From Dialister hominis (GTDB taxonomy: Bacteria; Bacillota; Negativicutes; Veillonellales; Dialisteraceae): a DNA stretch of 64,000 nucleotides. Both the position numbers and the translations under genes were made by a program. Shown here one piece after another: positions 1-64,000 of the stretch. Location of the stretch: positions 1,585,501 through 1,649,500 of the forward strand of contig NZ_AP019697.1 in the NCBI RefSeq assembly GCF_007164725.1, given 5' to 3'. The notes beneath the pieces were generated by a model. It was not told the origin of the DNA and did no database searches. It worked only from the letters and a program-made list of their open reading frames with translations. How positions within the stretch are numbered: the stretch's first letter is position 1; the number at the start of each line of letters is the position of its first letter.

Positions 1-356
1 AGCTTTGCCTCCGGATGTCCCTAAGAACCGCGTTCCGGTTGGTTAAGTACAATTCTATCCATGACACCCCGTTTCGTCTAATACCGGTCAAGGATTATTT
101 CTATTCCTGCCATGCATAAAGAAAACGGAAAATCCTCAAATTCATCCAAAAATCGCGATTTTACCGTATTATTACATTGTTAATTTTCTATATCATTTAT
201 TTATCATGCATGTCATGCATTGAAATCCTTCCTATCTTTCATAAATATTGCCTCTTTTTATTGAAACGCCCCTCTTCCTAAAGGTATAATTGAACTAACG
301 ATTATGTGTCCGGCTTATACAAAGAATGAATCCCGTATTTTATAAAGGAGTCCCCC
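1..356. other. Intergenic region upstream of the LysR gene
   Basis: No convincing gene is visible here. The stretch from about 130 to 300 is AT-rich. It contains the perfect interrupted palindrome ATGCATGTCATGCAT at 206-220, and a related CATGCAT lies near 112-118. LysR-type regulators usually bind T-N11-A palindromes close to their own promoter, so this is a candidate operator. A divergent target gene would lie to the left of the window, which cannot be seen. Confidence 0.4.
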
Positions 357-1256
357 ATGGATCTCAGCCAACTGGAATATTTCCGCGCGCTTGCGCATAT
401 CCGCCACTTCACAAAAGCGGCGGCTTCCATTTCCATCTCGCAGTCCGCCCTGTCCCGCTCCATCACGAAACTGGAAAACGAGCTCGGCCATCCCCTCTTC
501 GACCGCACGGGCCATGAAATCTCCCTCACTCCGGATGGGCAGCGTTTCCTCATCCACGTAGAGCGCGCCCTTTCTGAAATCGAGGAAGGCAGGCGGGAGC
601 TCGACCATGAAAATGATCCGCAGGGCGGCATCATCAATCTTTCCTTCATCCATTCCCTCGGCACCTACATGCTTCCTGTCCTTCTCTCCGAATTCAAGGT
701 GCAGAATCCTTCGACCAGGTTCAACCTGCAGCAGAACGATTCCACGCTGCTCGCGCAGGGACTGATCGACGGGACGAGCGACCTGTGCCTGGGATCCACG
801 ATGATCACGATGAAGCACATCGCCTGGTCCTACCTCTATTCCGAGGAAATTTACATCACCGTCCCTCTCCATCACCGCCTGGCCGACTGGGAGCAGGCAA
901 CGCTGAAGGATATTGAAAATGAGCCCTTCATCACGATGAAGCCGAGCTACAGCCTCAGGATCCTCACCAACCGCGTCTGCGCGCTCGCCAATGTCCATCC
1001 GAAAATCATTTTCGAAGGCGATGATACAAATACGATTGCAAGCCTTGTCGCTTCCAATCTGGGCGTTTCTCTCCTCCCGAAGATTCCAGGAAGCGATGCG
1101 ATCGGCATCCGCCAGATCCACGTTTCCTTCCCGTCATGCAAGAGAGAAATCGGCATCGCATGGAACATGACGCGGCCCCTGTCTCCGGCAGCGCTTCGTT
1201 TCCATCAGTTCATCGTGAAAAGATTTGCGGACAAACGGTCCTCCACCGTCCGCTGA
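357..1256 (+). CDS. LysR-family transcriptional regulator
   Basis: A 299-residue protein of normal length for the family. Residues 1-60 form the winged helix-turn-helix, starting MDLSQLEYFRALAH and containing the recognition-helix signature SQSALSRSITKLENELG. Residues from about 90 onward form the two-lobed effector-binding domain. The ATG at 357 is chosen because AAAGGAG lies seven bases upstream and the product begins in the usual LysR way. The regulated genes are not obvious. The next operon has its own promoter and a T-box leader, so it need not be a target; LysR proteins often control divergent genes, which here would lie off the left edge. The ligand is unknown. Confidence 0.9.
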   Translation: MDLSQLEYFRALAHIRHFTKAAASISISQSALSRSITKLENELGHPLFDRTGHEISLTPDGQRFLIHVERALSEIEEGRRELDHENDPQGGIINLSFIHSLGTYMLPVLLSEFKVQNPSTRFNLQQNDSTLLAQGLIDGTSDLCLGSTMITMKHIAWSYLYSEEIYITVPLHHRLADWEQATLKDIENEPFITMKPSYSLRILTNRVCALANVHPKIIFEGDDTNTIASLVASNLGVSLLPKIPGSDAIGIRQIHVSFPSCKREIGIAWNMTRPLSPAALRFHQFIVKRFADKRSSTVR

Positions 1257-1274
1257 ATTCTGATATTTCACTCA

Positions 1275-1303
1275 TTGACAGCGCCTTTTTACCATGCTAT
1301 CAT
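1275..1303 (+). promoter_or_regulatory. Sigma-A type promoter for the C-S lyase operon
   Basis: The -35 box TTGACA (1275-1280) and the -10 box TATCAT (1298-1303) are separated by 17 bp. Transcription would begin near 1310, just upstream of the T-box leader. Confidence 0.75.
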
Positions 1304-1314
1304 GAGGTCAGTTT

Positions 1315-1577
1315 TATATAGGCAATGAGAAGAAGAGTAGGAAATCCGGAATGGCAAAGAGAGCTGCGGAGTGTGAGAAGCAGACCGGGAACGATTTCTG
1401 AAGATGGACTTTGAGCCTGCTTGGCTGAATCATGAAGCCGGCCGGGACTGCCCGATACAGCAGCAGGGTATTTATGGCATTGTCCGGCGTACCCGCAGAG
1501 TCTTTGCCGGTGACGGCAGGGAGAAACAGAGTGGTAACACGGCTAAGCACCGTCTCTCGTAAGAGGGGCGGTTTTTT
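1315..1577 (+). promoter_or_regulatory. T-box leader riboswitch with terminator/antiterminator
   Basis: The conserved T-box sequence AGAGTGGTAACACGG is at 1528-1542. The antiterminator can be drawn directly: AGAG and CGG on the 5' side pair with CCG and TCTCT at 1550-1557, leaving the TGGTAACA bulge that would pair with the tRNA acceptor end. The competing terminator is ACCGTCTCT (1549-1557) with AGAGGGGCGGT (1562-1572), followed by a T-run. In Stem I the segment GAAGATGGACTTTGAG (about 1401-1414) has the form seen after the specifier. The best candidate specifier codon is ATG (Met) at 1404-1406, which fits the sulfur amino-acid genes downstream, but GAT cannot be excluded by eye. Transcription would read through when uncharged tRNA accumulates. 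Confidence 0.85.
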
Positions 1578-1627
1578 GTTTGCCAAATCTGCCCCATTTC
1601 ACGGCATTTTATAAGGAGGATTTCATT

Positions 1628-2758
1628 ATGGACATCAAGACTATCTGCATTCATGGCGGCGATTGGAAGGATCCGACCGGCTGCATTTCCGTTCCGGTTT
1701 TCCAGAGCGCCACCTTCGGCCATCCGGAGCTTGGCCAGTCAACCGGCTATGATTACACGCGCGTACAGAACCCGACCCGCGAAAGCACGGAAAAACTCGT
1801 AGCCACTCTTGAGCACTGCTGCGACTGTACCAGCTATTCATCCGGCATGGCTGCCATTTCCATGGTCATGGAACTTTTCAAACCGGGCGATACGATCATT
1901 TCCAGTGACGACCTCTACGGCGGCTCCATCCGCCTTTTCCGCTTCGTCAATGAAAAGAACGGCCTGAACTTCCGCTATGTCAATACATCCCATCTGGATG
2001 ATGTGGAAAAAGCCTTCGATGAAACGGTCAAGGCTGTCTATATCGAAACCCCGACCAACCCGATGATGCAGATCACCGATATCAAAGCCATCGCTGACAT
2101 CGCTCATGCCCACGGCGCTCTCCTCATCGCAGACAATACATTCATGAGCCCGTACTTCTGCAACCCGGCTGACCTTGGCGCAGACATCATCCTCCACAGC
2201 GGCACGAAGTACCTTGCCGGCCACAACGATACCCTGGCAGGCTTCGTCGCATGCAAGGACAAGGAAATCGCTGAAAAGCTCCGCTTCCTCTATAAGACCG
2301 TCGGCGGCTGCCTCGCCCCGTGGGACAGCTGGCTCGTCACCCGCGGCATCAAGACACTGGCTCTCCGCATGGAAGCAGCCCAGAAGAACGCTCAGATTCT
2401 CGCTGAATGGCTCTCTTCCCAGAAAAAGATCACCAAAGTCCTCTACCCTGGACTTCCCGGTTTCGAAAACAAGGATATCCATGACAAGCAATCCAGAGGC
2501 GCCGGCGCTATGCTTTCCTTCTACACCGACACCCATGAGACAGCGCTGGAGATCCTCAAGAACGTCAAGCTCATCCGCTTTGCTGAAAGCCTTGGCGGCG
2601 TGGAAAGCCTCATTACCTATCCGGCTACCCAGACGCACAGCGACCTCACCGAAGAAGAAAGACAGTCCCGCGGCATCACAGAATGCCTGCTCCGCCTTTC
2701 CGTCGGCATCGAAGATGCAGGCGACCTCATCGATGACCTTGCCCAGGCTATCGGCTGA
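1628..2758 (+). CDS. Cys/Met metabolism PLP-dependent enzyme (cystathionine lyase/synthase family)
   Basis: A 376-residue fold-type I PLP enzyme of the cystathionine gamma-synthase/gamma-lyase/beta-lyase/methionine gamma-lyase family. The Schiff-base lysine is K194 in HSGTKYLAGHND; upstream are the ring-stacking segment YSSGMAAI and the cofactor-binding ADNTF. The start is the ATG at 1628, preceded by AAGGAGG with good spacing; an in-frame TTG at 1580 lies inside the leader terminator and is not credible. The gene is behind a T-box with a probable Met specifier and followed 28 bp later by a second C-S lyase, so the pair probably works in transsulfuration or methionine/cysteine interconversion. 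Sequence reading alone cannot separate gamma-synthase, beta-lyase and gamma-lyase activity. Confidence 0.9.
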   Translation: MDIKTICIHGGDWKDPTGCISVPVFQSATFGHPELGQSTGYDYTRVQNPTRESTEKLVATLEHCCDCTSYSSGMAAISMVMELFKPGDTIISSDDLYGGSIRLFRFVNEKNGLNFRYVNTSHLDDVEKAFDETVKAVYIETPTNPMMQITDIKAIADIAHAHGALLIADNTFMSPYFCNPADLGADIILHSGTKYLAGHNDTLAGFVACKDKEIAEKLRFLYKTVGGCLAPWDSWLVTRGIKTLALRMEAAQKNAQILAEWLSSQKKITKVLYPGLPGFENKDIHDKQSRGAGAMLSFYTDTHETALEILKNVKLIRFAESLGGVESLITYPATQTHSDLTEEERQSRGITECLLRLSVGIEDAGDLIDDLAQAIG

Positions 2759-2786
2759 TACACTATTGTCCATAAGGAGGCTTACC

Positions 2787-3965
2787 ATGAAATTATCTGA
2801 TCTTGATACCGTCATCGACCGCCGCGGAACCGGCTGCCTGAAATATGATTTCGCTGTTCAGCGCGGCAAACCTGCCGATGTTCTTCCCTTCTGGGTCGCT
2901 GACATGAACTTCAAAGTGGCTGAACCCATCCTTGACGCCTTGAGGAAACGCGTCGACCATGGCATCTTCGGCTACTCGGAATCCGGCGAATCCTACTTCG
3001 AAGCGCTGAAGAACTGGCAGAAGGAAAACTACGGCTGGGATATCGAGCCCGAATGGCTCATCAAGACCCCGGGCGTCGTTCCTGCCATCAACCTTGCCGT
3101 CAAAGCACTGACAAAGGAAGGCGACGGCATCCTCATCAACCGCCCTGTCTACTACCCCTTCCTCGAAGCCATCAGGAAGAACGGAAGGAAACTGGTGAAC
3201 AGCCCGCTCATCCTCAAGAACGATCATTATGAACTTGACTTCGACGACCTCGAAGCAAAGATCAAAGCAGAAAACGTGAAGCTTGCCCTCCTCTGCTCCC
3301 CGCACAACCCTGTCGGCCGCGTGTGGACGAAGGAAGAACTTTCCCGCTACGCTGACATCTGCATCAGAAACGGCGTCAAGATCGTCGCTGATGAAATCCA
3401 CGAAGACTTCACCTATCCTGGATTCACCCACACGACATTTGCCACCATCAGCAAGGAAGCTGCCCAGAATGCCATCATCTGCACAGCCCCCTCCAAGACA
3501 TTCAACATCGCAGGCCTACAGACATCCAATATCCTGATCCCGAATCCGGAAATCCGGAAAGCCTTCCAGGATGCCCTTGATTCCTTCGGCTATGACCAGC
3601 TGAACACGATGGGCCTTGTTGCCTGCGAAGCTGCTTACAGCTATGGCCGCGAATGGCTCGACACCGTCAAGGAATACATCCGCCTGAACGTCGACTTCAC
3701 GAGAGATTACCTCAAGGAAAACCTGCCGAAGATGAAACTCATCGAACCGGAAGGCACCTACCTCCTCTGGATCGACGCTTCCGCCTACGGCCTTTCCGAC
3801 GAAGACCTCGAGCACAAAGTCGTCTATGACTGCCACCTCTGGCTCGACATGGGATACATCTTCGGACCGGAAGGAAACGGCTTCCTCCGCTTCAATCCCG
3901 CCTGCCCGAGAGAGACCCTCATCAAAGGCCTCACCCTTTTGAAAGAAGGCTTTGAAGGGAAATAA
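2787..3965 (+). CDS. MalY/PatB-type cystathionine beta-lyase (aminotransferase class I/II fold)
   Basis: A 392-residue PLP enzyme, the usual length of the MalY/PatB group. Early motifs include PFWVADMNFKVAEPI, a hallmark of this group; NPVGRVW and VADEIHEDF follow; the PLP lysine is K237 in APSKTFNIAG; GNGFLRFNPACPR lies near the C-terminus. The start at 2787 has AAGGAGG just upstream. MalY/PatB enzymes cleave cystathionine (and often cysteine) to a thiol, pyruvate and ammonia. The gene is the second member of the T-box operon. Members in Firmicutes also act as cysteine desulfhydrases or, in MalY, as regulators, so the exact substrate is uncertain. Confidence 0.88.
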   Translation: MKLSDLDTVIDRRGTGCLKYDFAVQRGKPADVLPFWVADMNFKVAEPILDALRKRVDHGIFGYSESGESYFEALKNWQKENYGWDIEPEWLIKTPGVVPAINLAVKALTKEGDGILINRPVYYPFLEAIRKNGRKLVNSPLILKNDHYELDFDDLEAKIKAENVKLALLCSPHNPVGRVWTKEELSRYADICIRNGVKIVADEIHEDFTYPGFTHTTFATISKEAAQNAIICTAPSKTFNIAGLQTSNILIPNPEIRKAFQDALDSFGYDQLNTMGLVACEAAYSYGREWLDTVKEYIRLNVDFTRDYLKENLPKMKLIEPEGTYLLWIDASAYGLSDEDLEHKVVYDCHLWLDMGYIFGPEGNGFLRFNPACPRETLIKGLTLLKEGFEGK

Positions 3966-3974
3966 AAGCAAGCA

Positions 3975-4013
3975 AAAAGACCATGCACAAAATCCATGCA
4001 TGGTCTTTTTTAT
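3975..4013 (+). terminator. Rho-independent terminator, bidirectional
   Basis: The stem AAAGACCATGCA...TGCATGGTCTTT has T-runs on both strands. It lies 10 bp after the MalY stop and 15 bp from the stop of the convergent MFS gene, so it probably serves both. Confidence 0.85.
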
Positions 4014-4027
4014 TGCTATATTTAATT

Positions 4028-5227
4028 TCAGGCTTCCACGGCTGCGCGTTTCATGACTCTTTTTCCGGAGGTCTTTCTCCAGAAGAAGTAGTAAGCAAGG
4101 CCTGCCAGAGCGGAAGCTAAGCAGACGACGCCGTACATGAAGGGGTAGCCTTCGGAGCCTGCGACGGCGCCTAAGATGGCTGCGGCAAGTCCTACGCTGA
4201 TATCAAGGGACCAGAAGTAGGTGGATGTGGCAACGCCTGCGCGGGCAGCCGGTGCGCTCTGCACGGCCAGTGTCTGGAAGGCAGGGGCGAGTGCTCCAAA
4301 GCCTACGCCTAAAATGGTGCCGGAGAAAAGAAGGGTGAAAGGGCTGTGTGCCTGGCTGAAGAGGATGAATCCCAGAGCGAAGAGGCCAAAGCCCGGATAG
4401 ACTGTATAGTCCGGTCCATGGTAATCGAAGAGGTAGCCGACAAAAGGTCTAGTTACGACGATGACGATGGCAAAGACGACGAAGAAGAGGCTCGTCCAGT
4501 AAGCCAGGCCCATCGATCTTGTGTACATCGGGATGAAGGTAAGGACACCGCCGTAAGCAAAGAAGACAAGTCCGCCCAGGATAACGAAGGGAAGTGCTTT
4601 CTTTTCAAAGAAGTCGCTCACATGAATGCCCTTCTTCTTTTCGCCGGAAGGTTTGACGACGTCGTCCGGGAGGCGTTTCCTGTTTCCTGCAATGACTGCG
4701 GCAATCGCAAGAAGGCAGAGGAAGCCGAAGAGCATTTTCGAGCCGAACCAGCCGATGATCAGAAGACCCACGAGAGGCCCGATGACCATGGCCATATTTC
4801 CGGATACGGCAAAGTAGCCGATACCTTCGCCCTTTCTTTTGGCAGGAAGGACGAGAGCCGCCATGGCTGCCGATGCGGTCGTGCCGATGGCAAAGACGAT
4901 GCCATGGACAAGACGAAGCCCGTAAACCATGTGGAGGTTTGATGCCAGAAGGAAGCCTCCCATGATGAGAACGAAGAAGACGGTCGAAATGAGAAGAAGC
5001 TTCTGCTTGTTCACGCCGTCAATGATGCGTCCCGCGATCGGCCTCGTGCAGACGGTCCCGATCTGAAAACAGGTCATCGCCATCCCCGCTGCAAGCTGTC
5101 CGTCGCCCAGGTCATCCATGATGAAGACTGGCAAAGCGGCTATCAAAATATACTGTGACATGAAATAAAAGAAATTCGTAAGACCCATCCCGATAAATTC
5201 AGGAGTCCAAAGCTTTTGCTGCGGCAT
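4028..5227 (-). CDS. MFS transporter
   Basis: A 399-residue integral membrane protein with about twelve hydrophobic segments, beginning MPQQKLWTPEFIGMGL. The conserved loop between TM2 and TM3 is present as RPIAGRIIDGVNKQK, and a related half-repeat is RPFVGYLFDYHG in the second half. This length and pattern are typical of drug- or metabolite-exporting MFS proteins (YfcJ/Bcr-like). The reverse-strand start at 5227 is preceded by AGGAAATAGGTG. It is convergent with the C-S lyase operon and monocistronic. The substrate cannot be told. Confidence 0.85.
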   Translation of the reverse strand: MPQQKLWTPEFIGMGLTNFFYFMSQYILIAALPVFIMDDLGDGQLAAGMAMTCFQIGTVCTRPIAGRIIDGVNKQKLLLISTVFFVLIMGGFLLASNLHMVYGLRLVHGIVFAIGTTASAAMAALVLPAKRKGEGIGYFAVSGNMAMVIGPLVGLLIIGWFGSKMLFGFLCLLAIAAVIAGNRKRLPDDVVKPSGEKKKGIHVSDFFEKKALPFVILGGLVFFAYGGVLTFIPMYTRSMGLAYWTSLFFVVFAIVIVVTRPFVGYLFDYHGPDYTVYPGFGLFALGFILFSQAHSPFTLLFSGTILGVGFGALAPAFQTLAVQSAPAARAGVATSTYFWSLDISVGLAAAILGAVAGSEGYPFMYGVVCLASALAGLAYYFFWRKTSGKRVMKRAAVEA

Positions 5228-5477
5228 ACTATCACCTATTTCCTTTCACCGGCGCAACGGTAATTTATTTTTACCTATTAATAGAAAACATCTATAATGG
5301 AGACGTTTCTCTATTATAGCACAGGATTTAGAAAATGGTAAAAATTTTTGGAAACTCCCCCGCCCTTTCTTTTTCATGTCATAACCTGTCCTCCTTTCTG
5401 CTATAATAAAAGTGTCATAGTATAATAGAAACAAATAAAGGAATGCTTGGCGGGTCTGCCGCCAGAAAGGACATCCC

Positions 5478-8400
5478 ATGAGCTTACATTTCATATTCGG
5501 CCGCGCGGGTACAGGAAAGACGACCCGCTGCTGCCGGGAAATCCAGGATTATGTACGCGGGGAAACGGGAAGGAAGGCTTTCCTTCTCGTGCCGGATCAG
5601 GGAACGTACACGGCTGAGTACCTGCTCGCGAAATCATTTCCGGGCGAAGGCTTCACAGACGTCACCGTCTGCGGATTCTCGCGCCTTGCCTACCGCGTCT
5701 TTCAGGAACTGCACTCGCCGGTCGCAGAAGCCCTCTCGCCGCTTGGGCAGCAGATCATCGTAAGAAGGATCCTTGATGAAAAGAAGGATGAGCTCCAGAT
5801 GATCGTCAAGGCTGCGTCCCACCCGCATTTTTCGGAAGAAGTGCGCCTCCTTCTCCACCAGCTCGACCTTTTCTGCGTAACGGAAAATGATCTTGCTGCT
5901 GCCGCAGAAGAGGAAGGGGACACGCCACTCGGACGTAAGATGAAGGATCTCTCCATCATCTATACGGCTTACAATGAATACCTCCGCAGCCATTTCAATT
6001 ATGAAGGCAGCCTTTTCGACCTTCTGGCGCACGAAATCCCCAAGTCCGACATGATCCGCCATTCACGCATCTGGATCGACGGCTTCAACGGCATGGCGCC
6101 GCAGAAAATCAATATCGTTTCCGCCCTCATCCATACGGCAGAAGAAGTCACGATGACGCTGCAGATGGACAGGCCGGAAGATGCCGCAGAGAATACGACC
6201 TTCCTTCGTCCTTACAAGCTGTACGAGGACCTGTCCCTTCGTGAGCGCCATTCGGACTTCACGACGCTTACGGAAAAAGTCCGCTTCCATTCTCCCCGCC
6301 TTTCTTCGATGGATGAATCCTTCTTTGCCAGACGCGCTCTTTCCTGCCCGCTTCCCAAGGAGAAAAACGTGCGCCCTGAAGAAGGGCTCCACATCCTCCG
6401 CGCCGCAAGGAAAGAAGAAGAAGTGGATGCGATTTCCCGTGCCATCTTGACACTCGTCCGTGACAAGGGCTTCCGCTGGAGGGACATCCTTGTCCTTCTA
6501 AGGACACCTGACGATTACACGGATATTTTCGAGCGCTCTTTTGAGAAATACAAGATCGCCGCCTTCATTGACAAGAAGCATCCGATGAACAACCATCCGC
6601 TCGTCATGATGACGGACGGCCTTCTCCGCTTCCTGACAGCCGAGACGACGAGAAAGAATTCGGGCTGGCAGAAGGAAACGATTTTCCGCCTCTTGAAGAC
6701 CTTCCTCCTGCGCGATTTCACGCCCGAGGAAACAGACCGTCTTGAAAACTACGTCCTCTCCCACGGCATCCGCGCCTGGCAGTGGCATAAAGCATGGAAA
6801 TTCCGTGAATACTGGGATATCGACGCAGAAGCGCAGCCGCCTTCCGAAAAGGAGCTTGCTGCCCTCCGGGAAGCCAATGACTGGAGAGTCCGTCTCACAA
6901 GCCTCCTCGATCCCCTTGCCTCCGCATGGAAGAAGGCTAAGACGGTCCGCGAAAAGTGCGCACTTTTATATCAGTTCTACCTCGACGAAAAGGTACCGGA
7001 TACACTTGCCGGGCTCGATGATGTCGAATCTCTTCATACGAATATCCGCACGCACCTTCAGGTGTGGAAGAAGATGCTCTCGCTTCTGGACGAAATCGTC
7101 CATGCTGCCGGCGATGAAATCATGAGCGGAAAGGATTTCCTCTCCCTTCTCGAAGACGGGCTTTCCTCGCTCACGTACTCGACCATTCCGCCGTCCCTTG
7201 ACCATGTGACGGTCACAGGCATGGACCGCGGGTATGCCATGGAAGCGCGCGCCGTCTTCATCCCGGGCATCTGCGAAGGGGATTTCCCGAAGAATATCGG
7301 GGAATCCGGCTTCTTCACAGAATCGGAAAGGCAGAAGATTTTCGCAGAAAGCCGCCTCCGCTTCGGCGCCGATCTCATGCAGGTCGTCCATCAGGAGCAG
7401 TTCTACTGCTACCTGGCCCTGACGCGCGCCTCGGACGTCCTCTACCTCTCCCTTCCCGCTGTCAGGGAAGACGGCACGGAAACCGAGCCTTCGCTCCTTC
7501 TGACGCAGCTCTCCGGCCTCGGTTATCCGTCGGAAGACATCCACGTCCTTCCGCCGTCCCCGGCCAATGATGATGCGTCCTTCTTCTGCAATCCCGATCA
7601 GGCGCTTTCCCTTCTCCCTTCCATCCTGCGCGAAAGCATCCCGGAGAAGGATTCCCGCTGGGCAGGCCTTGCCGCATGGGCAAAAAACAATTCTTCTTAT
7701 GGCACTACTCTTTGGTTAAAGATGCAAAGCCTCCACTATTCCAATGAGGCAGAGCCGCTCCCGCTGGACATTGCCGCGCGCCTCTTCAAGCCGGGCGGAA
7801 GGTTCTTAAGCTCCGTCACCCGCCTTGAAAATTACCGCGGCTGCGCATACCGCTATTTCCTGCAGTACGGCCTTGGCATCAAGGAAAGGGATACAGGAGA
7901 CCTCCAGTCGCTCGACTTCGGCAACTACCTCCATGCATCGCTCCACCGTTTCGGAAGCGTCCTGGGGAAGGAGAACAAGCAGTGGAGAGATGCGACGGAT
8001 GAGGACATCGAGAACCTTTCGAGCAAGATTGCCTCCTCCATCGCGCCCCGCGTCCGCTACGGCGCCCTTCATTCCGATGCGGCCTCCCGCTATACGGAAA
8101 ATGCGCTCAATAAGACATTCAAGAATACACTTTCTTCCTTAAGGGAATGGAGTAAGTCGAGCTCCTTTGACACGAAAGCCCTGGAGCACAAGTTCTTCCT
8201 GCACCTTCGGGCAGAAAACGGGGAGACCTTCACGCTGAACGGCAAAATCGACCGCGTCGATATGCTTGGCGAGAACGTCGCTGTCTACGACTACAAGACG
8301 GGCCATACGACGGCAAGCCTTGTGGAAATCGTCAGCGGCCTCAAGCTCCAGCTTCTCACCTACCTTCTGGGCCTCATGGAAGAGGCAGATGGAAATCCGC

Positions 8401-8912
8401 TCCTTCCTGCCGCCCTCATGTATATTTACCTTTCAGGCGATGTCAAGATCGTCTCGTCCGTGCCGCGTAATGGTATTCCGGATCTTCCGGCCAAGGACGG
8501 TGCATCCGGCTTTATCACTTCATCGGGTGCAACCGTTTACGATCTCGACAGCCGCGCAGGCAGTAATGACTCGATCCTTCCTGTCCGCATGAAGAATGAC
8601 GGAGATCCGTATAATACAGGAAATGTGCTCTCCAAGGAAGATTTCGATCATCTTCTGCGGATCGTGAAGAAGAGGATCATCATGCTCTATGAAGAGATGA
8701 TTTCCGGCAGGATCGATATCCGTCCCGTCCGCTTCAAGGGAAGCTCGCCCTGCAAGTACTGCCCATACCACTCCATCTGCCGCTTCGACCCGAGCCGCAG
8801 GGAAGAAAATTACGATTACATCCATGCTGTCAGCGACAAAGATATGAAGCGTGAGCTTCCAGGGATAGCATTCGATATGACAAAACCAAGAAAGGAGGAT
8901 GACAATGGCTAA
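5478..8912 (+). CDS. addB: ATP-dependent helicase/nuclease subunit B (AddB)
   Basis: At 1144 residues this matches AddB/RexB. A Walker A loop, GRAGTGKTT, sits at residues 8-16. The C-terminal RecB-like nuclease core contains GKIDRVDML and VAVYDYKTG. The four cysteines expected to hold the AddB iron-sulfur cluster are visible: one in YRGCAYRYF and three in PCKYCPYHSICRFD. AddB pairs with AddA to resect double-strand breaks to a Chi-like site and load RecA; its nuclease domain cuts the 5' strand. The start at 5478 has GAAAGGA upstream. The gene overlaps addA by 8 bp, which implies translational coupling. Confidence 0.95.
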   Translation: MSLHFIFGRAGTGKTTRCCREIQDYVRGETGRKAFLLVPDQGTYTAEYLLAKSFPGEGFTDVTVCGFSRLAYRVFQELHSPVAEALSPLGQQIIVRRILDEKKDELQMIVKAASHPHFSEEVRLLLHQLDLFCVTENDLAAAAEEEGDTPLGRKMKDLSIIYTAYNEYLRSHFNYEGSLFDLLAHEIPKSDMIRHSRIWIDGFNGMAPQKINIVSALIHTAEEVTMTLQMDRPEDAAENTTFLRPYKLYEDLSLRERHSDFTTLTEKVRFHSPRLSSMDESFFARRALSCPLPKEKNVRPEEGLHILRAARKEEEVDAISRAILTLVRDKGFRWRDILVLLRTPDDYTDIFERSFEKYKIAAFIDKKHPMNNHPLVMMTDGLLRFLTAETTRKNSGWQKETIFRLLKTFLLRDFTPEETDRLENYVLSHGIRAWQWHKAWKFREYWDIDAEAQPPSEKELAALREANDWRVRLTSLLDPLASAWKKAKTVREKCALLYQFYLDEKVPDTLAGLDDVESLHTNIRTHLQVWKKMLSLLDEIVHAAGDEIMSGKDFLSLLEDGLSSLTYSTIPPSLDHVTVTGMDRGYAMEARAVFIPGICEGDFPKNIGESGFFTESERQKIFAESRLRFGADLMQVVHQEQFYCYLALTRASDVLYLSLPAVREDGTETEPSLLLTQLSGLGYPSEDIHVLPPSPANDDASFFCNPDQALSLLPSILRESIPEKDSRWAGLAAWAKNNSSYGTTLWLKMQSLHYSNEAEPLPLDIAARLFKPGGRFLSSVTRLENYRGCAYRYFLQYGLGIKERDTGDLQSLDFGNYLHASLHRFGSVLGKENKQWRDATDEDIENLSSKIASSIAPRVRYGALHSDAASRYTENALNKTFKNTLSSLREWSKSSSFDTKALEHKFFLHLRAENGETFTLNGKIDRVDMLGENVAVYDYKTGHTTASLVEIVSGLKLQLLTYLLGLMEEADGNPLLPAALMYIYLSGDVKIVSSVPRNGIPDLPAKDGASGFITSSGATVYDLDSRAGSNDSILPVRMKNDGDPYNTGNVLSKEDFDHLLRIVKKRIIMLYEEMISGRIDIRPVRFKGSSPCKYCPYHSICRFDPSRREENYDYIHAVSDKDMKRELPGIAFDMTKPRKEDDNG

Positions 8913-11900
8913 CCGCTGGACCCCGGCGCAGCAGGAAGCGCTGGATACAAGAAACAAGAATCTCCTGCTCTCAGCTGCTGCAGGAAGCGGCAAGACCGCA
9001 GTCCTCACCGAACGCATCACGCGCATCGCAGGCGACATGGAAAGCGGCATCGATATCAACGAGCTTCTCGTCCTCACTTTCACAAAGGCAGCCGCTGCTG
9101 AAATGAAGAGCCGCGTCTCGGCGTCTTTGACAAACAAGCTCCGCGAAGCGGATGCGGAGAACAATCTGCCCCTCATCCATCACTTAGAGCGCCAGCTCTC
9201 TCTCATGGGAAGCGCGCAGATTTCCACGCTCGACTCCTTCTTCCAGTCGCTTCTCCGCCAGTACTTCTACCTCCTCGATCTGGATCCCAAGACACAGATC
9301 ATGGCAGATGAAAACGAAGGATACCTGCTGAAGGAAGCCGTCCTTGCCGAAGTGCTGGAAAGATGGTACGAAGAAGCGGACCCGGATTTCCTCAAAACGG
9401 CCGACCTCTTTGCCAGCCGCTACCAGGACCGCGACCTGAAGGATACGATCCTGCGCATCCACAACTTCTCCTGCTCGATGCCATTCCCGATCGACTGGCT
9501 CAAGCATCTGCCCGATCCTTACAACATCCCCGATGGTACGAAGCTGGACGACATTCCCTGGAGCTATGATTTCCTTGCCTCGATCATTTCTACTTCGGAG
9601 AAGATCAGCGAATACTACCGGCGCGCTTTTGAAATCATGGATCAGAATGATGCAGCGCGTGCCGTCTACAGTGACCAGCTTTCGAATGAATACAGCTTCA
9701 TTTCCTCTCTCGCCGAAGTTTCTTCCTGGAAAGACCTCTATGATCTTCCCTCCTTTACCTTCGCCCGTCTCACAATCGCAACCGCCAAGGTGCTGAAGCC
9801 CTATAAAATGCTTGTCAAAGAGTTCAATGCCACTCCGGATGCCGAGACCATCAAGGCTCTCCGGAAGCAGGCTGCGGCTACGTATAATAAGTCGATAGCT
9901 CCCCTGATCGGGATTTCCGAAGACCAGTGGATCGGAGAGACGCGCAATATGGCTCCGATCGTGAAGGTGCTCTCTGACATTACCATCGACTTCACGCATT
10001 CTCTTTCGGAGAGGAAACGCCAGGAAGGCGTCATGGACTTCAATGATCTGGAGCACTATGTCTTAGACGTCCTCGTCGACAAGGATGATCCGGCATTCAC
10101 GCCTGAGACGGCCGCTGATTTCCCGTCGGAAGCCGCTCTTGCCATACGCTCACGTTACAAGGAAGTCATGATCGATGAGTACCAGGACACGAACGGCGTG
10201 CAGGAACTCATCACCTCCCTTCTCTCCAGCGGAGACAACCGCTTCATGGTCGGCGACATCAAGCAGAGCATTTACCGCTTCCGTCAGGCGGACCCGACGA
10301 TATTCCTCGGAAAGTACAATGACTTCAGCACGAATGAGGCTGCTACAGACCACAGGATCGACCTCAATAAGAATTTCCGAAGCGATGCGGCCATCCTTTC
10401 TTCCATCAATTTCATCTTCCGCCAGATCATGACGGAAAGAAATCTGGAGCTGAACTACGGGGCGGCGGAAGCGCTCTACCCGGGACGCCACGAGGAAGAG
10501 AGGCCTTCCGATTACTGCGGCGGCTCTGTCTCCATCGGCCTCATCGACAAGGATATCGAAGAGGCGCAGAATGATAATCCCAAGATCAAGGATATGGAAA
10601 ACATACGCCTCGAAGGCAGGCTGATTGCGGCGAAAATCCGCAGCCTCATCGACAGCAAGGCCAAGGTCATGAACGGCGACGGCACCTTCCGCCCCATCAC
10701 TTACAGTGATATCGTCATTCTTCTCCGCTCCGTGGCAGGAAAAGCCCCCATCCTTTTGAAGGTCATGGGAGAATACGGCATTCCTGCGATTTCCGACAGG
10801 GAAGACGATTACATCCAGAATCCGGAAGTCGAGACGCTCCTTGCGCTCCTCAAGATCATCGACAATCCGCTGCAGGACCTGGCGCTGACGGCTGTCCTGC
10901 GCTCTGTCTTCGTAGGCCTTGATGAAGAGGATCTTTCGCGCCTGCGACTTGCCCAGAAGGCTGCCGGTGCTGAGCATATCTGGCCTGTCCTTGGAAATGC
11001 GGATCATATCCTCAAACCGGGAGGAGCCGGCCTTGTTTCTTCCTTCCTTTCCCTCTACAAGGAATGGCGCCTGCAGGCTGTCAAGGACGGCGCAGCACCG
11101 CTCATCAGGAAGATCATCGCGGATACCGATTACCTCACTTACGTCTCCGGACTTTCCGGCGGCGAATTCAGGAAAGCACATGTCCTTGCCTTCTATCAGC
11201 TGGCTCTTTCGAGAGACAGCGGCGCCAGGAGCGGCCTCTACTCTTTCCTCACTGAGCTTTCGCGCCTGACGAAGGACGGACGTAATTTCCGCGCCAAGAC
11301 GCCTTCTGTCTCTGCCGCCGATGCTGTCCGCATCATGACGATCCACAGGAGCAAGGGGCTTGAATTCCCTGTCGTCTTCCTGGTCGATGCGGCAAAAGAA
11401 TTCAACCTCCGCGACACGAAGGCAACGGCCATCTGCCACAAGGACAGGGGAATCGGCATCCAGTACTATGACGAAGAGACCCATGCACGCTGGCCCAGCC
11501 TCTACTGGTATTCCGTCCGCTCCGCTTCCGAAAGGGAAAGCAAAGCCGAAGAAGCGCGCCTCCTCTACGTCGCCATGACGCGCGCAAGAGACAAGCTCTT
11601 CATTACAGCTACTTTGAAGGATACCATAAGATCCCTTGACCTCTGGATGGCCTCCCTGGCTGGCACGGAAACTGGCGAAGTCCGCCCGCTCCCGTCCTAT
11701 ATCACATCCGGTGCCGCTTCCTACCTTGACTGGATCATGCCGGCGGCGCTCCGTCATCGCTCATCCAAAGATGTATGGGACCGTCTCATGCGCATCCCCT
11801 CCTATGCTGACGATGCAGAAGGAGACCACTCTCTTTTCGATATTTCCATCACTCCGGAAACTTCGCTCCTCAGAGCGGATGAAACCGCGGATGCTGCAGA

Positions 11901-12813
11901 AACGGAAAAGCAGCTGATCGAGGTGGAAGAAACACCGGAGACGAATGCTGACCGCTTCCTTGCTTCCCTTCCTTCTGAGGTACCTGAAGATCTTTCCCGC
12001 CGCCTCACATGGAGCTACGACTTCCCGGGCGCTGCCAATACGCCGGGAAAACTGACAGCCACAGCCGCGGTCAAGCTTCGTGAAACGCTCGAAGCTTCGG
12101 AAAGCGATGAACCGCCGTATGCCTCTGAAGTCCTGGCACCGGACCTTCCTTCCCTTCCTGAAACGGAAGAGGGCGAAGAAAATGAGGAAACAGAAGGAAT
12201 GAAGGAAACGCTTCCTGCCGATTATGCAGAGCCGCCTTCTTTCCTCTCCGGAGGAAAACCAGGCTTTACAGGGACTTCCTTTGGTACACTCATGCATAAG
12301 GCGATGGAAATGATAGATTTCAAGACCGTCCCGGCAACAAGGGAAGCTTTAAGAAATGAAATCATGCGCCTTACGGAATCGGGCATCTTCACGAAGGATG
12401 AAGAGGAAGTCCTCCTTTCAGAAAGAAAGTACACAAATCCTGTCGCTTCTCTCATCACCTTCGCAGAAAGCCCTCTGGGCACTCTCATGAAAGAAGCAGA
12501 GACAGTCGGGAAGGAAATGCCTTTCTCGATCCTCCTTCCTGCGGATTCCTTCTATCCCGACTGCGAAAAGGGCGAGAAGATATTCCTGCAGGGGATCATG
12601 GACTGCCTCCTTGAAACGAAGGACGGCCTTACCGTCATCGATTACAAGACGGACCGCGTCATGACCGAAGAGGAACTTCGAGAGCATTACAAGATCCAGC
12701 TTCAGGTCTACGGAGAAGCCGCTGAAAAGCTCCTCGGAAAACCCGTCGTACGCCTTTCCCTCTGGGCCTTCCGCTTAGGAAAAGCCATCGACATACCGCT
12801 TCACAGGAATTAA
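8905..12813 (+). CDS. addA: ATP-dependent helicase/nuclease subunit A (AddA)
   Basis: A 1302-residue UvrD/Rep-type helicase with a C-terminal nuclease. Residues 1-31 carry the Q-motif (WTPAQQEAL) and Walker A (SAAAGSGKTAVL). Walker B is MIDEYQDTN, followed by VGDIKQSIYRFRQADP; motif V/VI elements include TIHRSKGLEFPVVF and LLYVAMTRARD. The RecB-type nuclease motif near the end is TVIDYKTDR. The start is taken at the ATG at 8905 because AAAGGAGG at 8891-8898 would touch the in-frame ATG at 8899. A long acidic linker (about residues 1070-1130, rich in E) precedes the nuclease domain. It works with AddB in RecA-dependent repair. Confidence 0.95.
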   Translation: MANRWTPAQQEALDTRNKNLLLSAAAGSGKTAVLTERITRIAGDMESGIDINELLVLTFTKAAAAEMKSRVSASLTNKLREADAENNLPLIHHLERQLSLMGSAQISTLDSFFQSLLRQYFYLLDLDPKTQIMADENEGYLLKEAVLAEVLERWYEEADPDFLKTADLFASRYQDRDLKDTILRIHNFSCSMPFPIDWLKHLPDPYNIPDGTKLDDIPWSYDFLASIISTSEKISEYYRRAFEIMDQNDAARAVYSDQLSNEYSFISSLAEVSSWKDLYDLPSFTFARLTIATAKVLKPYKMLVKEFNATPDAETIKALRKQAAATYNKSIAPLIGISEDQWIGETRNMAPIVKVLSDITIDFTHSLSERKRQEGVMDFNDLEHYVLDVLVDKDDPAFTPETAADFPSEAALAIRSRYKEVMIDEYQDTNGVQELITSLLSSGDNRFMVGDIKQSIYRFRQADPTIFLGKYNDFSTNEAATDHRIDLNKNFRSDAAILSSINFIFRQIMTERNLELNYGAAEALYPGRHEEERPSDYCGGSVSIGLIDKDIEEAQNDNPKIKDMENIRLEGRLIAAKIRSLIDSKAKVMNGDGTFRPITYSDIVILLRSVAGKAPILLKVMGEYGIPAISDREDDYIQNPEVETLLALLKIIDNPLQDLALTAVLRSVFVGLDEEDLSRLRLAQKAAGAEHIWPVLGNADHILKPGGAGLVSSFLSLYKEWRLQAVKDGAAPLIRKIIADTDYLTYVSGLSGGEFRKAHVLAFYQLALSRDSGARSGLYSFLTELSRLTKDGRNFRAKTPSVSAADAVRIMTIHRSKGLEFPVVFLVDAAKEFNLRDTKATAICHKDRGIGIQYYDEETHARWPSLYWYSVRSASERESKAEEARLLYVAMTRARDKLFITATLKDTIRSLDLWMASLAGTETGEVRPLPSYITSGAASYLDWIMPAALRHRSSKDVWDRLMRIPSYADDAEGDHSLFDISITPETSLLRADETADAAETEKQLIEVEETPETNADRFLASLPSEVPEDLSRRLTWSYDFPGAANTPGKLTATAAVKLRETLEASESDEPPYASEVLAPDLPSLPETEEGEENEETEGMKETLPADYAEPPSFLSGGKPGFTGTSFGTLMHKAMEMIDFKTVPATREALRNEIMRLTESGIFTKDEEEVLLSERKYTNPVASLITFAESPLGTLMKEAETVGKEMPFSILLPADSFYPDCEKGEKIFLQGIMDCLLETKDGLTVIDYKTDRVMTEEELREHYKIQLQVYGEAAEKLLGKPVVRLSLWAFRLGKAIDIPLHRN

Positions 12814-12820
12814 AGCAATC

Positions 12821-12858
12821 AAAAAGGATGTGAACCATTTGGAACACATCCTTTTTTG
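12821..12858. terminator. Bidirectional Rho-independent terminator
   Basis: The stem AAAAAGGATGTG...CACATCCTTTTT lies between the addA stop and the convergent binding-protein gene. T-runs occur on both strands. Confidence 0.85.
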
Positions 12859-12874
12859 TTGGCTTGTTTTAATA

Positions 12875-13699
12875 TTACTTGATTCCCAGTGCTTCTTCTG
12901 CTGTGGAAGGCATATCCGGAGCCGGTGTATTGAACCATTTTTCATGGAGCTTGTTCAGCGTGCCGTCTTTCTTGAGCTTGGCGATGGCAGCATTGACTTC
13001 CTGCTGCAGTTCCTTATTGTCCTTGTTGAAGCCGAAGGCAAAGTACTGGACTTTGGAATCCGGAACATCGACGACGCGGAATGCGCCCTTGCCATCGGTA
13101 GCTACGAAGTAATCGGCAGCCGGTTTATCCAGGATGCCTGCATTAGCGCCGCCGGCCTTGAGTTCCATGACGATATCGCTGGAATGATCGAAGTTTCTTG
13201 TATTCATGCCTTTTTCAGCCGCATAGTAAGCAGCGGTCGTTCCGACCTGGACAGCAACTTCCTTTTCCTTCAGGAGGTCTTCGACACTGTGGATGTCACT
13301 ATCTGCCTTGGTTACGATAGCAAGTTTTGTCGCATAGAAAGGAGCGGCGAAGAGGATCTTGTCTGCTCTTTCCTTCGTTGCTGTCATGCCGGATGCCGTC
13401 ATGTCCACTTCCTTGGACTGCAGAGCCGGGATCAGGCCGTCAAATGCCACGTTCTTGAATTCGACTTTCCTGTTCATGTCCTGAGCAACAGCACGGACGA
13501 CGTCGATTTCATATCCTGTATAATCCTTGCCGTCCTTGGATTTGAATTCAAACGGCACGTATGTTGCGTTCGTTGCTACCTTCAGCGGTTTCAGACCTTC
13601 CGATGATGCCGCTTTCTTTTCACCGCCGCATCCGGCCATGATGCCGGCTGCCATAGCGAGAGAAGCTGCGAGAATGATACCCTTTTTCCAGTTTTTCAT
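12875..13699 (-). CDS. Amino-acid ABC transporter substrate-binding lipoprotein
   Basis: A 274-residue periplasmic-binding-protein type II (SBP_bac_3) protein. A lipoprotein signal peptide is clear: basic start MKNWKKG, hydrophobic core, and lipobox IMAGC with the lipidated cysteine near residue 23. Downstream motifs typical of polar amino-acid binders are YTGYEIDVVRAVAQDMN and LIPALQSKEVDM. The ATG at 13699 is preferred over the GTG at 13708 because GGGGTG lies six bases upstream of the ATG. It would deliver polar amino acids such as Gln, Glu, Arg or Cys to an ABC permease, but no permease or ATPase gene is next to it. The ligand is not predictable by eye. Confidence 0.88.
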   Translation of the reverse strand: MKNWKKGIILAASLAMAAGIMAGCGGEKKAASSEGLKPLKVATNATYVPFEFKSKDGKDYTGYEIDVVRAVAQDMNRKVEFKNVAFDGLIPALQSKEVDMTASGMTATKERADKILFAAPFYATKLAIVTKADSDIHSVEDLLKEKEVAVQVGTTAAYYAAEKGMNTRNFDHSSDIVMELKAGGANAGILDKPAADYFVATDGKGAFRVVDVPDSKVQYFAFGFNKDNKELQQEVNAAIAKLKKDGTLNKLHEKWFNTPAPDMPSTAEEALGIK

Positions 13700-13738
13700 A
13701 TTTTGCACCCCATTGCATACTACATAAATTTAATACCT

Positions 13739-13767
13739 ATTATACAGTCATATACTGCATATGTCCA
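13739..13767 (-). promoter_or_regulatory. Promoter of the binding-protein gene
   Basis: Read on the minus strand, -35 TGGACA (13762-13767) and -10 TATAAT (13739-13744) are spaced by 17 bp. Confidence 0.7.
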
Positions 13768-13818
13768 TAGTTTTATTAATATATATGCATAAATATTATA
13801 AATTTTCATCTTTGCACT

Positions 13819-13864
13819 AAAAAAGACTGCGGAAGATGAATGATCATTTCCACAGTCCTTTTTA
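13819..13864 (-). terminator. Terminator after the MFS symporter gene
   Basis: An imperfect stem (AAAAGACTGCGGAA with TTCCACAGTCCTTTT) lies immediately behind the MFS stop codon. It has a T-run on the minus strand. Confidence 0.65.
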
Positions 13865-13867
13865 AAA

Positions 13868-15175
13868 TTAACGGATGATGGTGCCTTTGGTGTCCTTGAC
13901 GAAGAAGAGGACATTGACAGCAGCCGCAAGATATACGGCGGAGAGCAGGACGAAAGCGGTATTGAAGCCGTTTGTCTGTGCAATCGTACCGATGATGACC
14001 GGAGCGAAGCCGCCTACGGCGCGTCCGGTATTGAAGATGAAGTTCTGCGCAGTGGATCTGGCGTCGGTCGTGTAGTTCTCAGAGAGAAGCGTGCCGTAGC
14101 CTGCCATCATGCCGTTGCAGAAGAAGCCGAGGAATGCGCCGCCGAAGAGGAGCGCAATCGGCGTGCCGAGATTGACGTAGATATACACCATGGCAGCAGC
14201 GCATACGTAGAAAAGAAGGTACGGCTTCTTGCGTCCGAGACGGTCGCAGAGCCAGCCGAATACGAAGATGCCTGCAATCATGCCGATGACAGTGACGATC
14301 ATCCAGCCGGACATGGACTTGGTGGTCAGGCCGTGTTCCTTCAGAAGGATCATCGGGAGCCATACCATGATGCCGTAGTAGCCGAAGTTCTGTACGCTTG
14401 TCATGATGGTGAGCGCTATTGTCGTGATGGTCGTCTTCTTGTCAGCGAAGAGGTGCGCAAGCGGGAATTTCTTTGCTTCTGTCAGCTGTTCTTCTTCTTC
14501 AGCCGTCAGCTTCTCGCCTGCATCTTTTCTTGCCTGAAGCGCTTTCTTCATTTCCTTGCGCTTGACCCACATCGGCGGTTCTTTGATGCCGTGACGGGCC
14601 CATGCGGCAAGGAGTGCCGGAAGGACGCCTACGAGGAAGAGTCCTCTCCAGCCGTAGTCAGGAAGGACGACAGCAGCAAGGATAGCCGCAAGAACGGCGC
14701 CTGCCTGCCAGCCCATCGCTACGCCGGCTGTGGCTCTGGCGCGCTTGGCGCCCGGCCATGTTTCTGATACGAGGGTCATGCCAATGCCATATTCACCGCC
14801 AAGGCCGAGCCCTGCCAGGAAACGCAGGATGTCCAGATGGACTGCATTGTCCGCAAAGGCGCATGCGCCCGTGAATATGGAGAAAATAATGATGGTGAGG
14901 GAGAAGGTGTGCACCCTGCCCCACCAGTCGGCAAAAATGCCGAAGATGTATCCGCCGAGGACCGTGCCTATCAGCGTATACGTGGCAATCATGCCGCCTT
15001 CGCCAAGCGTCAGGCCGAATTCACTGACGATAGCCGCCATCGCAAAAGAAAGAATCAGAACGTCGAGCCCGTCCATGGCGTAACCGATGATCGAGGCCCA
15101 CATGATTTTCCAACGCTCTTTGCGAGTGACTCCTGTTTCCTCAAATTCCAATTCTTCAATTGTTTTCTGCGACAT
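13868..15175 (-). CDS. MFS transporter, metabolite:H+ symporter type
   Basis: A 435-residue protein with twelve predicted membrane segments and the N-terminal signature GYAMDGLDVLILSFAM seen in aromatic-acid and sialic-acid symporters (AAHS/SHS families). The TM2-3 loop is FGIFADWWGRVHTF, and the central loop (about residues 190-225) is highly charged. The start is the ATG at 15175, with AGGGGGG upstream; a GTG seven codons earlier would overlap that ribosome-binding site. Members import aromatic acids, niacin-like compounds, sialate or short carboxylates, so the substrate is undecided. It is a single-gene unit with its own terminator. Confidence 0.85.
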   Translation of the reverse strand: MSQKTIEELEFEETGVTRKERWKIMWASIIGYAMDGLDVLILSFAMAAIVSEFGLTLGEGGMIATYTLIGTVLGGYIFGIFADWWGRVHTFSLTIIIFSIFTGACAFADNAVHLDILRFLAGLGLGGEYGIGMTLVSETWPGAKRARATAGVAMGWQAGAVLAAILAAVVLPDYGWRGLFLVGVLPALLAAWARHGIKEPPMWVKRKEMKKALQARKDAGEKLTAEEEEQLTEAKKFPLAHLFADKKTTITTIALTIMTSVQNFGYYGIMVWLPMILLKEHGLTTKSMSGWMIVTVIGMIAGIFVFGWLCDRLGRKKPYLLFYVCAAAMVYIYVNLGTPIALLFGGAFLGFFCNGMMAGYGTLLSENYTTDARSTAQNFIFNTGRAVGGFAPVIIGTIAQTNGFNTAFVLLSAVYLAAAVNVLFFVKDTKGTIIR

Positions 15176-15274
15176 AGTACCCCCCCTGGTGTACAACTAA
15201 GAATCCGTAAGCCGAATTCTGCACAAATTGTCTTATTTTACAACAACTTTACTGATTTGCAAAGGGGAAAAATA

Positions 15275-15304
15275 AAAAAGGCCGAAGATTTTTCCCGGCC
15301 TTAA
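15275..15304 (-). terminator. Terminator after the YitT-family gene
   Basis: AAGGCCG and CGGCCTT form a stem with a T-rich tract on the minus strand, 18 bp beyond the stop codon. Confidence 0.75.
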
Positions 15305-15321
15305 TTTTCTTTATTTCTTGT

Positions 15322-16188
15322 TCATTTTTGTACTTTCTTGCCGACAAGCCCGCCTTCGACTTCCTGCACGTCGAATACGGTGATGAAAGCGGAGGGATCG
15401 ATGTCGCGGACGACCTGCTTGAGTTTCGTGACTTCCAGTCTGGAAATGACGCAGTAGAGGACATCCTTGTCATCTTTCAGGAATCCGCCCTGCCCGTGGA
15501 GGCGTGTCACGGCGCGGTGCATGTCATGGACGATGGCATCGCTGACGTCGTCATAGCATGTCGTGATGATGAAGATGCCCTTGGAGGAATCAAGCCCTGT
15601 CGAGACGGCATCAATCATGCGCGAGCAGATGAAGTACGCGATGAGGGAATACATGGCGCTGTTCCAGCTGAAGACGAAGCCCGCGGCGCCCAGGATGAAG
15701 AAGTTGAAAAACATGACGATTTCGCCGACAGAAAACGACGACCGGCTGCCCATCCAGATCGCCACGATTTCCGTGCCATCCGTCGACCCCCCGTTCTTGA
15801 TGACGATGCCTACGCCGAGTCCTATGATAATCCCGCCAAAAATTGTCGACAGGAAGGGATCGTTTGTCGCCGGCATCATTTTCTCAAGCCTGGACGAGCA
15901 GAGGGAAAGGACGATGATGGCAAACATGGATGATGCCGCCAGTCTCGGCCCTAAGCTCTTATAGCCCATGTAGAAGAAGGGAACATTCAAAAGGACAATG
16001 AGCACGCTGAAAGGGATCCCCGTCAGCGCCTGGATCAGAAGAGAAATACCTGTCACGCCGCCGTCGATGACGTGGTTCGGGATCAGGAACAGGTTCAGCC
16101 CTGCAGAATAAATCGCAGCGCCGATTGTAAGACCTATGGCACGCCGGATCTGGCGTACTTTATCTATTCTTCTAAGTGCGTCTGTCAT
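15322..16188 (-). CDS. YitT family membrane protein (DUF161 + DUF2179)
   Basis: A 288-residue protein. The N-terminal part has five or six membrane segments with the family motifs HVIDGGVTGISLL and GGSTDGTEIVAIW. The C-terminal cytosolic DUF2179 domain runs from about residue 205 (KGIFIITTCYDDVSDAI) to the end. The start at 16188 is chosen because AGGAGGAAGC precedes it; an upstream in-frame extension would run into the tRNA gene. Family members are common in Firmicutes and are of uncertain function; roles in transport have been proposed. Transcription from the strong upstream tRNA promoter would be blocked by the tRNA terminator, so a separate promoter is expected. Confidence 0.88.
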   Translation of the reverse strand: MTDALRRIDKVRQIRRAIGLTIGAAIYSAGLNLFLIPNHVIDGGVTGISLLIQALTGIPFSVLIVLLNVPFFYMGYKSLGPRLAASSMFAIIVLSLCSSRLEKMMPATNDPFLSTIFGGIIIGLGVGIVIKNGGSTDGTEIVAIWMGSRSSFSVGEIVMFFNFFILGAAGFVFSWNSAMYSLIAYFICSRMIDAVSTGLDSSKGIFIITTCYDDVSDAIVHDMHRAVTRLHGQGGFLKDDKDVLYCVISRLEVTKLKQVVRDIDPSAFITVFDVQEVEGGLVGKKVQK

Positions 16189-16203
16189 GCTTCCTCCTGA
16201 AAA

Positions 16204-16227
16204 TAAAAAACCGCGGCTTGGCCGCGG
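16204..16227 (-). terminator. Terminator of the tRNA-Ser gene
   Basis: A perfect 7-bp stem, CCGCGGC/GCCGCGG, with a three-base loop is followed on the minus strand by six T residues. It starts 12 bp after the tRNA CCA end. Confidence 0.85.
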
Positions 16228-16238
16228 GTCATATGCTG

Positions 16239-16328
16239 TGGCGGAAGGGATGGGATTCGAACCCATGAACCTCTCACGAAGTTAACGGTTTTCAAGACCG
16301 CCTCCTTCAACCGCTCGGACACCCTTCC
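16239..16328 (-). tRNA. tRNA-Ser (anticodon UGA), CCA encoded
   Basis: On the minus strand the acceptor strands are GGAAGGG and CCCTTCC, with discriminator G and encoded CCA (90 nt including CCA). The anticodon loop is CTTGAAA with UGA; the long variable arm (AACTTCGTGAGAGGTT region) is of the serine class; the T-loop is GGTTCGAATCC. The gene has a consensus promoter and its own terminator. Confidence 0.96.
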
Positions 16329-16338
16329 ATATCTTACT

Positions 16339-16367
16339 ATTATATTTTACATTCCTGAATCTGTCAA
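16339..16367 (-). promoter_or_regulatory. Consensus promoter of tRNA-Ser
   Basis: On the minus strand, TTGACA (16362-16367) and TATAAT (16339-16344) are 17 bp apart, both perfect consensus boxes. The -10 ends 10 bp before the mature tRNA 5' end. Confidence 0.9.
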
Positions 16368-16390
16368 ATGATTCAGGGAAATCCCCTCTT

Positions 16391-16420
16391 TTGTCAGCGA
16401 GATGACATAAAGAGTATAAT
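16391..16420 (+). promoter_or_regulatory. Promoter of the moxR operon
   Basis: TTGTCA (16391-16396) and TATAAT (16415-16420) have an 18-bp spacer. The start codon of moxR lies 54 bp downstream. Confidence 0.6.
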
Positions 16421-16474
16421 AAATAAAATAGCATAATAATCAATATTATACTAAAAAAATACAGTGAGGTTCTT

Positions 16475-17416
16475 ATGGATACAAAACAGAAGATTGATGA
16501 AATCCTTTCCGAGACGGGGAAGGCTGTCCTGGGCAAACAGGAAGTCCTATCCCGCATTTTGACTGCCATCCTGGCAGGGGGCCATATCCTGATCGATGAC
16601 ATTCCGGGCGTCGGCAAGACGACGATCGCTGTCGCCTTCACGCACGCCCTGGGGCTCGATTACAAAAGGATGCAGTTCACCCCGGACGTCCTTCCTTCGG
16701 ATATCACGGGCTTTTCCATGTACGACAAGAATTCCGGCGAGTTCCGCTACATGCCGGGCAGCGCCATGACGAATCTTTTCCTTGCCGATGAAATCAACCG
16801 TGCATCGCCGAAGACGCAGTCCGCGCTCTTGGAAGTCATGCAGGAAGGAAAGCTTTCCGTCGACGGCAAGACCTACCCCGTCCCGCAGCCCTTCATCGTC
16901 ATGGCAACGCAGAACCCCTACGGCTCTTCTGGCACGCAGGAGCTCCCTGATTCCCAGACAGACCGCTTCATGATCCGCATCACGGTCGGCTATCTGTCTG
17001 CGAAGGATGAAATCGCCATCCTGAAGCATGAGAACATGGTCGCCGCTTCTGAAGTGGAAGCCATCGTTTCTGCAAAAGAGCTGATGGAAATGAGAAAAGA
17101 AGCAGCCGCTATCCACGTCGAAGACTCGATTTACGGCTACATGGTCAATATCGCAAACGCCTCCCGCACACATGCCGACGTCAGCCTTGGCATTTCGCCC
17201 CGCGGCACGATGGCGCTTTCTTCCATGTCCAAGGCGCACGCGCTGATGGAAGGAAGAGACTACGTCATTCCTGACGACGTCCTCTCGGTCGCTCCCTACA
17301 CGCTGACGCACCGCCTGACGCTGACGGGCGACGCCCGCTTTGCCGGAAAGACGCCTGGCTCGGTCCTGGCTTCCATCCTTTCCTCCGTGCCGCGCCCCTC
17401 TCTGAAGGAGGACTAA
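16475..17416 (+). CDS. MoxR-family AAA+ ATPase
   Basis: A 313-residue ATPase of normal MoxR length. Walker A is DDIPGVGKTTIAVAF (about residues 38-52). Walker B and sensor segments include LFLADEINRASPKTQSALLE and FIVMATQNPYGSSGTQELPD, followed by DRFMIRI. The C-terminal lid contains GISPRGTMAL. MoxR ATPases act as chaperones that insert cofactors or activate partner proteins, usually with a DUF58 protein. Here the DUF58 gene begins directly at the next base after the stop codon and a transglutaminase gene follows, the standard three-gene arrangement. Confidence 0.93.
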   Translation: MDTKQKIDEILSETGKAVLGKQEVLSRILTAILAGGHILIDDIPGVGKTTIAVAFTHALGLDYKRMQFTPDVLPSDITGFSMYDKNSGEFRYMPGSAMTNLFLADEINRASPKTQSALLEVMQEGKLSVDGKTYPVPQPFIVMATQNPYGSSGTQELPDSQTDRFMIRITVGYLSAKDEIAILKHENMVAASEVEAIVSAKELMEMRKEAAAIHVEDSIYGYMVNIANASRTHADVSLGISPRGTMALSSMSKAHALMEGRDYVIPDDVLSVAPYTLTHRLTLTGDARFAGKTPGSVLASILSSVPRPSLKED

Positions 17417-18430
17417 ATGAGGCGCTTCCTTTATATTTTCATCTGCATCGCGGCGATCTTTGTCATGACGATCTATGACCTGTATGCAGCCTTTCTCATG
17501 GCCGTCATGCTCATCCTTGCGCCCCTGCTTTCAATCCTTCCGATGTACTGGATCAGGAAACGGCTGAGACTTTCTATCAAAGTACCGGCCCGGCTCCTTC
17601 GCGGCCACCTGGCCGAAGCACAGCTGACACTTGAAGGCCCGTTCCTTTCCCTCCTTTCATCGCCGGAAGCACTCCTTGGTGCGGAAACGTCCGATGAGAC
17701 AGTCTCCTTTGACGGCGGCATCCGTTTCATCTTCCGCCGCACGGCTTCCCACTGCGGACGCTTCGACATGGGCGAGGCGCATATCCGCTGGACCGATCCC
17801 TTCGGTTTCCATACATTTACCCTCAATGCGGGAAATGTATCCATCATCGTCCTTCCGCTCAAGATGGGTGAATACAAGGCAACGATGAAGACGCTCCGCC
17901 TCATTGCAGGAAGCGATGAACCGGAACGTTTCGGTGCCACGCTGTACAAGCCGGGCGACAATCCGCACCTGATCAACTGGAAGGTGACCGCCAGAACAGA
18001 CGATGTCTATGTGCGTGACATGTATCCCGCCGAAGGCACGAACCTGGTCCTTGCCGCTGACTATGCCAGAAAACCGGATGAACGCGACCTCCTGTGCGAC
18101 GCACTCTATTCCGCCGGCCTTGCCCTCTGCGCATCCCGCATGAATTTCCTCTTCGCATGGAATGCAGGCACAGGCTCGGTCATCACACAGATGATCAGAA
18201 ATCAGGAAGACTGGTCCGATGCCATCGCCTCCTTCCTGGCAGGCGCCAGGAAAGACGCTCTGAAAGCAGGCGGCCTTTCTCCTTACGTCCCGATTCTCTA
18301 TATGACAGATAATCCGGCGCCTTCCGTTTCCCCGTCCCTCCACCCGGTCATCTGGTGCACCAGGGATTCCAGGGAAGCGCAGCTTTCCGGAAAAGACGCG
18401 ATCATGCGCGCGATGGGAGGCGGAACATGA
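17417..18430 (+). CDS. DUF58 domain-containing protein
   Basis: A 337-residue protein. Two hydrophobic segments lie in residues 1-45, followed by an Ig-like beta region and the DUF58 signature YKPGDNPHLINWKVTAR (about residue 176). The domain is related to von Willebrand A folds and is the usual partner of MoxR ATPases. The start codon follows the moxR stop with no gap, and GGAGG of the moxR tail is its ribosome-binding site. Its own stop overlaps the next start in ATGA. The function of the MoxR/DUF58/transglutaminase set is still poorly defined. Confidence 0.88.
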   Translation: MRRFLYIFICIAAIFVMTIYDLYAAFLMAVMLILAPLLSILPMYWIRKRLRLSIKVPARLLRGHLAEAQLTLEGPFLSLLSSPEALLGAETSDETVSFDGGIRFIFRRTASHCGRFDMGEAHIRWTDPFGFHTFTLNAGNVSIIVLPLKMGEYKATMKTLRLIAGSDEPERFGATLYKPGDNPHLINWKVTARTDDVYVRDMYPAEGTNLVLAADYARKPDERDLLCDALYSAGLALCASRMNFLFAWNAGTGSVITQMIRNQEDWSDAIASFLAGARKDALKAGGLSPYVPILYMTDNPAPSVSPSLHPVIWCTRDSREAQLSGKDAIMRAMGGGT

Positions 18431-20769
18431 CAAGGAAGTACGTTACCATCTCCTTCATCTCCGCGCTCGGCGCCTTCGGCCTGATCCATCTGGTCTTTTC
18501 CCTCATCGGATCCTACGGCTACCTCATGGGAATCAGCGGCGCCTTCATCGTCTTTGCGCTTTCCGTCCTGACGATGGCGGCCGGCTTTCGAAGAAGGACC
18601 GCTGTCCTCCTCATTTTCTTCATGACATTCCCGACAGCGCTCCTCCTCTCCTACGGGACGCTGTACCAGAGTGCCCTTTCGGCTTCGATTCCCTTCATCC
18701 AGAATCTGAACGAAGCCTACAACCTTGATATGGAAGTACCAAAGCTCCTCATCCGGTTCAGTCCGCTGCCGGCTAGGACCTTCCTCCTCATGGCGATTTC
18801 CTGGATCTTCTTTTACGGTTCGACCGCAAGGCTCGGACGCGTCATCGCGACGCTCCTATCCCTGGCCGCCATTCTTTTCTCCTTCTACTTCGGCTTCGAA
18901 CCGCCGACGCTTTCCATCATCCTTTTGGGCGCTTATGCACTGACGACGCCTGCGATGCTTGGAAACAAGGGCCAGGGCGATCCGGAAGTCGGCGCATTCA
19001 TTGCCGCTGTCATCCTGGGCGCTGCCCTCTCCCTCGTCATCCCGCCTTCCCGCTATGAGCAGCCCCGTCTCCTCGCCCGCGCGCAGGACACGATCCTCTC
19101 CATGACGGATCCCTATGATCCGATCTTCTACGCAGGCAATGCCTACACGGGCATGATGAAGGGAGCCGGCACCGGGAAACTGGGCGATACACAGGGCGTG
19201 CGCTACACGGGCCGCATCATTGCCGATATCGAATCGGCCGGCGCGACGAAGCGCATGTACCTCAGGAGCTGGCATGGAAGCGTCTATAAGGACAACCAGT
19301 GGAAGGAACTTCCGGCCGGTGATTATGACGACGTCCTTACCCTTTTCAAGGGAAATCAGGGAGAATGGTACGACCAGGGCGCATGGCTCATGGAAGTCGT
19401 TTCCAGAAGCCCTGCCCTTTCGCAAAGCCTTGAAAACTACCTGCCTGAAAGAGTGAAGGTGCCGCTCCTCAAGAAGGACTTCGCCGTCGATGCCGTCTAC
19501 GACAAGAGCCGCTACTTCCTGCTCCCGTATGATGCCAGCTTCGGCGCTCCTCTCTTTGATTACGACCGCGCGCCAGTCAGCCGCGAAGGAAAAGCATACA
19601 GCACCTATGTCTGGGACTATCCGGAAGGCGCCGTCCTTTCCTTCTATGACAATGAACGGACAGGCGATGCCTACTTCAGGACATATGAAAACGGCGAAGC
19701 GCTTTACCGCAATTTCGTCTATGCCCACTACCTGACTGTGCCGGATGAAGTAAAACCCGCCCTGAAACAGGTGGAAGGACTGACGAAGGTCACAACGATG
19801 GCTGAGAAACGCGCCCGCGTCGAACAGATCCAGCGCTTCTTTGCCAAGAACTACAAGTACACGACGCACCCGGGAAAGACACCGGAAGGCAAGGATTTCA
19901 TTTCCTACTTCCTGACGGAGAGCCGCGAAGGCTACTGTACTTACTTTGCTTCCGCCGCTGTCATGATGCTCCGCGAGTCAGGCATTCCTGCCCGCTACGT
20001 GTCCGGCCTTTCCGTCGATAAGAATGAAATCAACGGTGCTTCGCTTTCGCCGCAGGGCCTTCACAAGCTTGGCGTCAATGACCGCCATGCCCACGCATGG
20101 GCAGAAGTCTACGTCGATGGCATCGGCTGGCGCCCCTGCGAAGTGACACCTGGCATCGAAGGCGCAGAAAACCCGTTCCCGAATCAGGAAGACAAGAAGA
20201 GGAACAACACAGGTGCCCCTGATGCACCGTCGGATCCGAAGGATTCCAAAGGAACGATGCCTGATAATAACGGACAGAAGGACCAGCAGCAACAGCAGCA
20301 GAGCCAGTCTCAGCCCCAGCCCAAAGAGCAGCCGGCTCCCAAACAGGCCCAGCAGGTTTCTCCTCGTTCTTCCCTCCTTCCCGTCATCATCCCGGTCATC
20401 ATTTTCTTCTTTCTCCTTTCCCTCTATCCGATCATGAAGATGAGAAGGGTACCGAAGATCCTTGACCGCGCCGTGAAGGACAAGAAAGGCTTCAACGACC
20501 TTCTCGACTACATTTCCCGCCTCTCCCTCTGGGCAGGTATCCCGGAAAACGCATCGTATGAAGAAATGAAGAAACTTTCCCTCGACCCGAGATTTGAAAA
20601 CTTCGACAGGATGCTGGACATCCTCATCCATGCCCGCTTCTCCGGAAGACCTCTTTCCGAAGAAGAACGGATGGAAGTCACGGACATCGTCCGCGCCGCC
20701 AGAATCCGTTGCCTTGAAAAGCTTTCTTTCTTCGAGAGAATCAAACTTCGCGTGAAAGGGATACTGTAA
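18427..20769 (+). CDS. Membrane-anchored transglutaminase-like protein (DUF3488 + transglutaminase core + DUF4129)
   Basis: A 780-residue protein. About five or six membrane segments occupy residues 5-220, followed by an extracytoplasmic part. The transglutaminase-like core has the catalytic Cys504 (EGYCTYFASA) and His556 (HAHAWAEVYV). The third position is Glu572 in CEVTPG, where Asp is common; Glu is also seen in bacterial members. A Q/P-rich linker (about residues 615-645) precedes a last membrane segment and a C-terminal cytosolic helical region. The start at 18427 overlaps the DUF58 stop. Likely a cysteine protease or crosslinking enzyme of the envelope; its substrate is unknown. Confidence 0.87.
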   Translation: MTRKYVTISFISALGAFGLIHLVFSLIGSYGYLMGISGAFIVFALSVLTMAAGFRRRTAVLLIFFMTFPTALLLSYGTLYQSALSASIPFIQNLNEAYNLDMEVPKLLIRFSPLPARTFLLMAISWIFFYGSTARLGRVIATLLSLAAILFSFYFGFEPPTLSIILLGAYALTTPAMLGNKGQGDPEVGAFIAAVILGAALSLVIPPSRYEQPRLLARAQDTILSMTDPYDPIFYAGNAYTGMMKGAGTGKLGDTQGVRYTGRIIADIESAGATKRMYLRSWHGSVYKDNQWKELPAGDYDDVLTLFKGNQGEWYDQGAWLMEVVSRSPALSQSLENYLPERVKVPLLKKDFAVDAVYDKSRYFLLPYDASFGAPLFDYDRAPVSREGKAYSTYVWDYPEGAVLSFYDNERTGDAYFRTYENGEALYRNFVYAHYLTVPDEVKPALKQVEGLTKVTTMAEKRARVEQIQRFFAKNYKYTTHPGKTPEGKDFISYFLTESREGYCTYFASAAVMMLRESGIPARYVSGLSVDKNEINGASLSPQGLHKLGVNDRHAHAWAEVYVDGIGWRPCEVTPGIEGAENPFPNQEDKKRNNTGAPDAPSDPKDSKGTMPDNNGQKDQQQQQQSQSQPQPKEQPAPKQAQQVSPRSSLLPVIIPVIIFFFLLSLYPIMKMRRVPKILDRAVKDKKGFNDLLDYISRLSLWAGIPENASYEEMKKLSLDPRFENFDRMLDILIHARFSGRPLSEEERMEVTDIVRAARIRCLEKLSFFERIKLRVKGIL

Positions 20770-20782
20770 GCAATAAAGCAAC

Positions 20783-20822
20783 AAAAAAGATGTGCCACCG
20801 CAATGGGTGCACATCTTTTTTT
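20783..20822. terminator. Bidirectional terminator
   Basis: The stem AAAAAGATGTGC...GCACATCTTTTT lies between the transglutaminase stop and the convergent carrier gene. T-runs occur on both strands. Confidence 0.85.
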
Positions 20823-20848
20823 AATGCTTATTCATTGAATCCCTATCC

Positions 20849-21823
20849 TCAGATCGGGAAGAGAAGTCTTGCTACGAAGATGGTTCCTGTCATGGTAATG
20901 CAGGAGAGGAACGTACTCATCATGACGAGCTCGGTCGCAAAGTCTTCGCAGTTCTGGAATTCGACAGCGTACAGGACGGAATTGACGGCGGCTGGAACGG
21001 ACGACATGATCAGAATCGTCTGATTGACGGCCTGCGAAAATTCGATGCCGAAGAAGCCCCATACGTGAATCAGGATGTACGCGGAAATCGGAGCAAAGAT
21101 CAGGCGGATGCCGCTTCCGAGCCATGCGTCGATATCCCCGAAGGAGACCTTGCTCCTGTGGATCTGCATGCCAAGGGCAATCATGACGATGGCGACAAGA
21201 GCCGAGGCGCAGTTCTGAAGTACTGGCCAGAGGAAGGCCGCGCGCATATCAAAGCCGATGTACTTGATGAAGAAGACAAGAGCCAGCGTATAGACGACCG
21301 GCATGTGGAAGACGACGGAAAGGGCGTCTCTCGGTGTCAGTCTCCCTTTGCCTGCCTGATACAGGCCGATCGTGTTGAGCGTCATGTTCATTTCGACGAG
21401 CATCAGTGTGGCTGCTGCCAGTGCTTCCGCAAGGTAGGGCGTCTTGCCGTCAATGACGTAGGGCGCATTCGTGAAGACAAGAGCAATCAGCGCAATGCCG
21501 ATATTTCCGCTGTTGGAAAACATAGTGCCGTTCTTGAAAGCTTCTATTTTTGACGGTGAGAAGCCGCGCAGCGTTCCGACGAACCAGGCAAAAATGGCAA
21601 TGACCGCCATCTGGGCGCATGCCAGAAGGAATACGTTGAACATCGCCATATTGAATTTGGCGACATAAATGCTGTAGAAAATGAAGCATGGAAGGACGAC
21701 GTAGAAGGTCAGCTTGGTGAGCGATGCGACGTTCATATTGAATTTCCTGTCCATGAGGTATCCGATTGCCACGAATACGAGAAGCGGAAGGATGTTGTCT
21801 GTAATGATCTGTAAGAATGCCAT
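20849..21823 (-). CDS. Auxin efflux carrier (AEC) family transporter, second of a tandem pair
   Basis: A 324-residue protein with about ten membrane segments. The family motif VVLPCFIFYSIYV is at residues 42-54, and the second half contains the GMQIHRSK loop. AEC proteins in bacteria export or import small carboxylates such as malate or malonate. It lies 12 bp downstream of a homologous gene of identical length (324 residues), so the two are a tandem duplication and probably one operon. GGAGGGAACG precedes the start at 21823. The specific substrate is unknown. Confidence 0.87.
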   Translation of the reverse strand: MAFLQIITDNILPLLVFVAIGYLMDRKFNMNVASLTKLTFYVVLPCFIFYSIYVAKFNMAMFNVFLLACAQMAVIAIFAWFVGTLRGFSPSKIEAFKNGTMFSNSGNIGIALIALVFTNAPYVIDGKTPYLAEALAAATLMLVEMNMTLNTIGLYQAGKGRLTPRDALSVVFHMPVVYTLALVFFIKYIGFDMRAAFLWPVLQNCASALVAIVMIALGMQIHRSKVSFGDIDAWLGSGIRLIFAPISAYILIHVWGFFGIEFSQAVNQTILIMSSVPAAVNSVLYAVEFQNCEDFATELVMMSTFLSCITMTGTIFVARLLFPI

Positions 21824-21835
21824 ATCGTTCCCTCC

Positions 21836-22810
21836 TCAGCCTGCCAGCGGGAAAAGAACCCGCGCGAGGTAAATCATGCACGTCAGCGTCAGAGCGCCGG
21901 CAACCGTGCTGAAGAGAACGGACTGCGTCACAAGGCCTGCATCCTCACCGTATTCGACGCCGTAAATGATGAGCGCCATAGAAGACGGGACGGCTGCGCA
22001 GATGAAGAATACCTGCGAAGCAATCGGGCTGAAGGCGCCGCCAAAGAGAGTCAGGACGCCCCATGCAATGGCCGGACAGAGGATGAGCTTATTGAAAGAC
22101 GTGGCAAGGATGAAACGGTCCGGCTTCCTGAGCTTGCTCCTGTGAAGCTGAAGACCGATCGTGACGGTGACAAGGACGATAAAAGCGCCATTGAAATGCG
22201 TGAGGACCGGCCAGAGGAAGGTATGCTCGAGATGGATGCCTGCGCTCCTGACAAGGATGGCAAGGATGGCCGCATAGAGGGCCGGCATCTTCACCATGAA
22301 GGAGAGGACTTCCTTGACCGTCGACCCGCGGCTTCTGATGAGCGCTGCGCCGAATGTATTGACGACAATATTCATGACAATCATGATGATAACCATCGTC
22401 CCCATGGCTTCAGCAAGATGCGGCGCGCTGCCAGCTTCCGTAGCAAAGGGCGGATGCGTGAAGATCATGACAGCCAGAGCTGCTCCGATATGGCCGGCAT
22501 TCGAGAAGGAGGAAACGGCTTCAAAAGCGCCCTTTTCCGCCCCTCCCAGATGAAACATATGCGCCATTCCCATCGAGAGGAAATACATGACCGCCAGAAG
22601 GATGAGCACCGCAGGAATCATCAGAAGATCATCCGATTCGAAGTGGTACCGGTACATCGTGTAAAAAATGAAACAGGGCAGCACGACCCAGATCGTCAGG
22701 CGGCTGTACGTCGATATGTCGATCTTGAACTTGCTGTCCAGAAACACCCCAGCCCCGATGAAGGCAAAGAGCGGCAGGATATCATCCCACAGAATCTGAA
22801 GTAGTATCAT
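21836..22810 (-). CDS. Auxin efflux carrier (AEC) family transporter, first of a tandem pair
   Basis: A 324-residue carrier with the same layout as its downstream neighbour (VVLPCFIFYTMYR at residues 42-54 and IGLQLHRSK in the second half). The start is placed at the ATG at 22810, starting MILLQILWDDILPL, because this aligns with the start of the neighbour and has GAAAGGTT upstream; a reading frame open to 22930 gives a non-membrane extension unlike the family. Diverged paralogs side by side suggest two related substrates or a hetero-oligomer. Confidence 0.86.
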   Translation of the reverse strand: MILLQILWDDILPLFAFIGAGVFLDSKFKIDISTYSRLTIWVVLPCFIFYTMYRYHFESDDLLMIPAVLILLAVMYFLSMGMAHMFHLGGAEKGAFEAVSSFSNAGHIGAALAVMIFTHPPFATEAGSAPHLAEAMGTMVIIMIVMNIVVNTFGAALIRSRGSTVKEVLSFMVKMPALYAAILAILVRSAGIHLEHTFLWPVLTHFNGAFIVLVTVTIGLQLHRSKLRKPDRFILATSFNKLILCPAIAWGVLTLFGGAFSPIASQVFFICAAVPSSMALIIYGVEYGEDAGLVTQSVLFSTVAGALTLTCMIYLARVLFPLAG

Positions 22811-23036
22811 AATAACCTTTCTTTCCAGAATGTAAAGAGTGCTTTCATGCACTCGAAAAGCACGGGCAGAGCCTGACAAATTTAGGCCGGCTGGTCCCGC
22901 GTCCTTTCCCAGGAATGAAACCTGAATCAACTATCACTGTACCATTTAGTATACAACGATTTTACTTTCGAGAAAAGAATTCACATAGAAATTTCGATAC
23001 TTCTCCCCCTGTTTCTTTTCAGGAAGCCGAAAATGT
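22811..23036. other. Intergenic region between carrier operon and two-component operon
   Basis: This should hold the minus-strand leader of the carrier operon. A perfect small hairpin, GAGTGCATGAAAGCACTC (about 22839-22856), lies upstream of the start, and TTGTATAC is near 22950. No gene is supported. Confidence 0.35.
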
Positions 23037-23080
23037 AAAAGGCTGTAACGAAATGATTGTACATTTCGTCACAGCCCTCT
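23037..23080 (-). terminator. Terminator of the two-component operon, a member of the GGCTGTGACAAAATG hairpin family
   Basis: A 15-bp stem, GGCTGTAACGAAATG with CATTTCGTCACAGCC, lies 17 bp after the response-regulator stop and has a T-rich tract on the minus strand. It is closely similar to the hairpin that forms one end of the insertion sequences at 27 and 32 kb and of the MITE at 58 kb, but here it stands alone, with no transposon sequence beside it. Confidence 0.75.
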
Positions 23081-23092
23081 GATTAATGTCTT

Positions 23093-23782
23093 TTACGGTT
23101 TGAATTTATATCCTACGCCCCAGATGGTGATGATGTGACGTGGATTGGCCGGATCTTTTTCCACGGTTTCACGAAGCCTGTTGATATGGACCGGCACGGT
23201 GGACGTATTTCCCAGGGAATCAAGGCCCCAGATGCGCGTATAAAGGGATTCCCTGCTGAATACGACATCCGGATGTTCCATCAGGAATTCAAGGAGCTGG
23301 AATTCCTTGTTCGGAAGTTCCTTTTCCTTGCCGTCGACCCAGACTCTTCTCGTATCCGGTTCCAGCATGATGTCGCCGAGCGTGATGCGCTTTGTTTCCT
23401 TCTTCGTCCCCCTGAGACGGTCATACTGCGCCAGCTGCGCCTTGACCTTTGCGACAAGGACGCCCGGGGAAAACGGCTTTGCGATGTAGTCGTCCGCCCC
23501 ATAGCCAAGGCCGCGGATCTTGTCGATGTCTTCCCTCTTTGCCGTGACGAGCATGATCGGCTTGTCTGTCTTGTCGCGAAGCTTCCTGCAGATTTCAAAG
23601 CCGTCCATGTTAGGAAGCATGACGTCTAAGAGGAAAAGGTCATAAATGCCCGTCAGCGCTTCGGAAAGCCCCTTTGCGCCGTCTTCCTCGACATGCACCT
23701 CGTAGCCACTGACTTCAAGGTAATCCTTCTCAATGGAAGCAATATCATCATCATCTTCAACGATCAGTATTCTCTTTGTCAT
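23093..23782 (-). CDS. OmpR/PhoB-family response regulator
   Basis: A 229-residue two-domain regulator. The receiver domain has the acidic pair D10-D11, the phosphoacceptor Asp53 in LFLLDVMLPNMDG, Thr in VTAKRE and Lys in IAKPFS. The C-terminal winged helix includes LPNKEFQLLEFLMEHP and the end VGYKFKP. Its start lies inside the end of the kinase gene (26-bp overlap), so the pair is translationally coupled. It would bind DNA when phosphorylated by the adjacent kinase. Its targets and signal are unknown. A long-stem terminator follows. Confidence 0.93.
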   Translation of the reverse strand: MTKRILIVEDDDDIASIEKDYLEVSGYEVHVEEDGAKGLSEALTGIYDLFLLDVMLPNMDGFEICRKLRDKTDKPIMLVTAKREDIDKIRGLGYGADDYIAKPFSPGVLVAKVKAQLAQYDRLRGTKKETKRITLGDIMLEPDTRRVWVDGKEKELPNKEFQLLEFLMEHPDVVFSRESLYTRIWGLDSLGNTSTVPVHINRLRETVEKDPANPRHIITIWGVGYKFKP

Positions 23783-25241
23783 GGTCCCCCTCCAATGGAT
23801 ATGAAATCGTGAATGAAAGCCCGTGCGGCTTTCTGTTTTCTACTTTTATCTCGCCATGCATGAGGCTCGCAGCACGGTTTACGATGGCCAGGCCAAGCCC
23901 GCTGCCATTTTCCGTCCTGCTCCTTGCCTTATCGGTCCGGTAGAAGGCTTCCAGAAGACGCCCAAGCGCCTCTTCCGGAACTCCCGGCCCGTCATCCGCC
24001 AGATTGAATATGGCTCTGCCTTTTTCCTTCCTGACGGTCACAAATATTTTGACCTTCTCTTCTGTCTTGTACTTCAGACTGTTCGTCACAAGGTTTTCCA
24101 TAATGCGTTCCAGGAGTAGATGGCTTCCCTTGATCGGAACATTGTCTTCCAGGAACGTTTCAAATTCAGCCCCGCTCTTCTCCCAACTGATCTTGTTCTC
24201 ATCGATGATTTCCTTCGTGAGATGCGACAGATTGATGGATTCCTGCGGAAGGACTTTCTCTCCGACGTCCATCTTCGTCAGAAGCATCAGCTGCTCGATC
24301 ATGCGCTCCAGGACGTCTGCCTTCTTCTGGATGACAAGGAGGTACTTCTTCCTTCTTTCAGGCGTATCGGCCACATTGTCCAGAAGCCCTTCGACGTAGG
24401 CGCGGATCGATGTCAGAGGCGTCCTTATATCATGGGAAATACTTGCGATGAGTTCTTTTCTCTTCTCCTCGTCCTTCTCCCTTTCTTCAAGGGACTCCTT
24501 CAGCTTCTCGCTCATCAGGTTGAACGCCACCATGACGGGCGTGAATTCATCGAACCTGTCGTAATGGAGATGAATATCCAGATTTCCTTCCTGGATTTCC
24601 TCAGACCCTCTCTTTAATTCCTTCAGCGGATTGACAATCCTTCTGATAAGGAAGCGGGACAGGAACCAGCTCGTGCCGAGGATGAAAATCACAAGGCAGA
24701 TGCCGACGAATTTATTCGCTTCCTGGAAAGCCTTTTCAATGGCATTGTCATTCCTGCCGACAGGCTGGCGCGCAGCGACATAGAGGTCATACTCATGACC
24801 TCGGATCAGCTGCCGCTCCATATAGTCATAATTGCCGTTTTCCGTCAGGCTGAAAATGCTGTTGGACTTATCGATTCCAATATTATCCCTGATTCCCAGA
24901 CGCATGCGGATGATGTCGCCCCTGAGCGCTTCATTGCCGTATCCGTAAATCACTTCCCCGTCACGGGTCAGGATCACGTACGTCTGCACCGGGTCCACAA
25001 TATCCACGAGCCACTGGAAATCCTGCGGATCCCCTCCATGGCGCATCGTATGGAAAATATCCATGCTGAGCGCCCTTGTGATCGTATCAAACTGATAATC
25101 GCTTTCCGGCATGACATGGTTGCCTGCCTTCGCATACAGGATCAATCCCGCGAGGGATGAAGCAAGCACGAAAAGCGTCATGATGATAGGAAGCACGCAT
25201 ACCAGTATGTGGGAAAGAATCATCCTCATTCGTATTGTCAT
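23757..25241 (-). CDS. Membrane-bound sensor histidine kinase
   Basis: A 494-residue kinase. One membrane segment is near residues 8-32, an extracytoplasmic sensor domain of about 140 residues follows, and a second membrane segment is near 175-195. A HAMP domain (RRIVNPLKELKRG) leads to the HisKA helix with phospho-acceptor His270 in SISHDIRTPLTSIRAY. The ATPase domain has ENLVTNSLKYK (N box), DDGPGVP (G1) and GSGLGLAIV (G2). The ATG at 25241 is preferred to 25247 because GAGGG directly abuts the earlier ATG. The sensor region shows no recognisable ligand motif, so the stimulus is unknown. Confidence 0.93.
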   Translation of the reverse strand: MTIRMRMILSHILVCVLPIIMTLFVLASSLAGLILYAKAGNHVMPESDYQFDTITRALSMDIFHTMRHGGDPQDFQWLVDIVDPVQTYVILTRDGEVIYGYGNEALRGDIIRMRLGIRDNIGIDKSNSIFSLTENGNYDYMERQLIRGHEYDLYVAARQPVGRNDNAIEKAFQEANKFVGICLVIFILGTSWFLSRFLIRRIVNPLKELKRGSEEIQEGNLDIHLHYDRFDEFTPVMVAFNLMSEKLKESLEEREKDEEKRKELIASISHDIRTPLTSIRAYVEGLLDNVADTPERRKKYLLVIQKKADVLERMIEQLMLLTKMDVGEKVLPQESINLSHLTKEIIDENKISWEKSGAEFETFLEDNVPIKGSHLLLERIMENLVTNSLKYKTEEKVKIFVTVRKEKGRAIFNLADDGPGVPEEALGRLLEAFYRTDKARSRTENGSGLGLAIVNRAASLMHGEIKVENRKPHGLSFTISYPLEGDHDKENTDR

Positions 25242-25521
25242 GTCCATCCCTCTTTCCAGAAGTCCAACATTTTCATGGACTTTCTTATCTTAATGATACG
25301 CATGGAAAAAACTTCATGCAAGTTCCATTTTATCCTATTTATTTTTTGTTTAAGATTTTTTGTCATTTCCTTGAAGACCGCCATGTATGCTTGGTATAGA
25401 AAAATTTGGGAAAGAGTGCGGAAAGACCTTTCCCATGGCGATGATTATTTTTTCTTTCCGTGTGACCGGCCGTATGATACGCTCCTGACCGGCCCGCAAT
25501 TGTATCCTTTGGAGGCGCTTC

Positions 25522-27003
25522 ATGTCCAAATTCATTCGCAGTCATCCCTATGCGGTGCTGCTCATCCTGTCGCTTGTCCTGTATCTGGCAGGAAACAACC
25601 TTCTGTCCGTCACGGATACGGCAGAAGCCAATTATGCGGAAACAGCCCGCGAGATGGTCCTGTCCGGCGACTGGATTTCCCCTCAGATTTACGGCCGTTT
25701 CTGGTATGACAAGCCAATTTTCTACTACTGGGAACTGGCAGCGTCCTTTGCCGTCTTCGGATTCAACGAAGCAGCTGCGCGCCTCCCGGCTGCCATCATG
25801 GGCACGGCGTCCCTTCTCTTTACTTACTGGTTCTCCAGAAAAGTATACGGAGAAAAGATCGGCTGGCTCTCCGCCCTGATCTTCGGTGTTTCCGTAGAAA
25901 CATGGATCCTTTCCAAATCCGTCATCACGGATACCACGCTCTACCTCTTCATGAGCGCTGCTGTCGCCTTCTTCTATCTGGGATATGCAGAAAACAGGAA
26001 GTACTACTACCTCTGCTATGTGGCAGCCGCTTTTGCGACACTGACAAAGGGACCGATTGGAATCCTTCTCCCGGGTCTTGGATGCGTCCTCTTCCTTCTC
26101 TATAAGAAGGACATCCGTGAAATGCTCCATGTCCACCTGATTTCCGGCCTCATCCTCTTTGCTCTCATCGGAGCTCCCTGGTACGGCATCATGTGGCATA
26201 TCCACGGGAATGATTTCATCCTGAATTTCCTCGGTGTCCACAATTTCCTCCGCGCTACGGTTTCCGAGCACCCGTCCCATAATACATGGTACTTCTACAT
26301 CATCGTCTACCTCGTAGGCTTCCTTCCCTGGAGCATCTTCATTCCTTATTCCCTCTACAAAAGATGGAAGGAAAGAAAACTGGACTTCAGGAGCGCCAAA
26401 GACGCTACCCAGCTCCTTGCCTTTTATGCGCTCGGCGTCTTCGTCTTCTTTGAACTGATTGCCACCAAGTACACGACATATACCTTCCCCGCCCTCTTCT
26501 CCATGGCGATTCTGACAGCCATCCTTTACCAGAATATTTCCCTTCGCATCGAGAAAGCAGCGCTTGGCACATTCGTCGTACTCATCGCCCTCACCTTCCT
26601 GGCAGCGCCTTCCATCATGCTGAAGCACTCCGGCAAGGAAGTCGGACTCGCTTTAAAACACATGAATACAGGCGAAGCCCCCATTGCCTTCGTCGGTGAC
26701 TACCGTACGTCTTCCGTCTTCTACAGCGGAAAGGATATTTACAGAGCAGTCCCGAGAGATGAGATCGACGACCTCGAACCGGGCGGCCTTTCCTGGCATG
26801 CCAAGAACGTCATGCCGTTCATGTCCTACGAAACACTCCTGGTCAGCCCTGACAGCGTCATGATCGTACAGAAGAAAGAGGACGATCCGTTCGTTAAGGA
26901 ATACACAGACCGCGAGAATGCCTACAGCATCCAGGTCCCTGGCGCCTATACCATCTGGGTCTCTGATGAGCATAAAACCATCCAGCCTGTCAATTACAAA
27001 TAG
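25522..27003 (+). CDS. ArnT-like glycosyltransferase (GT-C fold, PMT/GT83 family)
   Basis: A 493-residue polytopic protein. The first external loop has DTAEANYAETAREMV, the acidic motif typical of ArnT/PMT enzymes, followed by DWISPQIYGRFWYDKPIFYYW. About ten membrane segments and a C-terminal soluble part of roughly 120 residues follow. Such enzymes move a sugar from an undecaprenyl-phosphate carrier onto lipid A, another glycan or protein. It is somewhat shorter than E. coli ArnT (about 550), and no aminoarabinose-synthesis genes lie next to it, so the sugar and acceptor are not predicted. TTGGAGGCG precedes the start. The stop lies 20 bp before an insertion sequence whose end hairpin may now end its transcript. 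Confidence 0.82.
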   Translation: MSKFIRSHPYAVLLILSLVLYLAGNNLLSVTDTAEANYAETAREMVLSGDWISPQIYGRFWYDKPIFYYWELAASFAVFGFNEAAARLPAAIMGTASLLFTYWFSRKVYGEKIGWLSALIFGVSVETWILSKSVITDTTLYLFMSAAVAFFYLGYAENRKYYYLCYVAAAFATLTKGPIGILLPGLGCVLFLLYKKDIREMLHVHLISGLILFALIGAPWYGIMWHIHGNDFILNFLGVHNFLRATVSEHPSHNTWYFYIIVYLVGFLPWSIFIPYSLYKRWKERKLDFRSAKDATQLLAFYALGVFVFFELIATKYTTYTFPALFSMAILTAILYQNISLRIEKAALGTFVVLIALTFLAAPSIMLKHSGKEVGLALKHMNTGEAPIAFVGDYRTSSVFYSGKDIYRAVPRDEIDDLEPGGLSWHAKNVMPFMSYETLLVSPDSVMIVQKKEDDPFVKEYTDRENAYSIQVPGAYTIWVSDEHKTIQPVNYK

Positions 27004-27023
27004 TGATTTATGTATATCAAAAG

Positions 27024-28835
27024 GGGGCTGTGACAAAATGGTTAATCATTTTGTTGCAGCCTCTTTTTTGCGTCTTTATTTCATCATTTTTAGCTCTGCT
27101 GTAAGCCTTTTACGTAAAAATATGCGTAAGCCCCCTTACCCCCATAAGACTTTTAATTATATTGTCTTAGGCGGCAATCCTTATACGCATTATTTTTGTG
27201 ATGTATTTCCTTAAATTATAGCCAAGTGCTACCAGGTATAACTCGACTTTTACAGAATCTATCCTTTTTCTGACGATTCTTTTGTACCATCTGTCATGTT
27301 TCATGATTCCAAAAGTTCCTTCAGCCTGGATTGACCGGTTCATTCTTAGCGGGGCTCCATGGATGCTTTCCAGATTATCCTGAACCTCCTGGTACATGTT
27401 ATTCCGTTCTCTGCTCAATGAGATTCTTTTGTTCTTCGGGGTCTTTTTACATTGCTCTGCCAGCGGGCATCCTTGGCAGTCTTCGCATTCAAATACTTCC
27501 TCCTGCCTGCCGTATAAGTTCCCTCTGACCAGATGTCTATAGATAAATTTGAAAGCCCTGTCATTTGGACAACGGATGGTTCCATTCTCATCAACTCTAA
27601 AGTTTATTGGCCGAAACGGATTGGTATGGTATTTCTTGTCTTTCGTTTCTTTCTTGTACATGGGGAATTTCATATACTTTTCCATACCGTGCTGCTCGCA
27701 ATAGATGTAATTGTTGAAAGATCCATATCCTGCATCTGCCACAGGATACTTAGGATAAGCCCCATAGACTTCGTGGAATTCCTCCATCAGCGGTACGAAG
27801 CAATCCATATCTGAACGATACTGGTTAACATCAATTACGGCAATAAATTCATCGGCAACACCTATTTGGACATTGTATGCAGGCAGAAGCTGATCATTTC
27901 CCTTGTAGTCCGACTTGATTCGCATGAATGTTGCATCCGTATCGGTCTTCGAGTAACTGTTTCTGGAAGTACCGCATATCTGTATCTTCTCAACATATTC
28001 TTCAAGTTTTGATGTATATGCCTTAAGCTGCTCATACTTGCGTTGATGATCGGACTTGCGATGCCCGCTTCCATGAACAAAGGCCGTCTCATCAATCTGC
28101 CAGATTTCTTTTAATTTATCCAATACCAGACGCAGATAGTCCGGAGCGTATTCTGTATTGATGTTTACACTCATATGGTCATACTTAAGATCATCATTGA
28201 GTAACTCAAAAAGGCTGGTAATCTTGGCAAAATGCTTGTAGCGAGATTTTTCAGCGGATTTCTTCCATACCCAGCTATATTTATTTGCGTTCGCTTCAAA
28301 CTTGGAACCGTCAATATATATATGCTGCAAATCCACGTTGAGTTTGCCGCAGAGTTCTTTCGTAATTGAATAAAAGATATCCTTGAGAGAATACTTAAGA
28401 AAGCCCTTCACGAAATGACAGAATGTCCGATAGGATGGGGCTTCATAATTCATCAGGTACATATATCTGATGTTAACCCTGCAATTATCTTCAAGTTTTC
28501 TAAAAGAGCAATATCCTTCTTCTGCGAAACCATAGATGATCGTTTTCAGCATGTTGACGGGATTATACCTGGGTCTGCCAGCGCCACGCGTCGGTATGTA
28601 ACGAAGGTACTTTTTAAGATCGATTTCCTCCATAAATCTGTCATACATTAAAACAGGATCATCGACATTGAGAATCTCAGAGGGAAACATTGGCAAAATG
28701 CCTCGTTCTGCGGTAAAATGATTGCTAGTGTTGTTATTTTTCATTGCAAAAAAATTATAACACGAAAGGCTCTGCCCCGGACCAAATGATCCGGGGCAGA
28801 GCCCTTTTTGTTGGGATGAATTTTGTCACATCCCC
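27024..28835 (-). mobile_element. Insertion sequence copy A (IS1182-type), 1812 bp, intact
   Basis: The ends are inverted repeats: GGGGCTGTGACAAAAT at 27024-27039 and, read inward from 28835, GGGGATGTGACAAAAT. The 27024 side forms a long hairpin (27025-27062) with a T-run on both strands. One 525-residue transposase fills the element. Copy B at 30403-32213 is almost identical and oppositely oriented. A second hairpin, GGCTCTGCCCCGG...CCGGGGCAGAGCC (about 28774-28804), sits inside the transposase-upstream end and could shield it from outside transcription. No target duplication could be identified. Confidence 0.9.
27167..28744 (-). CDS. IS1182-family transposase, copy A
   Basis: A 525-residue DDE transposase. 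The N-terminal DUF772-like domain has RGAGRPRYNPVNMLKTIIYG (residues 53-72). The catalytic region includes YIDGSKFEANANKYSW and VADAGYGSFNNYIYCEQ, followed by a cysteine cluster (CEDCQGCPLAEQC) and the C-terminal AEGTFGIMKHDRWYKRIVR. It differs from copy B at about seven residues, including R14/Q, H171/L and P465/L. It appears intact, and the near identity of the copies points to recent transposition. Confidence 0.93.
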   Translation of the reverse strand: MKNNNTSNHFTAERGILPMFPSEILNVDDPVLMYDRFMEEIDLKKYLRYIPTRGAGRPRYNPVNMLKTIIYGFAEEGYCSFRKLEDNCRVNIRYMYLMNYEAPSYRTFCHFVKGFLKYSLKDIFYSITKELCGKLNVDLQHIYIDGSKFEANANKYSWVWKKSAEKSRYKHFAKITSLFELLNDDLKYDHMSVNINTEYAPDYLRLVLDKLKEIWQIDETAFVHGSGHRKSDHQRKYEQLKAYTSKLEEYVEKIQICGTSRNSYSKTDTDATFMRIKSDYKGNDQLLPAYNVQIGVADEFIAVIDVNQYRSDMDCFVPLMEEFHEVYGAYPKYPVADAGYGSFNNYIYCEQHGMEKYMKFPMYKKETKDKKYHTNPFRPINFRVDENGTIRCPNDRAFKFIYRHLVRGNLYGRQEEVFECEDCQGCPLAEQCKKTPKNKRISLSRERNNMYQEVQDNLESIHGAPLRMNRSIQAEGTFGIMKHDRWYKRIVRKRIDSVKVELYLVALGYNLRKYITKIMRIRIAA

Positions 28836-28864
28836 TTTACTTTTTCGAAAAAGCGCGATATACT
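28836..28864 (+). promoter_or_regulatory. Promoter of the atypical tRNA gene
   Basis: TTTACT (28836-28841) and TATACT (28859-28864) have a 17-bp spacer. The mature tRNA 5' end is 16 bp downstream. The -35 box begins at the first base outside insertion sequence copy A, so the promoter survived the insertion or was partly created by it. Confidence 0.65.
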
Positions 28865-28880
28865 TAGAACAGTTTCTTAT

Positions 28881-28956
28881 GGCGGTGTAGCCAAGCGCTA
28901 AGGCGTGGGCCCCGCAAGGCCCTTATCCCCGTGTTCAACTCCGGGCACCGCCTCCA
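28881..28956 (+). tRNA. Atypical tRNA-Cys-like gene (candidate anticodon GCA, bulged T-stem)
   Basis: Acceptor strands GGCGGTG (28881-28887) and CACCGCC (28946-28952) pair fully; U73 and CCA are encoded, and U73 is a tRNA-Cys identity base. The D-stem is GCC/GGC, but the D-loop AAGCGCTAA lacks the usual GG. The T-arm has the loop TTCAACT and a stem broken by one extra T at 28932; it can be drawn as 7/5 or, with U28888-G28945 as an eighth acceptor pair, as 8/4 with one bulged base. The anticodon arm GGGCC/GGCCC leaves a six-base loop CCGCAA; GCA (28914-28916) is in place for Cys only if pairs open, and C replaces U33. It has a promoter and terminator. It may be a minor functional tRNA-Cys or a decayed one. 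Confidence 0.7.
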
Positions 28957-28966
28957 CCAAAAACAA

Positions 28967-28994
28967 AGCTCCGCAATCGCGGAGCTCTTCTTTT
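28967..28994 (+). terminator. Terminator of the atypical tRNA gene
   Basis: AGCTCCGC and GCGGAGCT form a perfect 8-bp stem with a four-base loop, followed by CTTCTTTT. It starts 10 bp after the CCA end. Confidence 0.85.
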
Positions 28995-29087
28995 ATGCAT
29001 GAATGAAGCAGCAGTGGAAATGCGGCAAATGCGCCCACTGGGAAGGGCGTATGGTATAGAATTGGATTCAAAAGGTCCGAAACAAAT

Positions 29088-29109
29088 AAGAGCTTAGCTC
29101 TTTCTTTTA
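29088..29109 (+). terminator. Small terminator-like palindrome
   Basis: AAGAGCTTAGCTCTT followed by TCTTTTA. It lies about 95 bp beyond the tRNA terminator, and no clear gene precedes it. It may be a backup terminator or the end of an unrecognised short transcript. Confidence 0.4.
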
Positions 29110-29190
29110 TTCCTTGCGAAGCTGTCCCCGTCAGGGGAAAGTGGCGCGCATGCGCCGAAAGGGGTTAATTACCTCGAGCGAAGCGAGGTT
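29110..29190. repeat. Short GC hairpin repeat patch
   Basis: A run of small stem-loops (CCCCGTCAGGGG, GGCGCGCATGCGCC, CCTCGAGCGAAGCGAGG). The last one, at 29172-29188, recurs in the MITE at 57872-57887 and 57951-57966 with similar flanks (GGTTxTGTAxxGTT-like). This looks like a dispersed intergenic repeat, not a gene. Confidence 0.5.
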
Positions 29191-29288
29191 GTATGGTTCT
29201 TTGTTGTACTGTTTCTGTAGTATGATCCGCTTCCTATTTTCATCTAAAAGCCAACGTTTATGTCAGGTCATCGTCTGTCTGCATATTC

Positions 29289-29337
29289 CAAAAAAACGTC
29301 TATGGAAATGAGCTATCATTTCCACAGACGTTTTTGG
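29289..29337 (-). terminator. Terminator of the DUF805 gene
   Basis: A long stem, AAAAACGTCTATGGAAATGA with TTTCCACAGACGTTTTT, lies 10 bp after the stop codon, with a T-run on the minus strand. Confidence 0.8.
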
Positions 29338-29346
29338 TTTATATGA

Positions 29347-30294
29347 TTATTCTTTCGGTACAGGACCGTACTTGTTTCTCTTGGGATCGCCCGGTATGAA
29401 TGCCAGAAGGATGACGACGAGCATGAAGATGACAGCAATGAGGCGCGTCGCATTGAGCTGGGATCCTAAGAATTCTTCCCCTGCCTGATGAATGACGAAG
29501 AGAAGAGCAAAGAATGCCCAGTAATACAGATGGGATTTGCCGATATCCGACAGTCTTCTCATGCCAAGGCTGATGAGAGAAATGAAGCAGAGTGTCCCCA
29601 ATATCAGGAAGGCTGCAATGAAGAAGTTTGTTTCCCCTACGAAGAGCTCCGGCTTGAAGCAGGTAAGCGCAAAGAGGAAGGCTGCCGGTGCTCCTACCAT
29701 GAGCATCTTTGGCAGGTATGCTTTTCTGCTGATGCGTCCGACAGGATCGAAGTATGTCTTCCAGATGCGGTGGCGGAGGCCGCCCTTCTTGGCTTCTTCT
29801 TCTGCCTTGATGGCTTCGTTGTCAGAAAGGGCTTTCACTTCCGCGCTGTCCATGAGGGCTGTCGTGAAGGAGGAATCTCCTTTGGCAGGGATGGTGATGA
29901 AAATGGAAGTGACTGTATCAGCAAAGATGTCCATGTTGTTGGCATGTTCTGCGCTGCCTTCTGCTTCTTCCAATTTCTTTATGAAATCATCGCGGTCCTT
30001 TGTCGGCATTTCAACGTAAATGGCAGCGACCTTCTTCTTTCTGATGCAGATGCCGGTGACGGATACGTCCATCCCGTAGAAGGATGCTTTTTCTTCTCCT
30101 TCTGACAGGGAATAGAATTCTGCTTCCTTATCTTCGTCCTTGTTCTCCAGTGTCGCTGTATAATGGCGGGAAACGGCTCTCAGCGTGTCTCCAAGGCGAA
30201 GAGCCCCTATTCTTCTGGGTTTCCTTCTCTGTCCGCCTGCGGCCGCTTTTTCGCCGTTTTCAGTGATGTCAGGGATATCAAAATTCATTGCCAT
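29347..30294 (-). CDS. DUF805 membrane protein with an N-terminal cytosolic extension
   Basis: A 315-residue protein. Residues about 185-315 are a DUF805 domain: FDPVGRISRKAYL, four hydrophobic segments, GMRRLSDIGKSHLYYW, and the typical end FIPGDPKRNKYGPVPKE. Residues 1-180 are hydrophilic, mixed in charge and not recognised; they contain an alpha/beta-looking stretch (VSVTGICIRKKKVAAIYVEM) and an acidic helical part. The start at 30294 has AAAGGAGC eight bases upstream. An extended -10 (TGGTACAAT, near 30352-30360) lies upstream on the minus strand. DUF805 proteins are widespread and of unknown role. It is the only protein gene between the two inverted insertion sequences. Confidence 0.82.
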   Translation of the reverse strand: MAMNFDIPDITENGEKAAAGGQRRKPRRIGALRLGDTLRAVSRHYTATLENKDEDKEAEFYSLSEGEEKASFYGMDVSVTGICIRKKKVAAIYVEMPTKDRDDFIKKLEEAEGSAEHANNMDIFADTVTSIFITIPAKGDSSFTTALMDSAEVKALSDNEAIKAEEEAKKGGLRHRIWKTYFDPVGRISRKAYLPKMLMVGAPAAFLFALTCFKPELFVGETNFFIAAFLILGTLCFISLISLGMRRLSDIGKSHLYYWAFFALLFVIHQAGEEFLGSQLNATRLIAVIFMLVVILLAFIPGDPKRNKYGPVPKE

Positions 30295-30402
30295 GGTTGT
30301 GCTCCTTTAAAAGCGGATTTCTCCGCCAGTCTTCGATATACGTACACTGCTATTGTACCATTTTCAGAGTGATTTGACATTCCTATTTTCCCAATAAAAA
30401 AA

Positions 30403-32213
30403 GGGGATGTGACAAAATTCATCCCAACAAAAAGGGCTCTGCCCCGGATCATTTGGTCCGGGGCAGAGCCTTTCGTGTTATAATTTTTTACAATGAAAAA
30501 TAACAACACTAGCAATCATTTTACCGCAGAACAAGGCATTTTGCCAATGTTTCCCTCTGAGATTCTCAATGTCGATGATCCTGTTTTAATGTATGACAGA
30601 TTTATGGAGGAAATCGATCTTAAAAAGTACCTTCGTTACATACCGACGCGTGGCGCTGGCAGACCCAGGTATAATCCCGTCAACATGCTGAAAACGATCA
30701 TCTATGGTTTCGCAGAAGAAGGATATTGCTCTTTTAGAAAACTTGAAGATAATTGCAGGGTTAATATCAGATATATGTACCTGATGAATTATGAAGCCCC
30801 ATCCTATCGGACATTCTGTCATTTCGTGAAGGGCTTTCTTAAGTATTCTCTCAAGGATATCTTTTATTCAATTACGAAAGAACTCTGCGGCAAACTCAAC
30901 GTGGATTTGCAGCATATATATATTGACGGTTCCAAGTTTGAAGCGAACGCAAATAAATACAGCTGGGTATGGAAGAAATCCGCTGAAAAATCCCGCTACA
31001 AGCTTTTTGCCAAGATTACCAGCCTTTTTGAGTTACTCAATGATGATCTTAAGTATGACCATATGAGTGTAAACATCAATACAGAATACGCTCCGGACTA
31101 TCTGCGTCTGGTATTGGATAAATTAAAAGAAATCTGGCAGATTGATGAGACGGCCTTTGTTCATGGAAGCGGGCATCGCAAGTCCGATCATCAACGCAAG
31201 TATGAGCAGCTTAAGGCATATACATCAAAACTTGAAGAATATGTTGAGAAGATACAGATATGCGGTACTTCCAGAAACAGTTATTCGAAGACCGATACGG
31301 ATGCAACATTCATGCGAATCAAGTCGGACTACATGGGAAATGATCAGCTTCTGCCTGCATACAATGTCCAAATAGGTGTTGCCGATGAATTTATTGCCGT
31401 AATTGATGTTAACCAGTATCGTTCAGATATGGATTGCTTCGTACCGCTGATGGAGGAATTCCACGAAGTCTATGGGGCTTATCCTAAGTATCCTGTGGCA
31501 GATGCAGGATATGGATCTTTCAACAATTACATCTATTGCGAGCAGCACGGTATGGAAAAGTATATGAAATTCCCCATGTACAAGAAAGAAACGAAAGACA
31601 AGAAATACCATACCAATCCGTTTCGGCCAATAAACTTTAGAGTTGATGAGAATGGAACCATCCGTTGTCCAAATGACAGGGCTTTCAAATTTATCTATAG
31701 ACATCTGGTCAGAGGGAACTTATACGGCAGGCAGGAGGAAGTATTTGAATGCGAAGACTGCCAAGGATGCCCGCTGGCAGAGCAATGTAAAAAGACCCCG
31801 AAGAACAAAAGAATCTCATTGAGCAGAGAACGGAATAACATGTACCAGGAGGTTCAGGATAATCTGGAAAGCATCCATGGAGCCCTGCTAAGAATGAACC
31901 GGTCAATCCAGGCTGAAGGAACTTTTGGAATCATGAAACATGACAGATGGTACAAAAGAATCGTCAGAAAAGGGATAGATTCTGTAAAAGCCGAGTTATA
32001 CCTGGTAGCACTTGGCTATAATTTAAGGAAATACATCACAAAAATAATGCGTATAAGGATTGCCGCCTAAGACAATATAATTAAAAGTCTTATGGGGGTA
32101 AGGGGGCTTACGCGCATTTTTACGTAAAAGGCTTACAGCAGAGCTAAAAATGATGAAATAAAGACGCAAAAAAGAGGCTGCAACAAAATGATTAACCATT
32201 TTGTCACAGCCCC
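30403..32213 (+). mobile_element. Insertion sequence copy B (IS1182-type), 1811 bp, intact
   Basis: An inverted copy of the element at 27024-28835, with the same end sequences: GGGGATGTGACAAAAT at 30403 and, at 32213 reading inward, GGGGCTGTGACAAAAT. It is 1 bp shorter because of one T fewer in the run just before the transposase start. The 32176-32213 end hairpin lies 15 bp beyond the stop of rplQ, the last gene of the ribosomal cluster on the other strand. No target-site duplication was found on either single-copy or swapped-flank comparison with copy A. Confidence 0.9.
30493..32070 (+). CDS. IS1182-family transposase, copy B
   Basis: A 525-residue DDE transposase with the same domains as copy A: DUF772-like N-terminus, DDE core with YIDGSKFEANANKYSW and VADAGYGSFNNY, zinc-ribbon-like CEDCQGCPLAEQC and the AEGTFGIMKHDRWYK tail. 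Substitutions relative to copy A include Q14, L171, M284, L465, G496 and A501. It is open throughout and presumably active. Confidence 0.93.
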   Translation: MKNNNTSNHFTAEQGILPMFPSEILNVDDPVLMYDRFMEEIDLKKYLRYIPTRGAGRPRYNPVNMLKTIIYGFAEEGYCSFRKLEDNCRVNIRYMYLMNYEAPSYRTFCHFVKGFLKYSLKDIFYSITKELCGKLNVDLQHIYIDGSKFEANANKYSWVWKKSAEKSRYKLFAKITSLFELLNDDLKYDHMSVNINTEYAPDYLRLVLDKLKEIWQIDETAFVHGSGHRKSDHQRKYEQLKAYTSKLEEYVEKIQICGTSRNSYSKTDTDATFMRIKSDYMGNDQLLPAYNVQIGVADEFIAVIDVNQYRSDMDCFVPLMEEFHEVYGAYPKYPVADAGYGSFNNYIYCEQHGMEKYMKFPMYKKETKDKKYHTNPFRPINFRVDENGTIRCPNDRAFKFIYRHLVRGNLYGRQEEVFECEDCQGCPLAEQCKKTPKNKRISLSRERNNMYQEVQDNLESIHGALLRMNRSIQAEGTFGIMKHDRWYKRIVRKGIDSVKAELYLVALGYNLRKYITKIMRIRIAA

Positions 32214-32228
32214 TTTTCTTGAACCGAA

Positions 32229-32570
32229 TTAGTCGACAAGTGCAATCAGAACCTGGGGAGCGTTGTCGCCCTGGCGAGCTTCGAGTTTTGCCATGGTGGT
32301 GTAACCACCGTTGCGTTCGGTATATTTCTTTGCAATTTCATCAAACAGTTTCTTTGTAACGTCTTTGTCCATTACGAAAGCTTCAGCCTGACGACGAGCG
32401 TGGAGATCGCCTCTCTTAGCGAGGGAGATCATCTTGTCTGCTACGTGGCGAAGTTCCTTGGCTTTAGCTTCGGTTGTAACGATGCTGCCATGCTGGAAAA
32501 GAGCGGTTACAAGACTGCGCAGCAGTGCCTTACGAGCGCCGCTGACTCTTCTCAATCTACTACGAGCCAT
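32229..32570 (-). CDS. rplQ: 50S ribosomal protein L17
   Basis: A 113-residue protein, the normal bacterial length. It contains the family signature LRSLVTALFQHGSIVTTEAK (residues about 18-37). L17 binds 23S rRNA near the exit tunnel. It is the last gene of the S10-spc-alpha cluster, 21 bp after rpoA. Its stop is 15 bp from the hairpin end of insertion sequence copy B, whose minus-strand reading (stem plus T-run) could now terminate the whole cluster. Confidence 0.97.
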   Translation of the reverse strand: MARSRLRRVSGARKALLRSLVTALFQHGSIVTTEAKAKELRHVADKMISLAKRGDLHARRQAEAFVMDKDVTKKLFDEIAKKYTERNGGYTTMAKLEARQGDNAPQVLIALVD

Positions 32571-32591
32571 TTCTTTCCTCCTATAACTATA

Positions 32592-33584
32592 TCAATCCTT
32601 GGAATCTTTCAGGTGAAGTCCGTGTTCTCTGAAGTTGGAGAGTTTCTCCTTGATTTCATCGACGGATTTCTTCCCAAGGTTGCGTACACGGGTCAATTCA
32701 TCCTCTGTCTTGTCTGTAAGTTCGCCGATCGTGTTGATCTCTGCTCTCTTCAGGCAGTTAAATGCACGGACGGACAGTTCGAGTTCGTCAATCGGGAGAT
32801 CCCTTACGGCATCTTCGTTGACTTTATCCTGATCAGGTTCTGCTTCTGCTTCAGCAGCATCGTCTTTGACGATATCGGTGCCAGCCTGGCTGATGCCGAT
32901 CTTGCTGAAGTTTTCAAAGCAGCTGATGAGGATCTTGGCAGCCGTTGCTACTGCATCGTCTGCCTGGACAGAACCATCGGTGTCCAGTTCCAGTGTCAGC
33001 TTGTCGTAGTCCATTTCATTGCCTACGCGGGTATCGCTGACGAGGTAGTTGCATTTAATGACAGGAGAATAAATGGAGTCGATCGGGATTACGCCGATAA
33101 CGACGTCATCCCTTTTGTTCTTCGAAAATGGAACATACCCATGCCCACGGTTGATGGTCATTTCCATTCCGAGATGAGCATCTGCGTCAAGTGTGCAAAT
33201 CGGGAGTTCCGTATTGAGAACATCTATTTCAGCCGGTAATTCCATATCGCCGGCATGGAAAATACCTTCTTTAGTAATATCGATTCTGACTGTGATTGGG
33301 AAAGTCGCTTCATCATGAGCGATGAAACGGATTTTCTTCAGATTCAGAATCATATCTGTTACATCTTCTCTGACGCCGTTTATAGTGGAAAATTCATGAA
33401 GCACGCCGTCGATTTTGATAGACGTAATAGCCACACCGTCTAAAGATGAAAGCAACACGCGTCTGAGGCTGTTTCCCAGAGTGATACCATACCCTCTTTC
33501 GAGAGGTTCGCATTCGAACACGCCATGACGTTTGTCATCACTGAGTTCAACAGTCTTAATTGTGAAGCTTGTATTTTCGATCAT
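32592..33584 (-). CDS. rpoA: DNA-directed RNA polymerase subunit alpha
   Basis: A 330-residue alpha subunit. The N-terminal assembly domain (about 1-230) includes GYGITLGNSLRRVLLSSLDG. The C-terminal domain (about 255-320) has LSVRAFNCLKRAEINTIGEL and RNLGKKSVDEIKEKL, which contact UP elements and activators. It is preceded by rpsK with a 57-bp gap; rpsD, which sits between them in many bacteria, is absent here. Confidence 0.97.
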   Translation of the reverse strand: MIENTSFTIKTVELSDDKRHGVFECEPLERGYGITLGNSLRRVLLSSLDGVAITSIKIDGVLHEFSTINGVREDVTDMILNLKKIRFIAHDEATFPITVRIDITKEGIFHAGDMELPAEIDVLNTELPICTLDADAHLGMEMTINRGHGYVPFSKNKRDDVVIGVIPIDSIYSPVIKCNYLVSDTRVGNEMDYDKLTLELDTDGSVQADDAVATAAKILISCFENFSKIGISQAGTDIVKDDAAEAEAEPDQDKVNEDAVRDLPIDELELSVRAFNCLKRAEINTIGELTDKTEDELTRVRNLGKKSVDEIKEKLSNFREHGLHLKDSKD

Positions 33585-33641
33585 CCGAAAGTCCTCCTTC
33601 TGCGCCTTGCAGCGCCAAAATGATACGCAAAGGGATTATCC

Positions 33642-34031
33642 TTATACTCTTCTGCGTTTTGGAGGACGGCAGCCATTATGCGGAATCGGTGTAACGTCCT
33701 TAATGCTGCTGACTTCGATTCCTGCAACCTGCAGTGCACGAATGGCCGCTTCACGGCCAGCGCCCGGACCCTTGACGAATACGTCTGCCGAACGCATACC
33801 CTGATCAATTGCAACTTTGGCTGCCTGTTCAGCTGCCATCTGAGCTGCAAATGGTGTGCTCTTACGAGATCCTTTGAATCCAAGTCCGCCAGCGGATGCC
33901 CAGGCAATGGTATTGCCGTTGGAATCAGTAATCGTTACGATCGTGTTGTTGAAAGTAGAACGAATATGAGCTGCACCGGATTCTACATGTTTTCTTTCTT
34001 TTCTTTTTGCTTTGCTTTTTACCGTAGCCAT
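33642..34031 (-). CDS. rpsK: 30S ribosomal protein S11
   Basis: A 129-residue S11 of normal length with the segment [19 protein letters not shown] and the end [14 protein letters not shown]11 lies on the platform of the small subunit next to the 3' end of 16S rRNA. It is 18 bp downstream of rpsM. Confidence 0.97.
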
Positions 34032-34049
34032 GTTATCCCTCCTTCAACA

Positions 34050-34427
34050 TTATTTCTTGGTCGCAGTCTTCTTGCCTGCGATCGTCTTCTTCGGGCCCTT
34101 GCGTGTGCGGGCATTGGTCTTTGTGCGCTGTCCACGAGTCGGGAGTCCTGCACGATGACGTCTTCCTCTATAGGAACCGATTTCAACCAAACGTTTAATG
34201 TTGAGAGATTCTTCTCTACGGAGATCCCCTTCTACTTTGTAATCTGCGAGTACGTTGCGGATCTTAGCAACTTCATCTTCTGTCAGATCTCTTACACGGG
34301 TATCAGGATTGATTTCTGCCTTGCTAAGAATGTCTTTGGAAAGAGTGGGGCCAATTCCATAAATATAAGTTAAGCCGATCTCAACGCGCTTATCTCTTGG
34401 TAAGTCTACACCAGCTATACGTGCCAT
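34050..34427 (-). CDS. rpsM: 30S ribosomal protein S13
   Basis: A 125-residue S13. It begins [20 protein letters not shown], contains [20 protein letters not shown] and has a lysine-rich tail. S13 is in the head of the small subunit and forms bridges with the large subunit and P-site tRNA. It is placed after rpmJ, as usual in the alpha operon. Confidence 0.97.
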
Positions 34428-34449
34428 CTACTCTTTAACCTCCTTTTAA

Positions 34450-34563
34450 TTAACCTTGTCTCTGCTTATGTTTCGGATTTTCACAAATAACCATTACGCG
34501 GCCTTTGCGTTTGATGATCTTGCATTTGTCGCACATCTTTTTAACGGACGGTCTGACCTTCAT
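34450..34563 (-). CDS. rpmJ: 50S ribosomal protein L36 (zinc-binding form)
   Basis: A 37-residue protein read on the minus strand between infA and rpsM. It begins [19 protein letters not shown] and ends [11 protein letters not shown]. The zinc ligands C11, C14, C27 and H32 are all present, so this is the zinc-containing type. GGAGG precedes the start. The gap to infA is 16 bp and to rpsM 22 bp. L36 packs against 23S rRNA in the large subunit. Confidence 0.95.
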
Positions 34564-34579
34564 CTTGGTTCCTCCTTAC

Positions 34580-34801
34580 TTACTTGTAACGATAGGTAAT
34601 CCTGCCGTGCTCTAAATCATAGGGCGTCAATTCCACTGTTACCTTGTCTCCGGGCAGTATACGGATGAAATTCATACGCATCTTTCCGGAAATAGTAGCC
34701 AGTACAATATGGCCGCCGTTTTCCAGTTTAACACGGAACATGGCGTTTGGAAGTTTTTCTACTACTCTGCCTTCTACTTCAATAACGTCTGCCTTGCTCA
34801 T
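34580..34801 (-). CDS. infA: Translation initiation factor IF-1
   Basis: A 73-residue OB-fold protein with the family sequence [20 protein letters not shown] and [14 protein letters not shown] at the end. IF-1 blocks the A-site during initiation. AAAGGAGGC precedes the start. The gene follows map by 51 bp, the typical Firmicutes order map-infA-rpmJ-rpsM. Confidence 0.97.
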
Positions 34802-34852
34802 GCGAGCCTCCTTTGGCTTATCATATGCTGTCCGCCGGTAATAATGATGGAA

Positions 34853-35605
34853 TCAATTACGCAGCGTAAGAATTCTCGGACCATCTTTGGTAATGGTAAT
34901 GGTGTGTTCGATGTGTGCGGACGGAAGTCCGTCTGCGGTCACTACGCCCCATCCGTCACGCAGTGTGATGATGTCTGGGCTGCCCATGGTGATCATAGGC
35001 TCGATACAGATACACATACCTTCTTCGAGACGCGGTCCGTGTCCCGGGGTGCCGTAGTTCGGTACTTCCGGGTCCTCATGCATGCCGATGCCGATGCCGT
35101 GGCCCACGTATTCACGCAGGACGCCGTATCCGTATGGCTTGACATAGCTTTCCACCGCATGTCCGATGTCGCCTACAGTATTCCCTATAACTGCCTGTTT
35201 GATGCCTGCGAAAAGCGCACCTTCCGTGGCCTTAATGAGCTGGAGGTTTTTCTTGTTTGTGTGTCCTACTGGAACGGTGATACAGGAATCACCCATGTAA
35301 CCATTCAATTCTACCACAAGATCGAGAGAAATAATATCACCTTTTTTTAAAATTTTTCTCGCAGATGGTATTCCATGGACAACAGTATCGTTAACAGAGG
35401 TGCAAAGTGTTGCCGGGTATCCTTCATAGCCTTTGCAGCTCGGGATGCCGCCTCTGTCTCTGATAAATTTTTCAGCCATTTCATCAAGCTCCAACGTGCT
35501 GATTCCCGGCTTAACCTCTTTCTCAAGCATAGAGAGTGTATCCGCAGTCAGTCTCCCGGCTGCGGCAATCTTCTCTACTTCTTCCGGCGTATAAATCGTA
35601 ATCAT
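34853..35605 (-). CDS. map: Methionine aminopeptidase, type I
   Basis: A 250-residue enzyme that removes N-terminal methionine from new proteins. The metal-binding residues are recognisable: His in VHGIPSARKI, Asp in ISLDLVVELNGYMGDS, His in GHGIGIGMHEDP, and Glu in CICIEPMITMG and near HIEHTITIT. The start overlaps the adk stop by 4 bp (ATGA), so translation is coupled. Confidence 0.96.
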   Translation of the reverse strand: MITIYTPEEVEKIAAAGRLTADTLSMLEKEVKPGISTLELDEMAEKFIRDRGGIPSCKGYEGYPATLCTSVNDTVVHGIPSARKILKKGDIISLDLVVELNGYMGDSCITVPVGHTNKKNLQLIKATEGALFAGIKQAVIGNTVGDIGHAVESYVKPYGYGVLREYVGHGIGIGMHEDPEVPNYGTPGHGPRLEEGMCICIEPMITMGSPDIITLRDGWGVVTADGLPSAHIEHTITITKDGPRILTLRN

Positions 35606-36255
35606 TCGGATGCCTTCTTAAGCGCAGCCTGGACGTCGGCGAATACCTTGTCCATGGACTGATCTCCGTTGATTTCGTAATAACGGCCGCTTACTTTGTA
35701 GTAATCGATCAGAGGTTTTGTGGATGTATCATAGACTGCCAGACGTTCTCTGACGGTCACTTCATTATCATCAGTGCGCTGATACAGTTCGCCGCCGCAG
35801 TTATCGCAGACGCCTTCCTGTTTCGGCGGGCGGAATTCCTTGTGGAAGGAAGCGCCGCACTGACGGCAAACAAGACGGCCGCTGACTCTCTTCACCAGGT
35901 CGTCCCTGTTGACGTTGAAGTCGAGCACTGCCGTCAGCTGAATGCCAAGGTCATGAAGGATCGCATCCAGAGCGGAAGCCTGGGCAGTGGTTCTCGGGAA
36001 GCCGTCCAGGATCCAGCCTTTTTTGCAGTCATCCTGAGCGAGTCTTTCTTTGACGATACCCACTGTTACGCTGTCCGGTACAAGGGCTCCCTTGTCCATA
36101 TAGCTTTTAGCTTCTTTGCCAAGAGCCGTTCCAGATTTCACAGCAGCACGGAACATGTCGCCGGTGGAAATCTGGGGGATGCCGTATTCACGAATGAGCT
36201 TTTCCGCCTGGGTGCCTTTGCCGGCGCCTGGAGGTCCCATTAATAAGATATACAT
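35602..36255 (-). CDS. adk: Adenylate kinase, zinc-LID type
   Basis: A 217-residue long-form adenylate kinase. The P-loop is GPPGAGKGTQAEKL (residues 7-20); DGFPRTTAQASAL and the LID follow. The LID has four cysteines (CRQCGASF and CDNCGGEL), the structural zinc site found in Gram-positive enzymes. It interconverts AMP, ADP and ATP. It lies between secY (11 bp) and map (4-bp overlap), the standard spc-operon position in Firmicutes. Confidence 0.97.
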   Translation of the reverse strand: MYILLMGPPGAGKGTQAEKLIREYGIPQISTGDMFRAAVKSGTALGKEAKSYMDKGALVPDSVTVGIVKERLAQDDCKKGWILDGFPRTTAQASALDAILHDLGIQLTAVLDFNVNRDDLVKRVSGRLVCRQCGASFHKEFRPPKQEGVCDNCGGELYQRTDDNEVTVRERLAVYDTSTKPLIDYYKVSGRYYEINGDQSMDKVFADVQAALKKASE

Positions 36256-36266
36256 ATCCCTACTCC

Positions 36267-37529
36267 TTATTTAATAAAGCCTTGATAGTTTCTTGTCACC
36301 ATATAGGACTGTGCCTGTCTCATGGTATCCAGTGCGACGCCGACGATAATCAGGAGTGACGTACCACCGAAGTAGACGCCCTGAATGCCGGTGATGTTTC
36401 CGATGAAGTTCGGAAGGATAGCAATGAATGCCAGGAATACCGCACCAGTCAAGGTGATTCTGGATAATACTCTGTCAATGTACATCATGGTCGGTTCGCC
36501 AGGACGGATGCCCGGGATGAAACCGCCATACTTCTTCATGTTATCTGCCAGTTCCTTGATATTGACCGAGATGGCCGTATAGAAGTACGTGAAGATAAAA
36601 ATCAGAATGCCATAGCAGATGGTATTTGGCCAGGTGCCCCATCCGAAGAAGTTTCCTACTGCCTGCACCCATCCGATATGGACGAACTGTGCAAGAGTTA
36701 CGGGAAGCATGAGAATCGAGGAAGCAAAGATGATCGGGATAACGCCAGCCTGATTGACCTTGAGAGGTAAATAGGTGGAGTGACCGCCGTACATTCTGCG
36801 GCCGATGACACGCTTAGCGTACTGGATGGAGATTCTGCGCTGTCCTTCGTTGATTTCAATGACCATGAGGATCATAGCCAGTGCAATGACGAAAAACAGG
36901 AGCAGCTGGAACGGGGAAATGGTGCCGACCTGCAGATAATCAATAACGGTGGAGATAGCCTGCGGGAAGCGGGCTACGATACCGCAGAAGATGATCAGCG
37001 AGATGCCATTGCCGATTCCGTATTCCGTAATTTTTTCGCCGATCCACATCAGGAGGCAGGTGCCAGCGATGAGGACGACTACAACGAATGTAAAGTACAG
37101 CCAGCTGTTGTCAACAAGTGCATTGTTGATACGGAGGGCGTACGTCATGCCGAATGCCTGAACGGCTGCAAGGAATACAGTGAAGTATCTTGTGACCTTC
37201 TGTATTCTCTTGTAACCTTCCTGTCCGTCTTTTCTCCACTCTTCGAGAGTAGGAATGACGGCAGTCAGGAGCTGCATGATAATGGATGAGTTGATGTACG
37301 GCGTGATACTCATGGCAAATATGGAGAATTTGCTGAGCGCGCCGCCCGAGAACAAATCCAGGAAGCCGAAGAGGTTTCCAGATGTAAACAGGCTTTCAAT
37401 GACGGAAGCGTCAACTCCCGGTACCGGGATATGAACCCCGAGACGGAAGATGACGAACATCAAGAATGTGAACAGTATGCGATCTTTGAGTTCTTTGTTA
37501 GCAAAAATATTTGCGATCACAGATCCCAT
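36267..37529 (-). CDS. secY: Protein translocase subunit SecY
   Basis: A 420-residue channel protein with ten membrane segments. Characteristic pieces are FLMFVIFRLGVHIPVPGVD (TM1), SGGALSKFSIFAMSITPYIN (plug/TM2 region), YGIGNGISLIIFCGI, and the cytosolic loop KYGGFIPGIRPGEPT that contacts SecA and ribosomes. It begins 1 bp after rplO. It forms the core of the SecYEG pore for protein export and membrane insertion. Confidence 0.97.
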   Translation of the reverse strand: MGSVIANIFANKELKDRILFTFLMFVIFRLGVHIPVPGVDASVIESLFTSGNLFGFLDLFSGGALSKFSIFAMSITPYINSSIIMQLLTAVIPTLEEWRKDGQEGYKRIQKVTRYFTVFLAAVQAFGMTYALRINNALVDNSWLYFTFVVVVLIAGTCLLMWIGEKITEYGIGNGISLIIFCGIVARFPQAISTVIDYLQVGTISPFQLLLFFVIALAMILMVIEINEGQRRISIQYAKRVIGRRMYGGHSTYLPLKVNQAGVIPIIFASSILMLPVTLAQFVHIGWVQAVGNFFGWGTWPNTICYGILIFIFTYFYTAISVNIKELADNMKKYGGFIPGIRPGEPTMMYIDRVLSRITLTGAVFLAFIAILPNFIGNITGIQGVYFGGTSLLIIVGVALDTMRQAQSYMVTRNYQGFIK

Positions 37530-37530
37530 A

Positions 37531-37971
37531 TCAGATCACCTCTACTTTTCCACCTGCTGCTTCGATTTTCTGCTGAGCGCCCTTAGTAAATCCCTGAGCT
37601 CTAACGGTCAGAGCTTTTGTGAGTTCACCGTTTCCCAGAATACGTACACCATCGAGAACGTTTTTCAGAATACCTGCTTCAACGAGAGCAGCCGGATCAA
37701 CAACAGCGTTGTCATCGAAACGATTGAGCGTTTCTACATTGACTACAGCATATTCTTTTGCAAGGACATTTTTAAAGCCGCGTTTCGGGAGACGGCGATA
37801 CAGTGGAAGCTGGCCGCCTTCAAATCCCGGATGTGTGCCGCCGCCGGTTCTAGCGTGCTGACCCTTGGTACCACGGGTAGCTGTTTTACCCATTCCGCTT
37901 CCCAGGCCACGGCCTACGCGGCGGCGAGCAGAAGTAGAACCTTCTGCAGGTTTCAGTTCATGCAGTTTCAT
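37531..37971 (-). CDS. rplO: 50S ribosomal protein L15
   Basis: A 146-residue L15. It starts [20 protein letters not shown], followed by the glycine/arginine-rich N-terminus ([19 protein letters not shown]) that threads into 23S rRNA, and a globular C-terminal half. It is 19 bp after rpmD and 1 bp before secY. Confidence 0.97.
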
Positions 37972-37990
37972 TAGCGCACCTCCTTCTCAA

Positions 37991-38173
37991 TTATTCTGCA
38001 ATTTCTTTGCAGTCTACAAGATGACGGACAGAGTGAATCATGCCCTTAATCTGCGGGGTAAGTTCTTTTTCTACAGAGGAGTGGGTCTTATGAAGTCCCA
38101 GCGCCTTAATAGTAGCGATATGTTCCGGTCTGGAGCCAATCACGCTTTTCTTCAGAGTAACAATAACTTTCAT
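37991..38173 (-). CDS. rpmD: 50S ribosomal protein L30
   Basis: A 60-residue L30 with the usual start MKVIVTLKKSVIGSRPEHIA and the GLHKTHSSVE segment. The gap to rpsE is 11 bp. Confidence 0.96.
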   Translation of the reverse strand: MKVIVTLKKSVIGSRPEHIATIKALGLHKTHSSVEKELTPQIKGMIHSVRHLVDCKEIAE

Positions 38174-38184
38174 GAGGGGCCCCC

Positions 38185-38685
38185 TTAGTTATAAATTTCG
38201 TCCAGGCTCTTGCCGCGGAGGGCTGCAACAGTCTCTGCATTTTCGAGCTTGGAGAGACCGTCCAGGGTTGCTCTTACCATGTTGATCGGGTTAGAGGAAC
38301 CGAGAGACTTGGTCAGAATGTTTCTGATGCCTGCCATAGCGAGGACGGCACGAACCGGGCCGCCTGCCTTGACGCCGGTACCTTCAGCAGCCGGTTTCAT
38401 GACAACTTTGCCAGCGCCATAAACGCCGAGCATCGGATGGGGGATTGTGCCGTTCTTCAGAGCGACAGTGATCATGTTCTTTTTGGCATCTTCGACGCCT
38501 TTACGAATCGCTTCAGGAACTTCAGCTGCTTTGCCGAGGCCTGCACCGACCTTACCTTTGCCATCGCCGACTACGACAACAGCTGCAAAGGAAAAACGAC
38601 GGCCGCCTTTAACGACTTTAGCAACGCGGTTGATGAAAACAACGTTTTCCTGTAAGTCGGATTCCTGTTTTTCAAATCTTGGCAT
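38185..38685 (-). CDS. rpsE: 30S ribosomal protein S5
   Basis: A 166-residue S5. The double-stranded RNA-binding N-terminal domain contains [20 protein letters not shown]; the C-terminal domain has [17 protein letters not shown] and ends with [10 protein letters not shown]5 affects decoding accuracy and sits near the mRNA entry channel. Residues around V-K-G-G-R-R, where spectinomycin-resistance changes arise, look wild type. Confidence 0.97.
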
Positions 38686-38703
38686 GTGTCTTCTCCTTCT
38701 ACC

Positions 38704-39069
38704 TTAAAATTTCAATCCGGCTTCACGAGCGCCTTCAGCCAAAGCCTGGACTCTTCCGTGATAGATATAACCGCCGCGGTCGAACACGACTGTTTCAATT
38801 CCTTTTTCAAGAGCTCTCTTGCCGACGAGAACGCCTACAGCCTTAGCTGCATCAACGTTGCCGCCGTATGGGAATTCAGCCTTGATTTCCTTATCTAAGG
38901 TATTAGCCGATACGAGTGTTACGCCAGCTTCATCATCAATAACCTGTGCATAGATGTTTCCGAGGGAACGGAATACATTAAGACGCGGGCAAGCTGCAGT
39001 ACCGGAGATTTTCTTACGAAGACGCAGATGGCGGCGGATAACCGCATTTCTGGTTGCATTTTTACGCAT
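38704..39069 (-). CDS. rplR: 50S ribosomal protein L18
   Basis: A 121-residue L18 with [38 protein letters not shown] and the end [20 protein letters not shown]. It binds 5S rRNA together with L5. Normal length, 18 bp from both neighbours. Confidence 0.97.
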
Positions 39070-39087
39070 ATTATTTTACCTCCTGTC

Positions 39088-39630
39088 TTACTTTGTTGCG
39101 CCGGTCTTACCAGCCTTACGGCGTACGTATTCACCGGAATAACGGATACCCTTGCCTTTGTAAGGTTCAGGCTGTCTCCAAGCGCGGATTTCAGCCGCAA
39201 CCTGGCCAACCTTTTCCTTATCGCAGCCAGATACCACGATAACAACAGAAGACGGGGTTGTAATTGTAATGCCTTCCGGCGGGGTTACGATAACCGGATG
39301 GGAGAAGCCCAGAGCCAGTTTCAGGTTTGTTCCCTGCATCTGTGCATTGTAGCCGACGCCCTGGATTTCCAGTTTCTTGGAGAATCCTTCGGTTACGCCG
39401 AGAATCATGTTGTGCAGCAGTGTACGGTTCAGACCGTGCAGGGAGCGGTTTTTGATTTCATCATTCGGACGGGAAACGATGATTTCGTCGCCTTCCATTT
39501 TGAAATCGATTTCTTCATTCAGTTTACGGGTTAATGTGCCCTTCGGACCTTTTACGGTGACGGTATGGCCATCAAACTTGACTTCCACACCTGCCGGAAC
39601 CGTAATAGGTTTTTTGCCAATACGTGACAT
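39088..39630 (-). CDS. rplF: 50S ribosomal protein L6
   Basis: A 180-residue L6 built of two similar domains. It starts MSRIGKKPITVPAGVEVKFD, and the conserved C-terminal GKGIRYSGEYVRRKAGKTG binds 23S rRNA near the sarcin-ricin loop. Normal length and position. Confidence 0.97.
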   Translation of the reverse strand: MSRIGKKPITVPAGVEVKFDGHTVTVKGPKGTLTRKLNEEIDFKMEGDEIIVSRPNDEIKNRSLHGLNRTLLHNMILGVTEGFSKKLEIQGVGYNAQMQGTNLKLALGFSHPVIVTPPEGITITTPSSVVIVVSGCDKEKVGQVAAEIRAWRQPEPYKGKGIRYSGEYVRRKAGKTGATK

Positions 39631-39647
39631 ATTATTCCTCCTACTGA

Positions 39648-40046
39648 TTACCAGACAAACGCAAGAACTTCGCCGCCGAGGCCAGCTTTACGAGCTGCTT
39701 TGTCGGTCATGACGCCCTTGGATGTGGAAATGATTGCGATTCCGAGACCGCCGAGAACCTTCGGCAGTTCTTCCTTGTTTGCATATACTCTCAGACCAGG
39801 TTTGGAAATTCTCTTCAGGCCTTTGATAACCTTTTCACGGTTTGCGCCGTATTTCAGAGAAACGCGCAGTGTCGGATGGTTTTCCACTTCAACCTGTTCT
39901 ACGTTCTTTACAAAGCCTTCATCTTTTAAAATTGTAAGCACAGCTGCCTTCATTTTAGAAGCAGGCATATCTACCGTTGCATGATATGCATCGTTCGCAT
40001 TACGAATACGGGTAAGCATATCCGCAATTGGATCGGTTGTTACCAT
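39648..40046 (-). CDS. rpsH: 30S ribosomal protein S8
   Basis: A 132-residue S8 starting [20 protein letters not shown] with the conserved ending [21 protein letters not shown]8 binds the central domain of 16S rRNA and, in some bacteria, represses the spc operon. It lies 22 bp after rpsN. Confidence 0.97.
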
Positions 40047-40068
40047 TGTTTAATCCTCCTCCCGAAAT

Positions 40069-40338
40069 TTACCAGCTGGCTTTCTTAATGCCCGGAATTT
40101 CTCCGCGGTAAGCCAAATCACGGAACTGGTTGCGGCAAATTCCGAATTTACGCATAAAGCCGTGGGGACGGCCGGTCAGTTTGCAGCGATTGTGCAGACG
40201 TGTTGGGGAAGCATTGCGCGGAAGCTTGCTAAGAGCTTCCCAGTCGCCAGCTTCTTTCAGTGCCTGACGTTTGGCTGCGTATTTCTGAACTGCGAGTTCT
40301 CTTTTCTTCTCGCGTTCCAACATAGACTTCTTTGCCAT
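40069..40338 (-). CDS. rpsN: 30S ribosomal protein S14, long zinc-free type
   Basis: An 89-residue S14. It starts [20 protein letters not shown] and ends [20 protein letters not shown]. The short 61-residue form with two CxxC pairs is the usual spc-operon version in many Firmicutes; here only isolated cysteines remain (RCKLTGRPH and GICRNQ), so no zinc ribbon can form. It occupies the normal rplE-rpsN-rpsH position. Confidence 0.96.
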
Positions 40339-40351
40339 ATTGTCCTCCTGC

Positions 40352-40891
40352 TTATTTCTTGAACGGCATGCCGAACTGCTTCAGAAGTTCACGAGCTTCT
40401 TCATCAGTCTTAGCCGTGGTTACTACAATGATATCCATTCCGCGGATACGGTCGATTTTTTCGTAATCAACTTCCGGGAAAATCAGCTGTTCTTTAACGC
40501 CGAAAGCATAGTTTCCGCGTCCGTCGAAGCTGGTGTCGCTGATGCCGCGGAAGTCACGTACGCGCGGAAGAGCGATGTTGATCAGACGATCAAGGAATTC
40601 ATACATCTTTTCCCCGCGAAGGGTAACTTTGCAGCCCAGGGGCATACCTTCACGGATTTTCCATGCAGCCAGGGACTTGTGAGCTTTGCAGATCATCGGA
40701 CGCTGGCCGGTAATTGCTGCCAGGTCGTTTGCTGCTGCGTCTACAGCCTTGCTGTTTTCAGTAGCTTCGCCTACACCGATGTTGATGACAATCTTTTCCA
40801 GTTTCGGAATTTCCATGCCATTCTTGTAGCCGAACTTTTCACGCAGGGAATCTCTGACCTGCTCAGTATAAAAATCATGTAATCTGGACAC
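40352..40891 (-). CDS. rplE: 50S ribosomal protein L5
   Basis: A 179-residue L5. It has [19 protein letters not shown] near the start and [20 protein letters not shown], followed by the [17 protein letters not shown] end. L5 binds 5S rRNA and contacts S13 and P-site tRNA. Spacing is 19 bp from rplX and 13 bp to rpsN. Confidence 0.97.
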
Positions 40892-40910
40892 TTGTTATCC
40901 TCCTTCCCGC

Positions 40911-41240
40911 TTAAGCCTTGTCAATAATAGCGCCGCTTTTTACAGCTGCTCTGACGAAAGTTCCGTCATTCTGCTGAACTTTCTTTACGCGGGTCGGTTT
41001 CTTTGTTTCCGGATCCAGAAGCATAACTTTGGAAGCGTAAATCGGAGCTTCTTTTTCAATAATTCCGCCCTTTGGATTAGCCTGGGTCGGTTTTGTGTGT
41101 CTTTTGATCATGTTGATGCCTTCGACAACAACACGACCGTCTTTCGGCATAGCAGCTTTGATCTTGCCCTGCTTGCCTTTATCTTTGCCGGAGATTACTA
41201 CTACGGTATCGCCGGTCTTCACATGCAGTTTCTGACTCAT
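40911..41240 (-). CDS. rplX: 50S ribosomal protein L24
   Basis: A 109-residue L24 with the KOW motif [20 protein letters not shown] at residues 7-26 and the [20 protein letters not shown] segment. It starts early large-subunit assembly. Normal length. Confidence 0.97.
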
Positions 41241-41255
41241 ACTTTGCCTCCCCTA

Positions 41256-41624
41256 TTAGAGCACTTCGGGAGCGAGGGAAACGATCTTCATGAAATCTTT
41301 TTCACGGAGTTCTCTTGCTACCGGTCCAAAAATACGTGTTCCTACCGGGCTCTTGTCGTCTTTAATAATAACAACTGCGTTTTCATCGAAACGAATGTGG
41401 GAACCATCTTTGCGGCTTACGCCGTTAACGGAACGAACCACAACAGCTTTAACTACCTGGCCCTTCTTAACAACGCCGCCGGGGGTTGCATCTTTGACCG
41501 TACAAACTACAATATCGCCGATATTGCCGCTTCTACGGAAGGAACCGCCCAGGACTTTAATAACCAGGACGTTCTTAGCACCGGTATTATCCGCAACGTT
41601 GAGTCTGCTTTCCTGCTGAATCAT
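41256..41624 (-). CDS. rplN: 50S ribosomal protein L14
   Basis: A 122-residue L14 starting [20 protein letters not shown] and containing [20 protein letters not shown]. It lies at the subunit interface and forms bridges with 16S rRNA. The gap from rpsQ is 32 bp. Confidence 0.97.
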
Positions 41625-41656
41625 CGTGCCTTTCCTCCTATATTCAACTTTCCATA

Positions 41657-41917
41657 TTAGTTCTGACGGGCAACGATCTTCTCAACTCTCCAACGCTTGT
41701 CATGAGACAGCGGGCGGGTTTCGACGATGCGTACGGTATCACCGACACGGCATTCGTTGTTTTCGTCATGCGCTTTGAACTTTGTTGTGGTATTAATAGA
41801 TTTTTTGTACAGCTTATGGGGAACTTTACGTTCTACAGCAACGACGACAGTTTTGTCCATCTTATCGCTGACAACAATTCCCTGGCGCACTTTGCGCAAC
41901 TTTCTTTCTTCTGCCAC
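41657..41917 (-). CDS. rpsQ: 30S ribosomal protein S17
   Basis: An 86-residue OB-fold protein with [19 protein letters not shown] and [20 protein letters not shown]. It is an early-binding small-subunit protein. It is 27 bp downstream of rpmC. Confidence 0.97.
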
Positions 41918-41944
41918 GTTGAGATCCTCCTTTTGGATTAACTG

Positions 41945-42151
41945 TTATGCCTTCTTGGCAGCCTTCAGCTCTTCTTCGCGCTGAACAGTCTTGATTCTAG
42001 CGATGGTTTTCTTCACTTCGTGAATACGCATCGGATTTTCGAGCTGTCCTGTAGCGAGCTGAAAACGGAGGTTAAACAGTTCTTCCTTTAAGCCGGCAAC
42101 CTTTTCATTCATTTCGGCAGTGCTCAGGTTACGAATTTCATTGACCTTCAT
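41945..42151 (-). CDS. rpmC: 50S ribosomal protein L29
   Basis: A 68-residue helical protein with the core [20 protein letters not shown] and a lysine-rich end. The ATG at 42151 is chosen; it is preceded by AGGTGA, which also holds the stop of rplP one base upstream. An in-frame GTG at 42160 would lie inside that ribosome-binding site. L29 sits at the tunnel exit. Confidence 0.95.
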
Positions 42152-42152
42152 T

Positions 42153-42578
42153 TTATTCACCTGCCACTTCTTGACCTTTAACTAAAAATTTTGTCTTGAT
42201 CGGCAGTTTGTGGCTTGCAAGGCGCATTGCTTCCTTTGCAGTTTCCACCGGGATGCCGCCCATTTCGAACATAACGCGGCCAGGTCTTACGACTGCCACC
42301 CAGTATTCTACGGCGCCTTTACCGGAACCCTGACGGGTGCCGATCGGCTTAGCGGTTACTGGTTTGTCCGGGAAAATCTTGATCCATACTTTGCCGCCGC
42401 GCTTTGTGTAACGGGTCATGGCAATACGTGCTGCTTCAATCTGGCGGCTTGTGATCCAGGACGGTTCAGTTGCTACCAGGCCGAATTCACCGTAAGTAAC
42501 GGTGTTGCCGCGATGTTCCTTGCCTTTCATACGGCCGCGGAACTGCTTGCGATATTTAGTACGCTTCGGAATTAACAT
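42153..42578 (-). CDS. rplP: 50S ribosomal protein L16
   Basis: A 141-residue L16. It starts [20 protein letters not shown] and has [20 protein letters not shown] and the ARG-type loop [20 protein letters not shown]. It supports the A-site tRNA elbow. Its ATG overlaps the rpsC stop by one base (TGATG). Confidence 0.97.
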
Positions 42579-43342
42579 CAGGAATCACTCCTTTCAGAGT
42601 TTTTCGGTCTGCGGTCTCTGCGATCACCACGACGGCCGCCTCTTCTGTTGCCTTCATGGCGGTTGTTGCCGCGGTCTTTATTGGTACGAACGTTTTCGTT
42701 TTCTTCAACGACTTCGCCAGGAGCGAGTTCGCCTTTGTAGATCCAGACTTTGATGCCGATTGCACCATAGGTGGTGTGAGCGGTTGTTACGCCGTAATCA
42801 ATGTTGGCTCTCAGAGTCTGAAGCGGAATGGAACCTTCACGGTAGCTTTCGGAACGAGCGATTTCTGCGCCGCCGAGACGACCGGAAACGGTTACCTTGA
42901 TACCCTTAGCGCCTGCACGCATGGTTCTGCCAACTGCCTGTTTAACAGCGCGGCGGAAGCCGATACGTCTTTCAAGCTGGGAAGCGATGTTTTCGCCAAC
43001 CAGGATAGCGCTCATATCTACGGATCTGATTTCGAGGATATCGATATCGACATCTTTGTCGGTAACAACAGCGAGGGCTTTCTTAATGTCCTCAATACCT
43101 GTGCCGCCGCGGCCGATTACCATACCCGGCTTAGCTGTGTAAATAGCAATCTTAACGCGATTGCCTACGCGTTTAATGCCAATCTTGGAGATCCCTGCAG
43201 CAAACAGGTGCTTCTTTAAAAACTGGCGGATTTTGGCATCTTCCACAAGCAGTGCAGCATAATCTTTTTCTGCAAACCATTTGGAATCCCAGTCATCGAT
43301 CACGCCTACACGCATTCCATGCGGATTAACTTTCTGACCCAA
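42578..43342 (-). CDS. rpsC: 30S ribosomal protein S3
   Basis: A 254-residue S3 starting [20 protein letters not shown]. The KH domain contains [20 protein letters not shown], and the C-terminal domain has [20 protein letters not shown]. The tail from about residue 215 is an arginine/glycine-rich extension ([17 protein letters not shown]), longer than in B. subtilis (218 residues). S3 forms part of the mRNA entry channel. Confidence 0.97.
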
Positions 43343-43360
43343 AACGTTTCCCTCCTTCGA

Positions 43361-43696
43361 CTATTCTTTTTCAAAAACTTTTACCGTCAGTGTACTGGTA
43401 CGTTTCATAATCCCGAAAGCCTGTCCACGGGAGCGTGGATGCACTCTCTTCATAATCGGGCCTGCATCTACAAAAATTGTGGAGATGTAGAGATTATCAA
43501 TGTTCATGTTGTTGTTGTTTTCTGCATTTGCCATAGCGCTTCTCAGGCATTTTTCAATGATCTTAGAAGCAGCTTTTGGAGTGTTGTGCAGAATAGAAAT
43601 GGCTTCTCCCGCTTTCTTGCCGCGGATAAGGTTGGCTACGATGCGAACCTTACGGGGAGAAATACGGATATTTCTAGATATTGCCTGAACTTCCAT
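43361..43696 (-). CDS. rplV: 50S ribosomal protein L22
   Basis: A 111-residue L22 with ISPRKVRIVANLIRGKKAGE and the tunnel-lining loop near PIMKRVHPRSRGQAFGI. L22 narrows the exit tunnel, and its loop is a macrolide-resistance hotspot; nothing odd is seen there. Confidence 0.97.
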   Translation of the reverse strand: MEVQAISRNIRISPRKVRIVANLIRGKKAGEAISILHNTPKAASKIIEKCLRSAMANAENNNNMNIDNLYISTIFVDAGPIMKRVHPRSRGQAFGIMKRTSTLTVKVFEKE

Positions 43697-43708
43697 TTGT
43701 TTCCTCCC

Positions 43709-43981
43709 TTATTTCGCCTTATCGGTCTTGTTATGGCCTTTGAAAGTACGGGTCGGAGCGAATTCGCCAAGCTTATGGCCGACCATATCTTCAGTGATGT
43801 AAACCGGTACGTGCTTTCTGCCGTCGTGAACAGCGATTGTGTGTCCAACGAAGCTCGGCAGGATTGTAGATGCACGGGACCAGGTCTTGATGATTTTCTG
43901 TTCTTTAGTCTCGTTCAGCGCGTTGATCTTCTTTTCCAGAGAGAAAGCGACGAACGGGCCTTTTTTAACGGATCTGGACAA
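43709..43981 (-). CDS. rpsS: 30S ribosomal protein S19
   Basis: A 90-residue S19, starting [20 protein letters not shown] and containing [20 protein letters not shown]. It forms the head of the small subunit together with S13. Confidence 0.97.
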
Positions 43982-43998
43982 TTTTACTCCTCCTTATC

Positions 43999-44826
43999 TT
44001 ACTTACGTCTCTTAACAATCAGTTTAGTAGACGCTTTTCTGTTGTCCCTGGTCTTTACGCCGTAAGCAGGTTTACCCCAGGGTGTAACAGGACGCTTACG
44101 TCCGACAGGAGATTTACCCTCGCCGCCGCCATGCGGATGATCGTTCGGGTTCATGGAAACGCCGCGGTTAGCAGGACGAACGCCGAGCCAGCGGTTTCTT
44201 CCGGCCTTGCCGAGTGTAATGTTTTCATGATCTTCGTTGCCGATGGTTCCGATGGTTGCACGGCAGCGAATGTGTACTCTTCTCAGTTCGCCGGATGGCA
44301 GACGCAGCAGAGCATAGTCGCCTTCCTTAGCCATCAGCTGAGCGGAAGCGCCAGCTGAACGAACCATCTGGCCGCCCTTGCCGATCTTCAGTTCAACGTT
44401 ATGAACGATGGTACCGAGAGGAATGTTGGTGAAAGGCAGGCAGTTGCCGACTTTGATATCGGATTCTGGTCCGCTTACGACCTGGTCGCCAACCTTCAGT
44501 CCCTTAGGAGCGAGGATGTAGCGTTTTTCGCCATCTGCATAGTGCAGCAGAGCGATACGGCAGGTACGGTTCGGATCGTATTCGATCGTAGCAACAGTTG
44601 CCGGAATGTTATCTTTATCTCTCTTGAAATCGATCAGTCTGTACTGACGTTTACGACCGCCGCCCTGGTGGCGAACTGTCATTTTACCGGAGCCATTACG
44701 ACCGCCATGATTATGAACAGGAGCCAGAAGGGATTTTTCCGGTCTGTCTGTTGTAATTTCCTCAAAGGTGGAAACGGTCATCTGACGGCGTCCGGGAGTG
44801 TACGGTTTAAATGATTTATAAGCCAT
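43999..44826 (-). CDS. rplB: 50S ribosomal protein L2
   Basis: A 275-residue L2 of normal length. It contains [20 protein letters not shown], and the conserved segment [20 protein letters not shown] with the histidine near the peptidyl-transferase centre. It begins 17 bp after rplW. Confidence 0.98.
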
Positions 44827-44843
44827 TTATTATTACTCCTCCT

Positions 44844-45125
44844 TTACGCTTCGAAGAGCTCAATCGTTTCGCCCGGTTTAAGGGTAACGACTGCTTTCTT
44901 CCAATCACTGCGACGACCCTGGGTCCGGCCCAGACGTTTCATCTTGCCTTCATAACGCATGGTATTCACAGCCTGAACTTTTACTTTGAAGATCTGTTCT
45001 ACAGCCTGACGGATCTGGATCTTTGTCGCGGAAAGCGGCACACAGAATGTGTACTTGCGTTCCTCCATGAGAGCTGTGGACTTTTCAGTCACGATCGGTT
45101 TAATGAGGATGTCACGTGCTTCCAT
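44844..45125 (-). CDS. rplW: 50S ribosomal protein L23
   Basis: A 93-residue L23 with ILIKPIVTEKSTALMEERKY and VQAVNTMRYEGKMKRLGRTQ. It docks trigger factor and SRP at the tunnel exit. Its ATG overlaps the rplD stop by one base. Confidence 0.97.
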   Translation of the reverse strand: MEARDILIKPIVTEKSTALMEERKYTFCVPLSATKIQIRQAVEQIFKVKVQAVNTMRYEGKMKRLGRTQGRRSDWKKAVVTLKPGETIELFEA

Positions 45126-45742
45126 TATGCGAGTACCTCCTCAATCTTCTTAACAGCTTCCTGAGTCAGGAAGAGCTTGTCAGTATTTACAATATCATAG
45201 ATATTGAGTCCGCTCGGAGCATAGGCTTTAACGCCAGGAATGTTTCTAGCGGAAAGAACCGTGTTGCGAGCGCCGTCAACGATGAGGGCTTTGCCTTCGG
45301 AGTGAAGGTCAGCGAGCATCTTTACAACGTTCTTTGTCTTCGGTGCTTCGAAGTCGATAGCATCGATAACGATCAGTTCATTTGCGCGGAGCTTTTCGCT
45401 CAGTGCAGATTTAACAGCGAGCTGACGTGCCTTTCTCGGCATATCTTTGGCATGGCTTCTCGGAGTAGGTCCGAATACTGTGCCGCCGCCTACCCACAGT
45501 GGGGAGCGGATGGATCCAACTCTGGCACGGCCGGTGCCTTTCTGTTTCCATGGTTTCTTGCCGCCGCCGCGAACAAGGCCTCTGGTCTTTGTGGCATGTG
45601 TGCCAAGGCGTTCATTAGCCATCTGGCGAACCACTGCCTGATGAATAACAGCTTCGTTATAGTCTACGCCAAAGACGCTGTCATTCAGCTCTATTTCGCC
45701 GGTTTCCTGGCCGGCGATATTATACAGCTTTACTTTCGGCAT
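45125..45742 (-). CDS. rplD: 50S ribosomal protein L4
   Basis: A 205-residue L4 with the tunnel-loop segment RGGGKKPWKQKGTGRARVGS and a C-terminal Rossmann-like half (VIDAIDFEAPKTKNVV). In E. coli L4 represses the S10 operon through its leader; whether that happens here is open. There is a 50-bp gap to rplC. Confidence 0.97.
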   Translation of the reverse strand: MPKVKLYNIAGQETGEIELNDSVFGVDYNEAVIHQAVVRQMANERLGTHATKTRGLVRGGGKKPWKQKGTGRARVGSIRSPLWVGGGTVFGPTPRSHAKDMPRKARQLAVKSALSEKLRANELIVIDAIDFEAPKTKNVVKMLADLHSEGKALIVDGARNTVLSARNIPGVKAYAPSGLNIYDIVNTDKLFLTQEAVKKIEEVLA

Positions 45743-45792
45743 TGAGATGTTCCTCCCTTAATCAGAACAATTTTCTGTTGTTCCAGACAATA

Positions 45793-46434
45793 TTATTTTA
45801 CAGGCTTTACAGTATCCTGTACCATTACGAGGCTTCCCTTAGCACCGGGAATGCCGCCTTTGACAAGCATAAGATTACGGGCGGTATCAACTCTTACTAC
45901 CTGAAGATGCTGAACCGTTACTCTATCTCCGCCGAGCTGCCCCGGCATTTTCTTGCCTTTGAATACCTTTCCGCCGCCACCGGACATACGAGCACCGAGG
46001 GATGCTGTCTGACGATGGTTCTTGGAACCGTGGGATTCAGGTCCACGCTGATGGTTATGACGTTTAATGGTGCCAGCGAAACCCTTGCCGCGGCTTGTGC
46101 CGATAACGTCAACAATTTCGCCTTCTGCGAAAATGTCAGCAGCCAGAGTTTGGCCTACCGTGTAAGACAGCTTTTCAGCGAGTCTGTATTCACGGAGATG
46201 TTTAACCGGATCAATTCCGGCCTTTTCAAACTGACCTTTTACAGGTTTTGTCAAATGTTTTTCCTTGACAGCACCGTAGCCCAGCTGAACAGCATTGTAT
46301 CCATCGCTTTCAACGGCTTTAACAGCTGCAACAACATTTGGCAGAACTTCAATAACACTTACTGGAATCAGGTCGCCGTTTTCAGCGAATACCTGAGACA
46401 TTCCTAATTTTGTTCCCAAAATAGCCTTAGACAT
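45793..46434 (-). CDS. rplC: 50S ribosomal protein L3
   Basis: A 213-residue L3 starting MSKAILGTKLGMSQVFAENG, with the central loop KGFAGTIKRHNHQRGPESHG and RMSGGGGKVFKGKKMPGQLG reaching toward the peptidyl-transferase centre. Normal length, 12 bp after rpsJ. Confidence 0.98.
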   Translation of the reverse strand: MSKAILGTKLGMSQVFAENGDLIPVSVIEVLPNVVAAVKAVESDGYNAVQLGYGAVKEKHLTKPVKGQFEKAGIDPVKHLREYRLAEKLSYTVGQTLAADIFAEGEIVDVIGTSRGKGFAGTIKRHNHQRGPESHGSKNHRQTASLGARMSGGGGKVFKGKKMPGQLGGDRVTVQHLQVVRVDTARNLMLVKGGIPGAKGSLVMVQDTVKPVK

Positions 46435-46446
46435 CTTTGCACCTCC

Positions 46447-46758
46447 TTACAGTTTAATTTCAATGCTGACGCCGGCTGGGAGTTCCAGTCTCATCAGCGC
46501 ATCCGCGGTCTTCTTGGAAGGATCGAGGATGTCAATGAGTCTCTTGTGAATACGCATTTCGAACTGTTCACGGCTGTCTTTGTTGACATGTGGAGAACGA
46601 AGAATGGTGTACACGTTACGTTCCGTTGGAAGCGGAATCGGTCCCGAGACTCTGGAGCCTGTTCTCTTGGCAGTCTCCGCAATCTTCGCTGCGCTCTGAT
46701 CAACTGCTTTGTGATCATAGCCTTTCAGACGAATTCTGATTTTTTCCTGTTTCGACAT
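46447..46758 (-). CDS. rpsJ: 30S ribosomal protein S10
   Basis: A 103-residue S10 with [20 protein letters not shown] and [20 protein letters not shown]. It is the first gene of the S10-spc-alpha cluster and also the Nus-factor partner of NusB. GTAGGAGG precedes the start. A promoter and a structured leader of about 140 nt lie upstream. Unlike many Firmicutes, tuf is not directly upstream. Confidence 0.98.
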
Positions 46759-46774
46759 TACATAAACCTCCTAC

Positions 46775-46834
46775 GTTCATTTCCTGAATGAACTGCTCCG
46801 TGGAAATTCCCCCGCGACGCGGGCCACCTTCCAC
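46775..46834 (-). promoter_or_regulatory. Structured leader of the S10 cluster
   Basis: Two stems lie between the promoter and rpsJ on the minus strand. The first is a nested stem (GTGGAA...TTCCAC enclosing CCCGCGTCGCGGG, 46800-46834). The second is the perfect hairpin GTTCATTTCCTGAATGAAC (46775-46793), seven bases before the ribosome-binding site. This could be a ribosomal-protein autoregulation site, but no family match can be claimed by eye. Confidence 0.45.
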
Positions 46835-46906
46835 TTCATAGTTTGTCTGCTGACTTATTTCCCTTCGCTGTACCCTCGAACAGTCCGGGAAGCATTCAGC
46901 CTTTTA

Positions 46907-46935
46907 ATAATACTATTTTCAGACAGTGAAATCAA
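46907..46935 (-). promoter_or_regulatory. Promoter of the S10 cluster
   Basis: On the minus strand, TTGATT (46930-46935) and TATTAT (46907-46912) have a 17-bp spacer. The downstream leader is about 140 nt. Confidence 0.75.
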
Positions 46936-47448
46936 GTTATTTTCTGAAAATTTTTATTTTTTTTCCGAAACCTCGCACGAACGATAAGCACAAGTATTCC
47001 GCGGTTTAGGACTCCCTTATTTTAATATAAACACGCCTCCTCGCGTATACTAAATTATCTAAAATCTTTATAAATTTTTTGAATTTTTAGTTTATTTTTT
47101 AAATCAAGGACACGTATCGGGGTGTACCGAGGCACTTTACGAAACTATATGTCCGCTTTGTTTCGTCATCGAAAAACGTAAACAGCACATGCGGATCAAA
47201 AAAGAAAAAGGAAAATGAAATTTGACATGCCGGATCCAAATTGCCCCTTCCATTATTTTTCCGATATCCCTCTTTTTGATTCCCTATATATATGTATATA
47301 TAAAGGAAAAGATTCCGGAAGGGGAATCGGATTTGAAAAACAGGACTGTCATTCTCATGGCGTATTTGGGATCGGCATACTTCATTCCTTTCTCCAAACA
47401 TGGTATAGTATAGAAAATGGATACTTATCTATATAGAGGGTGATGCTT
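46936..47448. other. AT-rich intergenic region between rpsJ and the DUF389 gene
   Basis: About 510 bp with no convincing gene. It contains poly-T/A tracts upstream of the S10 promoter (46950-46970, 47070-47100), which could act as UP elements, and a TA-repeat near 47285-47302. On the plus strand an extended -10, TGGTATAGT (47401-47409), with TTCATT 17 bp upstream is a plausible promoter for the DUF389 gene. Base composition differs from the genes around it. Confidence 0.4.
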
Positions 47449-48819
47449 ATGTTTGACTGGAAAAAGTTTTTCAATATACGGATAGACAGCGCGCCGGCTG
47501 ATGAACTTCGTGACAGGATAGAGTCTGACTCGACTGTCACAGGCGCCAACCTTGTCATTCTGATTGCGGCCATCCTGATTGCCTGCGTGGGACTCAATAT
47601 GGACAGCACGGCCGTCATCATCGGTGCCATGCTTATTTCCCCTCTCATGGGCGGACTTGTCGCAGTCTCCTACGGCATGGCGACATATAACCTGCACTTC
47701 CTGAAGAGATCCATGGTGAAGCTTTCCTTCCAGATCGTCTTCTCGCTCCTGACGGCTGCCATTTACTTCGCCCTGACACCAATCACCATTCCAACGGCAG
47801 AAATGGCTGCCAGGACGTCTCCTACTATATGGGATGTCCTCATCGCTCTCTGCGGCGGCATCGCAGGAGCCGTCGGCAATACAAGGACAGTGAAAACGAA
47901 CGTCATTCCAGGCGTTGCCATCGCAACAGCTCTGATGCCTCCTCTTTGCACGGCCGGCTACGGCATTGCCATGCGTTCCGTTCCCTACTTCACCGGGGCT
48001 CTCTACCTCTTCTTCATCAACGCCTTCTTTATCACGCTCTCCGGCTACTTCATCTTCAAACTTCTGGACGTCCCCATGAGCGAAACGATTTCACCGGCGC
48101 ACCTCCGTTTCCAGCGCCATATCCTGCTGCTCCTTGGCATCGTCATTACCATACCAAGCATTTACATGGCAGGTACGACCGTCCGTGAAAGCATCCGCAC
48201 ATCCCAGATCGAATCCTTCATCAACCAGGACATGGACCTTCATGCAGCCAATGTCATTTCCTACCAGTTGAAAGACGGCACGCTTTTTGTGGACGTGCTC
48301 GGTGCCAGACTTGACGAGGAAACAATGGAAAACCTGCAAAAGAAACTCAATGATTACGGAAGCTTGTCCAAAGTCCGCCTCGAAGTTGTTCAAAGCCCTG
48401 CTTCCTCTCTCAATAAGGAACAGGTCCAGGATCTCATCAGCAGCCGCCTCAAGCAGGCTACGACACAGGCCGGAGGAAAATCATACAAGGAACTTGCGGA
48501 GGAATACTACGGATCCTATAACAGGGAGACGAGTACCATTTCCCTTCTGAAAAGTTTGAACAAGGAAGCGCCCGCCCTCTTCCCTGCCATCAAGGAAATC
48601 AAAGGCGGCACCGTCTATGGAAAAGACAAAGACGATACGTGGGCTCCGGCTGCATTTGAAGTGACAGTCACCGTCACCTCACAGCTCTCTCCCTCTGACG
48701 CTGAGAAACTTAAGAACTGGATAGCATCCCAGACTGAGCTGCCTGTCAGTCTGACAATCCAGATGGAAACAAGTCCTTCTTCCTATTTTGGAAATGGAAT
48801 CAACTGGAATGGAAATTAA
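47449..48819 (+). CDS. DUF389 family membrane protein
   Basis: A 456-residue protein. Residues about 30-235 hold six membrane segments, with the family motif GLNMDSTAVIIGAMLISPLM at the first pair and GGIAGAVGNTRTVKTNVIPG in the middle. The C-terminal 200 residues are soluble alpha/beta repeats. The ATG at 47449 is taken because AGAGGGTG (47435-47442) fits its spacing; nearer in-frame codons overlap that site. DUF389 proteins are common, of unknown function, and have been grouped with transport-like proteins. It stands alone between the S10 cluster and mobile DNA, on the strand opposite to the ribosomal genes. Confidence 0.87.
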   Translation: MFDWKKFFNIRIDSAPADELRDRIESDSTVTGANLVILIAAILIACVGLNMDSTAVIIGAMLISPLMGGLVAVSYGMATYNLHFLKRSMVKLSFQIVFSLLTAAIYFALTPITIPTAEMAARTSPTIWDVLIALCGGIAGAVGNTRTVKTNVIPGVAIATALMPPLCTAGYGIAMRSVPYFTGALYLFFINAFFITLSGYFIFKLLDVPMSETISPAHLRFQRHILLLLGIVITIPSIYMAGTTVRESIRTSQIESFINQDMDLHAANVISYQLKDGTLFVDVLGARLDEETMENLQKKLNDYGSLSKVRLEVVQSPASSLNKEQVQDLISSRLKQATTQAGGKSYKELAEEYYGSYNRETSTISLLKSLNKEAPALFPAIKEIKGGTVYGKDKDDTWAPAAFEVTVTVTSQLSPSDAEKLKNWIASQTELPVSLTIQMETSPSSYFGNGINWNGN

Positions 48820-48860
48820 AAAAGAGCCGCTCCCGAATCTGATTCGGGCGGCTCTTTTTT
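48818..48860 (+). terminator. Terminator of the DUF389 gene
   Basis: A long stem, AAAAAAGAGCCGC...GCGGCTCTTTTTT, with an inner CCCGAAT/ATTCGGG stem and T-runs on both strands. The ISL3-type element begins at its edge. Confidence 0.88.
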
Positions 48861-50321
48861 GATTCTTCACGCTTTTTTGTGGGATAAAAATAATAACATA
48901 TAAAATTGGCATTGAAAAAGAGCATTATCTACTCCAAAATGTAAGTTGCCTAAAACTACGCACGGAGGTCGAATAATGCTCTTTTATTACCATAATGAAA
49001 TCACTTTTAATTGTCAATATTATCGCACAGAAAATATCACTAACCATCCAAATCCTCATTGCCATACCCGAGTTACCAGTCTACGGACTGCCAGAGATTT
49101 TTCCTGTCCGCACTGTCACTCCCGTATGTATAGTTATGGGGCTTTTTCTGTACTCATCAAGGATTTTCCAGATCTTCCTAAGCAAAAGAAGTATATAGAG
49201 TTCTCGGGGCACAGATTCCGCTGCACATCCTGCGGGGAGACCATAACGGAAGATATTCCCTGCCAATGCCCTTTCACACGCGTTACTTGGGATATGGCCT
49301 TGTGGATTATCCATCTGCTTAAGTGTCATACATCCATTTCTGCCATTTCGGCCATGCTCTCTGTACATTGGAGTGCATACAGAAAATACAAAAGCATATC
49401 ATGGATAAGGCGTTGGCTGCCTTTAAAACCTGCCTGAAGAAAAGTAACTATCGCCCACGGTATTTGGCCGTAGATGAGTTCGCTATCCATAAGGGCCATC
49501 GCTATGCCACCTGCGTTATGGATTTGGAAACGGAATTCATCTTGTGGGCCGGCCTGGGTCGCTCCATGGCAGATTTTGAGCACTTCTTTAAGAGCATTGA
49601 CCTTTCGCTTCTTTCCAGGCTAAAAGCGGTGGCCATGGATATGAACGCATCCTTTAACAGGCTGTTCCAGAAATATTGTCCGAAGGTCCCCATCGTTTAT
49701 GACCGGTACCATATGCAGGCACAGTTTGGGCGTGATGTTATGGGAGCCGTGCGCCTGGAGGAAGCACAAAAGCATAGGCAGGAAGCAGAAGCATTAAAGG
49801 AATATACGAAAAAAACTAATAATCCAGAGCTCCAGAAGATGGCCAGGGAAAAGAGCCATGAAGAAAGGAAGCTTTATACCGAATTAAAGAAATCCCGATG
49901 GATACTGTTAAAGAAGGACGACCACCTGAATGAAAGGCAGAAAACTCATCTGTTGGATATCCTGAGCGAGCATAGGGATTTGGCGATTTGTTATGCCATG
50001 AAGCAGGAGATGACTCGTCTGTTCACATTGACTGACTATGAAGAAGCTCTCGCCGGATGGACAAAATGGATTCAGGCTGGACTGGAGAGCGGGATTCCTG
50101 CCCTGGTAAAGTTTGCCCGGCAAAAGCAGAAGCGAATCAAGGGACTGGCTGCTCATGCCCTGTATCCTATCAATACGGGGAAGCTTGAAGGATTCAATAA
50201 TAAGATCAAGGTACTAAAAAGAATCGGATATGGGTACCGAAACATGGATTATTTCTTTACCCTTATCCGATTCCATTCTTTACCTAAAAATTATTCATCC
50301 CCCAAATTTCCGTGAAGAGCC
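48861..50321 (+). mobile_element. ISL3-type insertion sequence with a broken transposase
   Basis: The imperfect terminal inverted repeats are GATTCTTCACGCTTTTTTGT at the left (48861) and, read inward from 50321, GGCTCTTCACGGAAATTTGG. The inner copy continues with GGGAT and AA-rich matches on both sides. The element abuts the DUF389 terminator on the left, and on the right the last 176 bp of an IS1182-type element, so it probably inserted into an older copy of that element whose other part has been lost. No 8-bp target duplication is visible. Confidence 0.75.
48976..50315 (+). pseudogene. ISL3-family transposase, frameshifted
   Basis: The N-terminal part (48976 to about 49375) has a zinc ribbon (CPHCHSRMYSYG and CTSCGETI) and a helix-turn-helix region. 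The catalytic part continues in another frame from about 49375 to 50315 with RYLAVDEFAIHKGHRYATCV, VYDRYHMQ and the C-terminal EGFNNKIKVLKRIGYGYRN. The frame changes near 49370-49382 (SVHWS then IQKIQKH). Joined, it would be about 445 residues, a normal ISL3 transposase. No slippery heptamer is evident, so this is most simply an indel mutation. Confidence 0.8.
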
Positions 50322-50497
50322 ACAAAAATAATGCGTATAAGGATTGCCGCCTAAGACAATATAATTAAAAGTCTTATGGGGGTAAGGGGGCTTACGCGCA
50401 TTTTTACGTAAAAGGCTTACAGCAGAGCTAAAAATGATGAAATAAAGACGCAAAAAAGAGGCTGCAACAAAATGATTAACCATTTTGTCACAGCCCC
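50322..50497 (+). mobile_element. 176-bp terminal fragment of the IS1182-type element
   Basis: The sequence matches positions 32038-32213 of copy B, as far as can be compared by eye, over its full 176 bp, from the last codons of the transposase through the hairpin end GGGGCTGTGACAAAAT (read inward from 50497). It is cut off exactly where the ISL3-type element ends. The hairpin at its outer end lies 37 bp from the tuf stop codon and carries a T-run on the minus strand, so it can terminate the str operon. Confidence 0.88.
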
Positions 50498-50534
50498 TTT
50501 TTATTTCAGATTTCAAATAGTCTCAAAAAAGAGA

Positions 50535-51722
50535 TTATTTTGCGATCTTAGCTACAACGCCTGCGCCAACGGTACGGCCGCCTTCGCGGATAGCGAAACG
50601 CTGGCCTTCTTCCATAGCGATCGGGGTGATGAGCTTAACGCTCATTTCTACGTTATCGCCTGGCATGCACATTTCGGTGCCTTCCGGAAGGGTGATGTCG
50701 CCGGTTACGTCGGTGGTTCTGAAGAAGAACTGTGGACGATAGCCGTTGAAGAACGGTGTATGACGGCCGCCTTCATCTTTGGTCAGAACGTATACCTGAG
50801 CGGTGAATTCTGTGTGCGGATGAACGCTGCCTGGTTTGGAGAGGACCTGGCCTCTTTCGATGTCTTTACGATCAATACCACGGAGCAGAGCGCCGATGTT
50901 GTCGCCTGCCATAGCCTGGTCGAGGGTCTTTCTGAACATTTCAACGCCGGTTACGACGGTTTCGGTCGGTTTTTCCTGCAGGCCGACGATTTCAGCCGTG
51001 TCGCCGACTTTGACGGTACCACGTTCAACTCTGCCTGTAGCAACTGTGCCACGGCCGGTGATGGTGAATACGTCTTCGACTGGCATCAGGAATGGTTTAT
51101 CAGTGTCACGTTCCGGAGTCGGGATGTATTCGTCAACAGCCTTCATCAGGTCACGGATCTTCTGTTCATCTTCCGGGTTGCCGTTCAGAGCGCCGAGAGC
51201 GGAGCCAACGATAATCGGCACTTCATCGCCTGGATAGTCATAGGAAGAGAGGAGGTCTCTGATTTCCATTTCTACGAGGTCGATCAGTTCCGGATCGTCT
51301 ACCTGGTCAGCTTTGTTCAGGAATACAACGATAGCCGGTACGCCTACCTGCTTAGCGAGCAGAATGTGTTCGCGGGTCTGCGGCATCGGGCCGTCAGCTG
51401 CGGATACTACGAGGATAGCGCCGTCCATCTGAGCTGCGCCGGTGATCATGTTCTTGACATAGTCAGCGTGCCCTGGGCAGTCTACGTGTGCGTAGTGGCG
51501 GGTTTCGGTTTCGTATTCAACGGTGGAGGTGTTGATTGTGATACCACGAGCTCTTTCTTCCGGTGCTTTATCGATGGAAGCGTAGTCGAGGAAGTTTGCT
51601 TTGCCTTCTTCAGCCAGAACTTTGGTGATAGCAGCGGTCAGGGTTGTTTTACCATGATCGACGTGGCCGATAGTGCCGATGTTAACATGCGGCTTTGTTC
51701 TTTCGTAATGTGCTTTAGCCAT
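50535..51722 (-). CDS. tuf: Elongation factor Tu
   Basis: A 395-residue EF-Tu. G1 is [14 protein letters not shown], the effector region includes [17 protein letters not shown]3 is [12 protein letters not shown] and G4 is [10 protein letters not shown]. Domains II and III follow with [20 protein letters not shown]. It delivers aminoacyl-tRNA to the ribosome. It is 19 bp after fusA and the last gene of the str operon; rpsJ, its usual Firmicutes neighbour, is 3.7 kb further on. Confidence 0.98.
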
Positions 51723-51741
51723 TGTAAGATTTCTCCTTTAA

Positions 51742-53820
51742 TTATTTGTTTCCGAGTCTTTCTTCAGTAATCTGCTGGGAAATAGCTTTCGGAACTTCTT
51801 CATAATGATCGAATGTCATGGTGAAGGTACCGCGGCCCTGTGTGGAGCTGCGGAGGCCTGTTGCGTAGCCGAACATTTCGGACAGCGGAACGAAGCCTTT
51901 GATTCTGGATTCGCCGTTTTCTGTTTCCATGCCTTCAATACGTCCGCGACGGGAGTTGAGGCCGCCGATAACGTCGCCCATGTAATCTTCCGGAACGTCA
52001 ACTTCAACGCTCATGTATGGTTCGAGGAGGACAGGATCTGCCTTCTTAGCGCCATCTTTGAACGCCATGGAGCCTGCAACCTTGAATGCCATTTCGGAGG
52101 AGTCGACATCATGATAGGAACCGTCATAAACGGTAACTTTGATATCAACCATCGGATATCCAGCTACAACGCCGTCCTGCATAGCAGCTTCGACGCCGGT
52201 CTGAATCGGGTTGATGAATTCCTTAGGAATAACGCCGCCGACAACTGCGTTTTCGAAGGTGAAGCCTTTGCCAGCTTCCTGCGGTTCGAGACGCAGCCAG
52301 CAGTGACCGTACTGACCATGACCACCGGTCTGACGAATGAATTTGCCTTCGGATTCGACGGACTTGCGGATGGTTTCGCGGTAAGCTACCTGCGGCTTGC
52401 CTACGGTGCATTCAACGTTGAATTCACGTCTCATGCGGTCAACGATGATGTCCAGATGGAGTTCGCCCATGCCGGAGATGATCGTCTGGTTGGATTCTGG
52501 ATCGGTATGTACTCTGAATGTCGGATCTTCTTCAGCCAGTCTCTGGAGAGCATTGCCCATCTTTTCCTGGTCTGCTTTGGTCTTCGGTTCAACAGCAACG
52601 GAAATAACCGGTTCCGGGAATTCCATTTTTTCAAGGATAATCGGATGATCTACATCACAGAGTGTATCGCCTGTGGTTACATCCTTGAAGCCTACAGCTG
52701 CAGCGATATCGCCGGTGTAAGCTACGTCGATTTCCTTACGGTGGTTAGCATGCATGAGGAGGATACGGCCTACGCGTTCCTTCTTGCCCTTTGTGGAGTT
52801 GAGGATGTAGGTGCCCTGATGCATTTCGCCGGAGTATACGCGGAAATATGCGAGTTTGCCAACGAATGGGTCAGCCATGATCTTGAATGCAAGAGCAGAA
52901 AGCGGAGCATTGTCGTCTACCGAGCGTTCATCTGGTTCTCCGTCGAGGCTTGTGCCTTTAACCGGCGGGATGTCCAGCGGGGACGGGAGGTAGTCGAGGA
53001 CTGCGTCCAGCAGGAGCTGGATGCCTTTGTTCTTGTATGCGGATCCGCAGAATACCGGGAACAGTGCGCAGTCAAGAACCTGCTTACGGATGGAAGCTTT
53101 GATTTCGTCGATGGTCAGTTCCTGGCCGTCGAGGTATTTTTCCATCAGTTCATCGCTGCCTTCAGCAGCAACTTCGCAGATCTTGTCGCGGAGTTCTTCA
53201 GCCTGATCTCTCAGGTCTTCCGGGATTTCTTCTACATGGATGTTCTGTCCAAGGTCGTCTTCATACATTTCAGCCTTCATTGTCAGCAGGTCGATGATGC
53301 CTTTGAAGGTATCCTGCTTGCCGATTGGAAGCTGCATTGGAATTGCCTTAGCATGAAGGCGGATATCCATGGTTTTTACTGCATGGAGGAAGTCAGCGCC
53401 TACGGTATCCATCTTGTTGATGAATGCAATACGCGGAACACGATAGTGATCTGCCTGTCTCCATACGGTTTCGGACTGGGTCTGGACGCCGTCTTTAGCG
53501 CTGAATACAGCTACGGAACCGTCGAGTACGCGCAGGGAACGTTCAACTTCTACTGTGAAGTCTACGTGCCCTGGGGTGTCGATGATGTTGACTCTGTAAC
53601 CTTTCCAGTGGCAGGTGGTAGCAGCAGACGTAATTGTGATGCCGCGTTCCTGTTCCTGTACCATCCAGTCCATGGTAGCAGCGCCATCATGAACTTCCCC
53701 GATCTTATGGTTTACACCGGTATAAAACAGGATACGTTCCGTGGTTGTTGTCTTGCCGGCATCGATATGAGCCATGATGCCGATGTTTCTTGTTTTTTCA
53801 AGCGGAAATTCTCTGCCCAC
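51742..53820 (-). CDS. fusA: Elongation factor G
   Basis: A 692-residue EF-G. G1 is [20 protein letters not shown]2/G3 are [15 protein letters not shown] and [18 protein letters not shown], and G4 is [12 protein letters not shown]. Domains II-V follow, with [18 protein letters not shown] in domain III and [20 protein letters not shown] in domain IV. It drives translocation. It lies 20 bp after rpsG. Confidence 0.98.
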
Positions 53821-53840
53821 GATTGTTACTCCTTCTTATA

Positions 53841-54326
<486 letters not shown>

Positions 54327-54365
54327 TTAAAGTAGTTCATTGATCACATTATGATTCGTTTCAAA

Positions 54366-54740
54366 TTATTTCTTGTCGCGTTTAGCGCCGTATTTAGAAC
54401 GGCTCTGCTGACGTCCGGATACACCTACGGTATCGAGAGCGCCGCGGATAATGTGGTAACGAACACCTGGAAGATCCTTAACACGGCCGCCTCTGATGAG
54501 GACGACGCTGTGTTCCTGCAGGTTATGGCCTTCGCCCGGAATGTAAGCAGAAACTTCGATTCCGTTGGTCAGGCGTACACGTGCTACTTTACGAAGAGCA
54601 GAGTTTGGCTTCTTCGGTGTAGCTGTGTAAACTCTTGTGCAGACACCACGTTTCTGTGGTGACTGTTTCAGAGCCGGGGTCTTCGCTTTGGTAGCCAGAG
54701 TCTGGCGGCCTTTACGAACCAGCTGATTGATTGTCGGCAA
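54366..54740 (-). CDS. rpsL: 30S ribosomal protein S12
   Basis: Taken as 124 residues with a TTG start at 54740, giving the standard beginning (M)[20 protein letters not shown] lies eight bases upstream. A GTG three codons earlier (54749) would sit next to the ribosome-binding site and lengthen the protein beyond the family norm. Decoding-loop sequences [16 protein letters not shown] and [11 protein letters not shown] look wild type, including the lysines where streptomycin-resistance changes occur. Confidence 0.95.
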
Positions 54741-54807
54741 AATGGGCACCTCCTTTCCATAAAGGGAAATTTATAATTGATCCTCCGGAGCATAGCCCCG
54801 ATGGATA

Positions 54808-55059
54808 TTACCGGGATTTGAGAACGGCAGCGGAAGCGGCTTTTACCTTGATCCCGCACGCGCGGCCGATTTCTTTCTTCGTGAATCCCTGTTCCACAGG
54901 AATTCCTGACGACTGGCAGGCCTCCATCAATGGACGGGAAATGCGCTCGTCACAGTCCGATGCGATAAATACGCATGCGGCTTCCTGCTTTTCGACGGCC
55001 CGCTCCGTTTCTTTCATTCCTACAACAAAAGCTGCTGATTTCAATTCTTCCAGTGTCAT
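54808..55059 (-). CDS. L7Ae-family ribosomal protein (YbxF-like)
   Basis: An 83-residue protein related to L7Ae/L30e, with VVGMKETERAVEKQEAACVF and CVFIASDCDE. In Bacillus the homologous gene (ybxF/rplGB) stands between rpoC and rpsL and binds kink-turns. Here it is the first gene of the str operon, with a promoter of its own, and rpoC is not upstream. The gap to rpsL is 67 bp. Confidence 0.88.
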   Translation of the reverse strand: MTLEELKSAAFVVGMKETERAVEKQEAACVFIASDCDERISRPLMEACQSSGIPVEQGFTKKEIGRACGIKVKAASAAVLKSR

Positions 55060-55105
55060 TCATTCTCACCTGCTTTACAGCACACTAAATCCACGCAACA
55101 TTGGA

Positions 55106-55134
55106 ATTATAACATTCCTTCTATCCGATGTCAA
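55106..55134 (-). promoter_or_regulatory. Consensus promoter of the str operon
   Basis: On the minus strand, TTGACA (55129-55134) and TATAAT (55106-55111) are exactly 17 bp apart. The start codon of the L7Ae-like gene is 46 bp downstream of the -10. Confidence 0.9.
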
Positions 55135-55385
55135 CATTTCCCATAGCGAATTTTTCCCGTGTTTATGCAGAACTTTTTTACCACGTACCCTCGCGTACCA
55201 TAGCCTTGAAAATGCCCGTTTCACGGGACTGGCGGCATGCCCTTTTTCCATCAGGAAATGAGAATGTACAAAACATTCCCAAATTCTCCTCTTCATTTTA
55301 TTTTTATTTTTCAAAAATCTTTCATAAGAAGAACGAAAAACCATCCTATGATACAATAGGAAAAGCGTTAAGAAAGGAACTCATT

Positions 55386-55943
55386 ATGAAACTGGAAAAT
55401 ATCGTCATATACTGCGGCTCGCACTTCGGAGCCGAACTCTCCTATGCATCCTTTGCCGGAGAACTCGCTGAAGCCATTGCCAAGAGCGGCCGCACCATCA
55501 CATACGGCGGCGGCACTGTCGGCCTCATGGGCATCGTCGCTGACGCAGCCATGGCAGCAGGCGGCAAAGTCATCGGCGTCATTCCCGAAGTCTTCATCCT
55601 GAAGGAACAGGCACACCGCGGCATCACAGAGCTCATCGAAGTCCCCGACATGGTCGAAAGAAAGAAAATCATGATAGGATCCGGCCATGCCTTCATCGCC
55701 CTTCCCGGAGGCCCTGGCACGCTGGAGGAATTCTCCGATACCATAAGCCACCTGCGCATTTACGGAGAAGGGAAACGTCCGCCCGTCATCATTGCGAACG
55801 TCGACGGCTTCTACGATCCCCTCCTCTCCCTCATCAATGCATGGGAAGAAGAAGGCTTCATGGAAGAAGGCGACCGCGATAACATTTTCATCTGCAGCAG
55901 CGTCGATGAAATCATGAAAGTCATTTCCGACCACGAAATCTGA
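55386..55943 (+). CDS. LOG-family protein (putative cytokinin riboside phosphoribohydrolase)
   Basis: A 185-residue Rossmann-type protein. The family hallmarks are present: YCGSHFGAE, GGGTVGLMG, and the phosphate-binding ALPGGPGTLEEFSD motif (about residue 103-116), with the two arginines of the catalytic region in ERKKIM and nearby. Such enzymes cleave 5'-nucleotides to free base and ribose 5-phosphate; in bacteria the physiological substrate is often AMP. The ATG at 55386 has AGGAACTC upstream; an upstream extension has no family homology. It starts a plus-strand series of four genes. Confidence 0.9.
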   Translation: MKLENIVIYCGSHFGAELSYASFAGELAEAIAKSGRTITYGGGTVGLMGIVADAAMAAGGKVIGVIPEVFILKEQAHRGITELIEVPDMVERKKIMIGSGHAFIALPGGPGTLEEFSDTISHLRIYGEGKRPPVIIANVDGFYDPLLSLINAWEEEGFMEEGDRDNIFICSSVDEIMKVISDHEI

Positions 55944-56030
55944 TTTCCATTCCTTATATTTCCATTCCTTATATATAGAGCGGATGGGAATGGTATAATA
56001 ATAAAGCAAACTCAATTTGGGAGGTACAAC

Positions 56031-56765
56031 ATGAAAGTCACAGCAGACGATCGTCTTTTTGAAGAAATCCCCGGCCTTTGCATCGGCATCATTGCCCTTC
56101 GTGCAGCCGACAACCGCGGACTGAACCGCGAAGCAGAACTCTTCCGCCGCAGATGCTGCACGGAAGCCAACCTGCTCCTGAAAATGAACCCCGGCATGGC
56201 AGATGGAGACATCGCATCCTACCAGAAAGCTTTTGAAACCCTTGGCGAAGAAGGAAAATCTTCTGCCCTTGAAACTGTCATCCGCGAATACAAGAAAGGC
56301 CTTGGCATCGCTGAGGAAGAAGAAACGGACGATGACATTGAAATCCTTACCGCACCGAAGCAGGCATCCATGGATGAACTGGCAGGCTCGGACATTCTCC
56401 CCCGCGTCAATCCGGTCATGGACATGGTCCGCGGCGGCATGCTGAAATTCCACGTCGACATCCATGCCTACGATATGGGAAGAAATGACGACGTCCTCAG
56501 GATCGAACGCACCGAAAACGGCGCACGCGTCACCCTGGGAGACAAAGTCTCTGAAAACGCTTGGCTGACTGACGGCGAAGAAGCAGGCGCCGTCAACGAA
56601 GACTCTGAAAACATCCTCGTCCTCATCACAGGATTCGGGGAAAGCCGCAAAAAGGTCGCTGTTGCAAGAAATGAACTTGCCCGCCGCCTGAAATCCGCCT
56701 TTGACCGCTCCGTCGAAGTAGGCTGGATCGAAGCCAGCCCGCATGAATTCACCTCGGCTATCTGA
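56031..56765 (+). CDS. B3/B4 domain-like protein (putative)
   Basis: A 244-residue protein with no certain assignment. The start MKVTADDRLFEEIPGLCIGI followed by NRGLNREAELFRR resembles B3/B4 tRNA-binding domain proteins related to the phenylalanyl-tRNA synthetase beta subunit. The C-terminal part includes VRGGMLKFHVDIHAYDMG and NVLITGFGESRK-like sequence, as in the substrate-binding part of such domains. A central acidic stretch EEEETDDD is near residue 97. GGGAGG precedes the start, and an extended -10 (TGGTATAAT, 55991-55999) stands upstream. Next, 7 bp downstream, is an exonuclease gene. Confidence 0.55.
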   Translation: MKVTADDRLFEEIPGLCIGIIALRAADNRGLNREAELFRRRCCTEANLLLKMNPGMADGDIASYQKAFETLGEEGKSSALETVIREYKKGLGIAEEEETDDDIEILTAPKQASMDELAGSDILPRVNPVMDMVRGGMLKFHVDIHAYDMGRNDDVLRIERTENGARVTLGDKVSENAWLTDGEEAGAVNEDSENILVLITGFGESRKKVAVARNELARRLKSAFDRSVEVGWIEASPHEFTSAI

Positions 56766-56772
56766 GGCATCC

Positions 56773-57360
56773 ATGAAATATATTGCACTTGACTTTGAAA
56801 CGGCGTACTGGGGCCCCGCCAATGCCTGCTCGCTTGGAATCGTCACAAGCGACGGACACGAAGTCATCGATGAATGGTACCATCTCATTCATCCGCTCAG
56901 CCTGAACTTCGATGAAGGCTGCTCGAAAATCAACGGCATCTATCCGGAAGACGTCATCGACGAGGACGAATTTCCCTACTTCTGGAAGGACATCGCCATG
57001 CGCCTTGAGGGCGGCATCGTCTTTGCCCACAACGCGCGCTTCGATATGGGCGTCCTTGCTTCTGCCATTGATACATACCAGCTTCCCGACATCCACTTCC
57101 GCTACGGCGACACCGTCGTCCTTTCCAGAAAACTCTGGGCGGACCTGCCGAACCATAAGCTGAACACCGTCGCCGAAGAGCTGGGTTTCACATTCAACCA
57201 TCATCAGGAGTTAGATGATGCAAGAGCCTGCGAATACATCGTAAGGAGCGCCATCGAAAAGACAGGCGCACCCGATGCGGAAGCCCTCATGAAAATGACC
57301 GGCCAGCAGCTGAAGCGCTTCGCCATCAAGCGCGGCGCCAAACGCCTTCTTGCACCGTGA
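56773..57360 (+). CDS. DEDDh-family 3'-5' exonuclease (DnaQ-like)
   Basis: A 195-residue single-domain exonuclease. The catalytic residues are D7 and E9 in ALDFETAYWG, an Asp in HNARFDMGVL, and His and Asp in HHQELDDARACEY. The start at 56773 begins MKYIALDFETA; no strong ribosome-binding site is present, but translation may be coupled to the preceding gene 7 bp away. It resembles the epsilon-type proofreading exonuclease but is not fused to a polymerase. It could act in DNA repair or RNA turnover. Confidence 0.88.
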   Translation: MKYIALDFETAYWGPANACSLGIVTSDGHEVIDEWYHLIHPLSLNFDEGCSKINGIYPEDVIDEDEFPYFWKDIAMRLEGGIVFAHNARFDMGVLASAIDTYQLPDIHFRYGDTVVLSRKLWADLPNHKLNTVAEELGFTFNHHQELDDARACEYIVRSAIEKTGAPDAEALMKMTGQQLKRFAIKRGAKRLLAP

Positions 57361-57372
57361 AAGGAGATCCCT

Positions 57373-57825
57373 ATGATATCCTGTATCCTTGCCGTCCCGT
57401 GCGGCCATCTGAAACTGACAGAAGAAAACGGATTCATCACTGCATGTGACTGGACAGAGGAAGCACCCTTCCCTGCCGAGACCGCGCTTCTTAAAAAAGC
57501 AGAAAAGGAACTGGAGGAATACTTCAAGGGAAAAAGGAAGACCTTCGACCTTCCCGTGCAACCCAAAGGAACTGCCTTTGAGAAGGACGTGTGGAGCGTA
57601 CTTGAAAAGATTCCTTACGGACATCTCATGACTTACGGGGAAATCGCCAAGGAAATCGGCCGCCCCAAAGCCTCCCGCGCCGTAGGAAATGCCTGCGGCA
57701 AGAATCCCGTCTGCGTCATCATCCCCTGCCACAGAGTCGTAGGGAAAAATAATGACGGCGGTTATTCTAACGGCATGAAGTACAAGTATGCCCTATGGAA
57801 AGAAGAAGGAATTGAGAGGAAATAA
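57373..57825 (+). CDS. ogt: Methylated-DNA--[protein]-cysteine S-methyltransferase
   Basis: A 150-residue suicide repair protein. The active-site motif IIPCHRVVG contains the acceptor Cys119, and YGEIAKEIGRPKASRAVGNA forms the recognition helix region. It transfers the methyl from O6-methylguanine to itself. AAGGAGATC precedes the start, and it follows the exonuclease gene by 12 bp, so it likely shares that transcript. A MITE-like element begins 5 bp after its stop codon. Confidence 0.93.
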   Translation: MISCILAVPCGHLKLTEENGFITACDWTEEAPFPAETALLKKAEKELEEYFKGKRKTFDLPVQPKGTAFEKDVWSVLEKIPYGHLMTYGEIAKEIGRPKASRAVGNACGKNPVCVIIPCHRVVGKNNDGGYSNGMKYKYALWKEEGIERK

Positions 57826-57829
57826 AGAA

Positions 57830-58079
57830 GGGGCTGTGACAAAATTCGTTAAAACGCTGCTTCTCCCTTTTCTCGAGCAAAGCGAGGTTTAAGGGTGTTA
57901 ACCTTGCTCCGAAGGAGAAGGTCCCGGCGAAGCCGGGGAATACAGTAGTTCTCGAGTGAAGCGAGGTTTTGTAGTTTTCAGACAGAACCAATAAATACAC
58001 ATGTTGGATAATCCTCTAATGGAATATTCCAATAGAAAAAAGGCTGTGGCAAAATGATTACACATTTTGTCACAGCCCC
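57830..58079. mobile_element. MITE-like element related to the IS1182-type elements
   Basis: A 250-bp element with terminal inverted repeats GGGGCTGTGACAAAAT (57830-57845) and ATTTTGTCACAGCCCC (58064-58079), the same ends as the insertion sequences at 27 and 30 kb. Its right end is the same kind of hairpin (58042-58077), and its left end continues ATTCG as on the non-hairpin IS end. It holds no gene. Inside are small stems (CTCGAGCAAAGCGAG and CTCGAGTGAAGCGAG) and CCCGGCGAAGCCGGG. No transposase is present, so it would depend on the intact copies. No target duplication is visible. Confidence 0.75.
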
Positions 58080-58263
58080 TTTTTTGTGTGGGGATATGGG
58101 ATTGGGGAACAGGCAAACTTAGCGCATAAACGATTGATGGAGCAAAACCAAACAACCAGCCTTCGGCTGAGGTAATCAACCCTATCCGCCCTTCGGGCAC
58201 CTTCCCCGTCTGGGAAGGCGAGTATTTCGCCATCTGGGGACATCACACAGTTTCCTGATTCCT
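58080..58263. repeat. Intergenic repeat with small stem-loops
   Basis: No gene is supported. The stretch contains AGCCTTCGGCT, CGCCCTTCGGGC-like and CCTTCCCCGTCTGGGAAGG stems, of the type scattered in intergenic regions of gut Firmicutes. It separates the MITE from the convergent HAD gene. Confidence 0.45.
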
Positions 58264-58962
58264 TTATCTCTCTCCGCAAAGGAGGAGTTTTCTCAGGTCT
58301 TCTACTGTGTCGGCTACTTTTTCTGCGCCGGCTTCTTCGAGTTCCTGTCTGCTGCCGTATCCGTAAGCGACGCCTACGCCGGGGAGGCTGTTGGCTTTGG
58401 CGCCCAGGATGTCGTAGTTTGTGTCGCCAATCATGACGGTCCTGCCCGCCAGACTTTCTGCATTTCCATTACCGGAAAGCTGGCCCATGGCTTTGTGGAT
58501 GATTTCTGCTTTCTGGCCGCGGCTGGCTTTCTTGGTGAGTTCGTCGCCGATGCCGCTTCCGCAGATGACGTCGAAGGCGTCGGTGAAGCCGAAGCGGTCG
58601 ATGATTTTTCTTACGAAGGGTTCCGGCTTGCTCGATGCGACGGCGAGGACTTTTCCTTCCTTCTTGAGATCATAGAGAAGGTCTCCGATGCCGTCATAGG
58701 CTTCGCAGTCATAGAGTCCGCCTTCGTCTTCATACAGTTTCCTAAAGGCAGTGACGGCGGTGACGATCTGCTCGTCGGTCATGCCGTAGAGTTTTTTCAT
58801 CTGCACATTGAGAGGCGGGCCGATGAAGCTGTGGAGCTTTTCTGCATCTTCTTCATGAATGCCTGCCTGATCGAGGCCGTACTTTACGGCTTTGACGATG
58901 CCCGGAGCGGATTCGGAAATCGTTCCGTCCAGGTCGAAGAAGTAGTAATTGTAAGAGTCCAT
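58264..58962 (-). CDS. HAD-superfamily hydrolase (phosphoglycolate phosphatase-like)
   Basis: A 232-residue HAD protein. Motif I is FFDLDGTISES (nucleophile D10), motif II a Ser in LAVASSKPEPF, motif III a Lys in the LTKKASRGQKAEI region, and motif IV GDTNYDILGAKAN. The cap is of the four-helix Gph/PpaX type. It probably removes phosphate from small metabolites such as phosphoglycolate or nucleotides; the substrate is undetermined. The start at 58962 has GAAAGGAG upstream. Downstream lie repeats and no clear terminator. Confidence 0.9.
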   Translation of the reverse strand: MDSYNYYFFDLDGTISESAPGIVKAVKYGLDQAGIHEEDAEKLHSFIGPPLNVQMKKLYGMTDEQIVTAVTAFRKLYEDEGGLYDCEAYDGIGDLLYDLKKEGKVLAVASSKPEPFVRKIIDRFGFTDAFDVICGSGIGDELTKKASRGQKAEIIHKAMGQLSGNGNAESLAGRTVMIGDTNYDILGAKANSLPGVGVAYGYGSRQELEEAGAEKVADTVEDLRKLLLCGER

Positions 58963-58982
58963 GGCTCTCCTTTCAGGGAATA

Positions 58983-59020
58983 AAAGGGCTCCCGGCTTTG
59001 TACCGGGAGTCTCTTTTTAT
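58983..59020 (-). terminator. Terminator after the TetR gene
   Basis: GGCTCCCGG and CCGGGAGTC form a stem with TTTTA on the minus strand, a short distance after the TetR stop. Confidence 0.7.
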
Positions 59021-59032
59021 GGTTTTCTGTTT

Positions 59033-59686
59033 TTATTTTACACCGTGCATGATTTCTTTCAAGTATTCTTTCTTCTCGTTCTTCTCTTCTGCATTGTCCA
59101 GAAGGATGTCTACATAGCGGCTCAGCGTATCGGAGTCGGTGTAGTTGGAGATGAAGGAATCGGCCTTGTTGCTTTCCAGAATGATCGGGAATTCAACGGC
59201 GGAGAAAATCTGCATGGCTTTGAGATCCAGATCAGCGGGATCGGTGTATCCGGTAATCTCAGCGATATTCCGGATGACCTTGCTCCAGCACTGGCTGTGC
59301 AGAAGTGACAAGTAAATGAAGTACGTATCCTTGGCATCGTCGCTGGAAGGATTGGAGATGGAGCGGAAAAGTGCCGGGTGCTGGCGGGCGAGATGGAAAT
59401 AGGCGATGATGTACTTCTTCAGCCTTTCCCTCGCCGAGAGCCTCGTATCGTCCAGGTATGCGACGATATTTTCCAGATTGCCCATCATGTATTCCAAAGC
59501 GCAGCCGATCAACTCTTCCTTCGACCCGAAGTAATAACGGACCGAAGCGATATTGACGTCTGCCTCTTTGGCGATCGAGCGGACGGTCGCCTTCTTGAAG
59601 CCTTCCTGCTGAAGAATCTTCACTGTAGCGGCGATCATCTTCTCGCGGACTTTTTCTCCTTTTCCAGTCAGTTTTCTATCACTCAT
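59033..59686 (-). CDS. TetR-family transcriptional regulator
   Basis: A 217-residue regulator. The N-terminal helix-turn-helix is REKMIAATVKILQQEGF...TVRSIAKEADVNIASVRYYFG (residues about 14-55), with a helical ligand-binding domain after it. Its ATG overlaps the stop of the upstream activase gene in ATGA, so the two are translationally coupled. It would then be produced with, and may control, that enzyme gene. The ligand is unknown, possibly a CoA thioester, which is only an inference from context. Confidence 0.9.
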   Translation of the reverse strand: MSDRKLTGKGEKVREKMIAATVKILQQEGFKKATVRSIAKEADVNIASVRYYFGSKEELIGCALEYMMGNLENIVAYLDDTRLSARERLKKYIIAYFHLARQHPALFRSISNPSSDDAKDTYFIYLSLLHSQCWSKVIRNIAEITGYTDPADLDLKAMQIFSAVEFPIILESNKADSFISNYTDSDTLSRYVDILLDNAEEKNEKKEYLKEIMHGVK

Positions 59687-62600
59687 AATGCAGTTCCTTT
59701 TCTCAAACTTACGGTCTTTCTGACGAAGGAGAGATCATCCTTGGATTCGCTCTTCTCGGTCAGGGCGCTCATCATCAGTTTCAAGCGGTTTGCCTGGTTG
59801 ACTTCACTGGCACTGGCATCGCAGTCGAGAGCCAGGAATACAGCTTCCGGATACGCGGAGTGCAGTTTGTGGACCATGCCTTCACCGGTGATATGGTTCG
59901 GCAGGCAGGCAAATGGCTGCAGGCAGACGACGCCGCGGCATTCATGATACAGAAGATCGATCATGTCGGCGGTGAGGAACCAGCCTTCGCCGGCGCGGTT
60001 GCCAAGCGACAGGTACTGGGATGCTCTCTTGGCCATCTTCTCGATGCTTGTGATTTCATGGAAGCGTTTGGAATTCTTCACTGCCTTTTCCAGCGGCTTT
60101 CTGTACCATTCCAGGACGTAGCGGGAGAAGGTATCCTTCAGGTCTTCCCTCATGGAGCCGTCCATGAACTTTCTCTGGAAATGGCTGTCGAGAGAACCGT
60201 AGAGGAAGAAGTCAAGCATGCCGCTCGTTTCGGCTTCCCCGCCGTTCGCTTCGATTGCATGGACGATATCGTTGGATGCGATCGGGCTGAACTTGACGTA
60301 AATTTCACCGACGATGCCGATTCTCGGACGGCGCGGGCTGTCGTTGAGCGGCAGGCGGTCGAAGTCCTTGATGATATTGGCAAGGTTTTTCTTGTACTTG
60401 CGGAAGGATTCACCCTTGAGGATGGATTCGCAGCAGCGGTTCTGCCAGTCGCGGCAGAGGATTTCCGCGCTGCCCGGTGTCAGTTCATACGGACGTGTGC
60501 GGTAGAGGCACTGCTGCAGGGCATCGCCGTAAATGACTGCCTGTACAAGGTTCGTTGCCAGGGACAGCGAGAACTTGAAGCCAGGCTGCGGTTCAAAGCC
60601 CTGTGTGTTCAGGGAAATGACCGGAATCTGGGACAGGCCTGCTTCATCAAGCGCCTTGTGGATGAATCCGATATAGTTCGAAGCACGGCACATGCCGCCC
60701 GTCTGGGACATCATGAGCGCGGTGCGGTTCAGGTCATATTCGCCCGATTTCAGTGCACGCATGAGGGAGCCGATCGTGATGATGGCCGGGTAGCAGGCAT
60801 CATTGTTGACCGAAGCCAGCCCTTCATCGATATCCGCGCGGACCGGGGAAAGGACTTTGACATTATAGCCGGCAGCCCTTGCAGCAGCCTGGATGATCGG
60901 GAAGTGGATCGGGGACATTTCAGGAACGAGGATCGTGTAATCCTTGTCGTTCTTCATTTCCTCGGTAAACTCAGCCTTCGCATAATGGATTTCCGGCACA
61001 TGATCGCTGTCCTGGATTCTTTCCTGGATAGCGGCCTTCAGCGAACGGAGACGGATACGGACAGCGCCGAGGTTCAAGCTCTGGTCGATCTTGAGGCAGG
61101 TGTAGAGACGGTCTCTCTTGCTCATGATTTCCTGAACCTGATCGGTAACGACGGCATCAAGGCCGCAGCCGAAGGAGTTCAGTTCGACGAGCTCAAGATC
61201 CGGATGGCGTGTGACGTATTCAGCTGCCTTGTACAGACGGCTGTGCCAGGTCCACTGGTTCATGACACGCAGATTCGGGAATTCGCCGCCCACCATGGAT
61301 ACGCCGTCTTCGGAAAGGACAGCCATGCCCAGCTGGTTGATGAGGTCAGGAATCGAATGGTTGACCGTCGGGTCGACATGGTACGGACGGCCTGCCAGCA
61401 CGATGCCGATCAGGTGCTTGTCATGGATTTCCTTCAGGATGCGTTCTGTCTCATCGCGGAGCGATTTCCTGTATGCCTCTTCCGCCATTTCGCCTGCATT
61501 CATGGCAGCTTTGAGTTCATCGCCGGAAATGCCCATCGGCTTGAAGAATTCTTTCAGGCGGCCGTAGAGCTGCTTGGGCGCATGGAGCGGAAGGAACGGA
61601 TGGTAGAATGTAGTCTTATATTTGGAGAGGACTTCGTCCATATTGGCCTGGATGTTTTCCGGATACGAAGCGACCATCGGGCAGTTGTAGCTGTTCGTGC
61701 TGCCTTCGTCCGGACCCTTGTCGATGCACGGGTACCAGATGAAATCCGGATGGTGCTTGGCAAGGTCATAGACATGCGCATGGGCAAGCTTGGCCGGGAA
61801 GCATTCGGAATACGAAGGAATCGTTTCCATCGCTTCGGTCGGGATGTCACGCAGCTGTTCGCTGGATGTGACGACACGGTAGCCGAGCTTCGTGAAGAAA
61901 GCATGCCAGTACGGGAAATCTTCGTACATGTTCATTGTACGCGGAATGCCGACGGTGCCTCTCTTGGCCTGGCCCGGTGTCAGGGACTTCCTGTGCCAGA
62001 TCTCGTCGTACTTCCAGCGGTAAATATTCGGGAGCGTGGAATGTGGTGCGCTCTTGCCGGTCAGCATGATAGCGGTGCCTCTCTCGCAGCGGTTGCCGGA
62101 AACGAAGGCACGTCCGTCGCTGAAGCGGGTAATCGTAACCATGCAGTGGTTGCCGCAGCCCGGGCAGCGTTTCATTTCATTCGTGAGTGACAGGCTCTTC
62201 AGCTTTTCAGGGGTGACGAGCGAGGTCACATGGCCTTCCGGACATTTATCTTTCGTAATCAGCGCAATACCGTAAGCGCCCATCAGCCCTGCGACATCCG
62301 GACGGATGACATGGCAGCCGAGGAGCAGTTCCAGTGCGCGGAGGACGGCATCATTATAGAACGTACCGCCCTGGACGACGACCTTATTGCCAAGATCAGC
62401 CGCAGTACGCAGGCGGATGACTTTGTACAGCGCATTCTTGATGACAGAATAGGAAAGGCCGGCAGAAATGTCTGCGACCAATACACCGTTCTTCTGCGCT
62501 TCACGGACACGGGAGTTCATGAAGACCGTGCAGCGGGAGCCCAGGTCGACCGGGTGCCTGGCTGTCAGAGCGATGCGTGCAAATTCCTTGACGTCCATGC

Positions 62601-63981
62601 CAAGGGACTGTGCAAATGTATCGAGGAAGGAACCGCAGCCGGAAGAGCATGCTTCATTCAGAAGAATGTCGTCGACAGCGCCGTCCTTGATGCGGCAGCA
62701 CTTCATATCCTGGCCGCCGATATCCAGAATCGTGGAAACATCCGGCAGGAAGTGCTTGGCGCCTCTGTAGTGCGCCATCGTTTCGACTTCGCCTACATCC
62801 GCTTCGAGCGCTCTCTTGATCAGCTCTTCACCGTAGCCGGTGACACCCGCGCCGCAGATGACGGCTTCCTTCGGGAGCTTGTCATAGAGGTCCGTCAGGA
62901 TCTTCCTGGCACCGTTCAGCGGAGTACCCTTATTTCCTGCATAGTATTCATAAAGGATATTGCCTTCCCTGTCGAGAAGGACAGCCTTGATCGTTGTGGA
63001 ACCAGCGTCGATGCCGAGCCATACCGGGCCTTTTGCCTTGGAAATATCGGCTCTTGGCGCATGGAAACGAGCATGGCGTTCCTTGAATTCCTTGTAATCT
63101 TCTTCCGTTGCAAAAAACGGCGGGAGCGTCTTGGCATTGCCCAGATCGGATTCCTCCGAGTTCTCCACCTTCGTCAGCCAGCTGTCAAGATCGAGCGGCT
63201 TGTCGTGGCAGGCAGAAACAGCAGCGCCGATAGCGACATACAGTTCGCCGTGTTCCGGAACGATCATATCCTCGTCCTTGATATCCAGAGTCTTCTGGAA
63301 ACGTTCGCGAAGGATCGGCTGGAACGTCAAAGGACCACCAAGGAATGCTACCTTGCCGTGGATCGGGCGTCCGCAGGTCAGGCCGGAAATCGTCTGATTG
63401 ACGACGGACTGGAAAACGGACAGTGCAATGTCTTCATGAGAGACGCCTTCATTCAAGAGCGCCTGGATATCTGTCTTGGCGAAAACGCCGCAGCGGGAAG
63501 CGATCGGGTAGATTTCCTTCGCCTTCTCGGCCATCTTTCCAAGGCCTGCTGCATCGACAGAAAGAAGAGATGCCATACGGTCGATGAATGCGCCCGTGCC
63601 GCCTGCGCATGCGCCATTCATACGCTGATCGACACCATTTCTCAGGTACGTGATCTTCTCATCTTCGCCGCCCAGCTCGATGATGACATCCGTATCCGGA
63701 TTGAACGTGCGGATTGCCTTCGTTTCCGCCAGGATTTCCTGACAGAAAGGCAGTCCCATCATCTTTGCAAGTCCCATGCCGCCGCTTCCGGAAATGGACG
63801 CGGTGATACGGTAACCCGAATAATCCTTCTGAAGTTCCTTCAAAAGGGAAATCGTCGCGCTTCTGATATCGGACATATGACGCTGGTACCGTCCGAAAAG
63901 CAGTTTCAGGTATGGCGACAGGGCCACGACTTTGACCGTGGTCGAACCTACGTCGATACCGACATGGATAACAGGTTTCAT
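59683..63981 (-). CDS. Large 2-hydroxyacyl-CoA dehydratase activase-related fusion protein
   Basis: A 1432-residue protein. Two ASKHA ATPase (BadF/BadG/HgdC) domains come first: domain 1 (about 5-260) with GIDVGSTTVKVVAL and GACAGGTGAFI, and domain 2 (about 325-585) with GIDAGSTTIKAVLL, LDIGGQDMK and EACSSGCGSFLDTF. Each keeps the two cysteines (CAGG/SRCGVF and CSSGCG/SRCTVF) that bind a shared 4Fe-4S cluster in HgdC. A DUF2229 region (about 680-900) and a C-terminal HgdB-like part (NSFGCGLDAV, SQTGGMCRASNYIGF) follow. Such proteins are typical of anaerobes; the electron acceptor and substrate are unknown. The start at 63981 follows CCAGGAGG. Confidence 0.9.
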   Translation of the reverse strand: MKPVIHVGIDVGSTTVKVVALSPYLKLLFGRYQRHMSDIRSATISLLKELQKDYSGYRITASISGSGGMGLAKMMGLPFCQEILAETKAIRTFNPDTDVIIELGGEDEKITYLRNGVDQRMNGACAGGTGAFIDRMASLLSVDAAGLGKMAEKAKEIYPIASRCGVFAKTDIQALLNEGVSHEDIALSVFQSVVNQTISGLTCGRPIHGKVAFLGGPLTFQPILRERFQKTLDIKDEDMIVPEHGELYVAIGAAVSACHDKPLDLDSWLTKVENSEESDLGNAKTLPPFFATEEDYKEFKERHARFHAPRADISKAKGPVWLGIDAGSTTIKAVLLDREGNILYEYYAGNKGTPLNGARKILTDLYDKLPKEAVICGAGVTGYGEELIKRALEADVGEVETMAHYRGAKHFLPDVSTILDIGGQDMKCCRIKDGAVDDILLNEACSSGCGSFLDTFAQSLGMDVKEFARIALTARHPVDLGSRCTVFMNSRVREAQKNGVLVADISAGLSYSVIKNALYKVIRLRTAADLGNKVVVQGGTFYNDAVLRALELLLGCHVIRPDVAGLMGAYGIALITKDKCPEGHVTSLVTPEKLKSLSLTNEMKRCPGCGNHCMVTITRFSDGRAFVSGNRCERGTAIMLTGKSAPHSTLPNIYRWKYDEIWHRKSLTPGQAKRGTVGIPRTMNMYEDFPYWHAFFTKLGYRVVTSSEQLRDIPTEAMETIPSYSECFPAKLAHAHVYDLAKHHPDFIWYPCIDKGPDEGSTNSYNCPMVASYPENIQANMDEVLSKYKTTFYHPFLPLHAPKQLYGRLKEFFKPMGISGDELKAAMNAGEMAEEAYRKSLRDETERILKEIHDKHLIGIVLAGRPYHVDPTVNHSIPDLINQLGMAVLSEDGVSMVGGEFPNLRVMNQWTWHSRLYKAAEYVTRHPDLELVELNSFGCGLDAVVTDQVQEIMSKRDRLYTCLKIDQSLNLGAVRIRLRSLKAAIQERIQDSDHVPEIHYAKAEFTEEMKNDKDYTILVPEMSPIHFPIIQAAARAAGYNVKVLSPVRADIDEGLASVNNDACYPAIITIGSLMRALKSGEYDLNRTALMMSQTGGMCRASNYIGFIHKALDEAGLSQIPVISLNTQGFEPQPGFKFSLSLATNLVQAVIYGDALQQCLYRTRPYELTPGSAEILCRDWQNRCCESILKGESFRKYKKNLANIIKDFDRLPLNDSPRRPRIGIVGEIYVKFSPIASNDIVHAIEANGGEAETSGMLDFFLYGSLDSHFQRKFMDGSMREDLKDTFSRYVLEWYRKPLEKAVKNSKRFHEITSIEKMAKRASQYLSLGNRAGEGWFLTADMIDLLYHECRGVVCLQPFACLPNHITGEGMVHKLHSAYPEAVFLALDCDASASEVNQANRLKLMMSALTEKSESKDDLSFVRKTVSLRKGTAL

Positions 63982-64000
63982 GGAATAACCTCCTGGACTC

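Follow-up and report, generated by a model that had tools for sequence, protein, structure and literature searches.

A conserved second tRNA-Cys with a bulged T-stem and a closed anticodon loop in Negativicutes and Campylobacterota, possibly reserved for a role outside routine decoding

A second tRNA-Cys gene lies between insertion sequences in Dialister hominis

The window analysed here, a stretch of 64,000 nucleotides (nt) from the Dialister hominis genome, carries an aberrant tRNA-Cys gene between two inverted copies of an insertion sequence (IS) (Table 1). The gene reads GGCGGTG-TA-GCCA-AGCGCTA-AGGC-G-TGGGCC-CCGCAA-GGCCCT-TATC-CCCG-(T)-G-TTCAACT-CCGGG-CACCGCC-T-CCA. As a first-pass annotation of this DNA had stated, it has a perfect 7-bp acceptor stem, U73 and an encoded CCA end, all read directly from the sequence. 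The extra T that was said to bulge the T-stem was confirmed at exactly 28932, between tRNA positions 52 and 53, and the variable loop is 4 nt long. The D-loop (AGCGCTA) had been described as lacking GG; the pair is indeed absent, but only G19 is lost, replaced by C, and G18 is retained. The anticodon arm is as odd as first described, with C rather than U at position 33: it consists of five Watson–Crick pairs, with an outermost U·U left unpaired, and a six-base loop closed by C32–G38. This layout, five unbroken pairs around a loop of six bases, is also the minimum-free-energy register of the Dialister anticodon arm. The canonical continuous 5-bp T-stem, G18G19, U33 and 7-base anticodon loop are thus all missing from the window tRNA.

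Table 1 Features of the tRNA-Cys locus in the window
Feature	Position	Strand	Basis
Flanking transposase gene (DDE_Tnp_1_6/DUF772), outside the tRNA system	27167..28744	-	
Promoter: TTTACT, 17-nt spacer, TATACT	28836..28864	+	Consensus scan; upstream block kept in relatives
Second tRNA-Cys(GCA), 76 nt with encoded CCA	28881..28956	+	Read from sequence; Rfam match; relatives
Anticodon arm, 18 nt, UGGGCC-CCGCAA-GGCCCU	28906..28923	+	Pair covariation, with 32:38 swapped once from C-G to G-C
Anticodon GCA, with C33 just before it	28914..28916	+	Read from sequence
Bulged U (52a) in the T-stem	28932..28932	+	Bulge-free register gives only 3/5 T-stem pairs
Intrinsic terminator of the tRNA gene	28967..28994	+	Hairpin 28967-28986; consensus scan
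Second flanking transposase gene, inverted	30493..32070	+	Element copy

ARAGORN did not call the tRNA at 28881–28956, and because it missed this gene such tRNAs are probably under-annotated. Rfam RF00005 matched it at 34.0 bits (cut-off 29), and a class covariance model built from eight members scored it at 101 bits, the window sequence itself being among the eight training sequences. The class-model score and the recurrence of the tRNA across species and phyla, described below, indicate that it is more than a chance resemblance.

The first-pass annotation had credited the gene with its own promoter and terminator; consensus scans located both, and both are kept in relatives. The promoter block TTTACTTTTTCGA-N-GCGATATACT is retained 5′ of the tRNA in D. 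succinatiphilus, Dialister UBA1703 and UBA7295, and DNF00626 has a related form of it. Three other Dialister species have a terminator hairpin at the same place, each with its own, unrelated sequence. The promoter spacer contains a palindrome, TTTTTCGAAAAA (window 28842–28853), which is partly conserved in Dialister and may bind a regulator. The 16-nt block TTTACTTTTTCGAAAA has no second exact copy within the window.

The two inverted IS copies are 99.2% identical over 1820 nt. Because the same left neighbour, a PMT_2 glycosyltransferase gene, immediately adjoins the tRNA in D. succinatiphilus and UBA1703, the insertions are younger than the tRNA. The IS copies, which the first-pass annotation had taken to suggest instability, are recent arrivals at an older locus. 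Among the genes immediately around the tRNA in Dialister, we found no connection with cysteine.

Compensatory changes support a bulged 7/5 tRNA

Same-genus genomes carry the tRNA at 100, 99, 99 and 82% identity, and one small-genome Dialister species lacks it. From its counterparts in D. succinatiphilus, UBA1703 and UBA7295, the tRNA differs by 0, 1 and 1 changes, both in loops, despite flanks that have diverged: the 60 nt 3′ of the tRNA align in these three species with 37–44 identities over 64–66 columns (about 58–68%, the shuffled mean being 0.48 per column, or 48%).

Projected onto a gapless eight-member alignment, the proposed fold leaves 97.6% of cells paired, with two-sided changes in 9 of 21 pairs. 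None of 500 shuffles came out as high, and slid registers of the same alignment give 30–44%. Positions 32 and 38 are paired in all 28 distinct sequences (C–G in 26, G–C in one and U–G in one), which shows that the short anticodon loop is real. This loop has six bases in Dialister and Campylobacterota and five in the remaining members; in the 28-sequence tabulation, three Dialister sequences are drawn in an alternative anticodon-arm register with a C·C mismatch. Pair 49:65 varies among C–G, U–A and U–G, and U8 and A14 are invariant. Compensation at 49:65 and the invariance of U8 and A14 support a predicted 7-bp acceptor stem with a bulged 5-bp T-stem (7/5) over an 8/4 arrangement for the class.

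U73 and the anticodon GCA are invariant across the class, and A37, A13:A22 and the 15:48 core pair are kept, the Levitt pair changing jointly from G15–C48 to A15–U48 in one member. Position 33 is C in most members and U or G in a few, those with U33 including Dialister UBA1703, Sulfurovum and one Hydrogenimonas. G19 is likewise lost in most members, and some keep G18G19.

Taken together, near-identity across Dialister beside diverged flanks and compensatory changes in the stems indicate that the tRNA is not decaying. The first-pass annotation had argued against simple decay from the promoter and terminator; conservation of the promoter, cross-species near-identity and stem covariation all agree with it. 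It had also proposed that random divergence in sister genomes, with no covariation of the odd stems, would speak for decay; no such divergence was seen, and the odd stems covary.

The odd tRNA recurs in two phyla

A pattern that forces the bulge, searched against an 85k-species GTDB collection, matched Dialister, 11 Succiniclasticum-type loci and Campylobacterota (Hydrogenimonas, Sulfurovum and further Campylobacterales), and every one of these matches has a closed anticodon loop. The reverse pattern, which requires G38 and leaves the T-stem free, has matches in 24 of 380 Negativicutes genomes (25 genes) and 10 of 299 Campylobacterales genomes (12 genes); the U52a bulge is present in all 12 of the latter genes. 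The bulge is obligatory in 21 of the 28 distinct sequences (52a is U in 20 and C in one); six can be redrawn without it, using a 5-nt variable loop and a U51·G63 pair, and one is ambiguous. The link between bulge and closed loop is strong in Dialister, Succiniclasticum, a third Negativicutes family (that of genomes G099 and G100) and Campylobacterota, and looser elsewhere. Under the class model, six-base-loop members score 95–105 bits versus about 72–77 for normal tRNA-Cys; five-base-loop members score about 74–85 bits, intermediate or overlapping with normal tRNA-Cys. We take the window gene to be a functional second tRNA-Cys belonging to a conserved class.

Variants and unusual arrangements were also seen. 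Two further genuine tRNA-Cys hits of the bulge-forcing pattern combine a U-bulged T-stem with a normal anticodon loop: one in Massilia sp. Mn16-1_5 (L063:1757-1831), where it is an extra copy alongside a normal tRNA-Cys, and one in Clostridia bacterium PG1894_211 (L068:3343-3417). One Succiniclasticum copy, from a metagenome-assembled genome (L065:1927-2003), has the 5′ acceptor strand AGAGGCG instead of GGCGGCG, through decay or assembly error. In Paenibacillus agricola (L072:4033-4126), unrelated 5′ sequence runs into the 3′ half of a U-bulged tRNA-Cys, a fusion that looks like an attachment-site remnant. Two Hydrogenimonas-type genomes carry paired odd tRNAs ~100 nt apart (L083, G384:C24:7608-7865 and G810:C1:1444716-1444959); in L083 the two odd copies lie on either side of the normal tRNA-Cys.

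A phage search gave no match to the odd tRNA, a plasmid search returned only normal-looking Bacillus plasmid tRNA-Cys genes, and among viral contigs none had the closed-loop pattern and one matched the bulge pattern by chance; an origin from phages or plasmids was dropped after these searches. One of the Bacillus plasmid genes, from B. amyloliquefaciens (L203:601-675; NZ_CP071971.1), has one extra T in the T-arm relative to its homologue L204, and both are unannotated in the PLSDB table.

Gene neighbourhoods and partner genes

We found no gene neighbour common to all carriers. In part of Succiniclasticum, the tRNA lies 3′ of cysK on the same strand, after gaps of 24–126 nt, with a terminator behind it; the 24-nt gap leaves no space for a promoter. 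The order of this cluster is T-box-metA-metY-cysK-tRNA-Cys* (the asterisk marking the odd tRNA), with a T-box specifier read by eye as Met, and downstream lie iscS/nifU, mnmA or amino-acid transporter genes, depending on the species. In another family the tRNA is divergent to metA (a gene named by eye). Campylobacterota carry it inside a Gly-Leu-Cys*-Cys-Ser tRNA operon, adjoining the normal tRNA-Cys, and in the family of G336–G342 it belongs to a Phe-Gly-Cys cluster. The T-boxes near the odd tRNA have AUG (Met) and AUC (Ile) specifiers, again read by eye, and no Cys codons. T-box feedback on cysteine was rejected, since the nearby T-boxes read Ile and Met.

The D. hominis genome is a single contig of 2,407,548 bases with 47 ordinary tRNA matches, representing 42 distinct sequences, exactly one of which is a normal tRNA-Cys (C1:1282398-1282471). 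The ordinary copy that the first-pass annotation had proposed looking for is therefore present, and the odd tRNA is not the sole tRNA-Cys of the genome. A dedicated second cysteinyl-tRNA synthetase (CysRS) is likewise excluded, because cysS is single-copy in each of the 21 genomes examined, Dialister included. For tRNA-Sec (RF01852), nothing in the D. hominis genome exceeded the cut-off, and the window tRNA has the anticodon GCA, not UCA. No SelB exceeded its cut-off in any of the carriers tested from Dialister, Succiniclasticum and Campylobacterota. Two genomes of genus g94 (family f29), G338 and G340, each have two genes of the SelB family that pass the curated cut-off, at about 398 and 333–336 bits, and the related G344 and G336 have one each. 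Across 24 genomes, a FemABX search found none in Dialister and two partial matches in total, and FemABX was set aside as the partner transferase because nearly all carriers lack it.

A tRNA-Cys that may be held out of elongation

U73 and GCA are the main identity determinants for CysRS (PMC9976931). Because these never change and each tested genome has one CysRS, this single, normal enzyme probably still charges the odd tRNA. The altered parts are those used by EF-Tu, the tRNA elbow and the ribosomal A site. EF-Tu and the ribosome would consequently use the odd Cys-tRNA poorly, largely excluding it from ordinary elongation. With charging determinants kept, EF-Tu- and ribosome-facing features altered, cysK just upstream in part of Succiniclasticum and a staphylococcal precedent at hand (see below), we read the class as putative chargeable tRNA-Cys isodecoders that stand largely outside normal elongation and have a specialised role in cysteine physiology, and we give this reading a probability of about 0.5. 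The likeliest roles would be that of a reserved cysteinyl donor to a non-ribosomal acceptor or that of a reporter of cysteine supply. The fuller proposal, a new class of cysteine tRNA spanning Negativicutes and Campylobacterota that is charged with cysteine and reserved for a non-ribosomal reaction or cysteine sensing, is more tentative. Several observations count against a reserved role: FemAB, a possible acceptor enzyme, is missing from nearly all carriers; the location in tRNA clusters in Campylobacterota and one Negativicutes family also fits translation; the retention of U33 or G18G19 in some members means that translation features are only partly lost; and the genes flanking the tRNA in Dialister are unconnected with cysteine.

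If a reserved Cys-tRNA does exist, common gut bacteria would have a new pathway that depends on Cys-tRNA. Two structural rules of elongator tRNAs, an uninterrupted T-stem and an anticodon loop with seven open bases, are broken jointly, and kept broken in one isoacceptor in two phyla. That this isoacceptor still obeys the rules for cysteine charging points directly to a job for tRNA-Cys other than routine decoding, and the carriers form a clear set of genomes in which to test such a special role.

The main rival is specialised decoding, in which the tRNA still translates, reading UGU/UGC slowly or inaccurately, acting as a near-cognate or UGA reader, or shifting frame through its six-base loop or, with the 32:38 pair opened, an eight-base loop. 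The invariant GCA, the embedding in tRNA operons and clusters and the U33 of some members all fit this. However, C33, loss of G19, a bulged T-stem and loss of the AAA36–38 stretch each weaken decoding, and loop sizes of five or six argue against one fixed frameshift function; we consider continued translation unlikely, if still to be reckoned with. A regulatory RNA or decoy with no need of charging, acting as a CysRS competitor, T-box ligand or anticodon-nuclease sink, would suit the location beside sulfur amino-acid genes in Succiniclasticum and metA in another family, and the altered anticodon loop could withstand a nuclease directed at the normal one. Against it, the nearby T-boxes specify amino acids other than Cys, Campylobacterota to our knowledge lack T-boxes altogether, and the complete retention of U73-CCA and GCA suggests charging; we judge a decoy improbable.

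Two further explanations receive very little weight. The first-pass annotation judged the gene to fit the modified 8/4 minor tRNA-Cys described by the Söll laboratory (selC*), which resembles tRNA-Sec and would work with SelA or SelB. Both are minor tRNA-Cys, and here too the acceptor and T stems can be drawn as a 12-bp branch containing a single bulged base. Yet the bulge is U52a rather than A51a, the variable loop is 4 nt in the window and 4–5 nt in the class, and covariation at 49:65 favours 7/5; a Sec or SelB link was also rejected for Dialister, which has neither tRNA-Sec nor SelB over the cut-offs and a single CysRS, and SelB stayed below the cut-off in the tested carriers from Succiniclasticum and Campylobacterota. 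Decay of a duplicated normal tRNA-Cys, with an IS copy on each side as a shield, would accord with the absence of an ARAGORN call, the loss from one Dialister genome and the IS on both sides, but the same sequence persists in species where these IS copies do not adjoin it, the stems have changed in compensatory fashion and the promoter is conserved. Both explanations are highly improbable.

Comparison with known tRNAs

Open-access searches turned up reviews of non-canonical tRNAs, none of them on this class, and a mention in the 2017 original report of selC* is possible. Bacterial tRNA-Sec (PMC5330540) likewise has a bulged base in a branch of 12 bp and differs in anticodon, variable arm and partners. 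The selC* tRNA-Cys has an 8/4 structure with an unpaired A51a, a long variable arm and a tRNA-Sec-like shape, and some selC* groups have their own SelB* and CysRS* (PMC7609411). Like the odd tRNA, selC* (Mukai et al. 2017, as described in PMC7609411) is a second tRNA-Cys in anaerobes with one bulged T-stem base; the odd tRNA differs in its 7/5 fold, U52a and short variable loop, and SelB*/CysRS* partners are missing in Dialister. Because three defining features of selC* were tested and all failed, we conclude that the odd tRNA is not selC*.

The non-proteinogenic tRNA-Gly isoacceptors of Staphylococcus aureus, which serve cell-wall synthesis and in which G18G19 is replaced by UU or CU, bind EF-Tu weakly (PMC4052509). 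They too are extra isoacceptors with a changed D-loop GG and an altered T-stem, thought to evade EF-Tu, and by analogy the odd tRNA would work like a non-proteinogenic isoacceptor. The staphylococcal tRNAs carry glycine and depend on FemXAB, whereas nearly all carriers here lack FemAB, and neither a T-stem bulge nor a closed anticodon loop is reported for them (PMC4052509). Canonical bacterial tRNA-Cys(GCA) shares with the odd tRNA the 7-bp acceptor stem, U73-CCA, GCA with A37, A13:A22, G15–C48 and the T-loop TTCRANY; what sets the odd tRNA apart is the U52a bulge, C33, the missing G19, a Watson–Crick 32:38 pair and a six- (or five-) base loop, in a gene that coexists with the normal copy.
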